This document shows positions 1-64,000 of a stretch of 64,000 nt of DNA, piece after piece. The stretch comes from Acidimicrobiaceae bacterium (GTDB taxonomy: Bacteria > Actinomycetota > Acidimicrobiia > Acidimicrobiales > UBA8592), in NCBI GenBank assembly GCA_002709645.1, contig PAQG01000014.1:7395-71394 (forward strand). The letters run 5' to 3'. The stretch's first letter is position 1, and every line of letters begins with the position of its first letter. Both the position numbers and the translations under genes were made by a program. The notes beneath the pieces are model-generated. The model had not been told where the DNA came from. It saw only the letters and a program-made list of their open reading frames with translations, and ran no database searches.

Positions 1-266
1 AAAACATCGCATTTCCCGAAATGATCATAAACCGTTTCAAATAATGTATTGCATTGGTCCCATTGCCCGACATGGCACTCAATGGGAAGCGCCTCTGTCC
101 CAATTGTTTCGGTTATATGTGTAGCAAGTGCTTCGCAGTTATCTTTTTTTCTACTGGCGATCACTACCGTCGCTCCGCATCGTGCGAAAGCGAGCGTTAT
201 TTCTTTTCCGAGTCCTCGGCTTCCACCGGTAATCGTTATTACTTTCCCTTCAAGGTTTGTGAACAT
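1..266 (-). CDS. SDR-family oxidoreductase, N-terminal part (runs off the window edge)
   Basis: Only about the first 88 codons are visible; the frame is open to the left edge, so the gene is cut by the window and not broken. The ATG at 266 is followed by a Rossmann start with the NAD(P)-binding motif TGGSRGLG at residues 13-20, the TGxxxGxG signature of short-chain dehydrogenases. The catalytic Tyr/Lys part lies outside. It follows the DapB-like dehydrogenase on the same strand after 23 bases, so the two are probably co-transcribed. The substrate cannot be told from this part. Confidence 0.85.
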   Translation of the reverse strand, partial: MFTNLEGKVITITGGSRGLGKEITLAFARCGATVVIASRKKDNCEALATHITETIGTEALPIECHVGQWDQCNTLFETVYDHFGKCDV

Positions 267-289
267 TTTTTCTGGATACACCTTTGTTC

Positions 290-1366
290 CTATTCAATAT
301 GTAGTTGAGCACCCAGCCGAAGTGGGGAGATGTTTAGTGGGTGCAGTACGCCTGGTTCGGATTCACAAACAGCGGGAATAGCGTTAACTATGCGGTTCGC
401 TGCTGTTCCGTTCCCTCCACCGGCTGCTCCTCTTTCTCCATGCTCTTCCCCATGAACAGTTACTTGCAGTGTGGGTTTCCCGGTAATCTGAACTTGATGT
501 GATCCTTGTCCGGTCGGGGGATAAGGCCAGTCAGGGGCACAGTCATCATCAATGCGGGTTACATGTTCCATAACCAGCATTTTTTTGCCATTCACGATTC
601 CTTGGATTTCGAAACGAAGCGCACCAATGGTTCCTTCCTCAAATTCACCCATTCCATCAACATGAATAGTTCTCTCAAGTGGTCGTTTTTCAACCTCTGT
701 TCGAATTTCATCAAGTTCTACTCCTAATCCATCTGCAAGAATCCGTATTTCAGGGCCCCATACCATCTGTAAGGAGAAATCTAAAACCATGGGTGGGGTC
801 TGATCCATTGACATACCAAAACCAACAAGATTACGAACTGCATCTGGCTGGTCGTACAAAGCGTAATTCATGAGTTCCTGTGATCTGATTTCAGTGATAT
901 CAGCGCTGACACCGCTTAAAAGAAGGGGAAGAATGTCACAGGTCCAACCTGGGTCTATCCCTGAAGCGAAAATGGATGCCTTTCCAGTTTCACATGCCTC
1001 TGAAAAACGGTCAGCAAGATCTTTGGGCATTGACGGTGGATGGTACATCGGATAGAAGCTAGTAGTAACAACATTGATTCCCTGCCTAAGGAGAGATTCG
1101 ACTTCATCAAGCGATTCCATCGGGCGAAAATCAGCATTGACGGTATAGACAACAGCATCAATATCATCCGTTAATGCTTCTTGTTGGTTATCTGTCGCGG
1201 CAACCCCCAAGGGAGAAATCCCTGCAAGCTCACCAGCGTCCACGCCGACTTTGTCAGGGTTGCTGACAATCACTCCGGCAAGTTCTAAGTCTTGGTTTGC
1301 TGCCACTGATCTGATCGCTGGACGTCCAACATTCCCTGTCCCCCATACAACTACTTTCTTTCCCAT
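290..1366 (-). CDS. NAD(P)-dependent dehydrogenase of the DapB / 2,4-diaminopentanoate dehydrogenase type
   Basis: A 358-residue protein that opens with a Rossmann fold: GTGNVG at residues 9-14 is the dinucleotide-binding loop. The overall pattern (DapB-like N-terminal domain, then a long C-terminal domain ending in a WPYPPTG segment) resembles the family that includes 2,4-diaminopentanoate dehydrogenase. Marine actinobacteria carry many of these proteins without a known substrate. I place the start at the ATG at 1366, preceded by an AAAGG ribosome site. The frame stays open upstream to 1510, but that stretch has no dehydrogenase homology and a poor start. It is divergent from the zinc alcohol dehydrogenase at 1537, so 1367-1536 should hold promoters for both. 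The reaction is unknown. Confidence 0.75.
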   Translation of the reverse strand: MGKKVVVWGTGNVGRPAIRSVAANQDLELAGVIVSNPDKVGVDAGELAGISPLGVAATDNQQEALTDDIDAVVYTVNADFRPMESLDEVESLLRQGINVVTTSFYPMYHPPSMPKDLADRFSEACETGKASIFASGIDPGWTCDILPLLLSGVSADITEIRSQELMNYALYDQPDAVRNLVGFGMSMDQTPPMVLDFSLQMVWGPEIRILADGLGVELDEIRTEVEKRPLERTIHVDGMGEFEEGTIGALRFEIQGIVNGKKMLVMEHVTRIDDDCAPDWPYPPTGQGSHQVQITGKPTLQVTVHGEEHGERGAAGGGNGTAANRIVNAIPAVCESEPGVLHPLNISPLRLGAQLHIE

Positions 1367-1536
1367 GGTTGCCCTTTCATAATTTTCCCCCTTCACGTTA
1401 TGTGAGAATACGGTGATGAGCGAACTAGAAACAAAGTCTTCTATTCGTATAACCCCAATGTTTTGATTACTGTTATTGAAAGCAATAAATGAATTTCTTG
1501 TTGAGGACAAGAAGTTCAGTGAGGAAAGTGAAGAAA

Positions 1537-2628
1537 ATGCAAGGACTTATTCTTGAAGGAACGACAGAAGACAGTATTCGTCTATCCGATGATGTTGAAC
1601 TCGTCGGGGACTTAGCACCTCGTCAGGTTCGGGTGGAAATACATGCCGCTGGGGTATGTGGTTCGGATCTGAGTTGCGTGCACGGCAAATATTACATGCC
1701 GACTCCACTTATTCCGGGTCATGAAGCAGCAGGAAAAGTAGTTGAGATCGGATCAGCCGTTACGTATTGCCAGGTAGGAGATCACGTGATCTTGTCAACA
1801 TTTGGGAACTGCGGCCATTGCCCAGAATGCGAAGATGGTCATCCCGGTAATTGTCGGAACGGAGGCATGGGAGGGTTAACCCAACCGTACCGAGAAGGTG
1901 ACCAACCGTTATATAACTTTGCCAATATTGGAGCTTTTGTTCAGGAAACAATCGTAAATGAAAATCAGTGCATACCTATTCCTAAAGAACTCCCTTTAGC
2001 TTCGGCTTCTCTGATTGGGTGTGGAGTTATTACTGGAACGGGAGCGGTATTTAATCGTGCCAACGTGCAACTTGGTGACACTGTGGTTGTTATTGGCGCA
2101 GGTGGAGTTGGCTTGAATGTTATTCAAGCCGCTCATCTCGTAGGGGCAAGCCAAATTATCGCAATTGATCGTGTTCCAGAGAAGGAAAGGCTCGCTAAGG
2201 ATTTTGGGGCAACAGATTTTATTGTTTCTGATAGTGATGAATTTGATGCGGTTGCTGCTGTAAAGGAAGTTCTTCCTTTGGGAGCGCATCATTCATTTGA
2301 AGTAGTTGGCCATACCGGTCTCCTCACTGACGCAATTAATATGACTCGGGCGGGCGGCAATATTTGTGCTGTGGGGGTTCCGGATTTAACAGCTACGGTA
2401 ACCTACGGATTCCAAAGCCTTCATCAAAATAAACAATTGATGGGGATTCGCGCTGGTGGAGCGAAACCAAGAAAAGATTTTCCTATGCTTGCTGATCTTT
2501 ATCTACGAGGAAAATTAAAACTTGATGAAATGATTTCAAATACGGCAGGGTTAGATGGAATACAAGGTGCGTTTGACGCGATGAAAACCGGTGTTGAAGC
2601 AAGAACTGTTCTTCTTCCCCATAGTTAA
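1537..2628 (+). CDS. Zinc-dependent medium-chain alcohol dehydrogenase
   Basis: A 363-residue MDR-superfamily enzyme. Visible features, in order: catalytic-zinc ligands Cys41 (GVCGSD) and His62-Glu63 (GHE), the four structural-zinc cysteines at 92, 95, 98 and 106, and the nucleotide loop GAGGVG at 187-192. Length and motifs are complete, so it should be active. It would oxidise an alcohol, or reduce an aldehyde or ketone, with NAD(P). The start is the ATG at 1537, after a GAGGAAAGTG ribosome site; an upstream in-frame ATG at 1489 would add 16 unconserved residues. It is followed after 32 bases by the D-aminoacylase-like hydrolase on the same strand. The substrate is not determined. Confidence 0.9.
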   Translation: MQGLILEGTTEDSIRLSDDVELVGDLAPRQVRVEIHAAGVCGSDLSCVHGKYYMPTPLIPGHEAAGKVVEIGSAVTYCQVGDHVILSTFGNCGHCPECEDGHPGNCRNGGMGGLTQPYREGDQPLYNFANIGAFVQETIVNENQCIPIPKELPLASASLIGCGVITGTGAVFNRANVQLGDTVVVIGAGGVGLNVIQAAHLVGASQIIAIDRVPEKERLAKDFGATDFIVSDSDEFDAVAAVKEVLPLGAHHSFEVVGHTGLLTDAINMTRAGGNICAVGVPDLTATVTYGFQSLHQNKQLMGIRAGGAKPRKDFPMLADLYLRGKLKLDEMISNTAGLDGIQGAFDAMKTGVEARTVLLPHS

Positions 2629-2660
2629 TTTCTGGTAATAGAAAAGGTAAGATTTTACGT

Positions 2661-4394
2661 ATGTTTGACTATCTCATTAAAGGCGGAATCATCGTAGATG
2701 GAACCGGTCAGGATGCCTTCCTCGGAGATATTGCCATTGAGGGAAACCGCATAGTCGGAATAGGTGAAATAGAAGGAGAAGCACGGGAAGTCATTGATGC
2801 AAAAGGTTTAATCGTTTCCCCCGGATTCGTAGACCCTCATACACATTATGATGCTCAGCTTTTCTGGGATCCTCGAGCTACTCCATCCAATCTCCATGGC
2901 GTTACGAGCGCGGTGATGGGTAACTGTGGGTTTACTTTAGCGCCTGTTAACACTGAAGAGGACGCTGATTATCTTCGCCGAATGATGGTCAAGGTAGAAG
3001 GAATGCCCCTTGAGGCACTAGAGACGGGGGTAAGTTGGGATTGGAATAGTTATGGGGAATATCTTTCTAAATTAGAAGGAAAAATTGGCTTAAATATAGC
3101 GACTATGGTCGGTCATTGCGCTCTTCGTTTAGCTGTTATGGGATCTGATGCTACGAAAGAACTTGCTTCTCCCGAACAAATAGATGAAATGAAGAACCTG
3201 CTCGCTCAATGCATTGAAGAAGGTGGGTTAGGGTTCTCTACAACCCGTGCTTTTACCCACAAAGACGGGAATGGTGACCCTGTCCCTTCACGGGTTGCAT
3301 CTGAAGAAGAACTTTTAGCTCTATGCGAAGTTGTGTCCGAGCATGAGGGGACAACATTGGAGTGGGCTAGTGATGGATGCCTCAATGGATTTACCGAAGA
3401 TGAAGTAAACCTTATGGCAGATATGTCTCTTCGTGGTCGCCGCCCATTGAACTGGAACGTTCTAACCGTTGACTCAGCTCGTCCAGATGATTACAAAAAT
3501 CAGTTGAAAGCACTCGAAACATGCACCGATAAAGGAGCGCGAGTCGTTGCCCTAACTATGCCTGTGCTCGTTGGTATGAATATGAGCTTTCTTAATTATT
3601 GCGGGTTAAATATGATGCCGGATTGGGGCCCTATTCTTGGTCTTCCAGTTGAAGAAAGAATGGAAAAATTACGTGATCCTGAAACACGTCGCTTCATGGA
3701 AGAGCGAGCAGCTTCTCCAGATGCAGGAGTTTTCAGTAGATTAACTGGTTGGGGTCGTTACATCATTGGGGATACGTATTCCGAAGCGAATGAAGGATTG
3801 AAAGGGAGAACTATTGGAGAGATAGCAAGGGAGAGCGGTGTCCGTGATTTCTATTGTTTATTAGATATTGTGCTTGCAGATGATCTCCAAACAGTGCTCT
3901 GGCCAGGGCCAACTGATGATGATCCTGCAAGCTGGCATATGCGCACGGAGGCTTGGAAACATCCCGATGTCATGATTGGCGGTTCTGACGCTGGCGCCCA
4001 TTTGGACCGTATGTCTGGAGCCCCTTACACGACAAGTTGGTTACATGATTCTCTACATGGGAAATCGTTAACAACACTTGAAGAAACAATTCATCACATC
4101 ACACAGGTTCCTGCTGAGCTCTTTGGGTTGCGCGAGCGTGGGATTCTTCGCGAAGGATGGTTCGCCGATATCGTTGTTTTTGATCCAGAAACAATTAATG
4201 CCGGAGAGGTCATTCTTTTAAATGATCTGCCTGGAGGGGAAGGAAGACTTTACGCAGATGTGAAGGGAATGCGTAGAGTTTTCGTGAACGGTGTTGCCAC
4301 TGTGATAGATAATGAACCGACAGATAATCTTCCTGGGACTCTGCTAAAGAGTGGGCAAGATACCTACACGGTGAAGATACCGGCTGACGCGTAA
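2661..4394 (+). CDS. Amidohydrolase of the N-acyl-D-amino-acid deacylase (D-aminoacylase) family
   Basis: A 577-residue metal-dependent hydrolase. The N-terminal composite domain is followed by the HxH metal motif (DPHTHYD, His60 and His62), a conserved cysteine in MGNCGF (Cys89) that in characterised D-aminoacylases helps bind zinc, a late metal aspartate in GGSDAGAH, and a C-terminal GWFADIVVFDP segment that closes the beta-sandwich. Length fits the family. Known members cleave N-acyl-D-amino acids or related amides, but marine paralogues are mostly uncharacterised. It lies 32 bases after the zinc alcohol dehydrogenase and is followed by two strong hairpins that likely end transcription. 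Confidence 0.85.
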   Translation: MFDYLIKGGIIVDGTGQDAFLGDIAIEGNRIVGIGEIEGEAREVIDAKGLIVSPGFVDPHTHYDAQLFWDPRATPSNLHGVTSAVMGNCGFTLAPVNTEEDADYLRRMMVKVEGMPLEALETGVSWDWNSYGEYLSKLEGKIGLNIATMVGHCALRLAVMGSDATKELASPEQIDEMKNLLAQCIEEGGLGFSTTRAFTHKDGNGDPVPSRVASEEELLALCEVVSEHEGTTLEWASDGCLNGFTEDEVNLMADMSLRGRRPLNWNVLTVDSARPDDYKNQLKALETCTDKGARVVALTMPVLVGMNMSFLNYCGLNMMPDWGPILGLPVEERMEKLRDPETRRFMEERAASPDAGVFSRLTGWGRYIIGDTYSEANEGLKGRTIGEIARESGVRDFYCLLDIVLADDLQTVLWPGPTDDDPASWHMRTEAWKHPDVMIGGSDAGAHLDRMSGAPYTTSWLHDSLHGKSLTTLEETIHHITQVPAELFGLRERGILREGWFADIVVFDPETINAGEVILLNDLPGGEGRLYADVKGMRRVFVNGVATVIDNEPTDNLPGTLLKSGQDTYTVKIPADA

Positions 4395-4482
4395 CACGCA
4401 GATTCTATAAAACTGATTTCTTTCTCTCCAATGTTTTGGATAGTTTCGAGGGATTCTCTCTAAGCCCACATAAACTTCTTAC

Positions 4483-4516
4483 TTACAATGCGCAGCTTCA
4501 ACTTTGTGCGTTGTAA
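4483..4516 (+). other. Stable RNA hairpin upstream of a terminator
   Basis: TTACAATGCGCA at 4483-4494 pairs with TGTGCGTTGTAA at 4505-4516 through a 10-base loop: 12 pairs, two of them G:U. It stands four bases before a terminator hairpin in the 248-base gap between the D-aminoacylase-like gene and the SDR. It could be part of the 3' end of the upstream mRNA or of a small RNA; nothing here decides between them. Confidence 0.5.
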
Positions 4517-4520
4517 ACGA

Positions 4521-4555
4521 AAGCCCTCGCCGTACCACTTCGTGCGAGGGTTTTC
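4521..4555 (+). terminator. Rho-independent terminator
   Basis: CCCTCGC (4524-4530) pairs with GCGAGGG (4544-4550) across a 13-base loop. A-rich bases precede the stem and TTTTC follows it. This is a standard intrinsic terminator on the plus strand for the alcohol dehydrogenase/D-aminoacylase-like unit. Confidence 0.75.
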
Positions 4556-4642
4556 ACTTTGCTAAATCCTTTCTTTAAAATATTTCCTAAATTGACTATG
4601 TAGCGTTACGCAGTAAGTTCAAGTTGATACTTGGGGGTCAAA

Positions 4643-5413
4643 ATGCGGTTTGAAGGGAAAAATGTCATAGTAACCGGAGCGAATGGTGGTTTCGGCCGCG
4701 CTGCAGCTCTTCGATTTAGTAGTGAAGGAGCGAATGTCGCTTGCGTAGATCTATTGAAAGATGACCTTTCTGATTTACTAAACGAAATTTCATCGAGTGG
4801 GGGGAAGGCAATAGCGATCGCAGCTGATGTCACGCAAAATACTCAGGTAGAGGCCTACGTCAATGAGACAGTTTCGGAATTCGGTGGCATTGACGTGCTT
4901 TTCAACAATGCTGGAATTGAGGGCTTAATTTCTCCGCTGGAAAATTACGATGAAGAAATGTTTGACAAGGTAATGGAAGTTAACGTAAAGGGTGTGTGGC
5001 TGGGTATGCGTCATAGTGCTGATGCTATGCGTCAAACAGGTGGGGGTGTGATCATCAACACGGCTTCGGGAGCCGGTCTGATGGCAACTCCAACAATGGT
5101 TGCATATGGGGCAAGTAAGCACGCTGTTATTGGCATGACCAAAACAGCATCTATTGAACTCGCTCCTGCGGGAATACGGGTAAATGCGGTCTGCCCGGGA
5201 GTTATCAATACTCGAATGATGCGATCGATTGAAGAGCAAACCATTCCAGAGAACCCTGAAGAATATGTGAAAGCTGTGAGCGAACGAACTCCGTTGGGCC
5301 GGTATGGCGAACCAGAAGAAATAGCTGGCCTTGTAGCATTTCTCGCTTCTGACGAAGCTGCGTATATAACAGGCGCTTCTTATGTCATTGACGGTGGGCT
5401 CGTAAACGCCTAA
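4643..5413 (+). CDS. SDR-family NAD(P)-dependent oxidoreductase
   Basis: A classical short-chain dehydrogenase of 256 residues. It has the cofactor loop TGANGGFG (11-18), NNAG (88-91), and the catalytic set Asn114, Ser142, Tyr155 and Lys159 (YGASK), then the PG motif and a C-terminal GASYVIDGG segment typical of FabG-like members. The start is the ATG at 4643, behind a GGGGG ribosome site; the in-frame TTG at 4631 overlaps that site and is less likely. It stands first in a plus-strand group with the DCC and DoxX proteins. The substrate is unknown. Confidence 0.88.
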   Translation: MRFEGKNVIVTGANGGFGRAAALRFSSEGANVACVDLLKDDLSDLLNEISSSGGKAIAIAADVTQNTQVEAYVNETVSEFGGIDVLFNNAGIEGLISPLENYDEEMFDKVMEVNVKGVWLGMRHSADAMRQTGGGVIINTASGAGLMATPTMVAYGASKHAVIGMTKTASIELAPAGIRVNAVCPGVINTRMMRSIEEQTIPENPEEYVKAVSERTPLGRYGEPEEIAGLVAFLASDEAAYITGASYVIDGGLVNA

Positions 5414-5430
5414 TACTGCTATAAAAAGGT

Positions 5431-5847
5431 ATGACTTCACACACGAAAACCGTTGTTCTTTTAGATGCAGAATGCACGCTATGTAACAAGTTTGCTGTCT
5501 TTATATACCCACGTTTACATACGGACAGTAGTCTTCAATTCTTTGGCCTTGCCAGTGAAACTGGAGTAGAACTCATTTCTCATTTACCGGAAGATTTGAA
5601 AAAAATAGACAGTATGTACCTTCTAATTGACGGGGTTCCTTACGTTCGTTCAACTGCAATTATCAAGTGTCTACAGTTGATGAAATTACCATACAGGATA
5701 ATTGGATCCCTTATTTACCTAATCCCTAAGCAACTCAGAGATGTTTTGTATGATTTCGTAGCACGTAAAAGAAAATCAATTTTTGGCACTACTGACAGTT
5801 GCATTTTTCTTTCATTTAACAAAAACGGTGATAGTTCAACATGTTAA
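5431..5847 (+). CDS. DCC (DUF393) thiol-disulfide oxidoreductase family protein
   Basis: A 138-residue protein with the family hallmark DxxCxxC near the N-terminus (Asp12, Cys15, Cys18), which resembles a thioredoxin-like CxxC site. Function is only inferred for this family: predicted thiol redox chemistry. The start at 5431 lies 17 bases after the SDR, and the end overlaps the next gene by 7 bases, which suggests translational coupling with the DoxX-like membrane protein. DCC and DoxX-like proteins often sit together. Confidence 0.8.
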   Translation: MTSHTKTVVLLDAECTLCNKFAVFIYPRLHTDSSLQFFGLASETGVELISHLPEDLKKIDSMYLLIDGVPYVRSTAIIKCLQLMKLPYRIIGSLIYLIPKQLRDVLYDFVARKRKSIFGTTDSCIFLSFNKNGDSSTC

Positions 5848-6290
5848 AAAAATTCCTAAGAGAAAAACGCATCACGCGATTCGATATTGAGGCTTATCTC
5901 ATTGGTGCAGCTTTTTTATGGGTAGGTATTTATCATTTTCTGAATCAAGGATTTTTTGAAGCCATTGTCCCAACATGGTTTCCATATCCCACCTTCGCGA
6001 ACTTAACATCTGGCGGTGCAGAAATTATTTTAGGTCTTGGACTAATGACTAAACGATATAGACGTTATTCTGCATGGGCATTATTACTTCTTTTGGTCTT
6101 GGTGTACCCAGCTAACATAGATATGTTTATCAACGATGTAGACACAGAGAAGAATGCTGCCGGAATAGTAGAAAGAGTTGTTGATGCTGATGGTGTTCGT
6201 GTACGGAACTTCATCCGTCTTCCTTTTCAATTTGTTTTTGCATGGCTTGTCTGGCGCCATACAAGAGAACGCCCCATACAAAAGGTGTAA
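5841..6290 (+). CDS. DoxX-like integral membrane protein
   Basis: A 149-residue protein with about four predicted membrane segments: residues near 20-35, 52-68, 75-92, and a last one near 125-140. The pattern GAAFLWVGIYHFLNQ fits DoxX/DoxD-like membrane proteins, which often partner with thiol-redox or quinone-linked proteins. The start overlaps the DCC gene. A polar loop (about residues 95-122) separates the third and fourth segments. It converges with the thioesterase gene, with three bases between the stop codons. The role is inferred from family and neighbour only. Confidence 0.65.
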   Translation: MLKKFLREKRITRFDIEAYLIGAAFLWVGIYHFLNQGFFEAIVPTWFPYPTFANLTSGGAEIILGLGLMTKRYRRYSAWALLLLLVLVYPANIDMFINDVDTEKNAAGIVERVVDADGVRVRNFIRLPFQFVFAWLVWRHTRERPIQKV

Positions 6291-6293
6291 CTT

Positions 6294-7094
6294 TCAAGCA
6301 GGTTCTATCTGTGCAAGGAACGTACATGAAGTAACATTATGCCCTTCATCAGTAAGTGTGACTTGAATAGATCCTCGTTCAGGAGGGCCTATCCAAACCG
6401 CTGACGTCGTTAATGGCCCTACCCTTCCACCAATGAGGTACCTGACGTCAAGTCCAATAATAATACAGGGCGTGCCAAGGTGAGCTTCTGCATAACTTTG
6501 TGCACTTATTTCACCAATAAGTGTCATGATTGCTCCCTGAACAAACCCTCCAGGTCTTCGAACAGCTTCTTGGGGAGTCATTGAAACACGTCCAGTCGTA
6601 GCGTCTTCAATCGTTATTCCTGCTAATTCTTCAATTGTTTGATTTAAGACGGGAACTTGCATGCGACCCATTCGATCACGAACTTTTCTTACGTCAGGCT
6701 TTACTTCCCCTTCACGTAATGGTGTTCGAATAAAAGTAATTTGTGCATGGCCGACGTGTATTCCTTTCTCATTTACGTAATCAAGTTCCTCAACGAGGAG
6801 TTTTTTTCCGTGCCGTAGAACCGTACTTTTCGCTTCAATATTTTTTGAAGGAACTAATTGTCCTCTTCGAAATGAGAAATCAGTGGTGAACGTCCAGTCT
6901 TCTATAAAAGATTCTAAGCGCATGCCAACAACGGTGTCAGCTAGCAACATCAGTGGAGCGACTCGTATGATTTCATTTGAACAAAGGTGATCATTAACCT
7001 GAAGCTGTCCTTTTGATGGGTCTTCAAGATCTGGTCTAGCCCCCATTCTTGCCATAACACTCAAAAATTCAGTTGGAAATTCCGTTTCGTCCAT
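6294..7094 (-). CDS. Acyl-CoA thioesterase-like protein (PaaI / double hot-dog type)
   Basis: A 266-residue protein. Two regions look like hot-dog folds: about residues 35-125, with a DTVVGMRLESF segment and an ITFIRTP strand, and about 170-262, with GGFVQGAIMTLIGEISAQSYAE, the glycine-containing helix of PaaI-type thioesterases. Two such halves suggest a fused double hot-dog enzyme that hydrolyses acyl-CoA. It ends 14 bases downstream of the P450 on the same strand, so both are probably in one transcript. That would couple oxidation of a substrate to release of an acyl group. The substrate is unknown. Confidence 0.7.
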   Translation of the reverse strand: MDETEFPTEFLSVMARMGARPDLEDPSKGQLQVNDHLCSNEIIRVAPLMLLADTVVGMRLESFIEDWTFTTDFSFRRGQLVPSKNIEAKSTVLRHGKKLLVEELDYVNEKGIHVGHAQITFIRTPLREGEVKPDVRKVRDRMGRMQVPVLNQTIEELAGITIEDATTGRVSMTPQEAVRRPGGFVQGAIMTLIGEISAQSYAEAHLGTPCIIIGLDVRYLIGGRVGPLTTSAVWIGPPERGSIQVTLTDEGHNVTSCTFLAQIEPA

Positions 7095-7108
7095 GAAGAT
7101 GTCCAGCT

Positions 7109-8374
7109 TTACTTAATGAGACGGGTTTCTCTCTCATAGGGTGGCGGGTCAACTCTCGGTCCTGGAGTCCAACTGACTGGAAGGTGTTTAATGCCGCCAA
7201 TGAAATTTGATCGTAATCGTTCCGGTTCGCCTTCCATTTTCATATCTGGCATACGTAACGCTATTTCTTTAAAAATCAATCTGAGTTCTGCACGTGCGAG
7301 ATTAGCGCCGAGACAATAATGCGCTCCTCCTCCGCCAAATGCTATGTGGTCATTTGGTGTGCGGGTTATGTCAAACACAAATGGATCTGTAAACACGTCT
7401 TCGTCACGGTTAGCAGAGATATACCACATAACAACTCTGCTTCCTTTCTCAATTTCTTGTCCAAGGAGTTGCGTTGGTTCTGTCGTTGTCCTCCGAAAAT
7501 GCAGCACGGGGCTTGCCCATCGGATGATTTCATCAACGGCAGTATCTAAATGTTTTTCAACATCTGATTTCAATAACGTAAACTGGTCAGGGTTAGTCAA
7601 AAGTGCATGCATCCCATGAGCTGTCGCGTTTCTTGTTGTTTCATTCCCTGCGACTGATAGCAATAACATAAATACATCAATTTCAAGTTCCGTTAACCGG
7701 TCTCCATCAATTTCAGCATTTACTAGTTTGGTAATAATGTCATCTTGTGGATCAATTCCTCGATCTGCGGCGAGTTTATGAGCGTAGGCGTATAACTCCA
7801 TAGCTGCTTCACCTGGGTCTCCTTCATATTCTGGATCGTCTACGCCTATGAGATCATTAGACCATTTAAAAAGCAGGTGACGGTCTTTTTGTGGGACTCC
7901 CATGATTTCAGCTATTGCTTGAAGGGGTAGTTCGGCGGCAATATCCTCTACAAAATCAGCCTCACCTTTCCCAATGATATTGTCCACAATTAACGTCGCT
8001 CTATGGGCAAGGAATTGTTCTAATAAGCGAATCATGCGTGGCGTGAATCCCTTACTAACCAATCTTCGGTATCTTGTGTGTTTCGGCGGATCTGTATACA
8101 GCATATTGAGTCCGCGTTGGTCAACAAATCCGCCTTCTTCAACTCGTTCTCCAGGGTTAGGTATGCTTATCCCACCTATCTCGCTTGAGTAGAGTTCATT
8201 GTCACGATTAACCATTTGTACATCAGCATGTCTCACAACATTCCAGAAGCCACCACCTGCAGGGTCAACATGCCAGTAGAGAGGCGCTTGTTCACGAAGA
8301 GATTTGAGCATTTCATGGTGTTCCATTCGAACAAATCGATCAGCATCAAGTAGATCAATATTTTCGAGGCTCAT
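7109..8374 (-). CDS. Cytochrome P450
   Basis: A 421-residue soluble bacterial P450. The I-helix oxygen-activation motif AGNETT is at 242-247, the ExxR pair is Glu282/Arg285, and the heme-binding loop FGGGGAHYCLG is at 346-356 with Cys354 as the axial thiolate. There is no membrane anchor. It needs a ferredoxin and reductase; neither is encoded nearby, so redox partners must come from elsewhere. The motifs are close to those of actinobacterial CYPs acting on steroids, terpenes or fatty acids, but the sequence alone does not fix a substrate. It is divergent from the amidohydrolase at 8534 across a 159-base promoter region. Confidence 0.95.
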   Translation of the reverse strand: MSLENIDLLDADRFVRMEHHEMLKSLREQAPLYWHVDPAGGGFWNVVRHADVQMVNRDNELYSSEIGGISIPNPGERVEEGGFVDQRGLNMLYTDPPKHTRYRRLVSKGFTPRMIRLLEQFLAHRATLIVDNIIGKGEADFVEDIAAELPLQAIAEIMGVPQKDRHLLFKWSNDLIGVDDPEYEGDPGEAAMELYAYAHKLAADRGIDPQDDIITKLVNAEIDGDRLTELEIDVFMLLLSVAGNETTRNATAHGMHALLTNPDQFTLLKSDVEKHLDTAVDEIIRWASPVLHFRRTTTEPTQLLGQEIEKGSRVVMWYISANRDEDVFTDPFVFDITRTPNDHIAFGGGGAHYCLGANLARAELRLIFKEIALRMPDMKMEGEPERLRSNFIGGIKHLPVSWTPGPRVDPPPYERETRLIK

Positions 8375-8533
8375 TTATCTCCTTCTTCAAATCCATAGTA
8401 AATCAGAATTTCTAAAATTTCTATTCGCGTAAATTTTGCTTTGAAGAGAATTTCATTTTTGTTCTGTTGGGACTAAAGTTTTACTACATATTAATTAATG
8501 AATCCCATTAATTTCATAATTGGAGGAAAATAT

Positions 8534-9826
8534 ATGTCTAGCAACCTAAATCTTTCAAACGATCCATACATTATTGTTTCTTCTGATTCCCATGCTGGAC
8601 TCCAATGCGAGGAATATCGGCCGTATTTGGAATCATCCGTACATGCTGAATTTGATGATTATGTAGCAGAGCGGCATGAGCACAGACGACTAACAGAAGA
8701 AATTAACGGAGAGTACGTCGCTGAATGGGAAGGCCAAAATGCTGAAGGACTTCGAGGCGCCTACGACCCTACGATAAGAGATAAGACACTAGACGCCGAT
8801 GGGATATCTGGGGAAATTATTTTTGCTGACGGAGATGCTGTCACTGGAATGGAATCCCCTCCTTTTGGGGCCGGTCTAGCAGCTGGACAAATAACTGATC
8901 CCCGTCTTGCATTTGCTGGAGCGAGAGCTCATAACCGATGGCTTGAAGAATTTTGTGCTACAAGCCCAGCGCGAAGAGCTGGAGTTGCTTTACTTCCGAT
9001 AACACATGACGTTGATGAAGCAGTCAAAGAAGTTGAAAATTTAGCTGGAAAGCCAGGCATAAAGGGAGTGATGATACCGACTCTTTGGCATGACGCTGCC
9101 CCTTATGGAACAGATCACTATGATAAATTTTGGGCCGCTTGTGCTGAAGCTGGTTTGGTAATTCATACGCATTCAGGAGAAGCAGACTTCCCTAGTTATG
9201 GGGAAAATATTGCCATGTACGTTTCCGAAGTCGCTTTCTGGACACATAGAGCACTATGGCAGTTACTGTTCAGCGGAAAATTCGATAAATTCCCTGGACT
9301 TAAATACTGTGTCGTTGAATGTGGTAGTTGGTGGGTCGGTGACCTTCTATGGAAAGCTGACGTAAATTTCGGAGCGAGTTGGAAAATCAAAAAAATGAGT
9401 AGCCGCATGAAAGGGTTATTAACAAAACTTCCTTCACAATACTTCGGAGAAAGCGTTTTTATTGGCGCATCTACTATGAGCCGATACGAAATACGTGAAC
9501 GTCAAAGAAATGGTATTGACGCATTGATGTGGGGAACAGATTACCCCCACCCTGAAGGTTCATGGCCAAATACGGTTCATCGTTTAGAAAATGATTTCCA
9601 AGATGTATCTATTGAGGATACTCGACGTCTGCTGGGGCTTAACGCCATTGAATGTTACGACTTGGATGTTGACGGATTGACAGAGGTAGCTAATCGTGTT
9701 GGGCCTACCCCAGAGAAACTCAACCAAGACCCGAATTTACGCACAAGCGAAACAGCGAAAAGAGAAGGGCGATGGTGGTTTGACGAATACGGCATCGAAT
9801 GGAGTGGATCCGAAAGCGGTCTATGA
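8534..9826 (+). CDS. Amidohydrolase family protein (amidohydrolase-2 / ACMSD-like TIM barrel)
   Basis: A 430-residue predicted metal-dependent hydrolase or decarboxylase. The N-terminal SSDSH supplies Asp18 and His20, there is a mid-chain IHTHSG histidine pair, and a C-terminal WGTDYPHPEG holds the conserved aspartate and histidine. This is the pattern of amidohydrolase-2 proteins. The start is the ATG at 8534 behind a strong GGAGGAAAATAT site; an upstream ATG at 8498 ignores that site. The next gene is a paralogue, 43 bases downstream, so the two probably act in one pathway or form a complex. The substrate is unknown. Confidence 0.85.
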   Translation: MSSNLNLSNDPYIIVSSDSHAGLQCEEYRPYLESSVHAEFDDYVAERHEHRRLTEEINGEYVAEWEGQNAEGLRGAYDPTIRDKTLDADGISGEIIFADGDAVTGMESPPFGAGLAAGQITDPRLAFAGARAHNRWLEEFCATSPARRAGVALLPITHDVDEAVKEVENLAGKPGIKGVMIPTLWHDAAPYGTDHYDKFWAACAEAGLVIHTHSGEADFPSYGENIAMYVSEVAFWTHRALWQLLFSGKFDKFPGLKYCVVECGSWWVGDLLWKADVNFGASWKIKKMSSRMKGLLTKLPSQYFGESVFIGASTMSRYEIRERQRNGIDALMWGTDYPHPEGSWPNTVHRLENDFQDVSIEDTRRLLGLNAIECYDLDVDGLTEVANRVGPTPEKLNQDPNLRTSETAKREGRWWFDEYGIEWSGSESGL

Positions 9827-9869
9827 ACTTGAAAAGAAAATCTCAAATTACAAATAAAAGGGCACAGCT

Positions 9870-11180
9870 ATGACTATTAAACTTCCTGAATCCGATCATC
9901 ACATAGTGATTTCAGCGGATAGCCACTGTGGAGCGGATTTACGAGGTTATAAACCTTATCTTGAAAAGAAATACCATAATGATTTTGAGGAATGGGCTGC
10001 CGCTAGTGAAGAAGCAGCTTTAAAACAAGAATCTCTATTTGCTGGTAGGGGCCGCTCAACTCGAAATGTCGGTGTTGACGGAGACCCAGTGCTTGATGCA
10101 AATAAAAACTTTTCATCTGAAAGAAGGCTTAAAGATCAACAAGAAGATGGCGTGGTTGGATTTGTTCTCTTTCCAAATACGCAACCTCCATTTGCACCCC
10201 AAGCAGCAACACAATTTGAAGCTCCTCCATACAGCGATAACTTTGATCACCGCTGGGCTGGGTTACGTGCCCATAACCGATGGTTGAAAGATTTTGTGGA
10301 CCAAGCTCCTATTCAGCGTGCAGGTATTGCCCAAATATTTCTGGGGGATGTAGAAGGTTCTGTAAAAGAAATTGAATGGGCTGCAGAAAACGGTTTGCGT
10401 GGAGGAATACTTGTCCCCGGTGCACCACCCGATTCACCATTTGAACCACTTTATTCTGCTTCATATGAACCAATTTGGGCGGCTGCAGCTGCAAACAATA
10501 TGACTCTAAACCACCACGCAGGTGGCGCAACCCCAAATTTTGGAAATCATTTCCCTTCTTCGTTAGCTGTTTTCATGCTTGAAGTTTCTTGGTGGTCTCA
10601 ACGCGCATTATGGCACCTTATTTTTTCAGGAGTTTTTGAAAGATATCCAAACCTCCGTTGGATAAACACTGAAACTGGAACCGCTTGGGTTCCGGAGACA
10701 CTAGAAAGATTAGATTCGTTCTATCACCGCATGAAATATTCTAAATACGGTTCAGAATCAATTTTTGGTGGAATGGCAGTTGAACATCTTAGTTTAAAGC
10801 CCAGTGAATACTGGTTACGTCAATGCCATGTCGGAGCAAGTTTCCTCCGCCCAACTGAAGCTCCACTATGTCCAGAGATCGGAGTTGATAATATTCTTTG
10901 GGGGTCTGACTATCCCCACATTGAGGGTTCCCACCCCCATACAAAAGAGCATCTTCGTTTAACATTCTCTGAACTAAGTGTCGGTCATATAACAAAAATG
11001 CTAACAACAAATTCCGCAAGAGTATACGGATTTGATCTTGAAGCATTAAAGCCTTTAGCTGAAAAATACTGTCCGACGAAAGAAGAAGTTTCCTCGCCTA
11101 TTTCATATGCTGACATTCCGGAAACAGCGAAAGGTTGTCCAGGGATGAATCCACTAAATCAAGTACAGGAAGTAGTTTAA
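9870..11180 (+). CDS. Amidohydrolase family protein, paralogue of the preceding gene
   Basis: A 436-residue member of the same amidohydrolase-2 family. Matching elements: ISADSH (Asp17, His19), a NHHAGG histidine segment and WGSDYPHIEG near the C-terminus. Both copies also share the NRWL(E/K) helix and the RAG(V/I)A strand, which supports tandem duplication and divergence. The last bases overlap the next start in a TAATG arrangement, so the SDR that follows is translationally coupled. This suggests hydrolysis or decarboxylation and a redox step in one pathway. Confidence 0.85.
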   Translation: MTIKLPESDHHIVISADSHCGADLRGYKPYLEKKYHNDFEEWAAASEEAALKQESLFAGRGRSTRNVGVDGDPVLDANKNFSSERRLKDQQEDGVVGFVLFPNTQPPFAPQAATQFEAPPYSDNFDHRWAGLRAHNRWLKDFVDQAPIQRAGIAQIFLGDVEGSVKEIEWAAENGLRGGILVPGAPPDSPFEPLYSASYEPIWAAAAANNMTLNHHAGGATPNFGNHFPSSLAVFMLEVSWWSQRALWHLIFSGVFERYPNLRWINTETGTAWVPETLERLDSFYHRMKYSKYGSESIFGGMAVEHLSLKPSEYWLRQCHVGASFLRPTEAPLCPEIGVDNILWGSDYPHIEGSHPHTKEHLRLTFSELSVGHITKMLTTNSARVYGFDLEALKPLAEKYCPTKEEVSSPISYADIPETAKGCPGMNPLNQVQEVV

Positions 11181-12067
11181 TGGCTGAAAATATTTCAATT
11201 GAAGGATCAGTTGCTGTGGTCACAGGTGGGGCAAGCGGCATTGGAAAAGGAATAGTAAAAGCACTTCTTAACAATGGGGGAACAGTAATAATCGCAGATA
11301 TTGAAGAAACACCAATTACTGAAACTGTTAAAGCATTTTCTGACCTTGGACCTGTTGATGGATATGTGACAGATGTTGCGAATGAAGAATCTGTTGAAGC
11401 TCTATCTAATTATGTTTTTGATACTTACGGTAAGTGCAATATTCTCTTTAATAACGCTGGAGTAGGTTCAGGCGGAGGTGGAAAAGCTTGGCAGAACGAA
11501 CCGAATGATTGGAAGTGGTGCTTTAGCGTCAACGTTTTCGGTCCAGCGCATGGTGTGATTTCATTCGTTCCAAAGATGATCGCTTCAGGAGAACCCGGCC
11601 ACGTTATTAATACATCATCTGGTGATGGCGGATTCGCTCCTGTTCCTATGGCATCAGTTTATGCTTCCAGCAAGGCTGCTGTTAGTTGCTTCACCGAAGC
11701 CCTTAATCATCAACTGCTTGATGAAACCGAAAATATGGGGGCTTCAGTGTTCTACCCGTCTGGTGGACTAATGAATACCGGATTATTCACCTCACAACGG
11801 AACAGGCCTAAAGAACTTGAACGAATTCGGGGAGGAACAGGAAGAAAGTCCATGAGTTTTGAAGAGTTAAAAAATTTGCTGGAAAAAGCTGGGCGTGACG
11901 TGAAAGTAGCTGATCTTGACGAAATGGGTGAATTCGTAGTTCAAGCAGTGAGCGAAAGACGATACATAATAGGTCGAGATTTAGAAGACACCGTTGATTT
12001 ACTTCATCGTAGAGCCGATGCTATTTCTAGCTTTTTATGCCCGCCCCATCACGATATGGGCATCTAG
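11180..12067 (+). CDS. SDR-family oxidoreductase
   Basis: A 295-residue short-chain dehydrogenase with TGGASGIG (15-22), NNAGVGSGGGG and the YASSK catalytic motif. The C-terminus is longer than in FabG-like enzymes. The start is the ATG overlapping the stop of the upstream amidohydrolase (TAATG at 11178-11182); an earlier in-frame ATG at 11135 would run 46 bases into that gene. It converges with the PAP2-like gene, with only three bases between the stop codons. The substrate is unknown. Confidence 0.88.
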   Translation: MAENISIEGSVAVVTGGASGIGKGIVKALLNNGGTVIIADIEETPITETVKAFSDLGPVDGYVTDVANEESVEALSNYVFDTYGKCNILFNNAGVGSGGGGKAWQNEPNDWKWCFSVNVFGPAHGVISFVPKMIASGEPGHVINTSSGDGGFAPVPMASVYASSKAAVSCFTEALNHQLLDETENMGASVFYPSGGLMNTGLFTSQRNRPKELERIRGGTGRKSMSFEELKNLLEKAGRDVKVADLDEMGEFVVQAVSERRYIIGRDLEDTVDLLHRRADAISSFLCPPHHDMGI

Positions 12068-12070
12068 GCT

Positions 12071-12895
12071 TCATTCAGAAATAGGTTCAATCAATACAGA
12101 TTCTTCTACTACTTTCTGATGTAACTCTTCTCGGTCTCGACTAAATGTTTTAATCGGCCAGTACTTAACCCCTATTAGCCATCCTCCATATGCAAGGATG
12201 GCGCCGACGATAATGTCTAACCAAAAATGATTTGCGGTGATAACAACAACAATGGTGGTCAGAATCGGGTGTAAGAGGATCAGCCATCGTGCTGGTGATT
12301 TTAAAATTCGAATAGCGGCAATAGCGATGAGTAAAGCCCATCCAACATGGAGTGATGGCATTGCTGCAAGTTCATTTGCGGCTTTTGCGATGCCTAAAGA
12401 ATACGGGTCAGGTCCAAAAACTTTTGCTGTATCAATAAATCCATATGATCCAAGAAGCCTGGGGGGCATTAATGGAAAAGCTAAATGAATAATCAAACCG
12501 GAAAAAGTCGCTATACATAATGATGCACGAACCTGTGGCATCCATTCTATTTTTCTAAACATTACCCACAATAAGAAAACGATCATTGACGGGAAATGCA
12601 TCACGAAATAAAAACAGTTCGCTATCTTGATGAGAAGTTCCGAATCAATAACGTATTCCTGAAAATCAGCTTCACTTGGGAAGCCAAGCCAATCTTGGAA
12701 TTTAACTAAATTCACCGCATTGTCATATGCAATTTTGGTGGAATCAGCAGTGACCCTACGAACCGTTGAATATCCAAACCATATCAACCCAAATGTAAGT
12801 AAATTCACAGACACAGTTGTTGCTCGACTCTGTCTATGAATCCAATCAATAACTCTATTTATTTTTGGTGTAAGAGTTTGGATTGCCTGTCCCAT
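12071..12895 (-). CDS. PAP2-superfamily membrane phosphatase / inositolphosphotransferase-like protein
   Basis: A 274-residue membrane protein with about six hydrophobic segments. Two PAP2 signature pieces are visible: AMPSLHVGW (the SxH motif) and ANHFWLD (the HxxxxD motif), both in the C-terminal half, spaced as in the PAP2_3 subfamily related to Aur1-type enzymes. Such proteins transfer or remove a phosphate group on lipids. In actinobacteria, candidates include lipid phosphatases and phospho-inositol transferases. It is divergent from the flavin monooxygenase at 13037. The exact lipid is not determinable. Confidence 0.8.
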   Translation of the reverse strand: MGQAIQTLTPKINRVIDWIHRQSRATTVSVNLLTFGLIWFGYSTVRRVTADSTKIAYDNAVNLVKFQDWLGFPSEADFQEYVIDSELLIKIANCFYFVMHFPSMIVFLLWVMFRKIEWMPQVRASLCIATFSGLIIHLAFPLMPPRLLGSYGFIDTAKVFGPDPYSLGIAKAANELAAMPSLHVGWALLIAIAAIRILKSPARWLILLHPILTTIVVVITANHFWLDIIVGAILAYGGWLIGVKYWPIKTFSRDREELHQKVVEESVLIEPISE

Positions 12896-13036
12896 TCAAT
12901 CCCCCTTTCTATTATTCCATACTAAATCCAGTCATGAAAAATAAGTTTGCTTCCCAACCAAAAGAAAATAATCCACAAAAATATGTCAAGTGGATGATGT
13001 TGGATCAGAAGATTAGTCTCTTCTTAAGGAATTTAT

Positions 13037-14968
13037 ATGAGCTTCACACCTTCTATTTCAACAATCATTGAAAATGATGAACAGTTACAAAAACTGCTTT
13101 CAGATCCAGGAATTGAACTGCCTCCTTTGCTCCCTTCATTAGCGTTCGCTCTTAACGATTTATCTATTCTTCCTACTAATTTTTCCTTAGATCCTGCAAA
13201 GACACTTGAAGAACAAGGGGGTTTAACGAATGAAGAACAAGAAGAAATTCGGCGTATCGCTTTGAATGCATTGCAACGTCTACGTGATCAAAGTTCTAAG
13301 AAAACGAATGTTGGTGAAGATGATTTAAGAAAAATAATGTCTTGGGCATGTGGAACGCATTTAAATGGATCTTATTTACAAATGCTAAAAGAAGAACTTT
13401 CACCTGAAAACGTAGATCTACGCTCTCCTGATTGGAGTAAGAATGAAATTGATTCGGAAAGAAATTTTACGGTAGCAATTATTGGCGCAGGAATGTCGGG
13501 AATTCTTGCTGCTTACAGATTGAAACAAGCTGGCGTAAGTTTTGTACTATTTGAAAAAAATAGTGGCATCGGCGGAACATGGTTAGAAAACACGTATCCG
13601 GGTTGCAGAGTTGACGTATCAAATCATGTTTACTGTTATTCATTTATGCAAAAACATGATTGGCCGCATTTCCACTCCACACAGAATGTCTTATTGCAAT
13701 ATTTCAATGACTGCGCTGACATCTTTGAAATTCGTGACAACATCCGGTTTGAAACTGAGGTCTCATCTGCTGTTTGGGATGAAAGCACCCAAACTTGGGC
13801 TTTAGATCTTTCATCAGCTAAAGGAGAAGAAACAATTTCCTTCCAAAGCGTGATTAGTGCTGTTGGACAGCTAAACCAACCCTCTTACCCAAGTATTTCA
13901 GGTAGAGAATCATTTGAGGGAAATTCGTGGCATTCTGCTCGATGGGATCATAATTATGATCTTTCAGGAAAGAATGTGGCGGTTATCGGAACAGGGTGTA
14001 GCGCCATTCAATTCATCCCTCATGTAGTTGAAAAAGCAAACCACACTACTATTTTTCAAAGAACACCTAATTGGCTAATGCCAAGACCTCAGTATCAGAG
14101 AGAACTTCCAGAAAGCCTTCTTTGGTGTTTTAACCATATTCCTTATTATCATAACTGGTTCCGTTTGCATCTTTTCTGGAGAAGCCATGAAGGGTTGCTC
14201 CCCCGACTTGAACTTGACCCAGATTGGGAGAATCCAGGTGATAATTCTATAAGTTCTGCCAATCACGAACTTGGCGCACTTCTCCGTCTTTATCTTCAAA
14301 GCGAATTTTCAGACAGGCCCGATTTATTAGAAAAAGTCATGCCTGACTACACAATGGGGGCAAAACGATTCGTCATAGATGATGGACTATGGTCAAAAAC
14401 ACTTCATCGGGACGACGTAACATTATGTACAGAACAAATTCAATTGATATCAAAAAATGGAATCACAACCGATGCTGACGAAGAATATCCTTTTGATGCC
14501 ATAATTTACGGAACTGGTTTCAAAGCATCTGAATTTTTAACTCCTATGAAAATAGTAGGAAAAGACGGCATTAACCTTCACGACAAATGGGATGGAGATG
14601 CTCGCGCATACTTAGGAATCGTTTCACCGGGGTTTCCTAACTTTTATTTTCTGTATGGACCTAATACAAATATTGTGATCAATGGAAGCATTATTTATTT
14701 CTCAGAATGTGAAGTGCATTACATAACTCGCTGTATACAACATTTATTGGAGAATGATCTCACTTCTATGGACGTAAAACAAGAAGTTCACGATTCATAT
14801 AACGAACGTATAGACGAAGGAAACCGTCAGATGGCTTGGGGTTTATCAGATGTGAATAGTTGGTATAAAAATGCTAGCGGTCGCACTGCACAAAATTGGC
14901 CGTTTTCTTTACTGGAGTATTGGCAGCAAACTCGTGAAATTGACCCTGCTGACTATGACCTAAGCTGA
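13037..14968 (+). CDS. FAD-dependent monooxygenase, Baeyer-Villiger type
   Basis: A 643-residue flavoprotein. Residues 1 to about 140 form an extra N-terminal domain, mostly helical, with no motif I recognise. The catalytic part has the FAD loop GAGMSG (150-155), the GGTW segment (179-182), the Baeyer-Villiger fingerprint FxGxxxHxxxWD (293-304) and the NADPH loop GTGCSA (318-323). These enzymes insert oxygen next to a ketone, giving esters or lactones. An AAGGAATTTAT ribosome site supports the ATG at 13037. The next gene is an alpha/beta hydrolase, a natural partner for opening a lactone or ester; that link is inference. Confidence 0.9.
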   Translation: MSFTPSISTIIENDEQLQKLLSDPGIELPPLLPSLAFALNDLSILPTNFSLDPAKTLEEQGGLTNEEQEEIRRIALNALQRLRDQSSKKTNVGEDDLRKIMSWACGTHLNGSYLQMLKEELSPENVDLRSPDWSKNEIDSERNFTVAIIGAGMSGILAAYRLKQAGVSFVLFEKNSGIGGTWLENTYPGCRVDVSNHVYCYSFMQKHDWPHFHSTQNVLLQYFNDCADIFEIRDNIRFETEVSSAVWDESTQTWALDLSSAKGEETISFQSVISAVGQLNQPSYPSISGRESFEGNSWHSARWDHNYDLSGKNVAVIGTGCSAIQFIPHVVEKANHTTIFQRTPNWLMPRPQYQRELPESLLWCFNHIPYYHNWFRLHLFWRSHEGLLPRLELDPDWENPGDNSISSANHELGALLRLYLQSEFSDRPDLLEKVMPDYTMGAKRFVIDDGLWSKTLHRDDVTLCTEQIQLISKNGITTDADEEYPFDAIIYGTGFKASEFLTPMKIVGKDGINLHDKWDGDARAYLGIVSPGFPNFYFLYGPNTNIVINGSIIYFSECEVHYITRCIQHLLENDLTSMDVKQEVHDSYNERIDEGNRQMAWGLSDVNSWYKNASGRTAQNWPFSLLEYWQQTREIDPADYDLS

Positions 14969-15018
14969 TTTCTTTCAGTTTTCACCTTAAAGGTTTCTTG
15001 ATCTAAACTCTGTTAATT

Positions 15019-15702
15019 ATGAATTCAGAAAATGGTTCTATTTTTCTAGACGTTGAAGATTCCGGACAAGGGCCAACAATTATTTTCACTCACGGATGGG
15101 CAGATAACAGAAATGCTTGGGATGGAGTAATCAGCTACCTTGGCCCTAAAGTTCGAAGTGTTTCATGGAGTATTCGAGGTCATGGTAATTCAGAAGCCCC
15201 ACCCCCAGGGCAATACACTCGTGATCACACGTTAGGTGACCTTAAAACAATTATTCCCGACACAACTGACAAAGTAGTACTAGCTGGACATTCTCTAGGT
15301 GGTTATCTTTCTCTCGCATATTGTCTGAAATACCCCGAAGAGGTCCAAGGATTGATTCTTGTAGCAGCAGGACCTGGGTTCCGAAAAAAAGAAACTCGTG
15401 AACAATGGAATTTATCTGTTACTGAGGGAGCAAAGAAAATGGATATACCTGAAGGTTCTGAAGGCGCTGCTCTCCATGTTGACTCTTGGGTTATTGATTC
15501 GCTAAGCGAAATCAAGGTTCCAACGCTAGTAATCGTTGGTGAATATGACAAAAGATTCGCTGCTTCCATGGCAGTTTTTGAAAAATACCTAAACGTGAAA
15601 ACGTCTTTAGTGGTTGAAGATGCAGGACATTCAGTCCATAGTAAGAAACCTGAAGTTGTAGGAGAAGCAATACAACAATTCCTTCTAAACATAGGGGCTT
15701 AA
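15019..15702 (+). CDS. Alpha/beta-fold hydrolase
   Basis: A compact 227-residue alpha/beta hydrolase. The nucleophile elbow is GHSLGG with Ser92, the acid is probably Asp177 in VGEYDKR, and the base is His204 in DAGHS. The HGW motif (25-27) lies in the oxyanion-hole region. The cap region is short. It sits 50 bases after the Baeyer-Villiger-type monooxygenase and 60 before the CoA-transferase on the same strand. It could hydrolyse the ester or lactone made by that oxygenase, but this is a guess from position. Confidence 0.88.
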   Translation: MNSENGSIFLDVEDSGQGPTIIFTHGWADNRNAWDGVISYLGPKVRSVSWSIRGHGNSEAPPPGQYTRDHTLGDLKTIIPDTTDKVVLAGHSLGGYLSLAYCLKYPEEVQGLILVAAGPGFRKKETREQWNLSVTEGAKKMDIPEGSEGAALHVDSWVIDSLSEIKVPTLVIVGEYDKRFAASMAVFEKYLNVKTSLVVEDAGHSVHSKKPEVVGEAIQQFLLNIGA

Positions 15703-15762
15703 ACTCCAAAGGTGACTCTTACCTAATCATCTACTAATCTCCTTCTGCAAGGAGGGATTTTT

Positions 15763-16962
15763 ATGTCGGGCCCTTTAGATGGAATTAAAGTAATTGATAT
15801 CTCTGCGGTCATTTCCGGGCCTATGGCGTGTCAGGTTCTCGGAGACCAAGGCGCAGATGTTATCAAAATAGAACCCATAGGTATGGGAGATATAACGAGA
15901 ATAGGTGGATTTCGTGTTGGGGATATTTCTGCAATGTACGCTTCCTCGAATAGAGGTAAGCGTTCAATAGCACTTGACCTTTCTAAAAAAGAAGGCGTTG
16001 ACGTATTGAAAAAAATGGTTGAAACCGCTGATGTCATAGTTCAAAATTTTCGACCTGGAGCCGTAGACCGTATGGGAATCGGGCCCGGAACTCTTTTGGA
16101 AATAAATCCTGACCTTATTTATGTATCAATTTCAGGATTTGGACCAGATGGGCCTTATCACGATTGGCGAGTCTATGACCCGATTGTCCAATCAGTGTCA
16201 GGGGTTGTTTCAATTCAACAAAGTCCCGATATTCCAATTCCTGATCTAATTAGGACAATAATTTGCGATAAGACAACGGCCTTAACTGCATCTAATGCAA
16301 TCACGGCAGCTCTTTTTGCCCGAGCATCCGGCAAATCATCAGGACAGCACATTGAAATTCCTATGCTTGACGCAGCGCTTTATTGGTTATGGCCCGATGT
16401 TTTTATGGGTCATACATTATGGGGAGATGCAGTTGAACCTGGCCCTCTTATCTATCAGATTTACCGCTTACAGCAAACAAAAGACGGTCATTTAGTTTAT
16501 TTTGTTGCATCTGACAAGGAATTCAATGGATTATCAAGAGCTCTGGATCATCCTGAATGGATTGATGATGAACGGTTTAAAACAGTAAAAGATCGAATGG
16601 TTCCTGACAATTTTGAAGCATTGGGAGCGCTTATCCATAATGCTTTTTTAAATTTTCCAACAACAGACATTATGTCTCGTTTACATGCTGAAGAAGTTCC
16701 CGCTGCGCAAGTAAATAGTATTGACGATGTTTTCAATGATCCTCAGGTTATTAATAACGAAACCATTGTTGAATGGGACCATCCTGATGCTGGTTTGATG
16801 AAAATGGCTCGTCCACCTGTTCGATGGGGTGTAACTAAACCTGATATTAAATGGTCAGCTGATCATGTTGGCCAAAACACGCATGTGATACTTGAAGAAC
16901 ACGGCTATTCCACTAATGAAATTGCAGCTTTACTTGATAGTGGAATTATTGCTGAATATTAG
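15763..16962 (+). CDS. CaiB/BaiF (class III) CoA-transferase family protein
   Basis: A 399-residue protein starting with the typical PLDGIKVIDIS segment, then DQGADVIKIEP, RGKRSIALDL, the SGFGPDGPY motif, and a C-terminal part with HPDAG and a closing AALLDSGII helix. Class III CoA-transferases move CoA between carboxylic acids through an aspartyl-CoA anhydride. A GGAGG ribosome site lies just before the ATG. A second family member is at 24409. The acid it activates is unknown; position suggests the product of the monooxygenase/hydrolase pair. The tatA gene converges with it. Confidence 0.88.
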   Translation: MSGPLDGIKVIDISAVISGPMACQVLGDQGADVIKIEPIGMGDITRIGGFRVGDISAMYASSNRGKRSIALDLSKKEGVDVLKKMVETADVIVQNFRPGAVDRMGIGPGTLLEINPDLIYVSISGFGPDGPYHDWRVYDPIVQSVSGVVSIQQSPDIPIPDLIRTIICDKTTALTASNAITAALFARASGKSSGQHIEIPMLDAALYWLWPDVFMGHTLWGDAVEPGPLIYQIYRLQQTKDGHLVYFVASDKEFNGLSRALDHPEWIDDERFKTVKDRMVPDNFEALGALIHNAFLNFPTTDIMSRLHAEEVPAAQVNSIDDVFNDPQVINNETIVEWDHPDAGLMKMARPPVRWGVTKPDIKWSADHVGQNTHVILEEHGYSTNEIAALLDSGIIAEY

Positions 16963-16973
16963 GAAATTGGCAT

Positions 16974-17138
16974 CTACTCGTTATCTTCGTTTTCTTGAAT
17001 GTCTTCGTTTTGGCCTTCTTTGAATTCCTTCTGAGCCTTTCCTAATGAGCGCGCTAATCCGGGTAGCTTCTTCCCGCCGAAGAAAACAAGCAGAATCGCC
17101 AAGATAATAATCAATTCACCTGTTCCTATACTTCCCAT
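16974..17138 (-). CDS. tatA: Sec-independent protein translocase subunit TatA/TatE-like
   Basis: A 54-residue reading frame. It has a short periplasmic start (MGSIGTGELI), one membrane helix (about 8-20), the FFGGKKLPGLARSLGKA hinge and amphipathic helix that define TatA/TatE, then a very short acidic tail rich in Glu, Asp, Asn and Gln. The FG-K-LP signature is clear. TatA forms the pore that moves folded, twin-arginine proteins across the membrane. It is short for TatA, mainly in the tail. It lies downstream of glcD-glcE, separated from glcE by a 16-bp perfect hairpin. No tatB or tatC is visible. Confidence 0.85.
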   Translation of the reverse strand: MGSIGTGELIIILAILLVFFGGKKLPGLARSLGKAQKEFKEGQNEDIQENEDNE

Positions 17139-17201
17139 TCTGTTGCCCCTTCTTCTATGTCATCTTCCCTACCCAAAGGATATCTCTTATTTAATTATGT
17201 T

Positions 17202-17239
17202 TTCGTATCGGAGAAAGAAACTGCTTTCTCCGATACGAA
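17202..17239. other. Perfect 16-bp inverted repeat between glcE and tatA
   Basis: The arm TTCGTATCGGAGAAAG (17202-17217) and its exact complement (17224-17239) flank a six-base loop. It lies between the stop of glcE (17247) and the start of tatA (17138). There is no U-rich run on either side, so it is not a standard intrinsic terminator. It may stabilise the upstream mRNA end, mark a processing site, or be an operator; the sequence does not choose. Confidence 0.7.
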
Positions 17240-17246
17240 GTGGGAA

Positions 17247-18173
17247 CTATAAAAAAGTCCTGCCCGGATTTAATCTGCCATGTGGATCAAATTGATGTTT
17301 TAATTCTTTCGTTATTTTTTCCGAAACTTGATCAACAGGCTTACGAGGTTGAGGCCGATCTGCCCAAAGCGTTCCTACTCCTATTGAAGCTACAAAGTTA
17401 CCAGTTTCTTGCCGATTTATTTGAACTAAATCAGATGGTTTCATTGACCATCGGTATCGTGGGAGCCCAGGAGCATCCTCTACCGCTTCAAAGTTACCAA
17501 GATTAAGTAAAGTCTTTCTTTGATTTTCGATATCAGAAACATGTCCTTCTAAATGAACCCATATTGTTTCTCCATCCCATAGAACAGCTGATGGTTTATA
17601 AAGTGCATTAAAAATATCTTGCGGGGTTTTTGATGATGCCGTAACCCATGTACTCATGTCTGGAATTGGATTTGTGCGGAGTGTGACCTCTGCAATGACT
17701 CCTAACGTTCCTAAAGAACCAACCATCAATTTATGCAGGCTGAACCCACTAACATTTTTGACTACTGGTGCCCCGCACGTAATGATCTCTCCTTCAGCAG
17801 AGATGTATCTTATTTGTAATACGGCATCTCTAACTCGGCCTCTACCTAACATATTTAAATGATTTTCCCCAACGGCGATTGCGCCCCCAACCGTTCCTCC
17901 CCTTTCCGGTAGGCTAGTTCGCTGCCCATTTTTTTTAAGATCCTTATGGAGTTCCATCACTGTTGTTCCAGCTCGAACTTTTACGATCATCTCTTCAGGC
18001 GTATGGGTGATGATGCCACTTGGGGCACGAATAATATTCGTCTCTGCGGTAGGTAACCCATGTAGATTCCATCGTGTTTTTCCACCTTCAATAGCTACCG
18101 GACCGGTAGATCCCACTTCTTTTACAAATTCTTTTATTAACGAATCAAAAGGTGTCTTCATTGTTATACCCAT
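17247..18173 (-). CDS. glcE: FAD-binding oxidase subunit, GlcE-like
   Basis: A 308-residue FAD-binding type-4 (PCMH fold) protein that resembles the GlcE subunit of glycolate oxidase. Visible elements are the GGKTRWNLHGLP segment, an APSGIITHTPEEMIVKV strand pair, ERGGTVGGAIA and a C-terminal DPHGRLNPGR end typical of the group. The start overlaps the glcD stop by 10 bases, so the two are co-translated. With GlcD it would oxidise glycolate, or another 2-hydroxy acid, to the keto acid. GlcF, the iron-sulfur subunit, is not in the neighbourhood. Confidence 0.8.
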   Translation of the reverse strand: MGITMKTPFDSLIKEFVKEVGSTGPVAIEGGKTRWNLHGLPTAETNIIRAPSGIITHTPEEMIVKVRAGTTVMELHKDLKKNGQRTSLPERGGTVGGAIAVGENHLNMLGRGRVRDAVLQIRYISAEGEIITCGAPVVKNVSGFSLHKLMVGSLGTLGVIAEVTLRTNPIPDMSTWVTASSKTPQDIFNALYKPSAVLWDGETIWVHLEGHVSDIENQRKTLLNLGNFEAVEDAPGLPRYRWSMKPSDLVQINRQETGNFVASIGVGTLWADRPQPRKPVDQVSEKITKELKHQFDPHGRLNPGRTFL

Positions 18174-19645
18174 ATTCCTTCAGGTGGTTTATGCAGTGTC
18201 TGAATATCGGCACATGAATGTCCAATTGGTAAGATTTTTCCTGGGTTTATCCGACATTGTGGATCAAATGCGTATCGAAGTTTATTTTGATGCCTTAAAT
18301 CTTCATCCGTGAACAATTCACTCATAAATTCTTGTTTCTCTATTCCTATTCCATGTTCTCCGGAGAGTACTCCTCCAGCTTCTAGAGAAATCTTTACAAT
18401 TTCAGCTCCAACGGCATGAACGCGTTCCAATGTTCCTTCTTCTTCAGCATCAAACAAAATTAGGGGGTGTAGATTTCCATCACCAGCATGAAAGACATTC
18501 ATCACTGTTAACTCATTTGCCGCAGCTAATTCATTTACCTTGTCAAGAACATTTGCGAGTTGTGAGCGAGGAACAACAGTGTCATGCAAATAATAGTTAG
18601 GGGCTAGATACGTACTAGCTCCAAACGCTGACTTTCTCCCTTTCCATAGTGCTTCTCTCTGCCAAGAATTTTGAGCAAGTTTTATATCTAAAGCTTCGTG
18701 AGCCTCAGCAATTTCACAAATCTGTAAAGCATCATTTTCTACCCCATCAGGCAAACCTTCTACTTCCACAAGTAGTACCGCTCCAACATCGGTGGGATAG
18801 CCCGCAGGTATATGTTTTTCAATTACTTCTATAGTCTTTTGGTCCATCGCTTCCATCGCCGCTGGAACAATTCCATTCGCGATAACTGCGCTGACTGTTT
18901 CTGCTGCTTTGCGCATAGTAGCGAAGGAAATCAAAATAGTTTGTACTTCTTCAGGGTTCGGTGTGAGTCGAACCGCTATTTTTGTTGTTATTCCTAAAGT
19001 TCCTTCACTTCCAATAAATGCGCCTCTCAGGTCTAGTCCTCTAGGTTCTGAGTCAATTCCTCCAAATTGGCCTAACTCGCCATCTGGGAGAACAACCTCT
19101 ATGGCTACAACATGACTATCGGTTACCCCATCTGCAAGACAATGCGGGCCTCCCGAGTTGTTTGCTACATTTCCACCAATAGTGCATATTTGTTGACTCG
19201 ATGGGTCAGGAGCATAATGAAACCCCATTGGCCTCAAGTACTCACTTAACTCAAAGTTAATAACTCCTGGTTCTACCCATGCGATTCTATTATCTATATC
19301 AACTTCATTTATTTTGTTCATTTCTGTCATCGCTACAACTATTGGAGCGCCTAAAGGAACCGCTCCTCCTGCTAATCCACTTCCAGCTCCACGTGGAATC
19401 ACCGGATGCTCAAATAGTTGCGCAATGCGCATAATGGCTTGCACTTCTTCTGTCGTTCTTGGAAAGCAAACTGGCCCTGCTAATCCTCCTTCAAAAACTG
19501 ATTCATCTTTTGAATGTAAAAGCCTGTCTTCCTCCTCTTCTAGAACACGGTCTCGTGATAGCGCCCTCTGAAGTTCAGCGACTAAAGGATTCGATGAAAG
19601 TTTTCTATTCTCAAAATATTGTTGGATTTTATTTATAATTACCAC
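18164..19645 (-). CDS. glcD: Glycolate oxidase / FAD-linked 2-hydroxyacid dehydrogenase, GlcD-like
   Basis: A 493-residue flavoenzyme. The FAD-binding domain shows PRGAGSGLAGGAV (84-96) and GGNVANNSGGPH; the C-terminal domain shows HAGDGNLHPL and SGEHGIG, both diagnostic for the GlcD/D-lactate dehydrogenase group. Length fits GlcD. The most upstream usable start is the GTG at 19645, with a weak ribosome site. In bacteria GlcDEF passes electrons to the respiratory chain. Here only D and E are present, so either GlcF is encoded elsewhere or the pair uses another acceptor. D-lactate or another 2-hydroxy acid is an alternative substrate. Confidence 0.85.
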   Translation of the reverse strand: MVIINKIQQYFENRKLSSNPLVAELQRALSRDRVLEEEEDRLLHSKDESVFEGGLAGPVCFPRTTEEVQAIMRIAQLFEHPVIPRGAGSGLAGGAVPLGAPIVVAMTEMNKINEVDIDNRIAWVEPGVINFELSEYLRPMGFHYAPDPSSQQICTIGGNVANNSGGPHCLADGVTDSHVVAIEVVLPDGELGQFGGIDSEPRGLDLRGAFIGSEGTLGITTKIAVRLTPNPEEVQTILISFATMRKAAETVSAVIANGIVPAAMEAMDQKTIEVIEKHIPAGYPTDVGAVLLVEVEGLPDGVENDALQICEIAEAHEALDIKLAQNSWQREALWKGRKSAFGASTYLAPNYYLHDTVVPRSQLANVLDKVNELAAANELTVMNVFHAGDGNLHPLILFDAEEEGTLERVHAVGAEIVKISLEAGGVLSGEHGIGIEKQEFMSELFTDEDLRHQNKLRYAFDPQCRINPGKILPIGHSCADIQTLHKPPEGIWV

Positions 19646-19777
19646 GATTGACTCATTGATCTTTTCTTTAGCGTACCTTCTGCTAGGGGTCAGCGGTTTA
19701 GTTATAACGGTAATGTAAACCTAGTTTTGATTTTTTAGTAGGCCACTGGAACAGTATGTAAGGAAAGGAATCTTGTT

Positions 19778-20866
19778 ATGGAAATACCGCTGGATCTATC
19801 ACACGTAACTAGTGCATGGCTTGAACAAGCATTTCATTCATCTGATCGGTTTCAGGATGTAGTAATTAAATCTATTGAATGTGAAAATATTGGAGAAGGA
19901 ACAGGAATTTTTGGCGAAATCGGTCTTCTCACAGTGTCTTATGTAAACCAGGGACAAGCACCCGATTCATTAGTGGTAAAACTTCCTTGTATAGAACCAG
20001 AGAATCTTGCAGTTGCCCAAGCATTGGGAATATATGCGCGAGAAGTCGCTTTCTATCAAACAGTCGCTTCTTCCTCTTCTCTACGTGTTCCCCAATGTTT
20101 TTACTCATTTATGGGAGATGATGGTCGTTTCGTTCTTTTAATTGAAAATCTCTCAAACGACTATGTTGTAGGAGATCAAGTTAAGGGAGCGACACATGAA
20201 CAAGTTTTAAGTGCGATTGATATTTTGGCTGGATTCCATGCTGAATGGTGGGACAGTCCTAACCTTCACGTACTTGATTGGTTACCAAATCCTGATGATC
20301 CGGCATACATGGAAGCAGTCCCTGAAATTTATAGGGCTGGACTTCCAGTTCTAGTAAACGAATGGGATTCTAAAGTTCCGGCAGAAAGCATTGAAGTCGC
20401 TCAACTTTTAGAGCCAAAGTTTGAACAGTTAATGCTGTTGTTTGCTGGCGGTCCCCATACTTTCTCCCATGCCGATACTCGTTTGGATAACTTATTTTTT
20501 TCTAAATCAGATGAACAGGATGTAGCTTTCATTGATTTTCAACTTTGTCTCCGGGGAAGAGGCATAAATGATATTGCGTATTTAGTCGGGAATAGTGTTC
20601 CTCAGGGCATCGCTGCAGCCAATTGGGAGTTGTATATTGAACATTGGATTAAAGCACTTGCTGCGAACGGTGTGGATTACGCATTTGAAGACGCTGTTTT
20701 GCATTACCGTCAAGCAGTTCTTTATTACATTGTTGGCGCTATGTCTCTTATAGCTTCATTCGATACAGGTAATGAACGAGGGGCTGCTATGGCAGAAACG
20801 TACGTTACCCGCATATTTAACCATGTTGCTGATATAGAGGCTCGACTAATATTAGAAAAATTGTAA
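19778..20866 (+). CDS. Aminoglycoside-phosphotransferase-like (APH fold) kinase
   Basis: A 362-residue protein with the APH/choline-kinase fold. The catalytic loop is HADTRLDN (His231, Asp233, Asn238) and the metal-binding Asp253 is in FIDFQ. The N-lobe lysine is likely in VVKLP (about residue 68). Actinobacterial and marine members of this group are usually called phosphotransferases of unknown substrate; some related proteins act on small alcohols or on acyl-CoA-linked substrates. A second, different APH-fold gene lies 0.8 kb further on. An AAGGAAAGGAA ribosome site precedes the ATG. Drug resistance should not be assumed. Confidence 0.8.
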   Translation: MEIPLDLSHVTSAWLEQAFHSSDRFQDVVIKSIECENIGEGTGIFGEIGLLTVSYVNQGQAPDSLVVKLPCIEPENLAVAQALGIYAREVAFYQTVASSSSLRVPQCFYSFMGDDGRFVLLIENLSNDYVVGDQVKGATHEQVLSAIDILAGFHAEWWDSPNLHVLDWLPNPDDPAYMEAVPEIYRAGLPVLVNEWDSKVPAESIEVAQLLEPKFEQLMLLFAGGPHTFSHADTRLDNLFFSKSDEQDVAFIDFQLCLRGRGINDIAYLVGNSVPQGIAAANWELYIEHWIKALAANGVDYAFEDAVLHYRQAVLYYIVGAMSLIASFDTGNERGAAMAETYVTRIFNHVADIEARLILEKL

Positions 20867-20867
20867 T

Positions 20868-21557
20868 TCAACAATATTTATATTCTTTGCCGAGTCGAGT
20901 GCTTCCAATTTCCTCTATTATGTTCGTTTTTCTAAAACAGTACGCCATTTGTTGTGCAATTTGTCGAGTTACTTGGGCAGATTCGGCAATATCAGCCGTT
21001 GTGAAAACATTTGGAAGATCAGAGGGTAGTAATCGCGTGAAATCTTTTATTCCATGAAAGTGTTGAGTTGAATGAACTTCTTTCAATGCTGTATTTACTG
21101 TCCTATATCCGCCACGGTTCCTTCTAAGCTTCGGATCATATTCTTGAATTTTTGTGACTGTTGTGAGAACAACTTCAAAACTCAAGTTTGGTTCTTTCAA
21201 TAATCCAGTGATCGATACTAGTTCATTAAAAATGTTATAAATTGAACCTTTTTTAGGAGATTTTCTTAATTTATTTCCTGATTTTCGTAGTTGCGTTTCT
21301 ATTGCTATCGGGTATACAACTTTAATTTTATAATTTTGTAATAATGATTCAAGTTTCTTTCTCATGGAACCAAAAGATGATGTTTGAATTTCAATAATTA
21401 CATTTTCTTTTTGAGTATTTCTCCAAATATCAACCACGTAACCATCAATAGGAACCTCAAGTTGGTCCCCTGGTTCTGTGTAAAGTATTTTCATTGCTGA
21501 GTGCAATGACCCTTCATTAAGTGTTCCAATAACTGGTTTATCTTCAGGGGTTTCCAA
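20868..21557 (-). CDS. Unrecognised protein with a nuclease-like EIQ motif and a C-terminal winged-helix-like region
   Basis: A 229-residue protein; I do not recognise a named family with certainty. The N-terminal half has a layout like a PD-(D/E)xK nuclease core: Glu15 in the first helix, Asp38 and Asp43 in IDGYVVDI, then IIEIQ with Glu56 and Gln58 on a predicted strand, and a basic helix (RKKLESLL). An E-x-Q variant of the third motif is known in CoiA-type proteins of that superfamily. Residues about 184-229 look like a winged helix (TTADIAESAQVTRQIAQQM). The start is a TTG at 21557 after AAAGG. It is divergent from the second APH-like kinase. A role in DNA cleavage or repair is inference. 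Confidence 0.6.
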   Translation of the reverse strand: METPEDKPVIGTLNEGSLHSAMKILYTEPGDQLEVPIDGYVVDIWRNTQKENVIIEIQTSSFGSMRKKLESLLQNYKIKVVYPIAIETQLRKSGNKLRKSPKKGSIYNIFNELVSITGLLKEPNLSFEVVLTTVTKIQEYDPKLRRNRGGYRTVNTALKEVHSTQHFHGIKDFTRLLPSDLPNVFTTADIAESAQVTRQIAQQMAYCFRKTNIIEEIGSTRLGKEYKYC

Positions 21558-21631
21558 AATTGCCTTTACCGTTGCTTTTGTCTATTTCTTCCATTTCTGG
21601 CAGTCTTAAAACGACTGTAGTTGGTGGGGAC

Positions 21632-22801
21632 ATGGGAAAGAAACCAAAATTATCTATTCCACAAAATGGTGAAGATTTCACGGCTGAATGGTTTACTGAA
21701 ATTCTTCAACCACAATATGGTGCTGCTGTTCTTCATGTAGATCAAGATGTCATTGGTACTGGTATAGGTTTTGTTGGTGAGGTTTATAGATGTTTCCTTC
21801 AATGGGATGCTTCTCGGGAAGATTTACCTATATCTGTGATAGTGAAGGTTCCTTCAAAAATCCCAGCGAATAGAGGATTGGGAGAAGGGTTGCAGCTCTA
21901 CGAACGTGAAGTTATTGCCTACAGCAAACTTGGGGATGATATGGGGCTTCCTATGCCTATTGCGTATTTCGCAGCTATGGATGACGACCCGACACCTTGG
22001 TTAGAAAAAGTTATTGAATTTCTTTTTACTTATTTGCCACCGAAAGGAGTGAATTGGTTAACTGTAAAGTTCTTACAATTAGCTGGGAAAAACCCAAAGC
22101 TAAGACGCTATATTCTTGTCCTTGAAGATATAGATGACGCCCGCCCGCCAAGTCAAGTAGCTGGTGGTTCGCTTAATGATGCGTTACTTGCATTAGATTC
22201 ATTAGCTAAATTCCATGCGCATCACTGGTTAAGGGATTCTTCTATAGAGATCTCTCCAAGAATATGGTCATTGGATCGACTTCCGAAAGTATGGAAAGCT
22301 AGTTATCTCCGAAATAGAGCAGAGTTTGTTAGTCGTTTTGGAACTCTCATAGGTGAGGAAAAGCTCCACATACTTGATCAAGCACAAAAAGAGATTCCAG
22401 AATTGCTTAAGCCTTTAGGAGAACCTCCATGGACGCTTCTTCACGGCGACTACCGTTTGGATAACATCCTGTACCGTCCTGATGGGAGCATTGTTGTAAT
22501 AGATTATCAAATCCTTTCAAAAGGACGACCTGGTTGGGACGTAGCTTACTTCATTACGACTGCGCTTAATCCGGAACATAAAGTTGAAGAAGATACTTTA
22601 TTGCGTCATTACCACAATGTTTTGTGTTCAGAGGGGGTAAGTGATTATCCGTATGATTTGTTATTAGAAGATGTTCAGGTAACGAAATTGTTACTTGCAC
22701 ACCGACTTGTGGGGGGAAGGGACGCTTTTGATACAGAGCTACAAGATAGTGATGAAACGTTTGTTGATGTTCTAGTAAAACGTGTCGTTGGTTGGATTTA
22801 A
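21632..22801 (+). CDS. APH-fold phosphotransferase of the ecdysteroid-kinase-like type
   Basis: A 390-residue kinase-fold protein. The catalytic loop LLHGDYRLDN, the metal site VVIDYQ and a C-terminal helix bundle match the APH/DUF1679-like group. It is only distantly similar to the APH protein at 19778. The start is the ATG at 21632 behind a GGTGGGG site; the frame extends to 21560, but that stretch abuts the divergent gene's start. The substrate is unknown. It is flanked by the nuclease-like protein and the DNA methyltransferase, both on the opposite strand, which gives an interleaved arrangement. Confidence 0.78.
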   Translation: MGKKPKLSIPQNGEDFTAEWFTEILQPQYGAAVLHVDQDVIGTGIGFVGEVYRCFLQWDASREDLPISVIVKVPSKIPANRGLGEGLQLYEREVIAYSKLGDDMGLPMPIAYFAAMDDDPTPWLEKVIEFLFTYLPPKGVNWLTVKFLQLAGKNPKLRRYILVLEDIDDARPPSQVAGGSLNDALLALDSLAKFHAHHWLRDSSIEISPRIWSLDRLPKVWKASYLRNRAEFVSRFGTLIGEEKLHILDQAQKEIPELLKPLGEPPWTLLHGDYRLDNILYRPDGSIVVIDYQILSKGRPGWDVAYFITTALNPEHKVEEDTLLRHYHNVLCSEGVSDYPYDLLLEDVQVTKLLLAHRLVGGRDAFDTELQDSDETFVDVLVKRVVGWI

Positions 22802-22814
22802 TTATCTTGCTTAC

Positions 22815-23735
22815 CTACAACGAAGCCAACCGTTTGTTTGCAAGTTCAATGTAATTTTTGTCCGTATCAAAGCCTAGGTAGTGACGTCCTGCTTTTTTCG
22901 CAGCAATTGCGGTTGTTCCAGCTCCACAAAAAGGATCTAGTATTACATCTCCCTTATATGAATAGAGTTCAATAAGACGTCTTGGTAATTCCACTGGAAA
23001 TGGTGCAGGGTGTCCTACTCTTTTCGCAGATTCTGGTTGTATACGCCAAGTATCTAATGTCCAAGATAGAAAATCTTCTTTATTTATTGTGTCAAGATGT
23101 GGTAACCCTATTTCTTTACGTTTTTTTCTTGGAATCGCTCTATCAAGTCGGAGTTTGCTTGCAACAATTACTCGCTCTGTGACATCACGGAGAACAGGGT
23201 TTGATGCCGACTGGAATGATCCCCATGCGCAACTCCCTGAAGCTCCCTCTGCTTTTATCCATATAATTTCACCGCGAAGGAGAAATCCTATATCGTCTTG
23301 CAAAATACGTGTTATGTCTGAACTTAATGAACGGTATGGCTTGCGTCCAAGGTTTGCTACATTCACTGCAATTCGGCCACCAGGTTCAAGAACTCTCCAA
23401 CATTCAGCAAAAACATCTTTAAGCATGCGTAAATATTCCACATAACTCGCAGGAATACCATTCTCTCCTAGATCTAATTCATATTCTTTTCCTGCAAAAT
23501 ATGGTGGTGAGGTTACAACAAGCGCTACGGAATCAGAATTAATAATGCTCATGTTACGGGAATCCCCGACTACTAATTTGTTCAACGTCAAAGGTGGTGA
23601 AGGTTGAGAATCCTTGTCTTGTTTAATAGGGGGAAATCGTTTATAGAAATCATCTGAATTGTGATTTTCTCTTTTTGTGACACCAAAAGATGATGTTTTG
23701 GTCTGTTGTTTAGCGCTATTTTCAAGAAGAGACAT
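22815..23735 (-). CDS. Site-specific DNA methyltransferase (SPPY type, probably N4-cytosine)
   Basis: A 306-residue enzyme of the beta-class amino-methyltransferase type: the catalytic motif TSPPY (75-79) comes first, then the target-recognition region, then the S-adenosylmethionine motif DPFCGAGTT (267-275). SPPY usually indicates N4-methylcytosine, while DPPY indicates N6-methyladenine, so N4-mC is the better guess. The first about 45 residues are polar and probably disordered. No restriction enzyme follows directly; the candidate nuclease-like gene lies 1.3 kb away beyond a kinase gene. It may be an orphan regulatory methylase or half of a split system. Confidence 0.88.
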   Translation of the reverse strand: MSLLENSAKQQTKTSSFGVTKRENHNSDDFYKRFPPIKQDKDSQPSPPLTLNKLVVGDSRNMSIINSDSVALVVTSPPYFAGKEYELDLGENGIPASYVEYLRMLKDVFAECWRVLEPGGRIAVNVANLGRKPYRSLSSDITRILQDDIGFLLRGEIIWIKAEGASGSCAWGSFQSASNPVLRDVTERVIVASKLRLDRAIPRKKRKEIGLPHLDTINKEDFLSWTLDTWRIQPESAKRVGHPAPFPVELPRRLIELYSYKGDVILDPFCGAGTTAIAAKKAGRHYLGFDTDKNYIELANKRLASL

Positions 23736-23801
23736 ACCTTAACGCTATCTGTGCGGATTCCTAGATCCCCCTCTAAGCATTTCTAGTAGTTTTAAAAGCC
23801 T

Positions 23802-24290
23802 TTAACCTGCGGATATGGGTTTTTTGAAATAGCGGACTTTTTTCCCTGGTTCATGTTCTCGGTCATGAAATGGCTTCCATCCGAGGTCAGTGTGAAACGC
23901 TAAAGACTGAGGATTTGGGGGTTCAACATTGACTTCGCAAAGGAGAACTTCTATACCCATTTCTTTAGCGTATGATTCAAGAGTTGCATAGAGTTTCTTA
24001 CCGTAGCCATTACGTTTTGCATGAACATCAACCATAATTCTATCGACATAGCAGAAGTTATTGAATTGTGTTTCAAGCCAGATGTAATTGTCGCTATGGT
24101 ATTGCTCCCCTGACTCTAATGTAATTAAAGCAGCGACAATATTTTCTCCTACCTCAATACCCCAAGATTTTTTCGACATTGAAAGAATATTTTCAAGGTC
24201 ACTTGTTACTAATTTATTCACAGCCGGAACGGATTCGTTATTGAGTTTTAAGACACCTTCAATATCTCTGGAATACAATTCGCGTATCAT
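23802..24290 (-). CDS. GNAT-family N-acetyltransferase
   Basis: A 162-residue acetyltransferase. The acetyl-CoA loop is in DVHAKRNGYGKKL (the Q/RxxGxG/A-type motif, here RNGYGK), preceded by the CYVDRIMVD strand and followed by the LLCEVNVEPPNPQSLAFH segment with the family's Asn-Pro-x-Ser element. The C-terminus carries a KKVRYFKKPI strand. The substrate (amine or protein N-terminus) is unknown. It is downstream of nothing obvious and upstream of the methyltransferase on the same strand with a 66-base gap. Confidence 0.85.
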   Translation of the reverse strand: MIRELYSRDIEGVLKLNNESVPAVNKLVTSDLENILSMSKKSWGIEVGENIVAALITLESGEQYHSDNYIWLETQFNNFCYVDRIMVDVHAKRNGYGKKLYATLESYAKEMGIEVLLCEVNVEPPNPQSLAFHTDLGWKPFHDREHEPGKKVRYFKKPISAG

Positions 24291-24408
24291 GCCATTGTCT
24301 TTATCAAGATCTTGTTTAGCAAATTTAATTATCCTCTAATTATGATAATGGAAATAAATAGCGAAGCTCATAAGCTTCACACATAGAATAGTCTGAAGGA
24401 GTGATCAG

Positions 24409-25641
24409 ATGAGTGGTACGCCATTATTGTCAGGTGTTCGAATAATCGAAAGTTCTTTGTTGGGCCCTGGTTTAATTTCAACTTTTTTTTCAGATCTTGG
24501 CGCAGACGTAATAAAAGTTGAGCCACCTCAAGGTGACTATATTCGGCAGATGACTTGGCCAATAATTGATGGTGTTTCTCTCCTTCATTTACACACTCAT
24601 CGTGGGAAAAAAAGTGTTGCATTGAATCTTAAAACAGAAGATGGAAAATCTATTTATAAGGAGCTTGTTAAAAAAGCAGATGCCGTCGTAGAAGCTATGC
24701 GCCCTGGTGCTTTAAAAAAACTTGGGCTTGGATATGAAGAATTACAAAAAATAAATCCAAAAATAGTTTTCTGTACTTTATCGGGTTATGGATCCTCAGG
24801 TCCTTACCAAAATATGCCAAGCCATGGAATTGCTTATGACACCTGGGCTGGATTAATTACTCCAGAAATTGATGAGTTAGGTTTCACTCGTATCCCTAGA
24901 GATATGCCAAACGTTGGAATTAATGTTGGCCCGATGCTTGGAGCATTTGCTTTGCTAGCTGGTATTACTCGTGCAAGAGAAACTGGTGTCGGGTGCCAAA
25001 TGGAACTTGCCCAATCAGATGCAGCGGCATACATGGATTGGTATCGGATTGAGACATGGAAAGCATATGAACGTTCAGAAAAAGAAGTTACAGGAAATCC
25101 GTCTGATGATTATGAACGTCGGCCACCAGGGCTAGCGGGAATGTGGGAAGGTGTCCGTTACCAAATATATGAATCTAGTGATGGTTATGTTTTATTTATG
25201 GCTTCCGAACAAGCATTTTGGAAAAATTTTTGCAATGGAGTAGGTCGTTCTGATCTGTTTGAAAAATGGCCTGGCTCTCAATACGCCGATCATGCTAAAG
25301 GCAATATTGAACTTCAACATGAACTTAAAGCAATCTTTAAAGGAAAAAGCAGTAGTGAATGGATTCAATTTAGTGAAGATGAGAACACCCCTATTGCTCC
25401 TGTTTATAATGCAAAAACTGCTCCCAACGATCCCCAATTTAAACATCGCCTACCCTTTTACTCAATTGAAGATTTAGGAGCTGAACAGCTTCCTTTACCG
25501 GTAAAGATTATTGGTGAAGAAACTGCAACTCCTTCCAAAGCACCCACAGTGGGAGAGAACACGGAAGAAGTTTTAGCTGATCTCTTAGGCTATGACACAA
25601 AACGTATTAAAAACCTACGTAACGATGGAGTTTTTGGGTGA
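24409..25641 (+). CDS. CaiB/BaiF (class III) CoA-transferase family protein
   Basis: A 410-residue class III CoA-transferase with GVRIIESSLLGPG, DLGADVIKVEPP, RGKKSVALNL and LSGYGSSGPY at the expected spacing, then the SDAAAYMDWY region and a closing ELLADLLGYD-like helix (VLADLLGYD). It is a different subtype from the copy at 15763. A GAAGGAGTGATCAG site precedes the ATG. It is followed closely by the PlsC-type acyltransferase (28 bases) and then the IMPase-family gene, which overlaps; these three may share a transcript. The acid substrate is unknown. Confidence 0.87.
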   Translation: MSGTPLLSGVRIIESSLLGPGLISTFFSDLGADVIKVEPPQGDYIRQMTWPIIDGVSLLHLHTHRGKKSVALNLKTEDGKSIYKELVKKADAVVEAMRPGALKKLGLGYEELQKINPKIVFCTLSGYGSSGPYQNMPSHGIAYDTWAGLITPEIDELGFTRIPRDMPNVGINVGPMLGAFALLAGITRARETGVGCQMELAQSDAAAYMDWYRIETWKAYERSEKEVTGNPSDDYERRPPGLAGMWEGVRYQIYESSDGYVLFMASEQAFWKNFCNGVGRSDLFEKWPGSQYADHAKGNIELQHELKAIFKGKSSSEWIQFSEDENTPIAPVYNAKTAPNDPQFKHRLPFYSIEDLGAEQLPLPVKIIGEETATPSKAPTVGENTEEVLADLLGYDTKRIKNLRNDGVFG

Positions 25642-25668
25642 TCTCGAAATTCGTAAACTGTTGAGATA

Positions 25669-26706
25669 ATGAAATTATTACTTCTGCCTAGCTTTGTTCG
25701 CAGATTTATAATCATTATTCTTCTTGGTCCTTCACTGGTCTTTTCTTTTCTGTTTGTTGCTCTCTCAATCCTTTTTTACCCACTGGTTTTTATTCGTGGA
25801 AAAATTTCTCTATCAAAAAATTCGTCTACTCGGTATATTCGTTTTTCTTTAATGATCGTTTGGTACCTACTTATGGAGTGTTTGGGGACGATAATTGCCT
25901 TTATTCTTTGGGTGGGAACAACAGGTGGATATTTTATGCTCTCGCGTCCATCTCAAAGAATACATGCATTGGTTCAGTACAGGTGGGCCTGTTCTCTTCT
26001 GCTTGGTGTACGTCTTTTCTTTAATACAAGGATTATTTTTCCAGATTGTACGGTCTTCAATTCGGGTCCGATGTTGATCGCAGCACAGCACAGTAGTTTT
26101 TTTGATGCTTTAATTCCGACTGTCCTGTTAGGTAAAGGTGGTGGTTCTATTGTTCCTCGTCATGTACTTAAAAGTGGCCTTCTGCTCTCTCCATCTCTTG
26201 ATTTTTATGGAAATCGTCTACCAAATAAATTTGTTACGCGAAGTTCCACTACACGTTCTCTAGATATTTCAGGCGTGTATTCCATCGGTGAAGAATTACA
26301 TAAGGATGCGTGTGTTATTTTCCCTGAAGGAACTTTTTACTCTCCTAAACGATTTACAAAAGTAATTGAAAAATTACAGTTATCAGACCCTGAACGGGTT
26401 GGTGAAGTTTCACAGTTAAATCATTTGCTTCCTGTAAAACCTGGTGGGATTTTAGCTCTAGTGTCATCTGCTCCAAATGCAGATTTAGTAATGGTTGGAC
26501 ATTATGGGTTGAGTTCTTTTAGTTCGTTTAAAGAAATCATAAATAACATTCCTTTTCAAAATCCTATAGAAATTTACGTGAAACGGATTCCGTCCGCTTG
26601 CTTACCTTCAGATACCTCTGCGTGTTTGAAATTTATAGATAATGAGTGGCTCAACATAGATAACTGGTTACAAAGTAAGATTAGGAACTATGAATGCTCC
26701 TATTGA
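25669..26706 (+). CDS. Lysophospholipid acyltransferase (PlsC-like)
   Basis: A 345-residue membrane-associated acyltransferase. Two to three hydrophobic segments at the N-terminus (about 10-45 and 60-90) are followed by the catalytic HSSFFD (H-x4-D, 141-146) and the substrate-binding FPEGTF (218-223). These are the hallmark blocks of 1-acylglycerol-3-phosphate acyltransferases. It would add the second fatty acid in phospholipid synthesis, or act on a related lipid. The end overlaps the next gene by 17 bases, so expression is coupled to the phosphatase. Confidence 0.85.
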   Translation: MKLLLLPSFVRRFIIIILLGPSLVFSFLFVALSILFYPLVFIRGKISLSKNSSTRYIRFSLMIVWYLLMECLGTIIAFILWVGTTGGYFMLSRPSQRIHALVQYRWACSLLLGVRLFFNTRIIFPDCTVFNSGPMLIAAQHSSFFDALIPTVLLGKGGGSIVPRHVLKSGLLLSPSLDFYGNRLPNKFVTRSSTTRSLDISGVYSIGEELHKDACVIFPEGTFYSPKRFTKVIEKLQLSDPERVGEVSQLNHLLPVKPGGILALVSSAPNADLVMVGHYGLSSFSSFKEIINNIPFQNPIEIYVKRIPSACLPSDTSACLKFIDNEWLNIDNWLQSKIRNYECSY

Positions 26707-27460
26707 AACAGACCTTTTGGAATTTGCAGCAAGGGTTTCCTCTGAAGCTGCTACTTTGACTTTAAATTGGTTCCAAAAAACAGATCTTCAAGTTGAATTA
26801 AAAAAGGATCAGACTGAAGTTACCGATGCTGATAAAGCTGTTGAAGATTACCTTCGGAACGCTATAGGAAACCAGTTTCCCCACGACACTATTATTGGAG
26901 AAGAGCATGAAAACGCTAATGGGTCATCAACTAGAAAATGGATTATTGATCCAATTGACGGAACTGCTTCGTTTGTAAGAGGGGTTCCTCTTTACAGTTC
27001 GTTATTAGCTCTTATTGATGAACATGGTCCAGCAATAGGCGCCATTCATTTGCCTGCTCTTGGAGACTATGTCATTGCAGGACGAGGTTTAGGAGCACAG
27101 AGTTCTAGATCCAATCTTTCGGTCTCTACTATTAAAGATATTGAAAAAAGTTGTATTTCTTCTAGTAGTTTCGACATGCCATGGTGGCCGGAAAAACCAT
27201 TAACTGCGATTCTTTCATCCGGTGCAAAAACACGAACTTGGGGTGATGGTTACGGATATTTTCTAGTTGCAACGGGCCAAATAGAAGCAATGATTGACCC
27301 CTCACTTTACATTTATGATATTGCTCCAATGTTGACCGTCATACCGGAATGTGGCGGTTCAATTACTACTTGGACCGGTCAATCCACATTGTTGGATAGC
27401 GAGGGATGGGTAGCTACAAATGGTCACATTCACGACGATTTATTATCTCTTTTGCAATAA
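26690..27460 (+). CDS. Inositol-monophosphatase-family phosphatase
   Basis: A 256-residue lithium-sensitive-type phosphatase. The metal sites are visible: GEEHEN (70-75) and DPIDGTASF (87-95), then a C-terminal aspartate region (IYDIAPM) that usually binds the third metal. In actinobacteria family members act on myo-inositol phosphates or as histidinol-phosphate phosphatase (HisN). Neighbours do not decide; a preceding acyltransferase favours lipid or inositol metabolism only weakly. The start overlaps plsC by 17 bases. It converges with the NAD-binding gene, 11 bases apart. Confidence 0.85.
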   Translation: MNAPIETDLLEFAARVSSEAATLTLNWFQKTDLQVELKKDQTEVTDADKAVEDYLRNAIGNQFPHDTIIGEEHENANGSSTRKWIIDPIDGTASFVRGVPLYSSLLALIDEHGPAIGAIHLPALGDYVIAGRGLGAQSSRSNLSVSTIKDIEKSCISSSSFDMPWWPEKPLTAILSSGAKTRTWGDGYGYFLVATGQIEAMIDPSLYIYDIAPMLTVIPECGGSITTWTGQSTLLDSEGWVATNGHIHDDLLSLLQ

Positions 27461-27471
27461 GTTATTCCGCC

Positions 27472-28461
27472 CTATTTAGTCAATCCATCAAATTCAACTG
27501 TTTTTATGCCCTTCTGGGTTACTTTATTTAAAAAATCTGTTGAATCAACAATACTTGCTACTCCTCCTGTGGTTGGAGTAACTGTCAAGTCGTTTAGTGT
27601 CTCCACGATAGTTTCTAAAACGATTGCTGTAGCTGTAGAGGGAGGACTCACGGCCCCTAGCACACGCGTGGTTCGTTCATTTTCTAATCTTCCTCGTACT
27701 TCTACTCGAACTGCCCCTATACCTCCATCATTATGGGGCGGAGTCAACATTGGGAGCCAAGCGGTAAATCTGTCCTGCCGTGTTGCTGAGAGTCTAGATG
27801 TGATTCGAGAACTATTAGGAAATAAAGGTTGTAGTAACAATGCTTCAGGAAGAGCTGCTCTATAGCAATCTGATCCTGCAATGGGTTCAGGAAACCACAC
27901 TAATTCCCTTCCGGAACCACCTGGCCGTCGAACCCATTTACCATCCCACCAGTCCAAAGAGGGCCTTTTGATTGCTCGATGATGTTGCTTTGCGCAAGCT
28001 GATCCGCCAGTTCCATCTTTGGCTATATGAATTTCGTCAACGTGGTCAAATTCTTTAGCTGCAAAATGTGTTAGGGCACAGGTTAAGCCTGGAGAAAATC
28101 CTGCACCAACAATAATTGAGGCATTGTTTTCATCTGCTAATGGTTTTAGTTTTAATAACCCTGAAATATCACTAATTCTGTCAGACGTTGAAATGATAGA
28201 TATACCTTTTTTAATGGCTCGTTGTGCAACTTCTAAGTGTTGTCCAGCTGGTGAGGTAATGATGAGAATAGCTATTTCATTTTCTTCTATTCTTGGATTT
28301 TGTGATGTAAAAAAATTCTCATCTAATTCATCGATGAGTGAAACCGTTTTTGACAAATTAACATCATATAAATAAATAGGGTTTTTAATTTTTGATCGAT
28401 TAAACCGTTGAACCAATTGGGATCCCACCGACCCTAAACCAAAAACTCCAATTGATGTCAT
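27472..28461 (-). CDS. NAD(P)-binding dehydrogenase-like protein (saccharopine/homoserine dehydrogenase-like)
   Basis: A 329-residue protein starting with a Rossmann loop GLGSVG (8-13), then strand-helix repeats with IISTSDRI, and GAGFSPGLTCAL, a segment seen in saccharopine-dehydrogenase-like and DapB-like proteins. The C-terminal half has no catalytic motif I recognise. It probably works with NAD(P) on an amino-acid-like substrate, but this is a family-level statement only. The start follows the stop of a 42-codon membrane-peptide gene by 9 bases, so the two are probably co-transcribed. Confidence 0.65.
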   Translation of the reverse strand: MTSIGVFGLGSVGSQLVQRFNRSKIKNPIYLYDVNLSKTVSLIDELDENFFTSQNPRIEENEIAILIITSPAGQHLEVAQRAIKKGISIISTSDRISDISGLLKLKPLADENNASIIVGAGFSPGLTCALTHFAAKEFDHVDEIHIAKDGTGGSACAKQHHRAIKRPSLDWWDGKWVRRPGGSGRELVWFPEPIAGSDCYRAALPEALLLQPLFPNSSRITSRLSATRQDRFTAWLPMLTPPHNDGGIGAVRVEVRGRLENERTTRVLGAVSPPSTATAIVLETIVETLNDLTVTPTTGGVASIVDSTDFLNKVTQKGIKTVEFDGLTK

Positions 28462-28470
28462 GATCGGTAT

Positions 28471-28599
28471 TTAGTCAGTTTCTAAATTTCGCCATCCGCC
28501 ACTTTGTAACGGAACACTACCTGATTCACGTGCTTTAATAATCACCGATATTGCAACTGCCCCTAAAAGTGCTACAAATCCTCTAAATAGTAGCCTCAT
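28471..28599 (-). CDS. Small hypothetical membrane protein, 42 residues
   Basis: Too short for usual gene-calling. The ATG at 28599 lies behind a good GGAGTGACGAC ribosome site. The product has a short basic start, a hydrophobic segment of about 16 residues (GFVALLGAVAISVII), then a polar tail. The stop is 9 bases before the NAD-binding gene, and the tRNA-Ile gene is upstream. The ribosome site, the membrane segment and the spacing support a real gene. No homologue is known to me. Confidence 0.5.
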   Translation of the reverse strand: MRLLFRGFVALLGAVAISVIIKARESGSVPLQSGGWRNLETD

Positions 28600-28681
28600 G
28601 TCGTCACTCCATATGTTTGTAAGAGAAGCATAATGTTTAGATTTTACTCAATCTGCATTATTTTGAAAATCTACAATTGTG

Positions 28682-28755
<74 letters not shown>

Positions 28756-28838
28756 ATTTACTCGCTGCAAGCACTCTACGATATCGCACAGAGTTAAAAG
28801 AACACGGTAGTGGACTTAAAGAGAAACAGAAACCTTCA

Positions 28839-29483
28839 TTACCTGACTCGACGCCGGCGGAGTCTTCGTGGAGGGGCGGGACGAACTGTTTCTTCTTCAA
28901 TCATTGTTAGGCGTAACCCACCAGTAAGATCACTTATCAAATTAAAGATTAAGCACATTAAAACATTCATTGTGGATCCAGCGATAGCTAGAACAAGGCC
29001 ACCAAGTGCATATCCTTTAAAAATTTGTTTTCCATCAAATGTAAACGTATCTAATGCGAATAATTCTGTTATTAATGTTTCTAGTTTTCCTACAGTTCCT
29101 GATGATTCAGCTACTCCCCAAACCATGAATCCAGCGATAAGGAAAATAGCCCATAGACATGCATAAAAAAGAATTGATATTTTTAAAACTGACCATACTT
29201 CGATATGTCTCACAATTCTTCTTACTCGGCGTGCTTGTAGTTTAACCCTTCTCCTTTTTTCAAAAATAGATATTTTTCTCTGTTTTTTAGGACGTGGAGG
29301 TGGGAATCCTATCTTTCCAAAGAATTTTTCTTCTGCTTTGGTTAAATCGGCACCTGGGTATACATCTTCCTGTGTTTCTAAAATTGTCTGATTATCAACA
29401 GAATCAATCACTACTGATTCTTCTTGATTATCCATTCCAATTTCATCTTTATTGTTTGTGATGCCATTTTGTGTATCAGCCAT
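28839..29483 (-). CDS. DUF3566 transmembrane protein downstream of gyrA
   Basis: A 214-residue protein. Residues 1 to about 80 are acidic and disordered, then a basic KKQRKISIFEKRRRVKLQARR stretch of which 20 or so residues are strongly positive, then a DUF3566 domain with two membrane helices (about 100-122 and 155-178) and a basic C-terminus. The family is conserved next to gyrA in actinobacteria; its function is not established. It follows gyrA after 74 bases on the same strand and precedes tRNA-Ile. Confidence 0.85.
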   Translation of the reverse strand: MADTQNGITNNKDEIGMDNQEESVVIDSVDNQTILETQEDVYPGADLTKAEEKFFGKIGFPPPRPKKQRKISIFEKRRRVKLQARRVRRIVRHIEVWSVLKISILFYACLWAIFLIAGFMVWGVAESSGTVGKLETLITELFALDTFTFDGKQIFKGYALGGLVLAIAGSTMNVLMCLIFNLISDLTGGLRLTMIEEETVRPAPPRRLRRRRVR

Positions 29484-29557
29484 TATGCGTAGTGTAGGTG
29501 ACGTGTGGGGTTATAGGGATGGCATACCCTTAATGAACCTTTAATTCTCTTCTTAGT

Positions 29558-32032
29558 TTATGAATCTATTGATGTTTCTGCTAGTTCGCCATCTTGGATA
29601 ACAGGTGCTATTGCTGTAACTTGTACCCCATCTTCGACGGCCATAAGTTTTACACCAGTCGCACTTCTTCCTTGAACCGAAATAGAACTTACTTGCATTC
29701 GTATTATGACTCCATTAGATGAAATCATAAAAACTTCGTCATCATCTCCAACTGCTCTACTTGCTACTACTTTTCCTCGATCTTCTGAAAGTTTGATTCC
29801 TACAACACCTTGACCAGCTCTGTGTTTCGGGTTGAAATTTTCCATTTCTGTTCTTTTGCCAAATCCTTTATCAGTAACTATTAAAAGGGTTTTTGCTTCT
29901 CTTGCAATGCTGACAGCTACAACTTCATCTTCTGCTTTTAACTTGATTCCTCGTACTCCCCCAGCTGATCTTCCCATTGGACGAGCTTCTTTTTCATGGA
30001 ACCGCATTACTTTTCCATTAGAACTCACAAGGCATATGTCATCTTCACCAGTTGTTGGAATAACCCGAACTAATTCATCACCTTCTTTTAAGTTAATCGC
30101 TATTAAGCCTTTGGAGCGAGACTTGTCATATTCTGTAAATTTTGTTTTTTTAACCTGTCCTTTTCTGGTTGCAAAAACTAAAAACCGGTTTGTTTCATAA
30201 TCTCTAGTATCAATTACTGCTGCTACTTTTTCTTCTGGTGATAACTGTAAAAGATTTACAATTGCTGTACCTCTAGCTGTTCGCCCCATTGTCGGAATTT
30301 GATGAGCCTTTAATCTATATACTTTTCCTAAATTGGTAAAGAAAAGAAGATATGCGTGAGCAGATGTATGCAAAATTGTCGTAATTAAGTCTTCGTCTTT
30401 AAGAGCAGCTCCTGCTACTCCTCTTCCACCTCTTCCTTGGCTTCGAAATTCATCACTAGAAACTGTTTTTACATACCCACCAGCGCTTAATGAAAAGACA
30501 AGATCTTCATCTTCTATTAAGTCCTCTATTAAAAAATCTCCAGGGTCAGCAACAAGTTCTGTTCTTCTTTCATTTGAAAATTCGTCACGTATCTCAGTAA
30601 GTTCCTCGATGATAATATTTCGTAAGATTTTCTCATCAGCAAGAATTGCTTGGAGTTCTATTATGGCTGCAGTAAGTTCACTTACTTTTTCTTCTATTTG
30701 ATCTCTTCCTAGTCGTGTTAGACGTCCTAGTTGCATATCTAAAATATGATTCGTTTGTATTTCACTGAAATCAAATGGTTCAGCCATTAAAGCTTCTCTT
30801 GCAGTTGCCCGATCTTCACTTGCTCTTATCGTTGTAATAATCTCATCAATCATGCCGATCGCTTTTAAAAGGCCTGTATTGATATGAAGTTCGTGTTCAG
30901 CTTTTTCAAGCCGATATTCAGTTCTTCTGGTTACTATTTCAATCTGATGCTTAACCCAGCATGTCAAGGCATCAAGAAGTGTCATTGTTCTGGGAACACC
31001 GTCATCTAACGCAACCATATTTACAGGAAATGATGTTTGTAAAGGGGTTCCTTTGTATAGCTGATTCAGGATAACTAATGCGGGGGCATCTTTTTTAAGT
31101 TCAAAGACAAGTCTTGTTTTTCCTTTAGCTGATTCATTTCTAATTAACCGTATTCCTTCAAGGTCTTTACGATCTACTAATGCTGCTGCTTTTTCTTCAA
31201 TTGTTTCAACACTTGTCTGATATGGAATTTCTGTGACTACTATCTGATCATATTTTCCACCTTCAATAATTTCCGCTTTAGCGCGGACTTTAATAGAACC
31301 ACGGCCAGTCATATATGCCTGGTAGATGCCAGAATGGCCTAATATTTCTCCTCCTGTTGGGAAATCAGGTCCTTTAATATATTCCATAAGATCTTTAATG
31401 GTTGCATCCGGGTTATTTATAAGGTGTATTGCTGCATCCGCAACTTCTTGAAGATTATGGGGTGGGATATTTGTTGCCATTCCAACAGCTATGCCCTGTC
31501 CTCCATTTACAAGAAGGTTAGGAAACCTTGATGGAAGAACTTTTGGTTCTTGCGATGATCCATCAAAGTTGTCTAAAAAATCAACCGTTTCTTCATCTAT
31601 TCCTTCCATCATTTTCATTGCTAAAGCAGAGAGTCGACTTTCTGTATATCTCATTGCTGCAGCACCATCGTTTGGAGATCCAAAATTTCCATGTGGGTCA
31701 ATAAGTGGGTGCCTTAAAGACCAGATTTGTCCCATTCGAACTAGTGCTTCATAAATAGCACTATCTCCATGTGGGTGATAGTGCCCCATTACTTCACCAA
31801 CCACAGTTGCACATTTAACATGTGATCTATCTGGACGAACATTTGTGTCATACATTCCCCAAAGAATGCGGCGGTGGACTGGTTTTAATCCATCTCTTGC
31901 ATCTGGGAGTGCGCGAGCAACAATAACGGACATTGCATAATCAAGAAATGATTGTTCCATTTCTTGTTGTATTTCAACGTCTTCCACTCCTTTATTTTGT
32001 TCATTAGGAGATGAAATATCAGTATCGCTCAT
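29558..32032 (-). CDS. gyrA: DNA gyrase subunit A
   Basis: An 824-residue subunit of type II topoisomerase. The catalytic tyrosine is Tyr129 in MRYTE, with the GDSAIYEALVRM quinolone-pocket region before it (Ser91 and Glu95 at the positions of E. coli Ser83 and Asp87). The GyrA-box-like GRGGRG is in the C-terminal beta-propeller, which wraps DNA for negative supercoiling. The length and blade repeats are complete. It starts 17 bases after the gyrB stop, so gyrB-gyrA form an operon. No intein is visible. Confidence 0.98.
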   Translation of the reverse strand: MSDTDISSPNEQNKGVEDVEIQQEMEQSFLDYAMSVIVARALPDARDGLKPVHRRILWGMYDTNVRPDRSHVKCATVVGEVMGHYHPHGDSAIYEALVRMGQIWSLRHPLIDPHGNFGSPNDGAAAMRYTESRLSALAMKMMEGIDEETVDFLDNFDGSSQEPKVLPSRFPNLLVNGGQGIAVGMATNIPPHNLQEVADAAIHLINNPDATIKDLMEYIKGPDFPTGGEILGHSGIYQAYMTGRGSIKVRAKAEIIEGGKYDQIVVTEIPYQTSVETIEEKAAALVDRKDLEGIRLIRNESAKGKTRLVFELKKDAPALVILNQLYKGTPLQTSFPVNMVALDDGVPRTMTLLDALTCWVKHQIEIVTRRTEYRLEKAEHELHINTGLLKAIGMIDEIITTIRASEDRATAREALMAEPFDFSEIQTNHILDMQLGRLTRLGRDQIEEKVSELTAAIIELQAILADEKILRNIIIEELTEIRDEFSNERRTELVADPGDFLIEDLIEDEDLVFSLSAGGYVKTVSSDEFRSQGRGGRGVAGAALKDEDLITTILHTSAHAYLLFFTNLGKVYRLKAHQIPTMGRTARGTAIVNLLQLSPEEKVAAVIDTRDYETNRFLVFATRKGQVKKTKFTEYDKSRSKGLIAINLKEGDELVRVIPTTGEDDICLVSSNGKVMRFHEKEARPMGRSAGGVRGIKLKAEDEVVAVSIAREAKTLLIVTDKGFGKRTEMENFNPKHRAGQGVVGIKLSEDRGKVVASRAVGDDDEVFMISSNGVIIRMQVSSISVQGRSATGVKLMAVEDGVQVTAIAPVIQDGELAETSIDS

Positions 32033-32049
32033 GTCTTCCTTTAATTAGT

Positions 32050-34008
<1,959 letters not shown>

Positions 34009-34150
34009 TTATTGTGAAATTCCGTAAAATGATCGGCTCTTTTTTATAAAACCCGAGGTCAGAGGGGTAAATCACAAGAATATAATTCTATCATTTTTAG
34101 GTGTTCGATAGGGGTTTACTCAGCGAATTTTCCGTTGATTTTAACTTAAA

Positions 34151-34477
34151 TTAGTTTTCTTTTTTCAGCCGAATTTTTGTTTCTTTTATTGAAGTATTTG
34201 GAAGTGTTGTGTTTATTTTTTCGATAATATTTTCATTTCTCCATTGAAGTTCTTTGGCGACTGCTGAGTCGTCGACTTGAATGTACAAACAGTTGTTTTT
34301 TATATGCGTTGGACGGCTGTATTCTGCTAGTTTTTCACCGATAATGCTTACCCAATTTTCAAAAATTTGATCAATTTCATCCGTAGATGTTCCTGCTAAT
34401 TTATGCATAAGTGAATTTAAAAGAGTGTTTATTTTTTGTGGTTGCTTTTTTTTGTTGTATGAGGATTCCCAGGTCAT
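34151..34477 (-). CDS. dciA: DciA (DUF721) replicative helicase-associated protein
   Basis: A 108-residue protein with the DUF721 core: the FENWVSIIGEKLAEYSRP segment and a following LYIQVDDSAVAKELQW strand-helix. DciA loads DnaB in bacteria that lack DnaC; a DnaB gene without DnaC is present at 58327. It lies between recF and gyrB, the usual actinobacterial position, 13 bases after recF on the same strand. The N-terminus is lysine-rich and may bind DNA. Confidence 0.88.
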   Translation of the reverse strand: MTWESSYNKKKQPQKINTLLNSLMHKLAGTSTDEIDQIFENWVSIIGEKLAEYSRPTHIKNNCLYIQVDDSAVAKELQWRNENIIEKINTTLPNTSIKETKIRLKKEN

Positions 34478-34490
34478 TTTTTTATGTCTT

Positions 34491-35582
34491 TCATTGAAAA
34501 ATATTATTTTCAGTAATTTTCCCTTCTTTTACATACAAATATTTTGATGTAGAATTTTTTTCCGGTTCAAGAGCTGTAGTTATGAATGTTTGATCCGCTA
34601 CAAGTAACTGTAAAAGTGATTTTGTTCGGTATTCATCAAGTTCTGAAAAAACATCGTCGAGAAGTAAAATTGGTTTTGTTTTATGGACATCATTTAATAA
34701 ATGGTGTCCAGCGACACGTAATGCTAATGAGATTGTCCTTTGTTCTCCTTGTGATGCATGAGTGCGAGCCGGCATATTAGCTAGTTCAATATGTATTTCA
34801 TCTCTATGGGGTCCAATAAGTGTTGTTCCTCTTCTAATTTCATCATTACGAATAGTTAAAAGAGTGTTTTGTAATCCTTTTTCCATCCATTCTGGTTTAT
34901 AAATGAGATCTATTTCTTTTTTGTTCCCCGCTAGTTCTAAGTATGATTTTTTTGCTGATTGAGTAATTTGAGTAAGTGTGTTTTTTCTTTTGGTACCCCA
35001 CTCGTGACTTAAATCATTAAATTTTTCACTCCAAACATCCAGAGTTTTTTCTTCCTCTTTATTTAGTCGTCCCTTTCCTTGTTTTAATAAAGCATTCCTT
35101 TGTTTTAAAACTGTTTCTAAATCCATTCGAAGTTTCATGTTTTTAGGATGGCTTTGAACTATTAGATCATCGATATAGTTTCTTCTACCTGTTGGCCCAG
35201 CTTTAACCAAAGAAAGGTCATCTGGTCCAAAAACCGTAATTGGAATCAAACCAATTAAATTTCTTATAGGTCTTATTCTTTGTTTATTTACAGAAATGCT
35301 GTTTTGCCGTATTTTTGATATTTCGGCCTCAACTAAAAGTTCTCGTTCCTGGTGAATAATTTCAGCTCTAATAATAGCTGTTTCAGTCGTGTCTCGGATT
35401 AAGGCTTCTGCTGGAATCCCCCGAAACGAAGTTGCTGTTCCAAGATAGTTTATTGCTTCAATAAGATTTGTTTTCCCTTGGCCGTTAGCACCAAAAACAA
35501 TAGTTGTTCCTTTACTAAACGTTATTTCTTCATCGTTGTAGTTTCGAAAGTTCTGTAGCCAAAGACGGCGGACATGAACCAT
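34491..35582 (-). CDS. recF: DNA replication/repair protein RecF
   Basis: A 363-residue SMC-like ATPase that helps load RecA at stalled forks. Walker A is GANGQGKT (31-38), the ABC-type signature lies in SQGEQRTISLAL, and Walker B is ILLLDDVFSELD. Length matches the family. It begins 10 bases after the dnaN stop, so dnaN-recF-dciA are read together. A glycine-rich P-loop followed by the N-terminal LEAINY-like helix (LIEAINY) is typical of RecF. Confidence 0.97.
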   Translation of the reverse strand: MVHVRRLWLQNFRNYNDEEITFSKGTTIVFGANGQGKTNLIEAINYLGTATSFRGIPAEALIRDTTETAIIRAEIIHQERELLVEAEISKIRQNSISVNKQRIRPIRNLIGLIPITVFGPDDLSLVKAGPTGRRNYIDDLIVQSHPKNMKLRMDLETVLKQRNALLKQGKGRLNKEEEKTLDVWSEKFNDLSHEWGTKRKNTLTQITQSAKKSYLELAGNKKEIDLIYKPEWMEKGLQNTLLTIRNDEIRRGTTLIGPHRDEIHIELANMPARTHASQGEQRTISLALRVAGHHLLNDVHKTKPILLLDDVFSELDEYRTKSLLQLLVADQTFITTALEPEKNSTSKYLYVKEGKITENNIFQ

Positions 35583-35592
35583 AAAGTAACTC

Positions 35593-36684
35593 TTATGAAA
35601 TTCGAACAGGCATTAATAGATACAAAAATTCTTGATGTTCGTCTGCTTTTAATACAGCCGGTTTTTGATTATCTCGAGTTTCTAGTGTTATCTCTTCACC
35701 TGGCGCTATTTCTAATCCTTTTAATAAATATTCAGCATTGAAAGCAATTGTTAAATCATCACCGATATAACTTGCATCTACGGTTTCATGAGCTTCACCA
35801 ATATCTTGTGTTTTAGCTATTAATTGCAGGCCCGAAACCGTCATTTCTAAACGAATTGGAGTTGCTTCTTGAGCTAGAAGACGGACTCTTTTTACTGCAT
35901 CTCTTAGTTCGCTGCGGTTTGCGGTCATTTTATTGGGGTTATCTTCCGGCACAAGCCTTTTATAATCTGGAAATTCCCCTTCTATTAAACGGGTGGTCAT
36001 TTTTACATTATTGACAACAAATGAGGCTTCTTTATCTCCTAAATGAAGTGAAACTTCTTTATTTCCTTCTAGTAATCGAGCAAGTTCAGTGAGTGCTCTT
36101 GAAGGAACCAGTATTGGTGGTTGTCCTGCTAATAAGGATGATCCTGGCATATCTCTTACTGCAAGACGATATGAGTCTGTAGCGACGAGCCGAAATCCTT
36201 CTTTTTCTGCAACCATATAAACTCCAGTAAGAATTGGTCGAGAATCGTCTGAAGAAGCAGCAGGTGTAACTTGTTCTAACGCTTTAACAAGCATTGTTGC
36301 ATCAACATTTACTGGTTCGGAAGCTATTTCATCAAATATCGGATATTCATCTGAAGGGATGGTTCTAAGGGCGAATTCACTTCTTCCTGCAATTACTTGT
36401 AGATCAGTTTCTTCAACTGTTAAATCAACAATTCCATCTTCAACTGATCGGACAACATCTGACAATAGTTTTGCTGGAATAACAGAAACTCCATCTTTTT
36501 CTCCAGCAACATCAACTGTGACCGTAATTGTTAAATCAAGGTCGCTGCCTGTTATAACTAAAATATTTTTTTCTAAATGTAAATGTAAGCCATTCAAAAC
36601 TGGCAATGTAGCTCTATTTGTAACGGCTTTACCTGCTGTATTTAATGCTTCAACCAGGTCATCGCGATCGCATCGAAATTTCAC
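35593..36684 (-). CDS. dnaN: DNA polymerase III beta sliding clamp
   Basis: A 363-residue clamp of three structurally similar domains. The first starts with MKFRCDRDDLVEAL; the second holds ILTGVYMV and VATDSYRLAVR; the C-terminal end is the family's LLMPVRIS. The clamp forms a ring that tethers the polymerase. Length is complete. The 237-base gap upstream, between it and the dnaA stop, holds DnaA-box-like repeats and is a candidate origin. A GGAGAACTCC-like ribosome site is seen next to the start at 36684. Confidence 0.98.
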   Translation of the reverse strand: MKFRCDRDDLVEALNTAGKAVTNRATLPVLNGLHLHLEKNILVITGSDLDLTITVTVDVAGEKDGVSVIPAKLLSDVVRSVEDGIVDLTVEETDLQVIAGRSEFALRTIPSDEYPIFDEIASEPVNVDATMLVKALEQVTPAASSDDSRPILTGVYMVAEKEGFRLVATDSYRLAVRDMPGSSLLAGQPPILVPSRALTELARLLEGNKEVSLHLGDKEASFVVNNVKMTTRLIEGEFPDYKRLVPEDNPNKMTANRSELRDAVKRVRLLAQEATPIRLEMTVSGLQLIAKTQDIGEAHETVDASYIGDDLTIAFNAEYLLKGLEIAPGEEITLETRDNQKPAVLKADEHQEFLYLLMPVRIS

Positions 36685-36921
36685 TTGTGGAGAACTCCTT
36701 ATTTGTATATTTGTGTTTTAAATGTTTAGTAATAGTAGTAGGTGTGTGGGTATGTGGGTAATACCCTATTTACCCTGTTCAAGAGGTTGTCAAGCATGTG
36801 GAATAATTGTTAATTATCTTAGTAATCCACAGTGTTCTAATTATTCTTTTGAAGATAAATTTTTATTAAAGATCTTATTGTCAACAGTTTACACATGCTG
36901 CTACGGTGCCTGTGGAACAAA
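36685..36921. other. Candidate oriC, dnaN-dnaA gap
   Basis: This 237-base gap holds DnaA-box-like 9-mers: TGTGGGTAT (36745-36753), TGTGGGTAA (36753-36761, one mismatch from TGTGGATAA), TGTGGAATA (36797-36805), TAATCCACA (36823-36831, one mismatch from TTATCCACA), and TGTGGAACA (36911-36919). An AT-rich stretch lies at about 36837-36880, as expected of an unwinding element. In Streptomyces and mycobacteria oriC lies in this gap. The box list is by eye, so some boxes may be chance. Confidence 0.6.
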
Positions 36922-38304
36922 TTATTTACCAGAGCGTATTGTTTGAACTAAATCTGTAACATCATCGTAAATTTGTTGTTTTGCTGGCATTAAGGTGCTT
37001 ATTTTGTCAACAGCATGAATAACGGTTGTGTGATCTCTTCCTCCAAACTCTCTTGCTATTGCTGGATAACTTAATTCAGTTAGTTCTCGGAATACATACA
37101 TTGCAATTTGTCTAGCAGTAACAAGTGGCCTGTGGCGCCGTTGTCCAATAATGTCTTCTTTTAATAATCCAAATTTTGCAGCTGTTGCATCCAAAATCAC
37201 ATCAGGGGTTATTGGTCTCGGTTTTCTTAATGCTATTAATTCTTGGAGAACAGTTTTTGCTACATCGATATCTAATGGTTGGTTGTTTAGTTTTGCAAAA
37301 GCACATACCCGGATTAATGCTCCTTCTAATTCTCGAATATTTTCTTTTGCGTGTGTGGCAATAAATTCAAGAACGTCTGCGGGAATTGGAATAGTTTCGT
37401 TTTCGGCTTTTTTTCGGAGAATAGCTAAACGGGTTTCTAAATCAGGTGGTTGAATGTCTGTTAATAACCCCATTTTAAAACGGCTACGAAGCCGATCTTC
37501 CAATGTTGAGATAGCATCAGGTGGTCGGTCAGAAGATAAGACTATTTGTTTATTAGCTTGATGAAGACTGTTAAAAGTGTGGAAAAACTCTTCTTGTAAT
37601 CCTTCTTTGCCTTCTAGAAATTGAATATCGTCTACCAATAGAACATCAATTTCTCGGTATCGGCTTTTAAACTCCGTTCTTTTATTGGTTTTAATTGATT
37701 CAATGAATTCATTTAAAAAAGTTTCTGTTGAGACATATTTTGTTGAATGCATAGGGTAATTTTCGTGTATATAGCTTTCTATTGCTTGTAGTAAGTGGGT
37801 TTTTCCTAAACCAGCTTCTCCATGAATAAAAAGAGGATTGTAAGATTCAGCTGGTCTTTCAGCTACAGAAAGTGCAGCTGCATGAGCAAACCTATTGCTG
37901 GTTCCTGTAACGAACGTTTCGAAAGTATATTTCTCGTTTTTGAATAATGGTTTGGAGGGCTCAGAAAATGGTTTTTGAATAAATTGTTGATCAACCTTTT
38001 CTTTTTCTTGGGGAATAAGTGCTTCATTGTCCAAAAGGTCCATTTCGTCACTATTTTTTGTATCGACTTGAACAATTAGTTGAATGTGGTTTGGAGAAGC
38101 ATCATCAAGAGCTTCTATGACTAAAGGGTTGTATTTTCCTTCTACTTGGGTTTTGACCCATTGGTTTGGAACTGTTAGAACCAATTCATTTTCTGTTATT
38201 GATTGAGGCCTGGCTTCTTTAAATGTTGATTGCCAGACGCCATCAGAAACTTGATCGCGAATCGATTGTGCACACGCATCCCAGAGTTGTGTCACGTTTG
38301 ACAT
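36922..38304 (-). CDS. dnaA: Chromosomal replication initiator protein DnaA
   Basis: A 460-residue initiator. Domain I is the N-terminal about 80 residues, then a linker rich in Glu/Lys/Gln. The AAA+ domain has Walker A GEAGLGKTHL and Walker B LLVDDIQFLEGKE. The C-terminal domain IV carries the DnaA signature REFGGRDHTTVIHA, which contacts DnaA boxes. Length is normal. Divergent from rpmH, with perfect DnaA boxes in the gap upstream; that fits self-repression as known in other bacteria. Confidence 0.98.
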   Translation of the reverse strand: MSNVTQLWDACAQSIRDQVSDGVWQSTFKEARPQSITENELVLTVPNQWVKTQVEGKYNPLVIEALDDASPNHIQLIVQVDTKNSDEMDLLDNEALIPQEKEKVDQQFIQKPFSEPSKPLFKNEKYTFETFVTGTSNRFAHAAALSVAERPAESYNPLFIHGEAGLGKTHLLQAIESYIHENYPMHSTKYVSTETFLNEFIESIKTNKRTEFKSRYREIDVLLVDDIQFLEGKEGLQEEFFHTFNSLHQANKQIVLSSDRPPDAISTLEDRLRSRFKMGLLTDIQPPDLETRLAILRKKAENETIPIPADVLEFIATHAKENIRELEGALIRVCAFAKLNNQPLDIDVAKTVLQELIALRKPRPITPDVILDATAAKFGLLKEDIIGQRRHRPLVTARQIAMYVFRELTELSYPAIAREFGGRDHTTVIHAVDKISTLMPAKQQIYDDVTDLVQTIRSGK

Positions 38305-38726
38305 ATATTTTCTTCTTTCTTTTGATTGGTTTACTCCACTAATGGTTTAAGTAAATGTTTTATTAGTGTGTGCAATGATGTGGAGATCTTAATATTCTTC
38401 AATGTGAAGGAGGAACTTAGCAGCAAGAAACAAAACTTTCCAGTGGAACTTCAGTGGATTTATTTCCCCTGTTCAGAAGCTTTTTTAAGTAGTTATCCAC
38501 AGGCTGTGGAGTAGAAAAACTAGAAAGAAGAAACAATCCTGTGGATAACTTATTTATCTTGTTCAAAAATACATTTTCTTTAGGTTGTGATACGTTTGGT
38601 TTGACCCCTACGGTTAAAGTACTGAAATTAAAAATGCTGCCTGGTAAACCGAAAGCCGATTATATATCTGGCTTAGAACCCAGGATGTGTTGAAAATAAT
38701 TTCATATTTCAAAAAAGGATTAACAA
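38305..38726. other. dnaA-rpmH intergenic region with DnaA boxes (candidate second origin part)
   Basis: A 422-base gap without a gene. Two perfect DnaA boxes are present in opposite orientation: TTATCCACA (38493-38501) and TGTGGATAA (38540-38548). Weaker ones are TGTGGAGTA (38505-38513) and TGTGGAGAT (38379-38387). The stretch around 38548-38580 is AT-rich. This is where leading-strand polarity switches (dnaA side minus, rpmH side plus). It probably holds the dnaA promoter and part of a bipartite origin. The region from about 38601 is the leader of rpmH. Confidence 0.6.
38640..38684 (+). promoter_or_regulatory. Structured 5' leader hairpin of rpmH
   Basis: CCTGG (38640-38644) can pair with CCAGG (38680-38684), and inside it AAGCC (38653-38657) with GGCTT (38670-38674). 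This nested stem lies about 43 bases before the GTG start of rpmH. A TTGACC at 38601 could be a -35 element, but no convincing -10 follows. A regulatory role is inference only. Confidence 0.35.
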
Positions 38727-38861
38727 GTGAAAAGAACGTTTCAACCAAATGTTCGCCGAAGAGCTAAAAAACATGGTTTCCGGCAACGAATGTCAACAAG
38801 AGGAGGCCGAGCCATTATAAAGGCAAGACGGCGGCGTGGAAGGCAAAAACTGTCAGCGTAA
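38727..38861 (+). CDS. rpmH: 50S ribosomal protein L34
   Basis: Exactly the bL34 size: 44 residues starting at a GTG at 38727, with AAAAAAGGAT upstream. The product begins [17 protein letters not shown] and ends in the arginine-rich GRQKLSA segment, the conserved bL34 pattern. It is part of the large ribosomal subunit. The stop codon overlaps the beginning of the rnpA frame by one base or so, as in many actinobacteria. Confidence 0.97.
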
Positions 38862-39193
38862 TCGGAAGAGTTAAAGGGAGAGACCGACATACGGCTCTTT
38901 TACGACGGGGCATCCGGACGAAAAAAGGGCCAATAGAACTGGTTTACCTTAGTGAAAAAACAGATAAACCGTGTTTAGCATTCGCAATTCCGAAAATAGT
39001 TGGGAAAGCAGTAACTCGAAATAAAATCCGAAGGCAACTTCGGGAAGAATTTACAAAAATAGTTTCTAGAGAGTCAAAACATTTTCTTGAAGGTAACTAT
39101 TTAATAAAAGTTCATTCAGCTGAGATTTTGAATATAAATGAACTTTTAGAAGAAGCAATAAAAGATCTAAAATTACAAAATGAGCGTAACTAA
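38858..39193 (+). CDS. rnpA: Ribonuclease P protein component, without a canonical start codon
   Basis: The reading frame following rpmH encodes [17 protein letters not shown], then [24 protein letters not shown]: the RNR-type signature ([10 protein letters not shown]) of the RNase P protein, which helps process the 5' ends of tRNAs. The stop is at 39191-39193. The frame is open from 38768, but it contains no ATG, GTG or TTG before the conserved part. The natural candidate is the GTA at 38858 or the ATC at 38861, overlapping the rpmH stop; relatives usually have a GTG there. Initiation would have to be non-canonical and coupled to rpmH, or a base was misread. Confidence 0.85.
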
Positions 39194-39434
39194 AAAACAC
39201 AGAAAAATAGGTAAAATAGCTGCTCAGAAGGCTATTTCTCTTTATCAGACATTATCAGTAAACCGATTACCAACTTGCCGGTATATTCCGTCATGTTCTG
39301 AATATGGCTACGAAGCAATTGAAAATCATGGATTATTTAAAGGTGGTTGGTATTTAACAAAACGCCTTTGTAGGTGTCACCCATGGGGAAGTTATGGTTA
39401 TGACCCTATTCCAACAAAGGAACATAAATGTTAG
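39180..39434 (+). CDS. yidD: Membrane protein insertion efficiency factor YidD
   Basis: An 84-residue protein with the YidD pattern: [18 protein letters not shown] and a C-terminal [15 protein letters not shown]. The conserved cysteines and the PSCSxYG motif are all present. YidD is thought to help YidC insert membrane proteins. The start overlaps the rnpA stop by 14 bases, and its end overlaps yidC by 7, so rpmH-rnpA-yidD-yidC form a tight operon. Confidence 0.96.
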
Positions 39435-40528
39435 AGTTTTTTGGGAAAATACTAACGCAAATTTATTCATTATTGCCTGATTACGCGGGCTCAATCATCA
39501 TTTTCACTTGTTTAGTAATGATTGTTCTCTTTCCTGTAACTCTAAAGCAAACTCGGAGCATGATTGCTACTCAAAGGGTTGCTCCAGAGTTAAAGAAATT
39601 ACGGAAGAAGTATGGTCATGATCGTGATCGACTAAATCAGGAAATGATGGCGTTATATCAGGCAAATGGAATTAATCCTCTAGCTGGATGCCTTCCCTTA
39701 TTTGCTCAAATGCCCATATTCTTCGGCCTTTTTTACACCGTTAGGGGTTTAAGCCGGAGAACTGGAGATGCCGGGTTACAACTTGGAGACGCTGTTTTTA
39801 AGGGAGTGGACCCTTCTCAAACAACGTCATTTGTAGATCGAGTGTTTAATCCTGATTTTGTTGGTTTGGACACACAGATGTATGTGGATTTATCTACTGC
39901 AACAGAGATGAAATCCTGGGGATTTGACCTTGCAATTAGTCCATTTGGAGCTTTAAAAGAGAATTTTGTTAGTGGTTTCCCTTATCTAATACTTGTTTTC
40001 TTGGTTGGGTTGTCTGCTTGGTATCAACAACGCCAAATACAATCACGATCTTCGGCATCAATGTCTGAAATGCCTGCTCAACAGCAAATAATTATGAAAT
40101 ATATGCCTTTCATGCTACCAATTTTTTCATTTACATTTCCCGCTGCTCTAGTTTTTTATTTCCTTACTTCGAACGCATTTAGGGTTCTAACCCAATTTTT
40201 TATAACACGAAAATATTATGGAGAAAATACAGAGACGGAAGAGTTAATAAAACCAACGAAAGAGATGGTAGAAGCAGTTCAGAAGCAGAAACCAGGTAAA
40301 GCAGAAAGCACTTCAGAAATACATGGATCTAGACCACATTTAACTAATCCTCCAAAAAAACGCAAGAAAAAACCACCTACAGCAACACCAAATGCTCCCA
40401 AAAAAGGGAAGGTGGCAGAGCGTAAAGAGCCACAAACTCGCCCGACATCAAAAAGGGTGACGCCAAAGAAAAATAATCAACAAGACACGAAAGGCTCACG
40501 TCGTCGAAACAAGAAAAAGAAGAGATAA
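39428..40528 (+). CDS. yidC: Membrane protein insertase YidC
   Basis: A 366-residue insertase of the Gram-positive type. It starts with one hydrophobic segment and has the YidC core of membrane helices (about 14-38, 85-105, 180-205, 220-245). The conserved [26 protein letters not shown] region fits. The last about 85 residues are very rich in Lys, Arg, Pro and Ser; such a tail binds the ribosome in related proteins. It inserts membrane proteins with or without Sec. It is followed by jag after 2 bases. Confidence 0.95.
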
Positions 40529-40530
40529 AA

Positions 40531-41337
40531 ATGGAATGGGTAGAAGTACGAGCAGAAGACATTGCTGCTGCTGAAGAATTGGCATTAGACCAACTCGGAG
40601 TAGCAAGAGAAGACGCTGAATTTGAAGTAGTAACTAGAGAAGAAAATCGACTATTTGGATTGAAGAAAACAGAAGCTCGAGTACGAGCGAGAGTAAAACC
40701 TGTAGATGTTCCTTCAAAAACCGCTAATAACCAGCGGAATCGTCGAAAAAAGAATGGCAAAACTACAAATAAAAAATCAAACTCAAATCAGAAAAATCAA
40801 ACTAAGAATTCAGAAAATAAACCAAAAAAATCACCTAACAAGCAACGAAAAGAACCAGAAAATCGGGAACCTATGCCTCAAAAAGAACAAGAAGAAGCAG
40901 TCATTGAATTTTTAGAAGGAATAGTTGCCAATTTTGATATTGATGCAAATGTCAGTATTCGTATGGAAGAAGAGCGAATTATTGGATCGGTTGATGGGGC
41001 AGATATTGGACTACTAATAGGACCTAAAGCCGGGACATTGCTTGCGCTACAAGACATAACTAGAACAGTTGTGCAACGACATGCTGCTGGCCGTAAAACC
41101 AATAGGTTATCAGTGGATGTAGGCGGGTATAGAGAGCGAAGAAAAGCCTCTCTTATTGCTTTTACAGAAAAACAGGCAGAAATAGTGAAAGAAACAAGCG
41201 AATCGTTATCTTTAGAACCTATGGGCGCTGCTGACCGTAAAATTATCCATGATGCAGTATCTGAAATTGATGGAATCACTAGTGGTAGCGAAGGGGAAGA
41301 ACCTCGTAGATGGGTTGTTTTGCAACCAAGTGATTAA
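40531..41337 (+). CDS. jag: RNA-binding protein Jag / KhpB-like (Jag-N, KH and R3H domains)
   Basis: A 268-residue protein. Residues 1 to about 55 are the Jag-N domain (EVRAEDIAAAEELALDQLG). A lysine/asparagine-rich linker follows (about 55-125). The KH domain holds GSVDGADIGLLIGPKAGTL, and the R3H domain near the end holds RKIIHDAV. Members bind RNA and affect cell-wall growth in Gram-positives. The gene is 2 bases after yidC and 2 before rsmG. The long basic linker is unusual, but the three domains are complete. Confidence 0.92.
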   Translation: MEWVEVRAEDIAAAEELALDQLGVAREDAEFEVVTREENRLFGLKKTEARVRARVKPVDVPSKTANNQRNRRKKNGKTTNKKSNSNQKNQTKNSENKPKKSPNKQRKEPENREPMPQKEQEEAVIEFLEGIVANFDIDANVSIRMEEERIIGSVDGADIGLLIGPKAGTLLALQDITRTVVQRHAAGRKTNRLSVDVGGYRERRKASLIAFTEKQAEIVKETSESLSLEPMGAADRKIIHDAVSEIDGITSGSEGEEPRRWVVLQPSD

Positions 41338-41339
41338 AA

Positions 41340-41957
41340 ATGGTGCTGGAAGAAATTCTATTACACGCTAAAAAGTTAAATTATTTAGGTAAACCCCCTG
41401 TTCAAGACCATATTTTAAATGCAAAAGGCTTTATCCAAACAATACAAGAACTTGAAACCAATTTAGAGCAAGTTAAATTGGTTGACCTTGGGTCTGGTGG
41501 GGGAGTTCCGGCCTTAATCTTGATTGATTACTTTAAAAATTGGGAATTTATTTTAATTGAAAGAAAAGAAAAACGAGCAGAATTTCTTTCTTGGGCTGTA
41601 AAGAAACTCAACACCGGGAAAAGAATAGAAATAATATGTGATGAAGTGGAAAATGTTGCAAGAAGTTCAAAATATGAGGCAACTGTAGATTTTGTAACTG
41701 CCCGTTCTTTCGCTCCACCACCAACAACAGCTGAATGTGCTTGCCGGTTTTTAAAAAAGAACAGGTATTTGGTAGTTAGTGAACCTCCAAACACCACAAA
41801 TCGTTGGTTAAACACAGCATTAAATGAAACAGGACTTGTTCCTTTAAAGACAACAAAACAAGAAAATGGAACCTTCCAAACTTTAGAATTATTAGAAAAA
41901 CCAGGCAATCGACTACCCCGCCGTCCGGGTGTACCCAGAAAAAGACCGCTTTGGTAA
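41340..41957 (+). CDS. rsmG: 16S rRNA (guanine-N7) methyltransferase RsmG
   Basis: A 205-residue class I methyltransferase. The SAM-binding motif is VDLGSGGGVPALIL, followed by the acidic strand FILIERKEKRAEFL and the later TARSFAPPPTTAECACRFL region. RsmG methylates G527 of 16S rRNA (E. coli numbering). It is somewhat shorter than many members but contains the core. Adjacent to jag after 2 bases. Downstream come the two parS sites and parAB. Confidence 0.92.
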   Translation: MVLEEILLHAKKLNYLGKPPVQDHILNAKGFIQTIQELETNLEQVKLVDLGSGGGVPALILIDYFKNWEFILIERKEKRAEFLSWAVKKLNTGKRIEIICDEVENVARSSKYEATVDFVTARSFAPPPTTAECACRFLKKNRYLVVSEPPNTTNRWLNTALNETGLVPLKTTKQENGTFQTLELLEKPGNRLPRRPGVPRKRPLW

Positions 41958-41973
41958 AGTTTCACGTGAAACA
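41958..41973. promoter_or_regulatory. parS site, one mismatch
   Basis: AGTTTCACGTGAAACA differs at one base from the ParB-binding palindrome TGTTTCACGTGAAACA. It begins one base after the rsmG stop and 21 bases before a perfect copy. ParB bound here would nucleate the segregation complex near oriC. Confidence 0.9.
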
Positions 41974-41993
41974 ATTCATAGATCTTTAAGACT

Positions 41994-42009
41994 TGTTTCA
42001 CGTGAAACA
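41994..42009. promoter_or_regulatory. parS site, perfect consensus
   Basis: TGTTTCACGTGAAACA is an exact copy of the near-universal bacterial parS sequence. It lies 93 bases before parA, beside the imperfect copy at 41958. Confidence 0.97.
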
Positions 42010-42102
42010 CGAAAAAACTGTTTGAATTGACAGATTTTTATAGAGTGCTAAAACTAACAAATACCACCGTTTTAATACAGTCTGAACTGGGAAAATAGAA
42101 AA

Positions 42103-42912
42103 ATGGAAGATTTATTGAATACAAAAACTCATCCTTCTTCATTAAACCCAAAACCGCGTGTTATTACAGTTGCAAACCAGAAGGGTGGTGTTGGGAAAAC
42201 AACAACAGCAATAAACATTGCGACGTGTTTGGCGGAAATGGGAAATGAAGTACTCGTGGTTGATTTTGACCCTCAGGCTAACGCCACATCAGCTCTTGGG
42301 GTAGACCCAGGTAGTTTTTCTACATCTATTTATGAAGTAATTCTTGAAAATGTTGAAATGCATGAATGTATTATCAAGACGGAATGGCCATCGCTTTCTT
42401 TAGCTCCTGCAAATAGTGACCTTTCTGGAGCAGAAATAGAACTTGTTTCTGCATTTAATAGGGAAAGGTTCCTTAAAACAGCTATTGAAAGTGTCATTAC
42501 TGAATATGACTATGTTTTTATTGACTGTCCACCATCGATTGGACTCTTAACTATTAATGCGTTAACTGCAGCTGGTGAAGTTCTAGTTCCTATTCAATGT
42601 GAATATTTAGCTCTAGAAGGACTTGGACAATTATTGAGTAATGTTGAGAAAATAAAGACGCATTTAAATGAAAAACTCCACATTTCAATGATTGCTTTAG
42701 TGATGTTTGACGCAAGAACAAAACTTGCAGCACAGGTTGTAGATGAAGTTAGGGGCCATTTTGGTGAAACGGTTTGTAACCAGATTATTCCTAGGTCCGT
42801 TCGCCTATCGGAAGCACCCTCTTTTGGGCAGCCAATAATTTATTACGATTCAAAATGTAGAGCATCAATTGCCTATAGGGCTTTAGCAAGGGAGATTTCT
42901 AGTGGCTCGTGA
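42103..42912 (+). CDS. parA: Chromosome partitioning ATPase ParA (Soj)
   Basis: A 269-residue deviant Walker-type ATPase. The P-loop KGGVGKTT is preceded by VANQ, the switch is VDFDPQANAT, and the Walker B is YVFIDCPPSIGLL. The N-terminal about 18 residues are an extra polar tail. ParA forms DNA-bound gradients that pull ParB-parS complexes apart. The stop overlaps the parB start by 11 bases. The start at 42103 has a weak ribosome site, so a slightly later start cannot be ruled out. Confidence 0.95.
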   Translation: MEDLLNTKTHPSSLNPKPRVITVANQKGGVGKTTTAINIATCLAEMGNEVLVVDFDPQANATSALGVDPGSFSTSIYEVILENVEMHECIIKTEWPSLSLAPANSDLSGAEIELVSAFNRERFLKTAIESVITEYDYVFIDCPPSIGLLTINALTAAGEVLVPIQCEYLALEGLGQLLSNVEKIKTHLNEKLHISMIALVMFDARTKLAAQVVDEVRGHFGETVCNQIIPRSVRLSEAPSFGQPIIYYDSKCRASIAYRALAREISSGS

Positions 42913-43774
42913 AAAAAAAGGGCTAGGTAAGGGATTGGGAGCACTTATTCCCACTGACCAGAATAAACAAGATAAAAGTTATTATGCAGGAACAACGGGG
43001 TATCAAGAGATACCTATTGGAACGATTACAGTTAATCCTTTCCAACCAAGAGATATTTTTGATGAGGAAGCCTTAAAAAGCCTGTCTGTTTCTGTGCGAG
43101 AAGTAGGTGTTTTACAGCCAATTTTAGTACGTAGAAAAACAAGTGACTCTTTTGAGTTAATAGCTGGAGAAAGACGTTGGAGGGCTGCTAAAAGAGCTGG
43201 ACTCAATAGAATCCCTGCCATAGTTCGAGATATAGAGGATCTAACATCTTTAGAACATGCTCTTGTAGAAAATCTACATAGGCAGGACCTTGGAGCATTA
43301 GAGGAAGCAGCGGCGTATCAACAACTTATTGATGATTTTGGATTAAACCAGGAAGCTGTGGCTCAACGTGTTGGCAAAAGTAGGCCAACCATTGCGAATG
43401 CCTTACGACTACTTCAGCTTCCAGCATCAGTACAAACCCATCTTCTTAATGGTTCAATTACAGCTGGACACGCTAGAGCGCTACTTGGGTTAAAATCCCG
43501 TCAAGAACAAGACCAATTATCAGCAAGAATCGTTAAAGAAAATCTTACAGTTAGAGAAACAGAAAAAATTGTTAGCGAAGGTGTTGTTGGTAAAAATCCT
43601 AGGCCCAAGAAAATAATTGAACGATCTGTTGCAGAGTTAGAAGTAGAGGAAATTTTGGGTGAGCAGTTGTCAACTCGGGTAGCAGTTGCGATAGGGAAAC
43701 GTAAAGGAAAGATAGTAATAGAATTTGCCGGTGAGAAAGACCTTGCTCGCATACTGGATATTATTTCGAAGTAA
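42902..43774 (+). CDS. parB: Chromosome partitioning protein ParB (Spo0J)
   Basis: A 290-residue CTPase. The N-terminal nuclease-like domain has IPIGTITVNPFQPR, the CTP-binding ENLHRQDL and GERRWRAAKRAG, then the helix-turn-helix region (LNQEAVAQRVGKSRPTIANALRLLQLP) that reads parS; the C-terminal dimer domain follows. The start is the GTG at 42902, overlapping parA. The first 15 residues are EKKGLGKGLGALIP, the family's usual opening. It converges with the CwlM-like gene. Confidence 0.96.
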   Translation: MAREKKGLGKGLGALIPTDQNKQDKSYYAGTTGYQEIPIGTITVNPFQPRDIFDEEALKSLSVSVREVGVLQPILVRRKTSDSFELIAGERRWRAAKRAGLNRIPAIVRDIEDLTSLEHALVENLHRQDLGALEEAAAYQQLIDDFGLNQEAVAQRVGKSRPTIANALRLLQLPASVQTHLLNGSITAGHARALLGLKSRQEQDQLSARIVKENLTVRETEKIVSEGVVGKNPRPKKIIERSVAELEVEEILGEQLSTRVAVAIGKRKGKIVIEFAGEKDLARILDIISK

Positions 43775-43803
43775 AAACCCTTTATGTTATTGATGATTAA
43801 GAG

Positions 43804-43830
43804 AAAGTCTATATCTTAAGTATAGACTTT
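43804..43830. terminator. Hairpin between convergent parB and cwlM, possible terminator
   Basis: AAAGTCTATA (43804-43813) pairs exactly with TATAGACTTT (43821-43830) across a seven-base loop. It lies about 30 bases past the parB stop. The downstream bases are GGGTTGTT, so the U-run is weak. It probably ends parB transcription, but could also act as a block to the opposite strand. Confidence 0.45.
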
Positions 43831-43842
43831 GGGTTGTTCAGA

Positions 43843-43871
43843 GGTTTTTATCCCCATCTTGGGGAAAAACC
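43843..43871. other. Second hairpin in the parB-cwlM gap
   Basis: GGTTTTT (43843-43849) and CCCC (43852-43855) pair with GGGGAAAAACC (43861-43871), with a two-base bulge on the left. It has no U-run after it in either direction, so it is not a typical terminator. With the hairpin at 43804 it makes a double structure between convergent genes. Confidence 0.4.
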
Positions 43872-43937
43872 TGTGATTTCTATCAAAAATAAGCCTTTCA
43901 ACAGGGGTTATATAAAAAAATCTTAAAATATCTAAAA

Positions 43938-44924
43938 TTAAGACGATTCTTCTTCAAATGGGTTTGAAAACCAAGTCAAAATAGCTTTTTTAAGTGCGAG
44001 TGATAATTGTGGGGCAATTCTAACTAAGTCTTCTGTCGGCCCTATTCGAAGAATAACCGCCGGCATTCTTGTTTCTCTTAAAATCTGTTCAGATCGTCCA
44101 TGGATATCAATTTTCTCATCAAATAATGGAGTTAATTCTTTTGATAGGAATTGTGTAAAAGATGCTCCTCCTGGCGATTCAAATCCCTTTGCGGCGTAGT
44201 AAGAAATTGATTTTTCCCGTTTTTGAATCGGATATAAACCTATATATAAATCAACACTGTGCTTGTTGCAGTGTTTAGCATGTTCAGAAATATCGTAATG
44301 TTGTATTACATCAGTTGTGATATGAGCTTTACGTAAAGTTTTTGCTGATTCAGATAGAAGAGCTAAAAAACCTCCTAAATCTCCTAGCGCGATATGAGGT
44401 ACTTCCCCTTTCTGGGTTTTAGAAATGATTCGCTCACGTTCTTGCAAAATCGCAACTGATTGTTGTTCATTCCTGTTTCCTAGTTTTTTTAATGCTGTCA
44501 AACAATTGGGCCCAAAAATAGAATCAACTACTAAACCAGAATTTCTTTGAAATAATTCAACTGCATTTTGTGTATCAGGCCCAAATATTCCATCTACTTT
44601 TCCAGGGTTAAACCCTAAAGAACCCATTGCTCTTTGTAATTCAGATACGTCTTCTCCTCTAAGCATCGGATGACCAAAATAAAGTAATCGATCACCTAAT
44701 CTATATCCCGCTTCCAAAAGTGCATCCCATGTTCGCTGATCGCAAATACCAGAAATTTCAATACGTCGACTCTCTTGAAACAAACGAAGAGAAGTTTCTG
44801 TATCTGAAGAGAAAATGTTCATTTCATTACCAGCAGGAAAACCAGCATTACTTAACATTCGGTGTAGTTCTTCAACGAGAGGACCTTCTTTTCCCAAAAG
44901 AAGATTATTTGTATCTTGTTCCAT
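43938..44924 (-). CDS. cwlM: CwlM-like protein: two peptidoglycan-binding domains and a degenerate amidase domain
   Basis: A protein of about 328 residues. Two tandem peptidoglycan-binding repeats span roughly residues 10-75 (TSLRLFQ) and 80-155 (DGIFGPDTQNAVELFQ). The C-terminal about 170 residues follow the amidase-3 outline but lack the first zinc site (no DPGHGG), the SLHADA-type histidine (here GLYPIQ) and the catalytic glutamate (here RIGPTEDL). So it is probably not an enzyme. CwlM in mycobacteria regulates MurA and sits between the trx genes and parAB, as here. The start is the ATG at 44924; a TTG at 44939 is also in frame. Confidence 0.8.
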   Translation of the reverse strand: MEQDTNNLLLGKEGPLVEELHRMLSNAGFPAGNEMNIFSSDTETSLRLFQESRRIEISGICDQRTWDALLEAGYRLGDRLLYFGHPMLRGEDVSELQRAMGSLGFNPGKVDGIFGPDTQNAVELFQRNSGLVVDSIFGPNCLTALKKLGNRNEQQSVAILQERERIISKTQKGEVPHIALGDLGGFLALLSESAKTLRKAHITTDVIQHYDISEHAKHCNKHSVDLYIGLYPIQKREKSISYYAAKGFESPGGASFTQFLSKELTPLFDEKIDIHGRSEQILRETRMPAVILRIGPTEDLVRIAPQLSLALKKAILTWFSNPFEEESS

Positions 44925-44983
44925 AGTCCCAGTATCCAAACTCCATGAGGCTTTAGCTTACCGGTTTATGAGCAGATGAAAAG

Positions 44984-45310
44984 TCAGAGAAACTCAGAAA
45001 GGTCATCCAAAAGAGCATCTTTGCTCTTTGCGCCAACAATTCTTTTAGTAGGAACCCCATTATCAAAGAGGATTAGTGTAGGAATACTCATTACTTCAAA
45101 TCGTCGAGCGACATCAGCAGCTTCATCAACATTTAATTTAGCTATTTTTAGATGTTCTTCCTGTTCAGAGGCTATTTCCTCCAAGATAGGAGCAATCATT
45201 TTGCATGGGCCGCACCATTCAGCCCAGAAATCCACAAGCACTGGTTTTTCTGATGAATTAATGATTTCATCAAAACTTCCAGCAGTTAATGTTGTTGTAC
45301 CGTCCGACAT
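44984..45310 (-). CDS. trxA: Thioredoxin
   Basis: A 108-residue thioredoxin. The redox site is WCGPC (Cys33 and Cys36), within DFWAEWCGPCKMIAPI, and the cis-proline loop is SIPTLILF. It reduces disulfides in cytosolic proteins and is recycled by the thioredoxin reductase encoded 87 bases upstream on the same strand. The neighbouring sigma/anti-sigma genes suggest redox-stress control. Length and motifs are normal. Confidence 0.97.
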   Translation of the reverse strand: MSDGTTTLTAGSFDEIINSSEKPVLVDFWAEWCGPCKMIAPILEEIASEQEEHLKIAKLNVDEAADVARRFEVMSIPTLILFDNGVPTKRIVGAKSKDALLDDLSEFL

Positions 45311-45397
45311 TTCTATCTCCAGTTCTATCTATTTAAGAAGGTTTTCTAGATTTAAAGTTAGTCGGCAAATTACCGTTTGTGTGGATCATTTAGCAAG

Positions 45398-46363
45398 TTA
45401 CTGTGAATGTTGTTCTTCTAGCCAGCGTTCTGCATCTATTGCAGCCATACAACCAGATCCAGCAGCGGTTATAGCTTGGCGATACGTAAAGTCCTGAACA
45501 TCGCCACATGCAAAGACACCATCTATATTCGTTTCAGAGGTGTCGCTAACAGTTTTGATATAACCATTATTAAGAAGGTCTAACTGCCCTTCAAAAATAT
45601 CGGTATTGGGAATATGGCCGATAGCAACAAACAATCCAGACACATTAAAATCATGGACCTCATTATTTAGTACGTTACGTACTTTGACCCCTTCAAGCTT
45701 TGTTTCGCCAATATATTCAACCACTTCATGATTCCATAGGAAATCAATCTTTGGATTCGCAAAAGCTCTGTCTTGCATAATCTTAGAAGCACGCAATTCA
45801 TCGCGTCTATGGATGATGGTTACCTTGCTACCAAATCGAGAGAGAAACATGGCTTCTTCAACTGCAGAATCACCGCCACCAACAACAGCGATCTCTTGGT
45901 CACGAAAGAAGAACCCATCACATGTTGCACAGGTTGATAGACCATGGCCTACGAGATTAATTTCATTGGGGAGATCAAGCATTAAGGCTTTAGCCCCAGT
46001 TGAAACTATTAATGAGTCTGATAAAAATGTAGGTGATTCAGCGTTTGGATCTCCAACCCAAACTTTGAATGGTGAGGATGACAGATCAACTTTCGTTACT
46101 TTTTTTGTTATAAATTCAGCTCCAAACCTTTCGGCTTGAGCACGAAAATTTGCCATTAATTCAGGTCCCATGATGCCTTCGGGAAAACCGGGATAGTTCT
46201 CAACCTCAGTAGTTAACATGAGTTGACCACCAGGCTGATCACTTGTAGAAGAAGGTTCTCCTTCAATAACTAATGGTTGAAGATTTGCTCTAGCGGTGTA
46301 AATAGCAGCCGTTAGTCCTGCTGGACCAGAGCCTACAATAATTATTTCTTTACGATCAGGCAT
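45398..46363 (-). CDS. trxB: Thioredoxin reductase
   Basis: A 321-residue NADPH:thioredoxin reductase. FAD binding is at GSGPAG (11-16), the redox pair is CATC (Cys145 and Cys148), NADPH binding is at GGGDSAVEE, and the C-terminal GCGDVQDF-like segment (FACGDVQDFTYRQA) holds the second FAD contact. The start is the ATG at 46363 behind GGGAGCAAGA; the longer frame to 46381 begins with a TTG. The start overlaps the small membrane protein by 8 bases. It works with trxA. Confidence 0.96.
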   Translation of the reverse strand: MPDRKEIIIVGSGPAGLTAAIYTARANLQPLVIEGEPSSTSDQPGGQLMLTTEVENYPGFPEGIMGPELMANFRAQAERFGAEFITKKVTKVDLSSSPFKVWVGDPNAESPTFLSDSLIVSTGAKALMLDLPNEINLVGHGLSTCATCDGFFFRDQEIAVVGGGDSAVEEAMFLSRFGSKVTIIHRRDELRASKIMQDRAFANPKIDFLWNHEVVEYIGETKLEGVKVRNVLNNEVHDFNVSGLFVAIGHIPNTDIFEGQLDLLNNGYIKTVSDTSETNIDGVFACGDVQDFTYRQAITAAGSGCMAAIDAERWLEEQHSQ

Positions 46364-46757
46364 TCTTGCTCCCAAAATCAATTGGTTTTTGTTTCGGGGT
46401 AGCTGCTCCTTTAGGCCGTTTATTCCAGATAAAAAGCCCGATACTACACCAAACTATTCCGCTCAATAAATACACAAACCAAACCGTTGTGTTACGGCTT
46501 GTGAAAACCCAGTTATCAAAGATTTCAATAACACCACGTGAAGTTCCTATCACTAAGAAAGGAATGCTAATTAGTCCAATTAAGAGCATGGTTAATCCAT
46601 AGACAACAGTTCGGCTTATATGGATAGCTGGACCAGTAGTCTTTGTTCTTACGGAATCGATTCCGGTAACTATTTTGGAAGTAGCGAGACTTTCCCAAGA
46701 AGAAGATGAACCATCTTCTGTGTTCTTGTTTGAAAGTGAATTATCCATTTGAACCAT
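46356..46757 (-). CDS. Small two-helix membrane protein of unknown function
   Basis: A 133-residue protein. Residues 1 to about 45 are polar and rich in Ser, Asn and Glu. Two membrane helices follow, at about 50-72 (YGLTMLLIGLISIPFLVIG) and 92-110 (VWFVYLLSGIVWCSIGLFI), then a basic tail. I do not recognise a named family. It is directly between the anti-sigma gene and trxB on the same strand, and the two coding regions overlap by 8 bases with trxB. That suggests it belongs to the sigma-trx operon. Confidence 0.65.
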   Translation of the reverse strand: MVQMDNSLSNKNTEDGSSSSWESLATSKIVTGIDSVRTKTTGPAIHISRTVVYGLTMLLIGLISIPFLVIGTSRGVIEIFDNWVFTSRNTTVWFVYLLSGIVWCSIGLFIWNKRPKGAATPKQKPIDFGSKNA

Positions 46758-46863
46758 GCCGTGAGAATACCCTGTAAGTATGAAAATGCATTAATTTATA
46801 GAGACAATAATGCCAAAAATAACAATTAGTGCAAGTAGTTCTAGCCCGTAAAGAAACCGTTAG

Positions 46864-48018
46864 TTATTCAATGTGTTGAATTTCTATGATTAATCTAGGG
46901 GGATTCGATTCCAGAGATGTTCTGAATGGACGAACAGAATCCATTCCAATGATGAATGTAAGGTTCCCTTCAAAATCTCCTCGATAAAATGCCAGAAGAT
47001 CAGAATTCTCCTCTTCTATAATCTCACCAGTCGGGTTCCAAGTAAGTTCATAACCAGGATCTTCATCAATCCAAATAATGCCGTGGGCGGCTAAATTCAC
47101 AACAAGATAATTAGTAACTTCTTCAGGAAGAACAAAATTTCCCTCATTGGATATTTCAAAGTCACCATTTAATTGAACAGCGTATGATCCAGGAAGGATC
47201 TGGTCAGGGGAAGAAGTATTCATATCTTCAGGAATAGATAATTCAATAATAAATCTGTCAAAACCTTCACCTGTTTCAATTCGTGCGTCTGCTAATAACA
47301 ACGAATTAACACCAGTAGATTCCATCCCGTAAGTAGTAATTATCTCCGTTGAAAATGGGGGAGAGGGTATCGACATGAGACTTTGTTCGTTCTGGAGAGA
47401 TGATGTTTTTTCCTCTATTTCTTCAACTTCGCTTGGTTCAACCTCCTCTCGTTGTTTCGCATCTGAGTCAACATTTGCTGTTTCACCCTGAGTTCCAACA
47501 GACGTATCAGTATCGCCAGTATCGCCACTTGAGAAAATTTCTGCTTTTTCTGGATTCACCTCACTTTCTTCTATGAGTTGTGGTTCGGAACGTTCAGAAT
47601 CAATTGAAATATCAGCAGCAGTAAGAAAGGAATCACCATTTTCTGTGTCGGATTTAAATAATGGAATAGTAAAAAAAGCTAGTAAAGCTGCAGCTACGGA
47701 GGAGAGTAACATTGTTCGTGAAGGGCGTCGGCGAGAAGAACGAATGGTTTTATGTAGCGGTAAAATATTTTCGGAGGTCTTGGAATTTTTGGCTTGTAGA
47801 TTTTTTGACTCTTTGATAGCAAAAGATATGTGATTTTCTTTTTCGTCCGCATTGTTTAAAGCCGTTTGACCAACGTGATTTGATAGCAATTTAAACTCTT
47901 CAACTTGTCTTAGAAGGTTTGGATTGCTTTCCACAAGGGCGCGTTCTTCTTGCGTCACTTCACCATCTAGGTAAGCGCTAATTAATTCAGCTTCGTTTGG
48001 AATTTCAGAATTATTCAT
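46864..48018 (-). CDS. Anti-sigma-factor-like membrane protein with an AMIN-like C-terminal domain
   Basis: A 384-residue protein. The N-terminus (SAYLDGEVTQEERALVE) matches the anti-sigma domain found next to ECF sigma factors, but it lacks the HxxxCxxC zinc site. A single membrane segment is at about 102-121, then a long acidic Glu/Ser/Asp-rich stretch (to about 220), and a C-terminal domain with DRFIIELSIPE and RLIIEI strands that resembles an AMIN domain or related beta-sandwich. It overlaps the sigma-factor gene by 8 bases. It likely holds the sigma factor at the membrane until an extracytoplasmic cue. Confidence 0.7.
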   Translation of the reverse strand: MNNSEIPNEAELISAYLDGEVTQEERALVESNPNLLRQVEEFKLLSNHVGQTALNNADEKENHISFAIKESKNLQAKNSKTSENILPLHKTIRSSRRRPSRTMLLSSVAAALLAFFTIPLFKSDTENGDSFLTAADISIDSERSEPQLIEESEVNPEKAEIFSSGDTGDTDTSVGTQGETANVDSDAKQREEVEPSEVEEIEEKTSSLQNEQSLMSIPSPPFSTEIITTYGMESTGVNSLLLADARIETGEGFDRFIIELSIPEDMNTSSPDQILPGSYAVQLNGDFEISNEGNFVLPEEVTNYLVVNLAAHGIIWIDEDPGYELTWNPTGEIIEEENSDLLAFYRGDFEGNLTFIIGMDSVRPFRTSLESNPPRLIIEIQHIE

Positions 48019-48583
48019 TTTCTACCTCTTTGACGAAATCTGAAGCATTTTTGTTCCCCAAAAGATCATCTTTTAATCTTGATCTAGCTCTTGCAATCCT
48101 TGATTTCACAGTTCCTGATGGTAATTGCAAAAGATTAGCTATTTCTTCATAGTTCATTCCCAATTGATCTCTAAGCACTATTGGTGTCCGGAAATCTTCA
48201 GGTAGACGGTCAAGAGCTGCTTGTAGGTCTATAGAAGACACCACTGAATCTTCTAGATCGGAACCTTTCTGCTTTGGTACATAGTTACTTTCTTCTAAAC
48301 CGAGAAGAGGCCTTCGGGAGCGTTTACGTAATTCATCTAAAGTTGTGTTAGTTGCAATTCGATATACCCATGTAGAGAATTTTGAAGTTCCACGAAAAGA
48401 AGGCAAACCTTTAACGATAGAAAGAAGAACTTCTTGTGTAGCGTCATTTGCATCAGCTTCGTTCCCCGTTAATTTTCTACATAGAGAAAAAATCATGTCG
48501 TAATGAGATCTCAACAGTTTTTCTAATGCAGCTGAATCTCCATTTTGAGCTGCTGCAATTAATTTAGATTCATTATGGTCCAC
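48011..48583 (-). CDS. sigM: ECF-type RNA polymerase sigma factor (SigM-like)
   Basis: A 190-residue ECF sigma factor. Region 2 is visible in IFSLCRKLTGNEADANDATQEVLL and FSTWVYRIATNTTLDELRKRSRR; region 4 is in YEEIANLLQLPSGTVKSRIARARSRL. It has no extra domains. It is the first gene of a unit with the anti-sigma, a membrane protein, trxB, trxA and cwlM, the place of sigM in mycobacteria, where it links redox or envelope stress to this locus. The gene symbol is by position and is tentative. Its own promoter lies in the 46-base gap upstream. Confidence 0.9.
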   Translation of the reverse strand: MDHNESKLIAAAQNGDSAALEKLLRSHYDMIFSLCRKLTGNEADANDATQEVLLSIVKGLPSFRGTSKFSTWVYRIATNTTLDELRKRSRRPLLGLEESNYVPKQKGSDLEDSVVSSIDLQAALDRLPEDFRTPIVLRDQLGMNYEEIANLLQLPSGTVKSRIARARSRLKDDLLGNKNASDFVKEVENE

Positions 48584-48629
48584 GAGAGATAATTGTACCC
48601 ATTCTGTGCCAGTGAAAGGTTAGAGAAAT

Positions 48630-50192
48630 TTATGAGACGTCAATCTCTGAAATTTCCATTCTTACTCCTGGTGGAGGATCATCCCCTAAGTCTGTGAACC
48701 AAATCAAGATAGTTGAACCGGTAGCACCTGTTAGATCAACCGTAGCATTTCCCTGCGAAGCGGAAATTGAAGTAGAAGGAGTTCCCCAATCCGCTAAATT
48801 AGCGCCAACCGTTTCAGATACGTAGATGTCTCCTGACCAACCTGATTTACTTGTTTCAATAAATAATGATTGAAGAGGAAAAGATTTCTTTAATTCAACA
48901 ACAATACCCACACCATCTTTTAGAAAACCTAAAGACCTATTCGCGTATGTCTCGCTATACCAGATTGTTGAAGGATCTTCATCTAATAGGTTCTCTATTA
49001 ATTCGGGATGTTCAACGCCATCTCCTAATGGGTCATAGTCCCTTGCTCCAGAAATAGAAACAGTTTCAAAGATTGGGGAAACAGATGTCTCAGGTTCTTC
49101 TTCAATAGTTTCAGTATTCGCTTCTTCGTTTGTTGCGTCACTACTTGATTGATCTTCTGATGAAGTGTCTGTGGAGACAGGGGCGTCAGCAGTTTCAGAA
49201 GATGAAGTTGATATAGAAGTACTGGAGTCATCCGAACCGAAGAGGCTGTCATCTAAATTGGTTGCAAAAATAATTCCGAGTACAAATGTGAAAACCATTC
49301 CGAAGGTTAAAAAACCTGTAAATAAACGTTGCCCATCAATGGATTGCGGTTTCCGTGCAAAATCAGAATCTTCACCCTTATTACTTTCAGTATTAGAAAT
49401 TGCTGATTCGATATCGTCTTGAAACTCCACAACACTAGAATATCTCTCACTTGGTTCACCTGCTGTTGCTTTTAGAATTGCTTTAAAAATTTTTGTATTT
49501 TCAACATTCACATCAATGAGGCCACTCTCATTATTTTCACTTCCGGTAATCATGAATTCTGTTAATTTTCCCAATGCAAACACATCACTTTTCTCATCAG
49601 CAACATTTTTATTTTTCTGTTCGGGAGATAGAAATTGAGAAGCTGCGGTAGGAATAACATTTTGTTTAACCTCTAGTAATGAAGTGGATTCATTAAAGCC
49701 AAACCCAGAAACTTTAGTTCCTCGGTCAGGACACAAAAAAATCTTTTCGGGACCTAGATCTCCATGGATCAATCCATGTTCATGAGCATGCACAAGAGCA
49801 TCAATAATGCGATTAAGTAAAGGCATCATTGTGTGAACGCTTAGAGGCCCATGTCTTGATATAAAGTCATATAGCGTCTCCTCTTCAACCAATTCCATAA
49901 CGATTGCTTCAATTTCGTCATCGCCGGTTGTATCAAGAACAGAGACTATTGATGGGTGGTTCAATCTTGAGATAGCCCTTGCTTCGGACCTGAATTTGGA
50001 TAGAAAAGCTGTTTCTGAAACTAGATTAGGATTTGTTAATTTCACTGCAACATTTCTTGATAAGACAAGATCAGTTGCTTCCCAGGTTTGAGTAAATTTA
50101 CCAGTTGAGATTAATGAAGAGAGAACATATCTGCCTGATAATTTTCTTCCAATGAGCAGTCTTGTATCAGGGGATAGATAATCGGACATCAT
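48630..50192 (-). CDS. Pseudokinase with transmembrane segment and extracellular discoidin-like domain
   Basis: A 520-residue protein. Residues about 20-270 have the Ser/Thr kinase fold: VAVK holds Lys51, but the catalytic loop reads HGDLGPEK (143-150, HRD to HGD, Asn to Lys) and the DFG motif is replaced by VSGFGF (161-166), so a metal ligand is gone. A membrane helix lies at about 290-315, then a Ser/Thr/Glu-rich linker and a C-terminal beta-sandwich resembling F5/8-type domains. In mycobacteria such a kinase-plus-C-terminal unit is fused to MurJ (MviN). Here MurJ is absent. It could be a scaffold or a cell-wall regulator. Confidence 0.75.
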   Translation of the reverse strand: MMSDYLSPDTRLLIGRKLSGRYVLSSLISTGKFTQTWEATDLVLSRNVAVKLTNPNLVSETAFLSKFRSEARAISRLNHPSIVSVLDTTGDDEIEAIVMELVEEETLYDFISRHGPLSVHTMMPLLNRIIDALVHAHEHGLIHGDLGPEKIFLCPDRGTKVSGFGFNESTSLLEVKQNVIPTAASQFLSPEQKNKNVADEKSDVFALGKLTEFMITGSENNESGLIDVNVENTKIFKAILKATAGEPSERYSSVVEFQDDIESAISNTESNKGEDSDFARKPQSIDGQRLFTGFLTFGMVFTFVLGIIFATNLDDSLFGSDDSSTSISTSSSETADAPVSTDTSSEDQSSSDATNEEANTETIEEEPETSVSPIFETVSISGARDYDPLGDGVEHPELIENLLDEDPSTIWYSETYANRSLGFLKDGVGIVVELKKSFPLQSLFIETSKSGWSGDIYVSETVGANLADWGTPSTSISASQGNATVDLTGATGSTILIWFTDLGDDPPPGVRMEISEIDVS

Positions 50193-50230
50193 TAGTCACT
50201 TTAAGCCAAACAAATTTATTGGCTAGTTTA

Positions 50231-51064
50231 TTAGTCAACAAGATATGTTAAGCCGAGGACGCGAGGTCCTCCATGTGTGCCAATAACAGCTCCAAGTTGG
50301 TTAATTCGTACCCCGTCGGAAACTAAGTCTGAGATCAAATCTTTGAACTCTTCAACATCAGGAGCATCGCCATGAATAATACATAAGTCCTCAACGGAAC
50401 CGGCATTCTCAAGAATTTCTCGTAACCATAGAAGAGATTTTTTTCTGGTTCTTTGACGCCCTGCTTCAACGACTTCGCCACTGCTCAAATCCAGACAGGG
50501 TTTAAATTGCAGCATGGTCCCTACCATTGCTGTTGCTCCACCAATTCTGCCACCCTTTTTTAAATTCTCTAATGTGTCTAACGTCGCAAAAATACGAGTT
50601 CTCCTAGTTAAATTTTCAACCAACGCTTCGATTTCATCCATTGATTGCCCGTTTGTTGCGGCTGCTGCGGCTCGGCGAACAATTGTTCCAAGACCAGAAG
50701 TAATTGATTTTGAATCAATACATTTTACGGGAAAAATTTCAGAGAATGCATCTGCTGCAAGTTGGGCAGCCTGCCCTGTTGCAGAGAGAGCTAATGAGAG
50801 ATTAATACATATGACTCCATCCGCACCTGCTTCTTGACACCGTTTGAAAGCTGCTTCAAAAGCTCCAGGTGAAGGAGCAGCAGTTGATGGGAGAAGATCA
50901 CTTTCGGCCATTCTCGTATAGAAATCTGATACAGAAAGATCAATGAGATCTGTGTATTCAGATTCGCCAAACCTGATTGATAAGGGCACTATTTCAATAT
51001 TAAGAGATGCCGCTTCTTCTAAACTGATATCACTTGCACTGTCAGTAACAATTCTGATCGTCAT
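50231..51064 (-). CDS. DegV family fatty-acid-binding protein
   Basis: A 277-residue DegV-fold protein starting TIRIVTDSASDISLEEA, the family hallmark, with a later SKSITSGLG segment that surrounds the fatty-acid carboxylate pocket. Proteins of the family bind fatty acids and can serve as FakB, delivering them to FakA kinase. No fakA is visible here. It is 38 bases from the pseudokinase on the same strand. The function is inferred from family only. Confidence 0.88.
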   Translation of the reverse strand: MTIRIVTDSASDISLEEAASLNIEIVPLSIRFGESEYTDLIDLSVSDFYTRMAESDLLPSTAAPSPGAFEAAFKRCQEAGADGVICINLSLALSATGQAAQLAADAFSEIFPVKCIDSKSITSGLGTIVRRAAAAATNGQSMDEIEALVENLTRRTRIFATLDTLENLKKGGRIGGATAMVGTMLQFKPCLDLSSGEVVEAGRQRTRKKSLLWLREILENAGSVEDLCIIHGDAPDVEEFKDLISDLVSDGVRINQLGAVIGTHGGPRVLGLTYLVD

Positions 51065-51256
51065 AAAACCCCCTAAAGGACTAGTGAGGGAGACTTTAAC
51101 CTGCTATAAGTCAAGATCCTAAAGCAAGCTCAAATTTTTCTGTGGAAATTGCTCTGAACAGGCATAATGCCCAAAGAAAAAAAGGATTAGCTGGTGGGCA
51201 AGCCATTATTTTTGTAGATATTTATAAATTATCTTGTGGACAGTACTGTTACATAT

Positions 51257-52267
51257 ATGGGTATTTTATTTATTACAAATGAGCTCTGTTTTGATCATTT
51301 GCCAGGGAATAAACATCCAGAACAACCAGATCGCTTATCAGCTGTCTTAGCAAGCTTTCAAAGAGCAGAATTTAAAGATGAAATTATTGAAATACTCGCT
51401 GAACCAGTGGAAGAAAATACTCTGTTCGATGTTCACGAGGAAGAAATGATTCACCATCTCAAATCTATTCACGCAAATGGTGGAGGAAGAGTTGATGAAG
51501 ATACAAAGATGAGTTCAGGTTCATGGTTGGCTGCTCGTTTAGCAGCAGGAGCGGGGTTACAAGCAATTAATCATTTACGTGACGGAAATGGAGAAGCTGC
51601 GTTTTGTGCAGTTAGGCCTCCCGGTCATCATGCCACTCCGGTTAAATCAATGGGGTTTTGCTTGTTGAATAATGTTGCGATCACTGCGAAACATCTAGTG
51701 TCTCTTGGAGAGAAGGTACTCATTGTTGATTACGATGCTCATCATGGGAATGGAACACAAGATATTTTTTATTCTGACCCAAATGTTTTATTTGTTTCGC
51801 TTCATCAATGGCCGCTATACCCGGGAACTGGATCTATAAATGAAATCGGGGAAGGTGAAGGGAAAGGAGCAACATTAAATATTCCTCTTTCAGCGGGGAC
51901 AACGGGAGATACATATCTTCGCGCGTGGGATGAAATAGTTATGCCAACGGTTGAAAAATTTTCCCCGACATGGGTATTGCTTTCAGCAGGGTTTGATGGA
52001 CACCGTCTTGACCCTATTACTGACTTAGGACTTACCTCAGGAGATTTCAGTTTGCTTACTTCTCGAATAATCCAAACCGTTCCATCCGGTCATCGCCTAG
52101 TCTTTTTAGAAGGAGGATACGATCTTGAAGCTTTAGAACTTTCTACGACAGCTGTTCTCCATGCATTAAAAGGCGAAACTGTCCTACCTGAACCAGTTTC
52201 GAATGGTGGGATAGGAAGTGAATCTATTACCAAGATGATAAAGCTAGTAAAAGAAAATGAATTTTAA
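51257..52267 (+). CDS. Histone-deacetylase-family hydrolase (AcuC/HDAC-like)
   Basis: A 336-residue zinc hydrolase. The HDAC core is present: FDVHEEEM, RPPGHHATP (two catalytic histidines), DYDAHHGNGTQDIF (zinc Asp and His) and SAGFDGHRLDP (zinc Asp). Bacterial members deacetylate acetylated polyamines, small amides or acetyl-lysine. The start is uncertain: ATG at 51257 has no clear ribosome site, and a GTG at 51236 is also in frame. It overlaps the next gene by 11 bases. The substrate is unknown. Confidence 0.87.
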   Translation: MGILFITNELCFDHLPGNKHPEQPDRLSAVLASFQRAEFKDEIIEILAEPVEENTLFDVHEEEMIHHLKSIHANGGGRVDEDTKMSSGSWLAARLAAGAGLQAINHLRDGNGEAAFCAVRPPGHHATPVKSMGFCLLNNVAITAKHLVSLGEKVLIVDYDAHHGNGTQDIFYSDPNVLFVSLHQWPLYPGTGSINEIGEGEGKGATLNIPLSAGTTGDTYLRAWDEIVMPTVEKFSPTWVLLSAGFDGHRLDPITDLGLTSGDFSLLTSRIIQTVPSGHRLVFLEGGYDLEALELSTTAVLHALKGETVLPEPVSNGGIGSESITKMIKLVKENEF

Positions 52268-53510
52268 TGATCTATCAACAGTCGTAGAATCAGTAAGCGA
52301 TATTCGTCGCGTTTTTGAATCTGCAGGGAAAAATATTTATTTAGTAGGCGGTATCGTTCGTGACCTATATGGAAATGCTGACAATATTGAACAGTTAGAT
52401 ATAGATCTCACTACAGATGCAACTCCTGAAGAAATCAGAGAAATCATAAAACCAATTGCAGAAAATATATGGCTATCTGGAGAGAAGTTTGGAACGATAG
52501 GGGCCCATATCAATGGGAAAGTAATTGAAATAACAACGCATCGTTCGGAGTCGTACGTTTCTGATTCAAGAAAACCTATCGTTCAATTCTCAAAACACAT
52601 AGAAGAAGATCTTTCTCGGCGAGATTTCACTGTGAATAGCATGGCTATTGATCTATCTACGGGAGAAGTTATTGATCCATTTAATGGGCAAACAGATTTT
52701 TCTCAAGGAGTCTTAAAAACCCCATTGGATCCAGATATTTCTTTTTCGGAAGACCCTTTGCGAATGTTAAGGGCAGCGCGTTTCGTATGTCGTTACGATT
52801 TATCACCGTCTACAGAAATGATGAAGAGCATAAAAAAACTCGCACCAAGACTTCGCATAGTATCTCCAGAAAGGATTCAAGATGAATTTGATAAGTTACT
52901 TTGCGTAGAGAATCCAGAACCTGGATTCAAACTTCTCATCAAAACAGGTGTTGACAACCAATTCCTTCCTGAAATAAGTGACAAAAATAACATCAGAAAA
53001 TACGGTGGGTATAAGGTTCTTTCTTCGCTTTCCCCAATTCCAACAGTACGGTTGGCGGCACTTTTGTTAAGCCTTTCTTCTGAAAGGTGTCAGACCCGGA
53101 TGAAAGAACTTAGGTATTCAAACGAACGAATCTCACAAACACAACTTTTAATTCAATCAATAAAGACTATTGAAATGAAACCAATAGACAAAGAATCGTA
53201 TAGGCGGTGGTATTACCAAGTTGGCGAATTGAGAGATTATGCAATTGAATTAGCTGCGACAAATAAACGATGCCGCAGAATAATTTCTGAGATGGAAAAA
53301 ACGGAACAATCTTTAGAAAGTGAACTAGATGATTTTGTTATCCCATTAACTGGTAGAGAAGTCATGGATTTACTGGGAATAGAAGAGGGTCCAGATATAG
53401 GTAATGCCCTTCAATATCTTAGAGAAATTAGATTTCAAGAGGGTCCGATTACCCGACAAGTTGCTGAAGAAGCCATTCAGAAGTGGTGGAACCATTCTCG
53501 GGGAAATTAG
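52257..53510 (+). CDS. CCA tRNA nucleotidyltransferase / poly(A) polymerase-like protein
   Basis: A 417-residue class II nucleotidyltransferase. The GG motif is GGIVRD (31-36) and the catalytic aspartates are Asp48 and Asp50 in LDIDL. The RRDFTVNSMAIDL and DPLRMLRAARF blocks that follow bind the nucleotide and tRNA. It adds CCA to tRNA 3' ends; the tRNA-Ile gene in this window lacks an encoded CCA, which fits. An HD domain is not obvious. In mycobacteria pcnA is near MviN, consistent with this position. It overlaps the HDAC-like gene. Confidence 0.9.
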   Translation: MNFNDLSTVVESVSDIRRVFESAGKNIYLVGGIVRDLYGNADNIEQLDIDLTTDATPEEIREIIKPIAENIWLSGEKFGTIGAHINGKVIEITTHRSESYVSDSRKPIVQFSKHIEEDLSRRDFTVNSMAIDLSTGEVIDPFNGQTDFSQGVLKTPLDPDISFSEDPLRMLRAARFVCRYDLSPSTEMMKSIKKLAPRLRIVSPERIQDEFDKLLCVENPEPGFKLLIKTGVDNQFLPEISDKNNIRKYGGYKVLSSLSPIPTVRLAALLLSLSSERCQTRMKELRYSNERISQTQLLIQSIKTIEMKPIDKESYRRWYYQVGELRDYAIELAATNKRCRRIISEMEKTEQSLESELDDFVIPLTGREVMDLLGIEEGPDIGNALQYLREIRFQEGPITRQVAEEAIQKWWNHSRGN

Positions 53511-53565
53511 AAATCCGCGGATTGAAAATACGTCCGGAAGGGTTTTCCTAAACTACTGTTAATCA

Positions 53566-53946
53566 ATGGGATTCCTTCCTTCAGAATTGGCACAAATTCA
53601 CCCAAGAAGTGAAGTCAGTTACCTTCTTGAACGAAACAATGTCTTAGAGAAATACGCCTCAGGGGAAATCTCAATACACGAGATTTGTGATGCTCACCCC
53701 GAACTTATTCGAGCTGCCCACAACTATGCGCTACCGATAAGTGGAAACTGCCCAATTTGTGAAGAAGAGACCTTGGTTACTGTCTCGTATGTTTTTGGTC
53801 CTCGGTTACCTTCACATGGGCGGTGTGTGAACTCACAGAAAGAGCTTGACCGAATTCGGAAACGCAAGGGAACGTTTATTTGTTATGACATTGAAGTCTG
53901 TACGAGATGCTCTTGGAATCATTTGAGTAAGGCATTCGCGCTTTAG
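53566..53946 (+). CDS. DUF5318 zinc-ribbon-like protein
   Basis: A 126-residue protein with a pair of CxxC elements, Cys62/Cys65 (CPIC) and Cys112/Cys115 (CTRC), that should bind one zinc. The Arg/Lys-rich segment at about 95-103 (LDRIRKRKG) lies between them. It resembles DUF5318, conserved in actinobacteria near the cca and mviN genes; the function is not known. The gene is 55 bases after the nucleotidyltransferase on the same strand. Confidence 0.75.
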   Translation: MGFLPSELAQIHPRSEVSYLLERNNVLEKYASGEISIHEICDAHPELIRAAHNYALPISGNCPICEEETLVTVSYVFGPRLPSHGRCVNSQKELDRIRKRKGTFICYDIEVCTRCSWNHLSKAFAL

Positions 53947-54012
53947 ATCAACGTATATGACTATTTCTGCCTTGTAGGCTAGTTTTTCGTCAAACCTACT
54001 TTTGGAGGTCTT

Positions 54013-54966
54013 ATGCCCCTTTCATTAATTCGTTTCAACCTTATTGATCCGTCGCTTAACTCAGAGTCTTTATCTTCGAGATACCAAGCAATGTTAGAAA
54101 TGGCAGAATTCGTTGATAAACATGGTTTTTTCATGGCTACATTTGAAGAACATCACGGCGCTGATAATGCTTGGAGTCCGACGCCTCTGATTAACGCTGC
54201 AACTGTTCTTGCGAGAACGAAAAATCTATCTGCGTCAATCTCTGCTCTTTTATTGCCTTTACATGACCCAATTCGGGTAGCGGAAGATATCGCAGTAATA
54301 GATTTAATGAGCGGAGGAAGGTTAACAGTTATTTTAGGATTAGGGTATCGACCAAGTGAGTACCAATTAATGGGTAAAGATTGGGAAAACCGTGGGAAAT
54401 TAATGGATGAATCCGTTCAGACTCTTCTTGACGCATGGACGGGAGAACCGTTTGAATATCGGGGAGAAAGCCACCAAATCACTCCTTCCCCCGTCACGAA
54501 ACCACACCCATTTATTATGATTGGAGGAACGAGTAAGGTTGCAGCCCGCAGAGCAGCAAGATTTGGATTACCGTTATCTCCCGCTGCTCATTTGCCAGAA
54601 CTAGAAGCATATTATTATGAGCAATGCGAAATACATGGCACACAAGGTTTTTGTGCCATGCCAGACGAAGAAACACAAATGACGTTTGTAGCTGAAGATC
54701 CCGATAAGGCTTGGGCTGAATTAGGACAATTTTTTCTCAATGAAGCATCAAAATATGCAAGTTGGCAAACATCAGATATCTCTTCGGCGGTTCATAGTCA
54801 CGCAACGACCCCAAATGAACTTAGAAAAGAAGGTATTTATCAAATAGTGACACCTTCTGAAGCAGTGCAACTTGAACGCATTGTCCATCATCCACTTTGC
54901 GGAGGAATGCCTGTTGACAAAGCATGGGAAAGTTTACAACTTTACGCAGATGCACTCGCAGACTAA
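54013..54966 (+). CDS. Luciferase-like (LLM) flavin-dependent oxidoreductase
   Basis: A 317-residue TIM-barrel flavoprotein. The F420/FMN-dependent LLM pattern is visible: FATFEEHHGADNAWSP-like residues (with HH), the ISALLLPLHDPIRVAEDIAVIDLMSGGRLTVILGLGYRPSEY stretch, and PFIMIGGTS. Such enzymes use FMN or F420; the type cannot be decided here. A GGAGGTCTT site precedes the ATG at 54013. It is separate from the panB gene by 96 bases. The substrate is unknown. Confidence 0.85.
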   Translation: MPLSLIRFNLIDPSLNSESLSSRYQAMLEMAEFVDKHGFFMATFEEHHGADNAWSPTPLINAATVLARTKNLSASISALLLPLHDPIRVAEDIAVIDLMSGGRLTVILGLGYRPSEYQLMGKDWENRGKLMDESVQTLLDAWTGEPFEYRGESHQITPSPVTKPHPFIMIGGTSKVAARRAARFGLPLSPAAHLPELEAYYYEQCEIHGTQGFCAMPDEETQMTFVAEDPDKAWAELGQFFLNEASKYASWQTSDISSAVHSHATTPNELRKEGIYQIVTPSEAVQLERIVHHPLCGGMPVDKAWESLQLYADALAD

Positions 54967-55062
54967 CTCCATTGATATTTTTCACACCATAAGGGCATTT
55001 TGAACAAATCCTCTACACTATGAAAAGCTTTAAATACCTCAATTACTTGAAGGGGGAAAGGT

Positions 55063-55947
55063 ATGGGCTCTAACTGGACAGCACCAAAAATAGCTCAACA
55101 TAAAGTTCGGGATGGGCAATCTCCCCTTGTCATGCTGACAGCGTATGATGCGCCAGGTGCTCACATGGTGAGTGAAGCAGGAGCAGACATTATTCTTGTT
55201 GGTGATTCTTTGGCAATGGTCGTACTTGGTTACGAAGATACGCTCCAAGTCACTATTGACGATATGGTTCATCACACAGCTGCCGTAGCGCGAGCAGAAC
55301 CGGAAGCATTTATTGTCGCTGACCTTCCTTGGATGAGTTACCACATTTCATCCGAAGAAACAGTTAAAAACGCTGCGAAACTAATTCGTGCTGGAGCCAA
55401 AGCAGTCAAACTTGAAGGCGGACAAGACCGGATCTCAATGGTAGAAGCAATTGTTAATGCTGAAATACCAGTAATGGGGCATTTAGGTTTAACCCCCCAA
55501 TCAGTTCTCTCACTAGGTGGTTATAAAGTGCAAGGTCAAACAACCAGTGCTGCTGTACAACTGTCGTATGAAGCCAAAGCTTTAGCCCATGCTGGGTGTT
55601 TCGCAATTGTTATTGAGTGTGTTCCTTCAATCGTAGGAAAGTTAGTGACGGATTCTCTCTCAATTCCAACAGTAGGAATAGGTGCTGGGCCGGATTGTGA
55701 TGGACAAGTATTAGTATTTCATGATTTGCTTGGCATGCATCATGAGCTTCAGCCAAAATTTGTTCGATCGTACGCAAATATAAAAGAAAATTCGATTGAT
55801 GCGCTTTCAGCTTTTGCTAGCGATGTTCGCAGTGGAAATTTCCCTTCTGAGGATGAAAGTTATCAAATATCAGATGAAGAAGCTGAAGCACTAGGGTTAT
55901 ACGGCAGTCCGCTTCCCAAATCAGAAGATCCACTTGCAAGCTGGTAG
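55063..55947 (+). CDS. panB: 3-methyl-2-oxobutanoate hydroxymethyltransferase
   Basis: A 294-residue enzyme of pantothenate synthesis. It adds a hydroxymethyl group from methylene-tetrahydrofolate to 2-oxoisovalerate to give ketopantoate. Visible pieces: VMLTAYDAPGA, the metal-binding VGDSLAMVVLGYEDTLQ, ADLPWMSYH, GAKAVKLEGG, GHLGLTPQS and GIGAGPDCDGQVLV. All are typical of PanB. The start is the ATG at 55063, with an AAGGGGGAAAGGT site. Other pan genes are not nearby. It is followed by the rpsF operon. Confidence 0.96.
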   Translation: MGSNWTAPKIAQHKVRDGQSPLVMLTAYDAPGAHMVSEAGADIILVGDSLAMVVLGYEDTLQVTIDDMVHHTAAVARAEPEAFIVADLPWMSYHISSEETVKNAAKLIRAGAKAVKLEGGQDRISMVEAIVNAEIPVMGHLGLTPQSVLSLGGYKVQGQTTSAAVQLSYEAKALAHAGCFAIVIECVPSIVGKLVTDSLSIPTVGIGAGPDCDGQVLVFHDLLGMHHELQPKFVRSYANIKENSIDALSAFASDVRSGNFPSEDESYQISDEEAEALGLYGSPLPKSEDPLASW

Positions 55948-56005
55948 GGACTACACGTCGGTATTTGATTGTTATACCACTACCCTAAGTACCACAATTT
56001 AACCT

Positions 56006-56050
56006 GCCCGCAGACCGACTGGGGGCCCCGCTTGCGGGACCAGAGGAGGT
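56006..56050 (+). promoter_or_regulatory. rpsF leader hairpin, candidate S6:S18 autoregulatory site
   Basis: CCCGCA (56007-56012) pairs with TGCGGG (56033-56038) and encloses ACCGA and a GGGGG/CCCC run. The AGAGGAGGT ribosome site follows at 56042. A hairpin with a bulged CCG upstream of rpsF is the known target of the S6:S18 complex in many bacteria; here a CCG is at 56015-56017. I cannot confirm the exact fold by eye. Confidence 0.4.
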
Positions 56051-56061
56051 AGAAACTCGTA

Positions 56062-56382
56062 GTGAATACACGAGCATATGAACTCATGATAATCATTGAT
56101 GGTGATCAAGAAGACACCATGGTTGATGAAGTCGTTTCAGGAGTTGACACTTGGATACAAGAACAAAGTGGTCAAGTCGTGAAAACAGACAAATGGGGGA
56201 AGCGACGCTTTGCCTATGAAATAAATCACAAATCCGAAGGATATTATGTGGTCTTAGAAATGACCACTGGGCAAGTAGATATGGAACCACTTGAACGGAC
56301 GTTACGGCTCACGGATGAAGTGGTACGACATAAGCTCATACGGTTGCCAGATCATGAAGCAGAGCGAAGAGGACTTCTCTAA
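56062..56382 (+). CDS. rpsF: 30S ribosomal protein S6
   Basis: A 106-residue bS6: it starts with a GTG (NTRAYELMIIID), and shows KWGKRRFAYEINHKSEGYYV, the conserved S6 core, near the middle. S6 forms a pair with S18 on the small subunit platform. It is the first gene of rpsF-ssb-rpsR-rplI, the standard bacterial order. A strong AGAGGAGGT site lies 11 bases before the GTG. Length is normal. Confidence 0.97.
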   Translation: MNTRAYELMIIIDGDQEDTMVDEVVSGVDTWIQEQSGQVVKTDKWGKRRFAYEINHKSEGYYVVLEMTTGQVDMEPLERTLRLTDEVVRHKLIRLPDHEAERRGLL

Positions 56383-56429
56383 AAAAGTTAGCTAAGTTAG
56401 AAACACGGACGAACATAAGGAAAATTAAA

Positions 56430-56879
56430 ATGGCATTTGATAACAACATAGTGATAGTTGGGAACCTTACCCGCGACCCAGAATTACGGTTTACCCAGTC
56501 TGGGGTGCCTGTGTGTAGTCTGGGTGTCGCATGGAATCAACGTTCTGGCCCCAATGGAGGAGAGGATAAATCCCACTTCTTTAATGTGACCTGTTGGCGA
56601 GACCTGGCAGAGAATTGCGCAGCCTCATTATCAAAAGGTATGAGGGTCGTCGTATATGGACGTATAGATTACTCATCATGGGAAGATAGAGACAGTGGAC
56701 AAACCCGGTCAAAAGTAGAAATACAAGCAGATGAAGTAAGCCCAAGTCTTAAATGGGCAACAGCTGAAGTGCATCGAAAATCCAGTAATGGTGGTGACTT
56801 TGGTGACAGTGCAGGAAGTGGTGGAAGCGCTGTTCAACCGGCTGCACCAGCGTATGACCCGAACGAAGAACCTTTCTAG
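56430..56879 (+). CDS. ssb: Single-stranded DNA-binding protein
   Basis: A 149-residue SSB. The OB fold has [32 protein letters not shown] and [10 protein letters not shown]; the C-terminus is glycine/serine-rich and ends in YDPNEEPF. The usual tip is DDDIPF, which binds partner proteins; here EEPF keeps the acid plus Pro-Phe form. SSB protects single strands in replication and repair. The gene is between rpsF and rpsR, as in many bacteria. Confidence 0.96.
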
Positions 56880-56890
56880 AAAGAAGAAAT

Positions 56891-57355
56891 ATGCCTCCTA
56901 CCAAAAATAAGAAAAGAGCAAAAACCCCATCGGCTATGGACCGAAGAGGGAAGAAAAAAGTTTCAATACTGACACAAGAGAAGATTGAATACGTTGATTG
57001 GAAAGACGTTAACCTTCTTAGACGTTTTGTTTCTGATCGTGCAAAGATTCGTGCTCGTCGTGTAACTGGGAACAGTGCTCAACAGCAACGAGATATAGCG
57101 ATGGCAATTAAAAATGCTAGAGAAATGGCTTTACTTCCTTATACAAGCCGCGTGACAACCCAACGAGGAGGTCGTGGCGGGGACCGACGACAGCGAGATG
57201 ATGATCGCCGTCCAAGAGAACCTCGGGCACCTGAAAGCCAAAAGAAGCCAGTTGCTCCTAAGGTAGAACCAGAAATACAAGAAGAAGTTTTAGAAACTCC
57301 AGAAGTAGTATCTGAGGAATCACAAGAGACTGCACCAGAGGAGACGACAGAGTGA
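56891..57355 (+). CDS. rpsR: 30S ribosomal protein S18 with a long acidic C-terminal tail
   Basis: A 154-residue bS18. The core (residues about 20-90) has [19 protein letters not shown] and [25 protein letters not shown]. The usual N-terminal zinc cysteines are absent (the C-minus form). After the core, about 60 extra residues follow: an Arg/Gly/Asp-rich stretch, then a Glu/Pro/Val-rich acidic end. S18 is normally 75-90 residues, so this tail is unusual. Its end overlaps the rplI start (GTGA). Confidence 0.92.
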
Positions 57356-57804
57356 AAGTTGTACTTCGAGAAGATGTTAGTGGAGTTGGCCACAAAGGAG
57401 ATGTTGTTGATATCTCAGATGGGTTCGCTCAAAATAAATTAATCCCGCAGGGAATGGCGTTTAAAGCTACTGCTGGGGCTGAAAGAGATGCAGAAAATAT
57501 GCGTAAAGCGCGTGAGGTTAAAGCTTCAGAAGAAAAAGCTGAAGCAGAAGAAATGGCTTCTCGCATGCAAGACGAGACCTTGGCAATTGAAATGAAAGCA
57601 GGGGAAGGCGGAAAGCTTTTTGGATCAGTCTCATCAATTGACATAAGCGCTGCGCTCTCTGATCAAAAAAATATTTCAATCGATCGTAAAGCTATTGTGA
57701 TAACTGACAGCATTAAAGAAGTTGGTACTTACTCAGTTACTGTTAAACCTCATCCAGATGTGGAATTTACGATTTCAATTGATGTCATAGCTGAAAGTGT
57801 CTGA
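57352..57804 (+). CDS. rplI: 50S ribosomal protein L9
   Basis: A 150-residue bL9. The N-terminal domain [33 protein letters not shown] binds 23S rRNA; the long central helix (about 45-75) is rich in Glu/Ala/Lys; the C-terminal domain follows. The GTG start at 57352 overlaps the rpsR stop, a typical coupling. The end overlaps the cupin gene by 8 bases. Confidence 0.96.
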
Positions 57805-58204
57805 AAAATCAGCTGATGGACCATTGGTTCGTCGTATCGAAGACAGTGATGAAGAAAATTGGTCAAACAATGACGGACTTATCGTGCGTTGGTGGACGTT
57901 ATTAAGCAAAGACCGAACCCCTTCTTCTGGGTTAACTGCTGGAATAGCAGAAATTCCTGTGGATGCAGTGGCGCCTGAAAGAGGACATTCACATGATCAG
58001 AATGAAATATATTTTATTTTGGAAGGAGAAGGAACCTTACATACGAAAACAGGAAAGAAACATGTGATCAAAGGGGACGCTATCTTTCTTCCCGGAGGAG
58101 AAGAACATCACATTACCAATACAGGCTTAGAGACGTTAAAGCTTTTGTATGTTTTTGATACAGATTCTTTTGACGATGTTGAATACGTCCCACCTTGTCC
58201 TTAG
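57797..58204 (+). CDS. Cupin-domain protein
   Basis: A 135-residue single-domain cupin. The first motif is GHSHDQNEIYFILEGEG, with His and Glu residues of a metal site; the second is GDAIFLPGGEEHHITNTG. These match the standard cupin pattern for a bound metal. The GTG start overlaps the rplI end by 8 bases, so it is in the same operon. The ligand is unknown. Confidence 0.85.
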   Translation: MSEKSADGPLVRRIEDSDEENWSNNDGLIVRWWTLLSKDRTPSSGLTAGIAEIPVDAVAPERGHSHDQNEIYFILEGEGTLHTKTGKKHVIKGDAIFLPGGEEHHITNTGLETLKLLYVFDTDSFDDVEYVPPCP

Positions 58205-58257
58205 TTACCCACAGTTTTTGCGAAATCATCCAGAGCATAATCCCCAAAAAAAACTTA

Positions 58258-58292
58258 GGAAATCCACAGTTTAAGTGGGTTTTCCTCTTGTT
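58258..58292 (+). terminator. Possible terminator between the cupin gene and dnaB
   Basis: GGAAATCCAC (58258-58267) can pair with GTGGGTTTTCC (58275-58285) with one wobble and a one-base bulge, and TCTTGTT follows. The weak U-run makes it a modest terminator for the rpsF operon. The same gap holds two DnaA-box-like 9-mers (TTACCCACA at 58205 and AAATCCACA at 58260). Confidence 0.35.
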
Positions 58293-58326
58293 AGTCACAG
58301 CCTTGATGCATCATTATTAATAGATA

Positions 58327-59730
58327 ATGTCTGATCAATATTTACCTCCTGAGGAACCTTTTGATAACCCTCCACAACGACGGTCTCCTCGCGTTCCACC
58401 ACATAACATTGCGGCGGAAGAATCTGTACTTGGGGCGATGCTTCTAACAAAGGAAGCGATAGCTGATGCAATTGAAATTTTGAACGATGATGATTTCTAT
58501 AAACCTGCGCATCAGAAAATATTTAATGCCATAACAGCGCTTTTCGCGACAGGAGAACCGGCAGATATTGTCACTGTCGCTGATGAACTTGGCCGTGCCG
58601 GGATGCTGGACGGAATAGGAGGAAATGCCGCACTCATTGATTTGCAAGCTAACACTCCAGCAGCGACAAATACTGTTGAGTATGCACGCATAGTGTATTC
58701 ACATGCACAACTGCGTCGGCTCATACAAGCAGGCGGTGAAATTGCAGAAATTGGGTTCTCTCAACCAGATGATGTTATTAAAGCAGTTGATGAGGCTGAA
58801 TCCCTAGTCTTTAACCTTGCTCAGGGAAGAGATTCCAATAACTACGCTGCCATTGAAGACCTGTTAGATGAGACATTAAATCTCTTAGAAGAACGAGTAG
58901 AGCGAGGAAATAAAGTAACAGGGACGGCAACTGGTTTTTCAGAGTTGGATGGAATCCTAGCCGGGCTTCAACCCAACAATCTTATTGTTATAGGAGCTCG
59001 ACCAGCGATGGGCAAAACTAGTTTCGGTTTAAATATCGCTGCCCATGCAGCTATGGAAACCGATGCTCCAGTCCTGTTCTTCTCATTAGAGATGAGCCAA
59101 TATGAAATCAGTCAAAGAATTCTATGTACTGAAGCACGAGTAGATTCCAGTAAAGTCCGTGTTGGAAGCATGACTGACGATGATTGGACGAAAATAAGTC
59201 ATGCCGTTGGTCGTTTGTCTGGAGCTCCTTTATGGATTGACGACAATCCCAACACAACCGTGATGGAAATCAGGGCGAAAGCCAGAAGGCTTAAAAGTAG
59301 GGTAGGGAATATAGGAATGGTTGTTGTTGACTATCTGCAATTGATGAGCGGTCGCATGCGTGCTGAAAACAGACAGGTCGAGGTATCTGAAATTAGTCGA
59401 AGCTTAAAGATACTCGCACGCGAACTCGAATGCCCCGTTGTAGCGCTTTCTCAGTTGAGCAGAAACCTTGAACAGAGACAGGATAAGAGACCGATGCTTT
59501 CCGACTTGCGTGAATCTGGCTCAATAGAACAGGATGCTGACGTCGTCATGTTTCTTTATCGAGATGAAGTATATGATGTTGAGTCACCTGATCAAGGAAT
59601 GGCTGAGGTCTTGATAGCTAAGCACCGTTCAGGGCCGACGGGAAGAGTGAAACTCGCTTGGCTGAAGCATTACACACGATTTGCGGATATGGCTAAAACA
59701 AGCGATACGCCACCTCCTGAAGAGTACTAA
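58327..59730 (+). CDS. dnaB: Replicative DNA helicase DnaB
   Basis: A 467-residue helicase. The N-terminal domain starts at about residue 25 (PHNIAAEESVLGAMLL); the RecA-like domain has Walker A GARPAMGKT (223-231), Walker B in MVVVDYLQLM, and the RESGSIEQDADVVMFL motif near the end. No intein interrupts the P-loop, although dnaB often has one in actinobacteria. It unwinds DNA at the fork and is loaded by DciA, encoded at 34151. Length is normal. Confidence 0.97.
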   Translation: MSDQYLPPEEPFDNPPQRRSPRVPPHNIAAEESVLGAMLLTKEAIADAIEILNDDDFYKPAHQKIFNAITALFATGEPADIVTVADELGRAGMLDGIGGNAALIDLQANTPAATNTVEYARIVYSHAQLRRLIQAGGEIAEIGFSQPDDVIKAVDEAESLVFNLAQGRDSNNYAAIEDLLDETLNLLEERVERGNKVTGTATGFSELDGILAGLQPNNLIVIGARPAMGKTSFGLNIAAHAAMETDAPVLFFSLEMSQYEISQRILCTEARVDSSKVRVGSMTDDDWTKISHAVGRLSGAPLWIDDNPNTTVMEIRAKARRLKSRVGNIGMVVVDYLQLMSGRMRAENRQVEVSEISRSLKILARELECPVVALSQLSRNLEQRQDKRPMLSDLRESGSIEQDADVVMFLYRDEVYDVESPDQGMAEVLIAKHRSGPTGRVKLAWLKHYTRFADMAKTSDTPPPEEY

Positions 59731-59736
59731 CACATT

Positions 59737-59937
59737 ATGTTTCTTGGGGAAAACCTCATTGTTCTTCTTGTCCTTGCCTTTGGCGGGGCGTTAGCGGTTG
59801 GAAATTTTCTTGCCTTAGTAAACACTAAAGACGCTCCAGAGAATAGAGATTATGAACGCCCACCATTGTTTCGTTCAATAACTATGATCCTTATAGGGCT
59901 TATAGCGGCGGTATGGGCAATCATTAGTCTTCTTTAA
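59737..59937 (+). CDS. Small two-helix membrane protein, 66 residues
   Basis: A 66-residue protein with a membrane helix at about 6-25 (LIVLLVLAFGGALAVGNFLA), a polar loop with NTKDAPENRDYERP, and a second helix at about 47-65. It begins 6 bases after dnaB and is followed by azlC on the same strand. I do not recognise a named family. The gene is supported by position and by its clear two-helix layout. Confidence 0.6.
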   Translation: MFLGENLIVLLVLAFGGALAVGNFLALVNTKDAPENRDYERPPLFRSITMILIGLIAAVWAIISLL

Positions 59938-59985
59938 GACATCTTCATTTCCTCAAAACTGATTGAAGTCCGTATCCTGAAAGCT

Positions 59986-60678
59986 ATGCAGGGAAATGAT
60001 ACCGTTCGACGGTCAATTAGAGCGCAAGCCTTATCAATAGGGTTAGCAATATCACCTTTCGGACTTGCGTTCGGAGCTTTCTGTACTGATGCAGGAATAA
60101 GCATGTGGGAGGCATTGGGTTTCTCTGCCCTTGTTTTCGGTGGGTCATCACAATTCGCTGCTGTGAGTGTCCTCGCGGATGATGGAACGGTGATAGCAGC
60201 CGTTACTGCCGGGCTTTTGTTAAATCTGCGTTCATTAGCATTTGGTGTTTCCATGGCGGCGTCTCTTAAAGGTTCATTTCTCTGGAGAGCGTGCATTTCT
60301 CAGTTGATGATCGATGAATCAACTGCTGTTGCATCAGCGCAATCAGTGCCAGAACATAGGCGTTACGGTTACATGTGGGGAGGGTTAAGCGTCTTCGTCT
60401 TATGGAACCTTACAACATTGATAGGTGTTTCTGCCCTTTCTGAAACAGAGTCGCTCATAGGGGATTTAGGAATTGATGCAACTATTCCGGCAGCTTTTCT
60501 TGGTTTAATCTGGGGCAAACTTGAAGATTCGACGCATAGGACTATTGGAGTTCTAGGGGCATTACTTGCGTTAATCCTTATTCCTTTTGCCCCTTCGGGT
60601 ATTCCCGTTATTGCGGCAGCAGGAGCGGTTCTTTGGGCGCAGCCTTGGAAAGCAAAGAAAGGAAAGTCTAGTGAGTGA
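59986..60678 (+). CDS. azlC: AzlC-family branched-chain amino acid exporter subunit
   Basis: A 230-residue membrane protein with about six hydrophobic segments. The N-terminal SIGLAISPFGLAFGAFCTDAGIS and SALVFGGSSQFAAVSVLADDGT segments are typical of AzlC, which pairs with AzlD to export branched-chain amino acids or related compounds. The end overlaps the azlD GTG start by 8 bases. The true ligand is not shown. Signal features for the start are an ATG at 59986 with no strong ribosome site. Confidence 0.85.
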   Translation: MQGNDTVRRSIRAQALSIGLAISPFGLAFGAFCTDAGISMWEALGFSALVFGGSSQFAAVSVLADDGTVIAAVTAGLLLNLRSLAFGVSMAASLKGSFLWRACISQLMIDESTAVASAQSVPEHRRYGYMWGGLSVFVLWNLTTLIGVSALSETESLIGDLGIDATIPAAFLGLIWGKLEDSTHRTIGVLGALLALILIPFAPSGIPVIAAAGAVLWAQPWKAKKGKSSE

Positions 60679-60985
60679 TGCAACTACGGTAATAGTTCTT
60701 CTTGCTGCTGGCACGTACTGTTTAAAAGCATTAGGCCCTCTCTATTTTGGGAACTCTCGGCAACTTCCCGTGAAATTTCAAGAAATAGCGTTACTTCTTC
60801 CCACACCGTTAATCGCTGCGCTTGTAGTTACCAGTACTTTTAGCGAAAACAATGAACTTGTTTTGGATGCGCGAGTAATTGGGTTGGTAGCAGCCGCTAT
60901 TGCACTTTGGAAAAAACTCCCATTCTTCATCGTTGTCATCATTGCAGCGGCAGCTACTGCATTATGGCGGCTCGCATTCAGTTAA
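60671..60985 (+). CDS. azlD: AzlD-family transporter subunit
   Basis: A 104-residue membrane protein with three to four hydrophobic segments, including LLLPTPLIAALVVTSTF and FFIVVIIAAAATALWRLAF. Pattern and size fit AzlD, the small partner of AzlC. The start is the GTG at 60671, overlapping the azlC stop; a longer frame to 60587 lies wholly inside azlC and is not needed. AzlCD are always neighbours, so the pairing is secure. Confidence 0.85.
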   Translation: MSDATTVIVLLAAGTYCLKALGPLYFGNSRQLPVKFQEIALLLPTPLIAALVVTSTFSENNELVLDARVIGLVAAAIALWKKLPFFIVVIIAAAATALWRLAFS

Positions 60986-61049
60986 TGGAAAACACTAGGA
61001 AGCGTTGAAAACTGCTCATGAAATCTTAAACAAGAGATAGGATACATCC

Positions 61050-61388
61050 GTGAGCGAAAGCACAGTTGAAAAAGTTAAAGCATCAGAAACGGTAAGTAAC
61101 GAAAAAGCACAGAACACTTTTTCAACTGCCATGGTCATTTCTGGCATTCGATGTGCTTTCACCTACGTAATCTTCCCTATTCTTGCTCCTGCATTAGGTA
61201 TCGCATCGGGTGTGGGTTCGGGAATAGGTTTAGTTGCAAGCCTTATAGGAATAGCCGCAAATATTTACAGCATTAAACGGTTCCATGCTTCAAATCATCA
61301 GTGGAAATGGAGAATAACAGCCCTTAATTTAAGTGTGATTATTTTATTAACCGTGCTTCTAATCCTTGATTTAACTTCATTGTTATAA
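61050..61388 (+). CDS. Hypothetical membrane protein, 112 residues
   Basis: A 112-residue protein with a polar N-terminus (about 1-24) and three hydrophobic segments at roughly 27-45, 52-68 and 90-110. The GTG start at 61050 is preceded by AGAGATAGGA. No family is recognised. It may be a small integral membrane protein, between azlD and the ABC ATPase on the same strand, 64 and 45 bases away. Its function is open. Confidence 0.55.
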   Translation: MSESTVEKVKASETVSNEKAQNTFSTAMVISGIRCAFTYVIFPILAPALGIASGVGSGIGLVASLIGIAANIYSIKRFHASNHQWKWRITALNLSVIILLTVLLILDLTSLL

Positions 61389-61433
61389 AGCTGCAGATAG
61401 CAGAAAACCTAGCAACGGACTACCATGTAAAGC

Positions 61434-62516
61434 ATGCTTGATAATAGACGTGTTGGTAGATTATCTTCTCAAAATCCGACTGCTCTGAAAGAAGTAGCAT
61501 CTGGCATACATGTTGACGATGTTATTGTTGATATAGGAAAGAGTCGTATTCTCACAGATGTGTGTGTTTCTGCACCGCAAGGTTCTTCTCTTTCTGTACT
61601 TGGTCCTAGCGGTTGTGGGAAAACCACGCTTTTACGGCTTCTTGCAGGATTACAAATCATAAGTTCTGGAAATGTATATCTAGATGGGGAAAGAGTAGCT
61701 TCGGAGGGTGTTTCTACACCTCCCGAACAAAGAAATATTGGTTTAGTTTTTCAAGATTGGGCTCTTTTCCCTCACTTAACTGTTCTTGAAAATATTGTTT
61801 TTGGACTCAATCGTTCCGAAAGGAAAATACCTAGTACGGAAACAATGGAACTTCTTGAAATGGTTGGTATTAGTGAACTCACTGACCGGCTCCCATCATC
61901 ACTCTCTGGAGGTCAGCAACAACGTGTAGCTCTAGCTCGTGCACTAGCACCTCAGCCTTCCGTTCTTTTGCTTGATGAACCGTTTTCTAGTTTGGATACA
62001 GGATTACGTGTTGAAGTTCGATCAGAAGTTGCTGATCTCCTGAAAATGTTGAATGTCACAAGTATATTTGTTACCCATGATCAAGACGAAGCATTTACTC
62101 TAGGTGACCAGGTTGCTGTGATGAACGAAGGCTGTGTGATTCAGCAGGACACACCATGGGAAATTTATCACCACCCAGTTACCCCTTGGGTTGCTGGCTT
62201 CGTAGGTGAGGTCAATAAAATCCCTGGGTTAGCATCAGGAGATGTAGCTGAAACATCAATAGGGAAAGTGAACCTTTGTCATTCCGCTCATGGTTCTGTG
62301 GAGGTTCTTGTTCGACCTGAAGAAATTCTTCTTGTTGAAGGATCTGATGCAATGATCACTCGAGTTGATTATTTTGGACATGACACTGTATACGAAATTC
62401 AAACTTCAGCGGGAATTGAACTCCGTTGCCGACGCGGCGGAGCTCCTTCACATAAAGCTGGAGATCATGTAGATGTTAAACATTCCGGGTTAACCACTGT
62501 TAGTTTCCCACGATAG
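61434..62516 (+). CDS. ABC transporter ATP-binding protein (FbpC/PotA-like)
   Basis: A 360-residue importer ATPase. Walker A is GPSGCGKTT (57-65), the Q-loop is Gln107, the signature is LSGGQQQ (157-163), Walker B is LLLDEP (178-183), and the H-loop is in FVTHDQDEAF. The last 110 residues look like a TOBE domain (VLVRPEEILLVEG). It resembles ATPases of ferric-iron, sulfate or polyamine importers. No permease or binding protein is beside it on this strand. The convergent gene is the FEA1-like lipoprotein, and a shared terminator lies between them. Confidence 0.88.
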   Translation: MLDNRRVGRLSSQNPTALKEVASGIHVDDVIVDIGKSRILTDVCVSAPQGSSLSVLGPSGCGKTTLLRLLAGLQIISSGNVYLDGERVASEGVSTPPEQRNIGLVFQDWALFPHLTVLENIVFGLNRSERKIPSTETMELLEMVGISELTDRLPSSLSGGQQQRVALARALAPQPSVLLLDEPFSSLDTGLRVEVRSEVADLLKMLNVTSIFVTHDQDEAFTLGDQVAVMNEGCVIQQDTPWEIYHHPVTPWVAGFVGEVNKIPGLASGDVAETSIGKVNLCHSAHGSVEVLVRPEEILLVEGSDAMITRVDYFGHDTVYEIQTSAGIELRCRRGGAPSHKAGDHVDVKHSGLTTVSFPR

Positions 62517-62535
62517 AAGTCACGACGAAGTAACT

Positions 62536-62569
62536 AAAAAAGCCGGGCCCTTTTCAGGACCCGGCTCTT
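62536..62569. terminator. Bidirectional intrinsic terminator
   Basis: AGCCGGGCCC (62541-62550) pairs with GGACCCGGCT (62557-62566). On the minus strand the mismatch becomes a G:U pair and a run of U follows (TTTTT), so it is a strong terminator for the lipoprotein. On the plus strand the stem has one mismatch and is followed by CTTTCT, adequate to end the ABC ATPase transcript. Confidence 0.8.
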
Positions 62570-62585
62570 TCTAGAACTGTGAGAA

Positions 62586-63824
62586 TCAGCCGTATGAGCC
62601 AAATTCTGCAGGTGTTATGCCAAAGTAGGCAATTACTGGGTCAAGTACAGCCTGAATGTCGGCTACGCTTCCAGATCCTGGTTCATTCTCCATATTGAGA
62701 ATTGAATCAATTACTGAGGTATCAATACCGTTGTTTCCGAGAATTGGTTCAATTATTCGGAAGAACGCCCAACCTTCAGCTTGGTGCACTCTTGCTGCTT
62801 CAGTATCGCCAGCTTCAAGATCTGAGTAGACCTTGCTTGCATACTTAATAGTTGCTTGAGCATATGTAGTGAATACGTGCTTTACCGCTTCACGTGTTGC
62901 AGCTATTGCCCCAGCTTCGTCGCCAGCGAGAAGAGCATCTCTACCATCTATCATAGCGGCAAGTAGGCCTTCGTTTGCTAGAGCTGTTTCTCCATCAGCG
63001 CCTTGTGTACCAAAATCTTTAGCACGTTTGTTAGCTGTTGCAAATGGACCACATGATGGGTCTGCTCCGTGGTAGAACGCCCATGCTTCATCCCAGTTAT
63101 GTGGGGCACCTGTGGCGGCATCGAAATTACCGTCAGCTGCTTTAGCGAGTGCAGCATTAAGTTCGTGAACTACCCAGGCAATCATTGTTTGGTTCATGAT
63201 TCCTTTTTGGACTCCTTGTTTACGAACAGCGTCTGATTCACCAGCCCATACGCCAGTTCCATTAAGTGCGGCACTGACGAAATCGTCTAGTGGGGTAGCA
63301 GTTCCATAGTATGTGTCAACACCATGTTTTTTGCCTTCACCAGCTGCAAAGCCACCGATTGTCCGGACGGAACCATCTGATTTTACTGAATTAACACCAT
63401 TGGCGTAAATTTCAGAAATTTCACTCCACTTGTAATCACCAACGATTGCGTTGATATCACAGATGTCTAGAATCACTAGACGGTGGGAGTCGATGTTTGA
63501 TGCATATGCGTATCCGCCGTCAGCTGCTGTTGCATCAGCTGTTGGTCCACCGGCTGCTGTTGAAGCAGATCCAGAACCTGAAGCGGATGCAGATGCGGAA
63601 GCTACTGCGGATGCTGAGCTAGAGCCTGAGCTAGAGCCTGAGCTAGAGCCTGAGCTAGAGCCTGATGCGGATGCTGAGCTGGAACTAGATCCAGAACTTG
63701 ATGAGCTTTCTGAGCTATCTAGATTTCTGACAGATCCACCATCATCATCACCGCAGCTTGCTGCAACCATGCTGAATACAGCTACGATCGGCAAAACTAA
63801 AAGTAAAAATTTTTTGGATTTCAA
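62586..63824 (-). CDS. FEA1-like lipoprotein, probably iron-assimilation
   Basis: A 412-residue lipoprotein. The signal peptide ends at a lipobox with Cys24 (MVAASC); a Ser/Gly/Ala-rich low-complexity linker follows (about 30-95), then a domain of about 300 residues with the YANGVNSVKSDGSVRTI segment and HGVDTYYG. This resembles FEA1 low-iron-inducible proteins of algae, found also in marine bacteria. The start is the TTG at 63824, behind GGAGGAAAC; the ATG at 63836 overlaps that site. A 12-bp repeat encodes part of the linker. An iron role is from family likeness. Confidence 0.7.
   Translation of the reverse strand: MKSKKFLLLVLPIVAVFSMVAASCGDDDGGSVRNLDSSESSSSSGSSSSSASASGSSSGSSSGSSSGSSSASAVASASASASGSGSASTAAGGPTADATAADGGYAYASNIDSHRLVILDICDINAIVGDYKWSEISEIYANGVNSVKSDGSVRTIGGFAAGEGKKHGVDTYYGTATPLDDFVSAALNGTGVWAGESDAVRKQGVQKGIMNQTMIAWVVHELNAALAKAADGNFDAATGAPHNWDEAWAFYHGADPSCGPFATANKRAKDFGTQGADGETALANEGLLAAMIDGRDALLAGDEAGAIAATREAVKHVFTTYAQATIKYASKVYSDLEAGDTEAARVHQAEGWAFFRIIEPILGNNGIDTSVIDSILNMENEPGSGSVADIQAVLDPVIAYFGITPAEFGSYG
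63615..63662. repeat. Four 12-bp tandem repeats inside the lipoprotein linker
   Basis: TGAGCTAGAGCC occurs four times in exact tandem (63615-63626, 63627-63638, 63639-63650, 63651-63662). On the coding strand each unit gives four residues of Gly and Ser. Because the unit is 12 bases, copy-number changes keep the frame and only change the length of the linker. This is a coding microsatellite, not a CRISPR. Confidence 0.9.
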
Positions 63825-63848
63825 AGTTTCCTCCATTTATTTGGGGTG

Positions 63849-63874
63849 TAAGGGTTACTTAACTTAATATCTTA
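63849..63874 (-). promoter_or_regulatory. Candidate promoter -10 and IdeR/DtxR-like box for the lipoprotein
   Basis: On the minus strand, TAAGAT (63869-63874) could be a -10, and TTAAGTTAAGTAACCCTTA (63849-63867) directly after it matches the actinobacterial iron-box consensus TTAGGTTAGSCTAACCTAA at about 13 of 19 positions by my count. It would overlap the transcription start, a normal place for a repressor. The AT-rich setting makes a chance match possible. Confidence 0.3.
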
Positions 63875-63890
63875 GGCAGCCTTTTTAAAA

Positions 63891-63905
63891 GTGAAAACAT
63901 TTCAC
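63891..63905. promoter_or_regulatory. Inverted repeat GTGAAA-ACA-TTTCAC
   Basis: Two perfect six-base arms with a three-base spacer lie about 67 bases before the lipoprotein TTG start. The outer arm (TTTCAC on the minus strand) could be the -35 of the promoter, so the palindrome may be an operator. Which regulator would bind is unknown. Confidence 0.3.
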
Positions 63906-64000
63906 GATAGAAATTTAGAAAATATGTGAAATTAGAGTAGATAGTAAAATTATGGTTACACCGAATTTAATTCTCTATAAACGGCAGGAACGACCTTACG

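Follow-up and report, generated by a model that had tools for sequence, protein, structure and literature searches.

The predicted nuclease, the DNA methylase and the kinase-fold gene that adjoin one another in this window (the whole 64,000-nucleotide stretch that was analysed, part of contig C14 of a draft genome of 1.83 Mb) are very probably unlinked in function. We consider that a predicted nuclease of 229 residues, a lineage-conserved methylase and an unrelated EcKL/APH-family gene simply sit together in a chromosomal block that one genus of the Acidimicrobiales conserves.

The nuclease gene occupies positions 20868–21557 on the minus strand and reads from a TTG start preceded by AAAGG. 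Counted from the start of the open reading frame at 21557, the codons of its motif III (E56, I57 and Q58) fall at 21384–21392 on the same strand. The gene for a beta-type (TSPPY) methyltransferase of 306 residues, solitary in this genus, lies at 22815–23735 (Pfam N6_N4_Mtase, 1.4e-41), also on the minus strand and separated from the nuclease gene by 1,257 bp. Between them, on the plus strand, APH2 (21560–22801; Pfam EcKL, 2.2e-18; APH, 5.2e-10) is divergent from the nuclease gene and convergent with the methyltransferase gene. The initial annotation had placed all three genes in this way, with a kinase-fold gene on the opposite strand in the middle, and the layout stands. On the outer sides, as context, a second gene of the EcKL/APH family, APH1 (19778–20866, plus strand; Pfam EcKL, 1.9e-14), converges on the nuclease gene at a distance of 1 bp, and a GNAT acetyltransferase gene (23802–24290, minus strand) lies directly upstream of the methyltransferase gene on the same strand. 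The order glcE–glcD–APH1–nuclease–APH2–methyltransferase–GNAT–CaiB–PlsC–IMP is found across the genus, and scans for promoters and terminators gave nothing above chance. Throughout the genus the nuclease gene is flanked by the two kinase-fold paralogues, which are 22% identical to each other. Since most genus homologues of APH2 align only from residue 15–26 onward, its true start is likely to be the ATG at 21632. APH2 is an ordinary EcKL/APH-family gene, unrelated to either of the genes that it separates.

AlphaFold models were obtained with a mean pLDDT of 90.5 for the window nuclease and 84.2 for a Myxococcota homologue; these two proteins are 32% identical, and their models have the same order of elements. 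The core comprises a helix bearing motif I, which begins right after E15, then two strands, the second of which carries D43, a third strand leading to E56 and then Q58, a helix with K68 and a final strand. D43 lies within strand 40–47, and E56 and Q58 stand at the end of strand 52–57, in keeping with the placement of motifs II and III of the superfamily on successive strands. The core is followed by a beta-rich middle region and then by a winged helix (strand 184–186, helices 187–194 and 198–210, strands 214–220 and 223–228). Foldseek searches of the PDB returned the Bax1 nuclease, OkrAI, SfsA and HincII for the core, BglII for the core of the homologue and many winged helices for the tail. 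These matches are weak (best E-value 3e-3, none below 0.001, query-normalised TM-scores below 0.3), with PD-(D/E)XK members recurring among the top hits. A search against viral models gave a Vsr-like mismatch endonuclease, MmcB-like and RecB-like proteins and other endonucleases, likewise with weak E-values. Given such E-values, we base the fold call on topology combined with the invariant motif residues.

Conservation was examined in an alignment of 36 family members from two phyla, the others being 32–68% identical to the window protein. Eleven residues are invariant in all 36, namely E15, L18, K23, E34, D43, E56, Q58, K68, L72, S100 and P101. The initial annotation had suggested a PD-(D/E)XK core with a winged-helix-like C-terminus, and both parts of this suggestion are supported by the models and the fold matches. 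Of the core residues that it had proposed, E15, D43 and E56-x-Q58 are retained without exception, but D38 is kept in just 13 of the 36 homologues. At the level of predicted structure there is therefore good support for assigning the protein to the PD-(D/E)XK nuclease fold, as an EXQ variant that ends in a winged helix. In such an enzyme, the metal ligands would be E15 from motif I, D43 from motif II and E56 from motif III, while Q58 would occupy the position usually held by lysine. K68, in motif IV on the next helix, may stand in for the displaced lysine of motif III, and the winged helix would hold the DNA. The protein would thus act as a stand-alone metal-dependent DNA endonuclease, cleavage being anticipated from the predicted fold and the conservation of these residues.

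Neither the fold nor the active-site variant is new. An EXQ motif III has been reported in the CoiA family and in BglII (PMC1189080), as well as in the YhgA-like family (PMC1913061), and several families are known in which the motif III lysine has shifted onto the helix that follows strand three (PMC1913061). The CoiA-like, YhgA-like and BglII proteins share with the 229-residue nuclease the motif I Glu, the motif II Asp, the E-x-Q of motif III and a basic residue on the helix next to it in sequence, behind strand three. It differs from them in having no detectable sequence match (the Pfam model of the CoiA-like family, PF06054, did not match it at E-values up to 1), in its added beta-rich middle region with an invariant SP(K/R) and its C-terminal winged helix, and in showing no link to competence or restriction genes. 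A PD-(D/E)XK domain is also joined to a winged helix in COG5482, TnsA and NaeI (PMC1189080), but we found no sequence relation to these proteins, and the 229-residue nuclease occurs in an ordinary chromosomal context, with neither transposition genes nor a cognate methylase. The best PDB match of the core was Bax1 (DUF790), at an E-value of 3e-3 and a TM-score below 0.25. Bax1 is the nuclease partner of the XPB helicase; it differs from our protein in length and domain order, and we noticed no XPB gene beside the nuclease gene.

As the initial annotation had indicated, the protein is unrecognised by sequence: it has no match in Pfam, NCBIfam, the PADLOC models or PDB sequences. When single members and the family alignment were compared with Pfam, NCBIfam, PHROGs, PADLOC and PDB sequences, only weak helix-turn-helix matches to the tail were obtained. 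Since none of these libraries has an entry for them, the 229-residue proteins are a new family. The open reading frame is a real gene under selection, because 14 of the 18 genus genomes, with the window's genome counted among them, have a homologue whose frame is intact; the genus homologues are 55–68% identical to the window protein. Beyond the genus, the order or family contributed 42 more genomes, 5 of which have a homologue, so that the nuclease is found in 19 of 60 relatives. In wider samples they occur in 9 of 296 genomes of the Actinomycetota, including that of the window, and in 3 of 146 genomes of a sample centred on the Myxococcota homologue; searches of phages, plasmids and viral contigs found none. 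In the phylogenetic tree the genus nucleases form one clade (support 100/100), consistent with stable inheritance at one site. Two homologues from the Myxococcota-centred sample (L062 in genome G407 and L063 in G371) branch among actinobacterial sequences, with support of 86/83 and 96/78, a placement that suggests transfer of the gene between phyla.

Taken together, the patchy presence, the cross-phylum branching, the chromosomal setting and the absence of a partner agree with an accessory nuclease that works by itself. The most likely role, on which our certainty is low, would be single-gene processing or repair of DNA, in preference to restriction of or defence against foreign DNA. We put forward tentatively, as a possibility with rather more against it than for it, the wider view that the 229-residue proteins constitute an undescribed group of patchily transferred, partner-free, single-gene PD-(D/E)XK–winged-helix endonucleases specific for some DNA structure or sequence, with the function of a new bacterial enzyme that repairs DNA or cuts foreign DNA. 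That the protein is specifically a horizontally spread, single-gene defence nuclease seems unlikely. Its scattered occurrence in the two wider samples and the two copies placed among actinobacterial sequences would agree with such a function, but no PADLOC defence model matched it at E-values up to 1, no defence genes were recognised around the nuclease loci, and both its absence from the phages, plasmids and viral contigs searched and its stable inheritance at one site in the genus speak against it. Still less probable is a catalytically dead PD-(D/E)XK protein that serves as a DNA-binding regulator. The winged helix, the Gln in place of the canonical lysine and the nearby divergent kinase gene in the window's genus could be read in this way; however, invariance of every candidate metal ligand in all 36 members across two phyla is not expected of a dead site, and EXQ is a known configuration, as in the restriction endonuclease BglII (cited in PMC1189080). 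A DNA-processing or repair nuclease thus remains our preferred reading.

The methyltransferase has a different distribution. In its sequence the TSPPY motif IV precedes the DPFCGAGTT motif I, and its best solved relative is 2zie (residues 34–304, 4e-32), which we take to be the putative modification methylase TTHA0409 of Thermus thermophilus. It is present in 52 of the 60 relatives and in 32 of 34 high-quality genomes, as against 19 of 60 for the nuclease. Orthologues outside the genus are 52–66% identical, and across the phylum 31 of 198 genomes have a match at an E-value below 1e-50. Methylases have been classed as conserved when over half of a taxon's species possess them (PMC4752239), and at the level of the order the window methyltransferase falls within this definition. 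No restriction gene was found beside it in the genus. It is a lineage-conserved DNA methylase, apparently an orphan in the genus, and its function is probably epigenetic. In this it resembles Dam, CcrM and the orphan families of Blow et al. 2016 (PMC4752239), being found in most of the order with genus copies that have no adjacent restriction gene; it departs from them in that a candidate partner gene follows it in other genera.

Most orthologues outside the genus are extended at the C-terminus by a domain of about 165 residues, which is missing from the genus copies (for example L086:4321–5733 and L090:6068–7612 on the plus strand, L087:3910–5352 and L088:3535–5196 on the minus strand). The candidate partner is a protein of about 335–346 amino acids with the invariant motifs E-W-x-G-P and DLR(I/V)D-x-VYLVSCKY, encoded in 13 genomes, all of which have the long form of the methyltransferase; in 10 of the 13 the gene lies directly downstream of the methyltransferase gene, once as a fragment. 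Examples are L087:2797–3837 and L088:2196–3212 (minus strand) and L089:6583–7590 (plus strand). None of the 18 genomes in the window's genus encodes this protein, and it matches the PADLOC type II restriction model REase_II weakly (0.0028). With its nuclease-like motif, this protein is plausibly the restriction partner of the methyltransferase in ten other genera, and is a likelier candidate than the 229-residue nuclease.

The initial annotation had offered two readings of the three genes, a split restriction–modification or defence module with a kinase-like protein in the middle, or an unlinked methylase and DNA-processing protein. Within the genus the nuclease and methyltransferase genes are syntenic in 12 of the 13 genomes that have both. 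Beyond it, none of 22 nuclease loci encodes a relative of the window methyltransferase within approximately 221 kb of flanking sequence (counted up to 7 kb per side), and motifs typical of other DNA methylases are likewise missing from all 22. The arrangement varies at individual loci: L017 has a GNAT–APH2–nuclease block with no methyltransferase between, and L033/L056 in G019 have the order GNAT–nuclease–glcD. The two genes lie on separate contigs in G018, G019, G043, G045 and the congener G001; in the last of these the methyltransferase and kinase genes of the block have come apart (contigs C76 and C89; L094 and L060), either by a rearrangement or by an assembly break. An all-against-all comparison of 22 nuclease loci, which included two from the genus, showed that only the GNAT and GlcD genes recur in consistent positions, and then in close relatives. 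The nuclease is present in G036 (95% complete) with no match to the methyltransferase. In general, single absences carry little weight, because the genomes are mostly incomplete drafts. Among the 42 genomes outside the genus, the methyltransferase is found in 4 of 5 with the nuclease and in 35 of 37 that lack it (Fisher p = 0.32), and therefore the presence of either gene does not predict the other there. Joint loss of the two genes in four congeners was considered and rejected: these genomes also lack the block's CaiB and GlcD genes (best matches only about 30% identical), which means that the entire region is either absent or was left unassembled.

Restriction and modification genes may in principle lie far apart (PMC4752239), but the genes of a type II system are expected to be linked or to co-occur across homologues, and this pair shows no such tie outside the genus. 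A split type II system, in which the 229-residue protein would be the restriction enzyme of the TSPPY methylase and the intervening kinase gene would be unrelated, is thus highly improbable, for all that the two folds stand 1.26 kb apart on one strand in synteny across the genus: the methylase is missing at every non-genus nuclease locus, it has a different recurrent neighbour elsewhere, neither gene foretells the other outside the genus, and possession of the nuclease in G036 with no methylase match would be intolerable were it an active cognate restriction enzyme. The lack of a methyltransferase at all 22 nuclease loci outside the genus amounts to one half of the refutation test that the initial annotation had set for the proposed module, and the unlinked alternative is the better reading, the methyltransferase being nearly universal in the order where the nuclease is not.

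These results correct a tempting but false pairing of a nuclease with a methylase, which is no system. They give a name to an uncatalogued nuclease family with a clear predicted active site, for which a single purified protein would suffice as a test. The methylase is conserved across an order that is represented here chiefly by metagenome-assembled genomes; it may set an epigenetic mark, and long-read data could reveal the motif.
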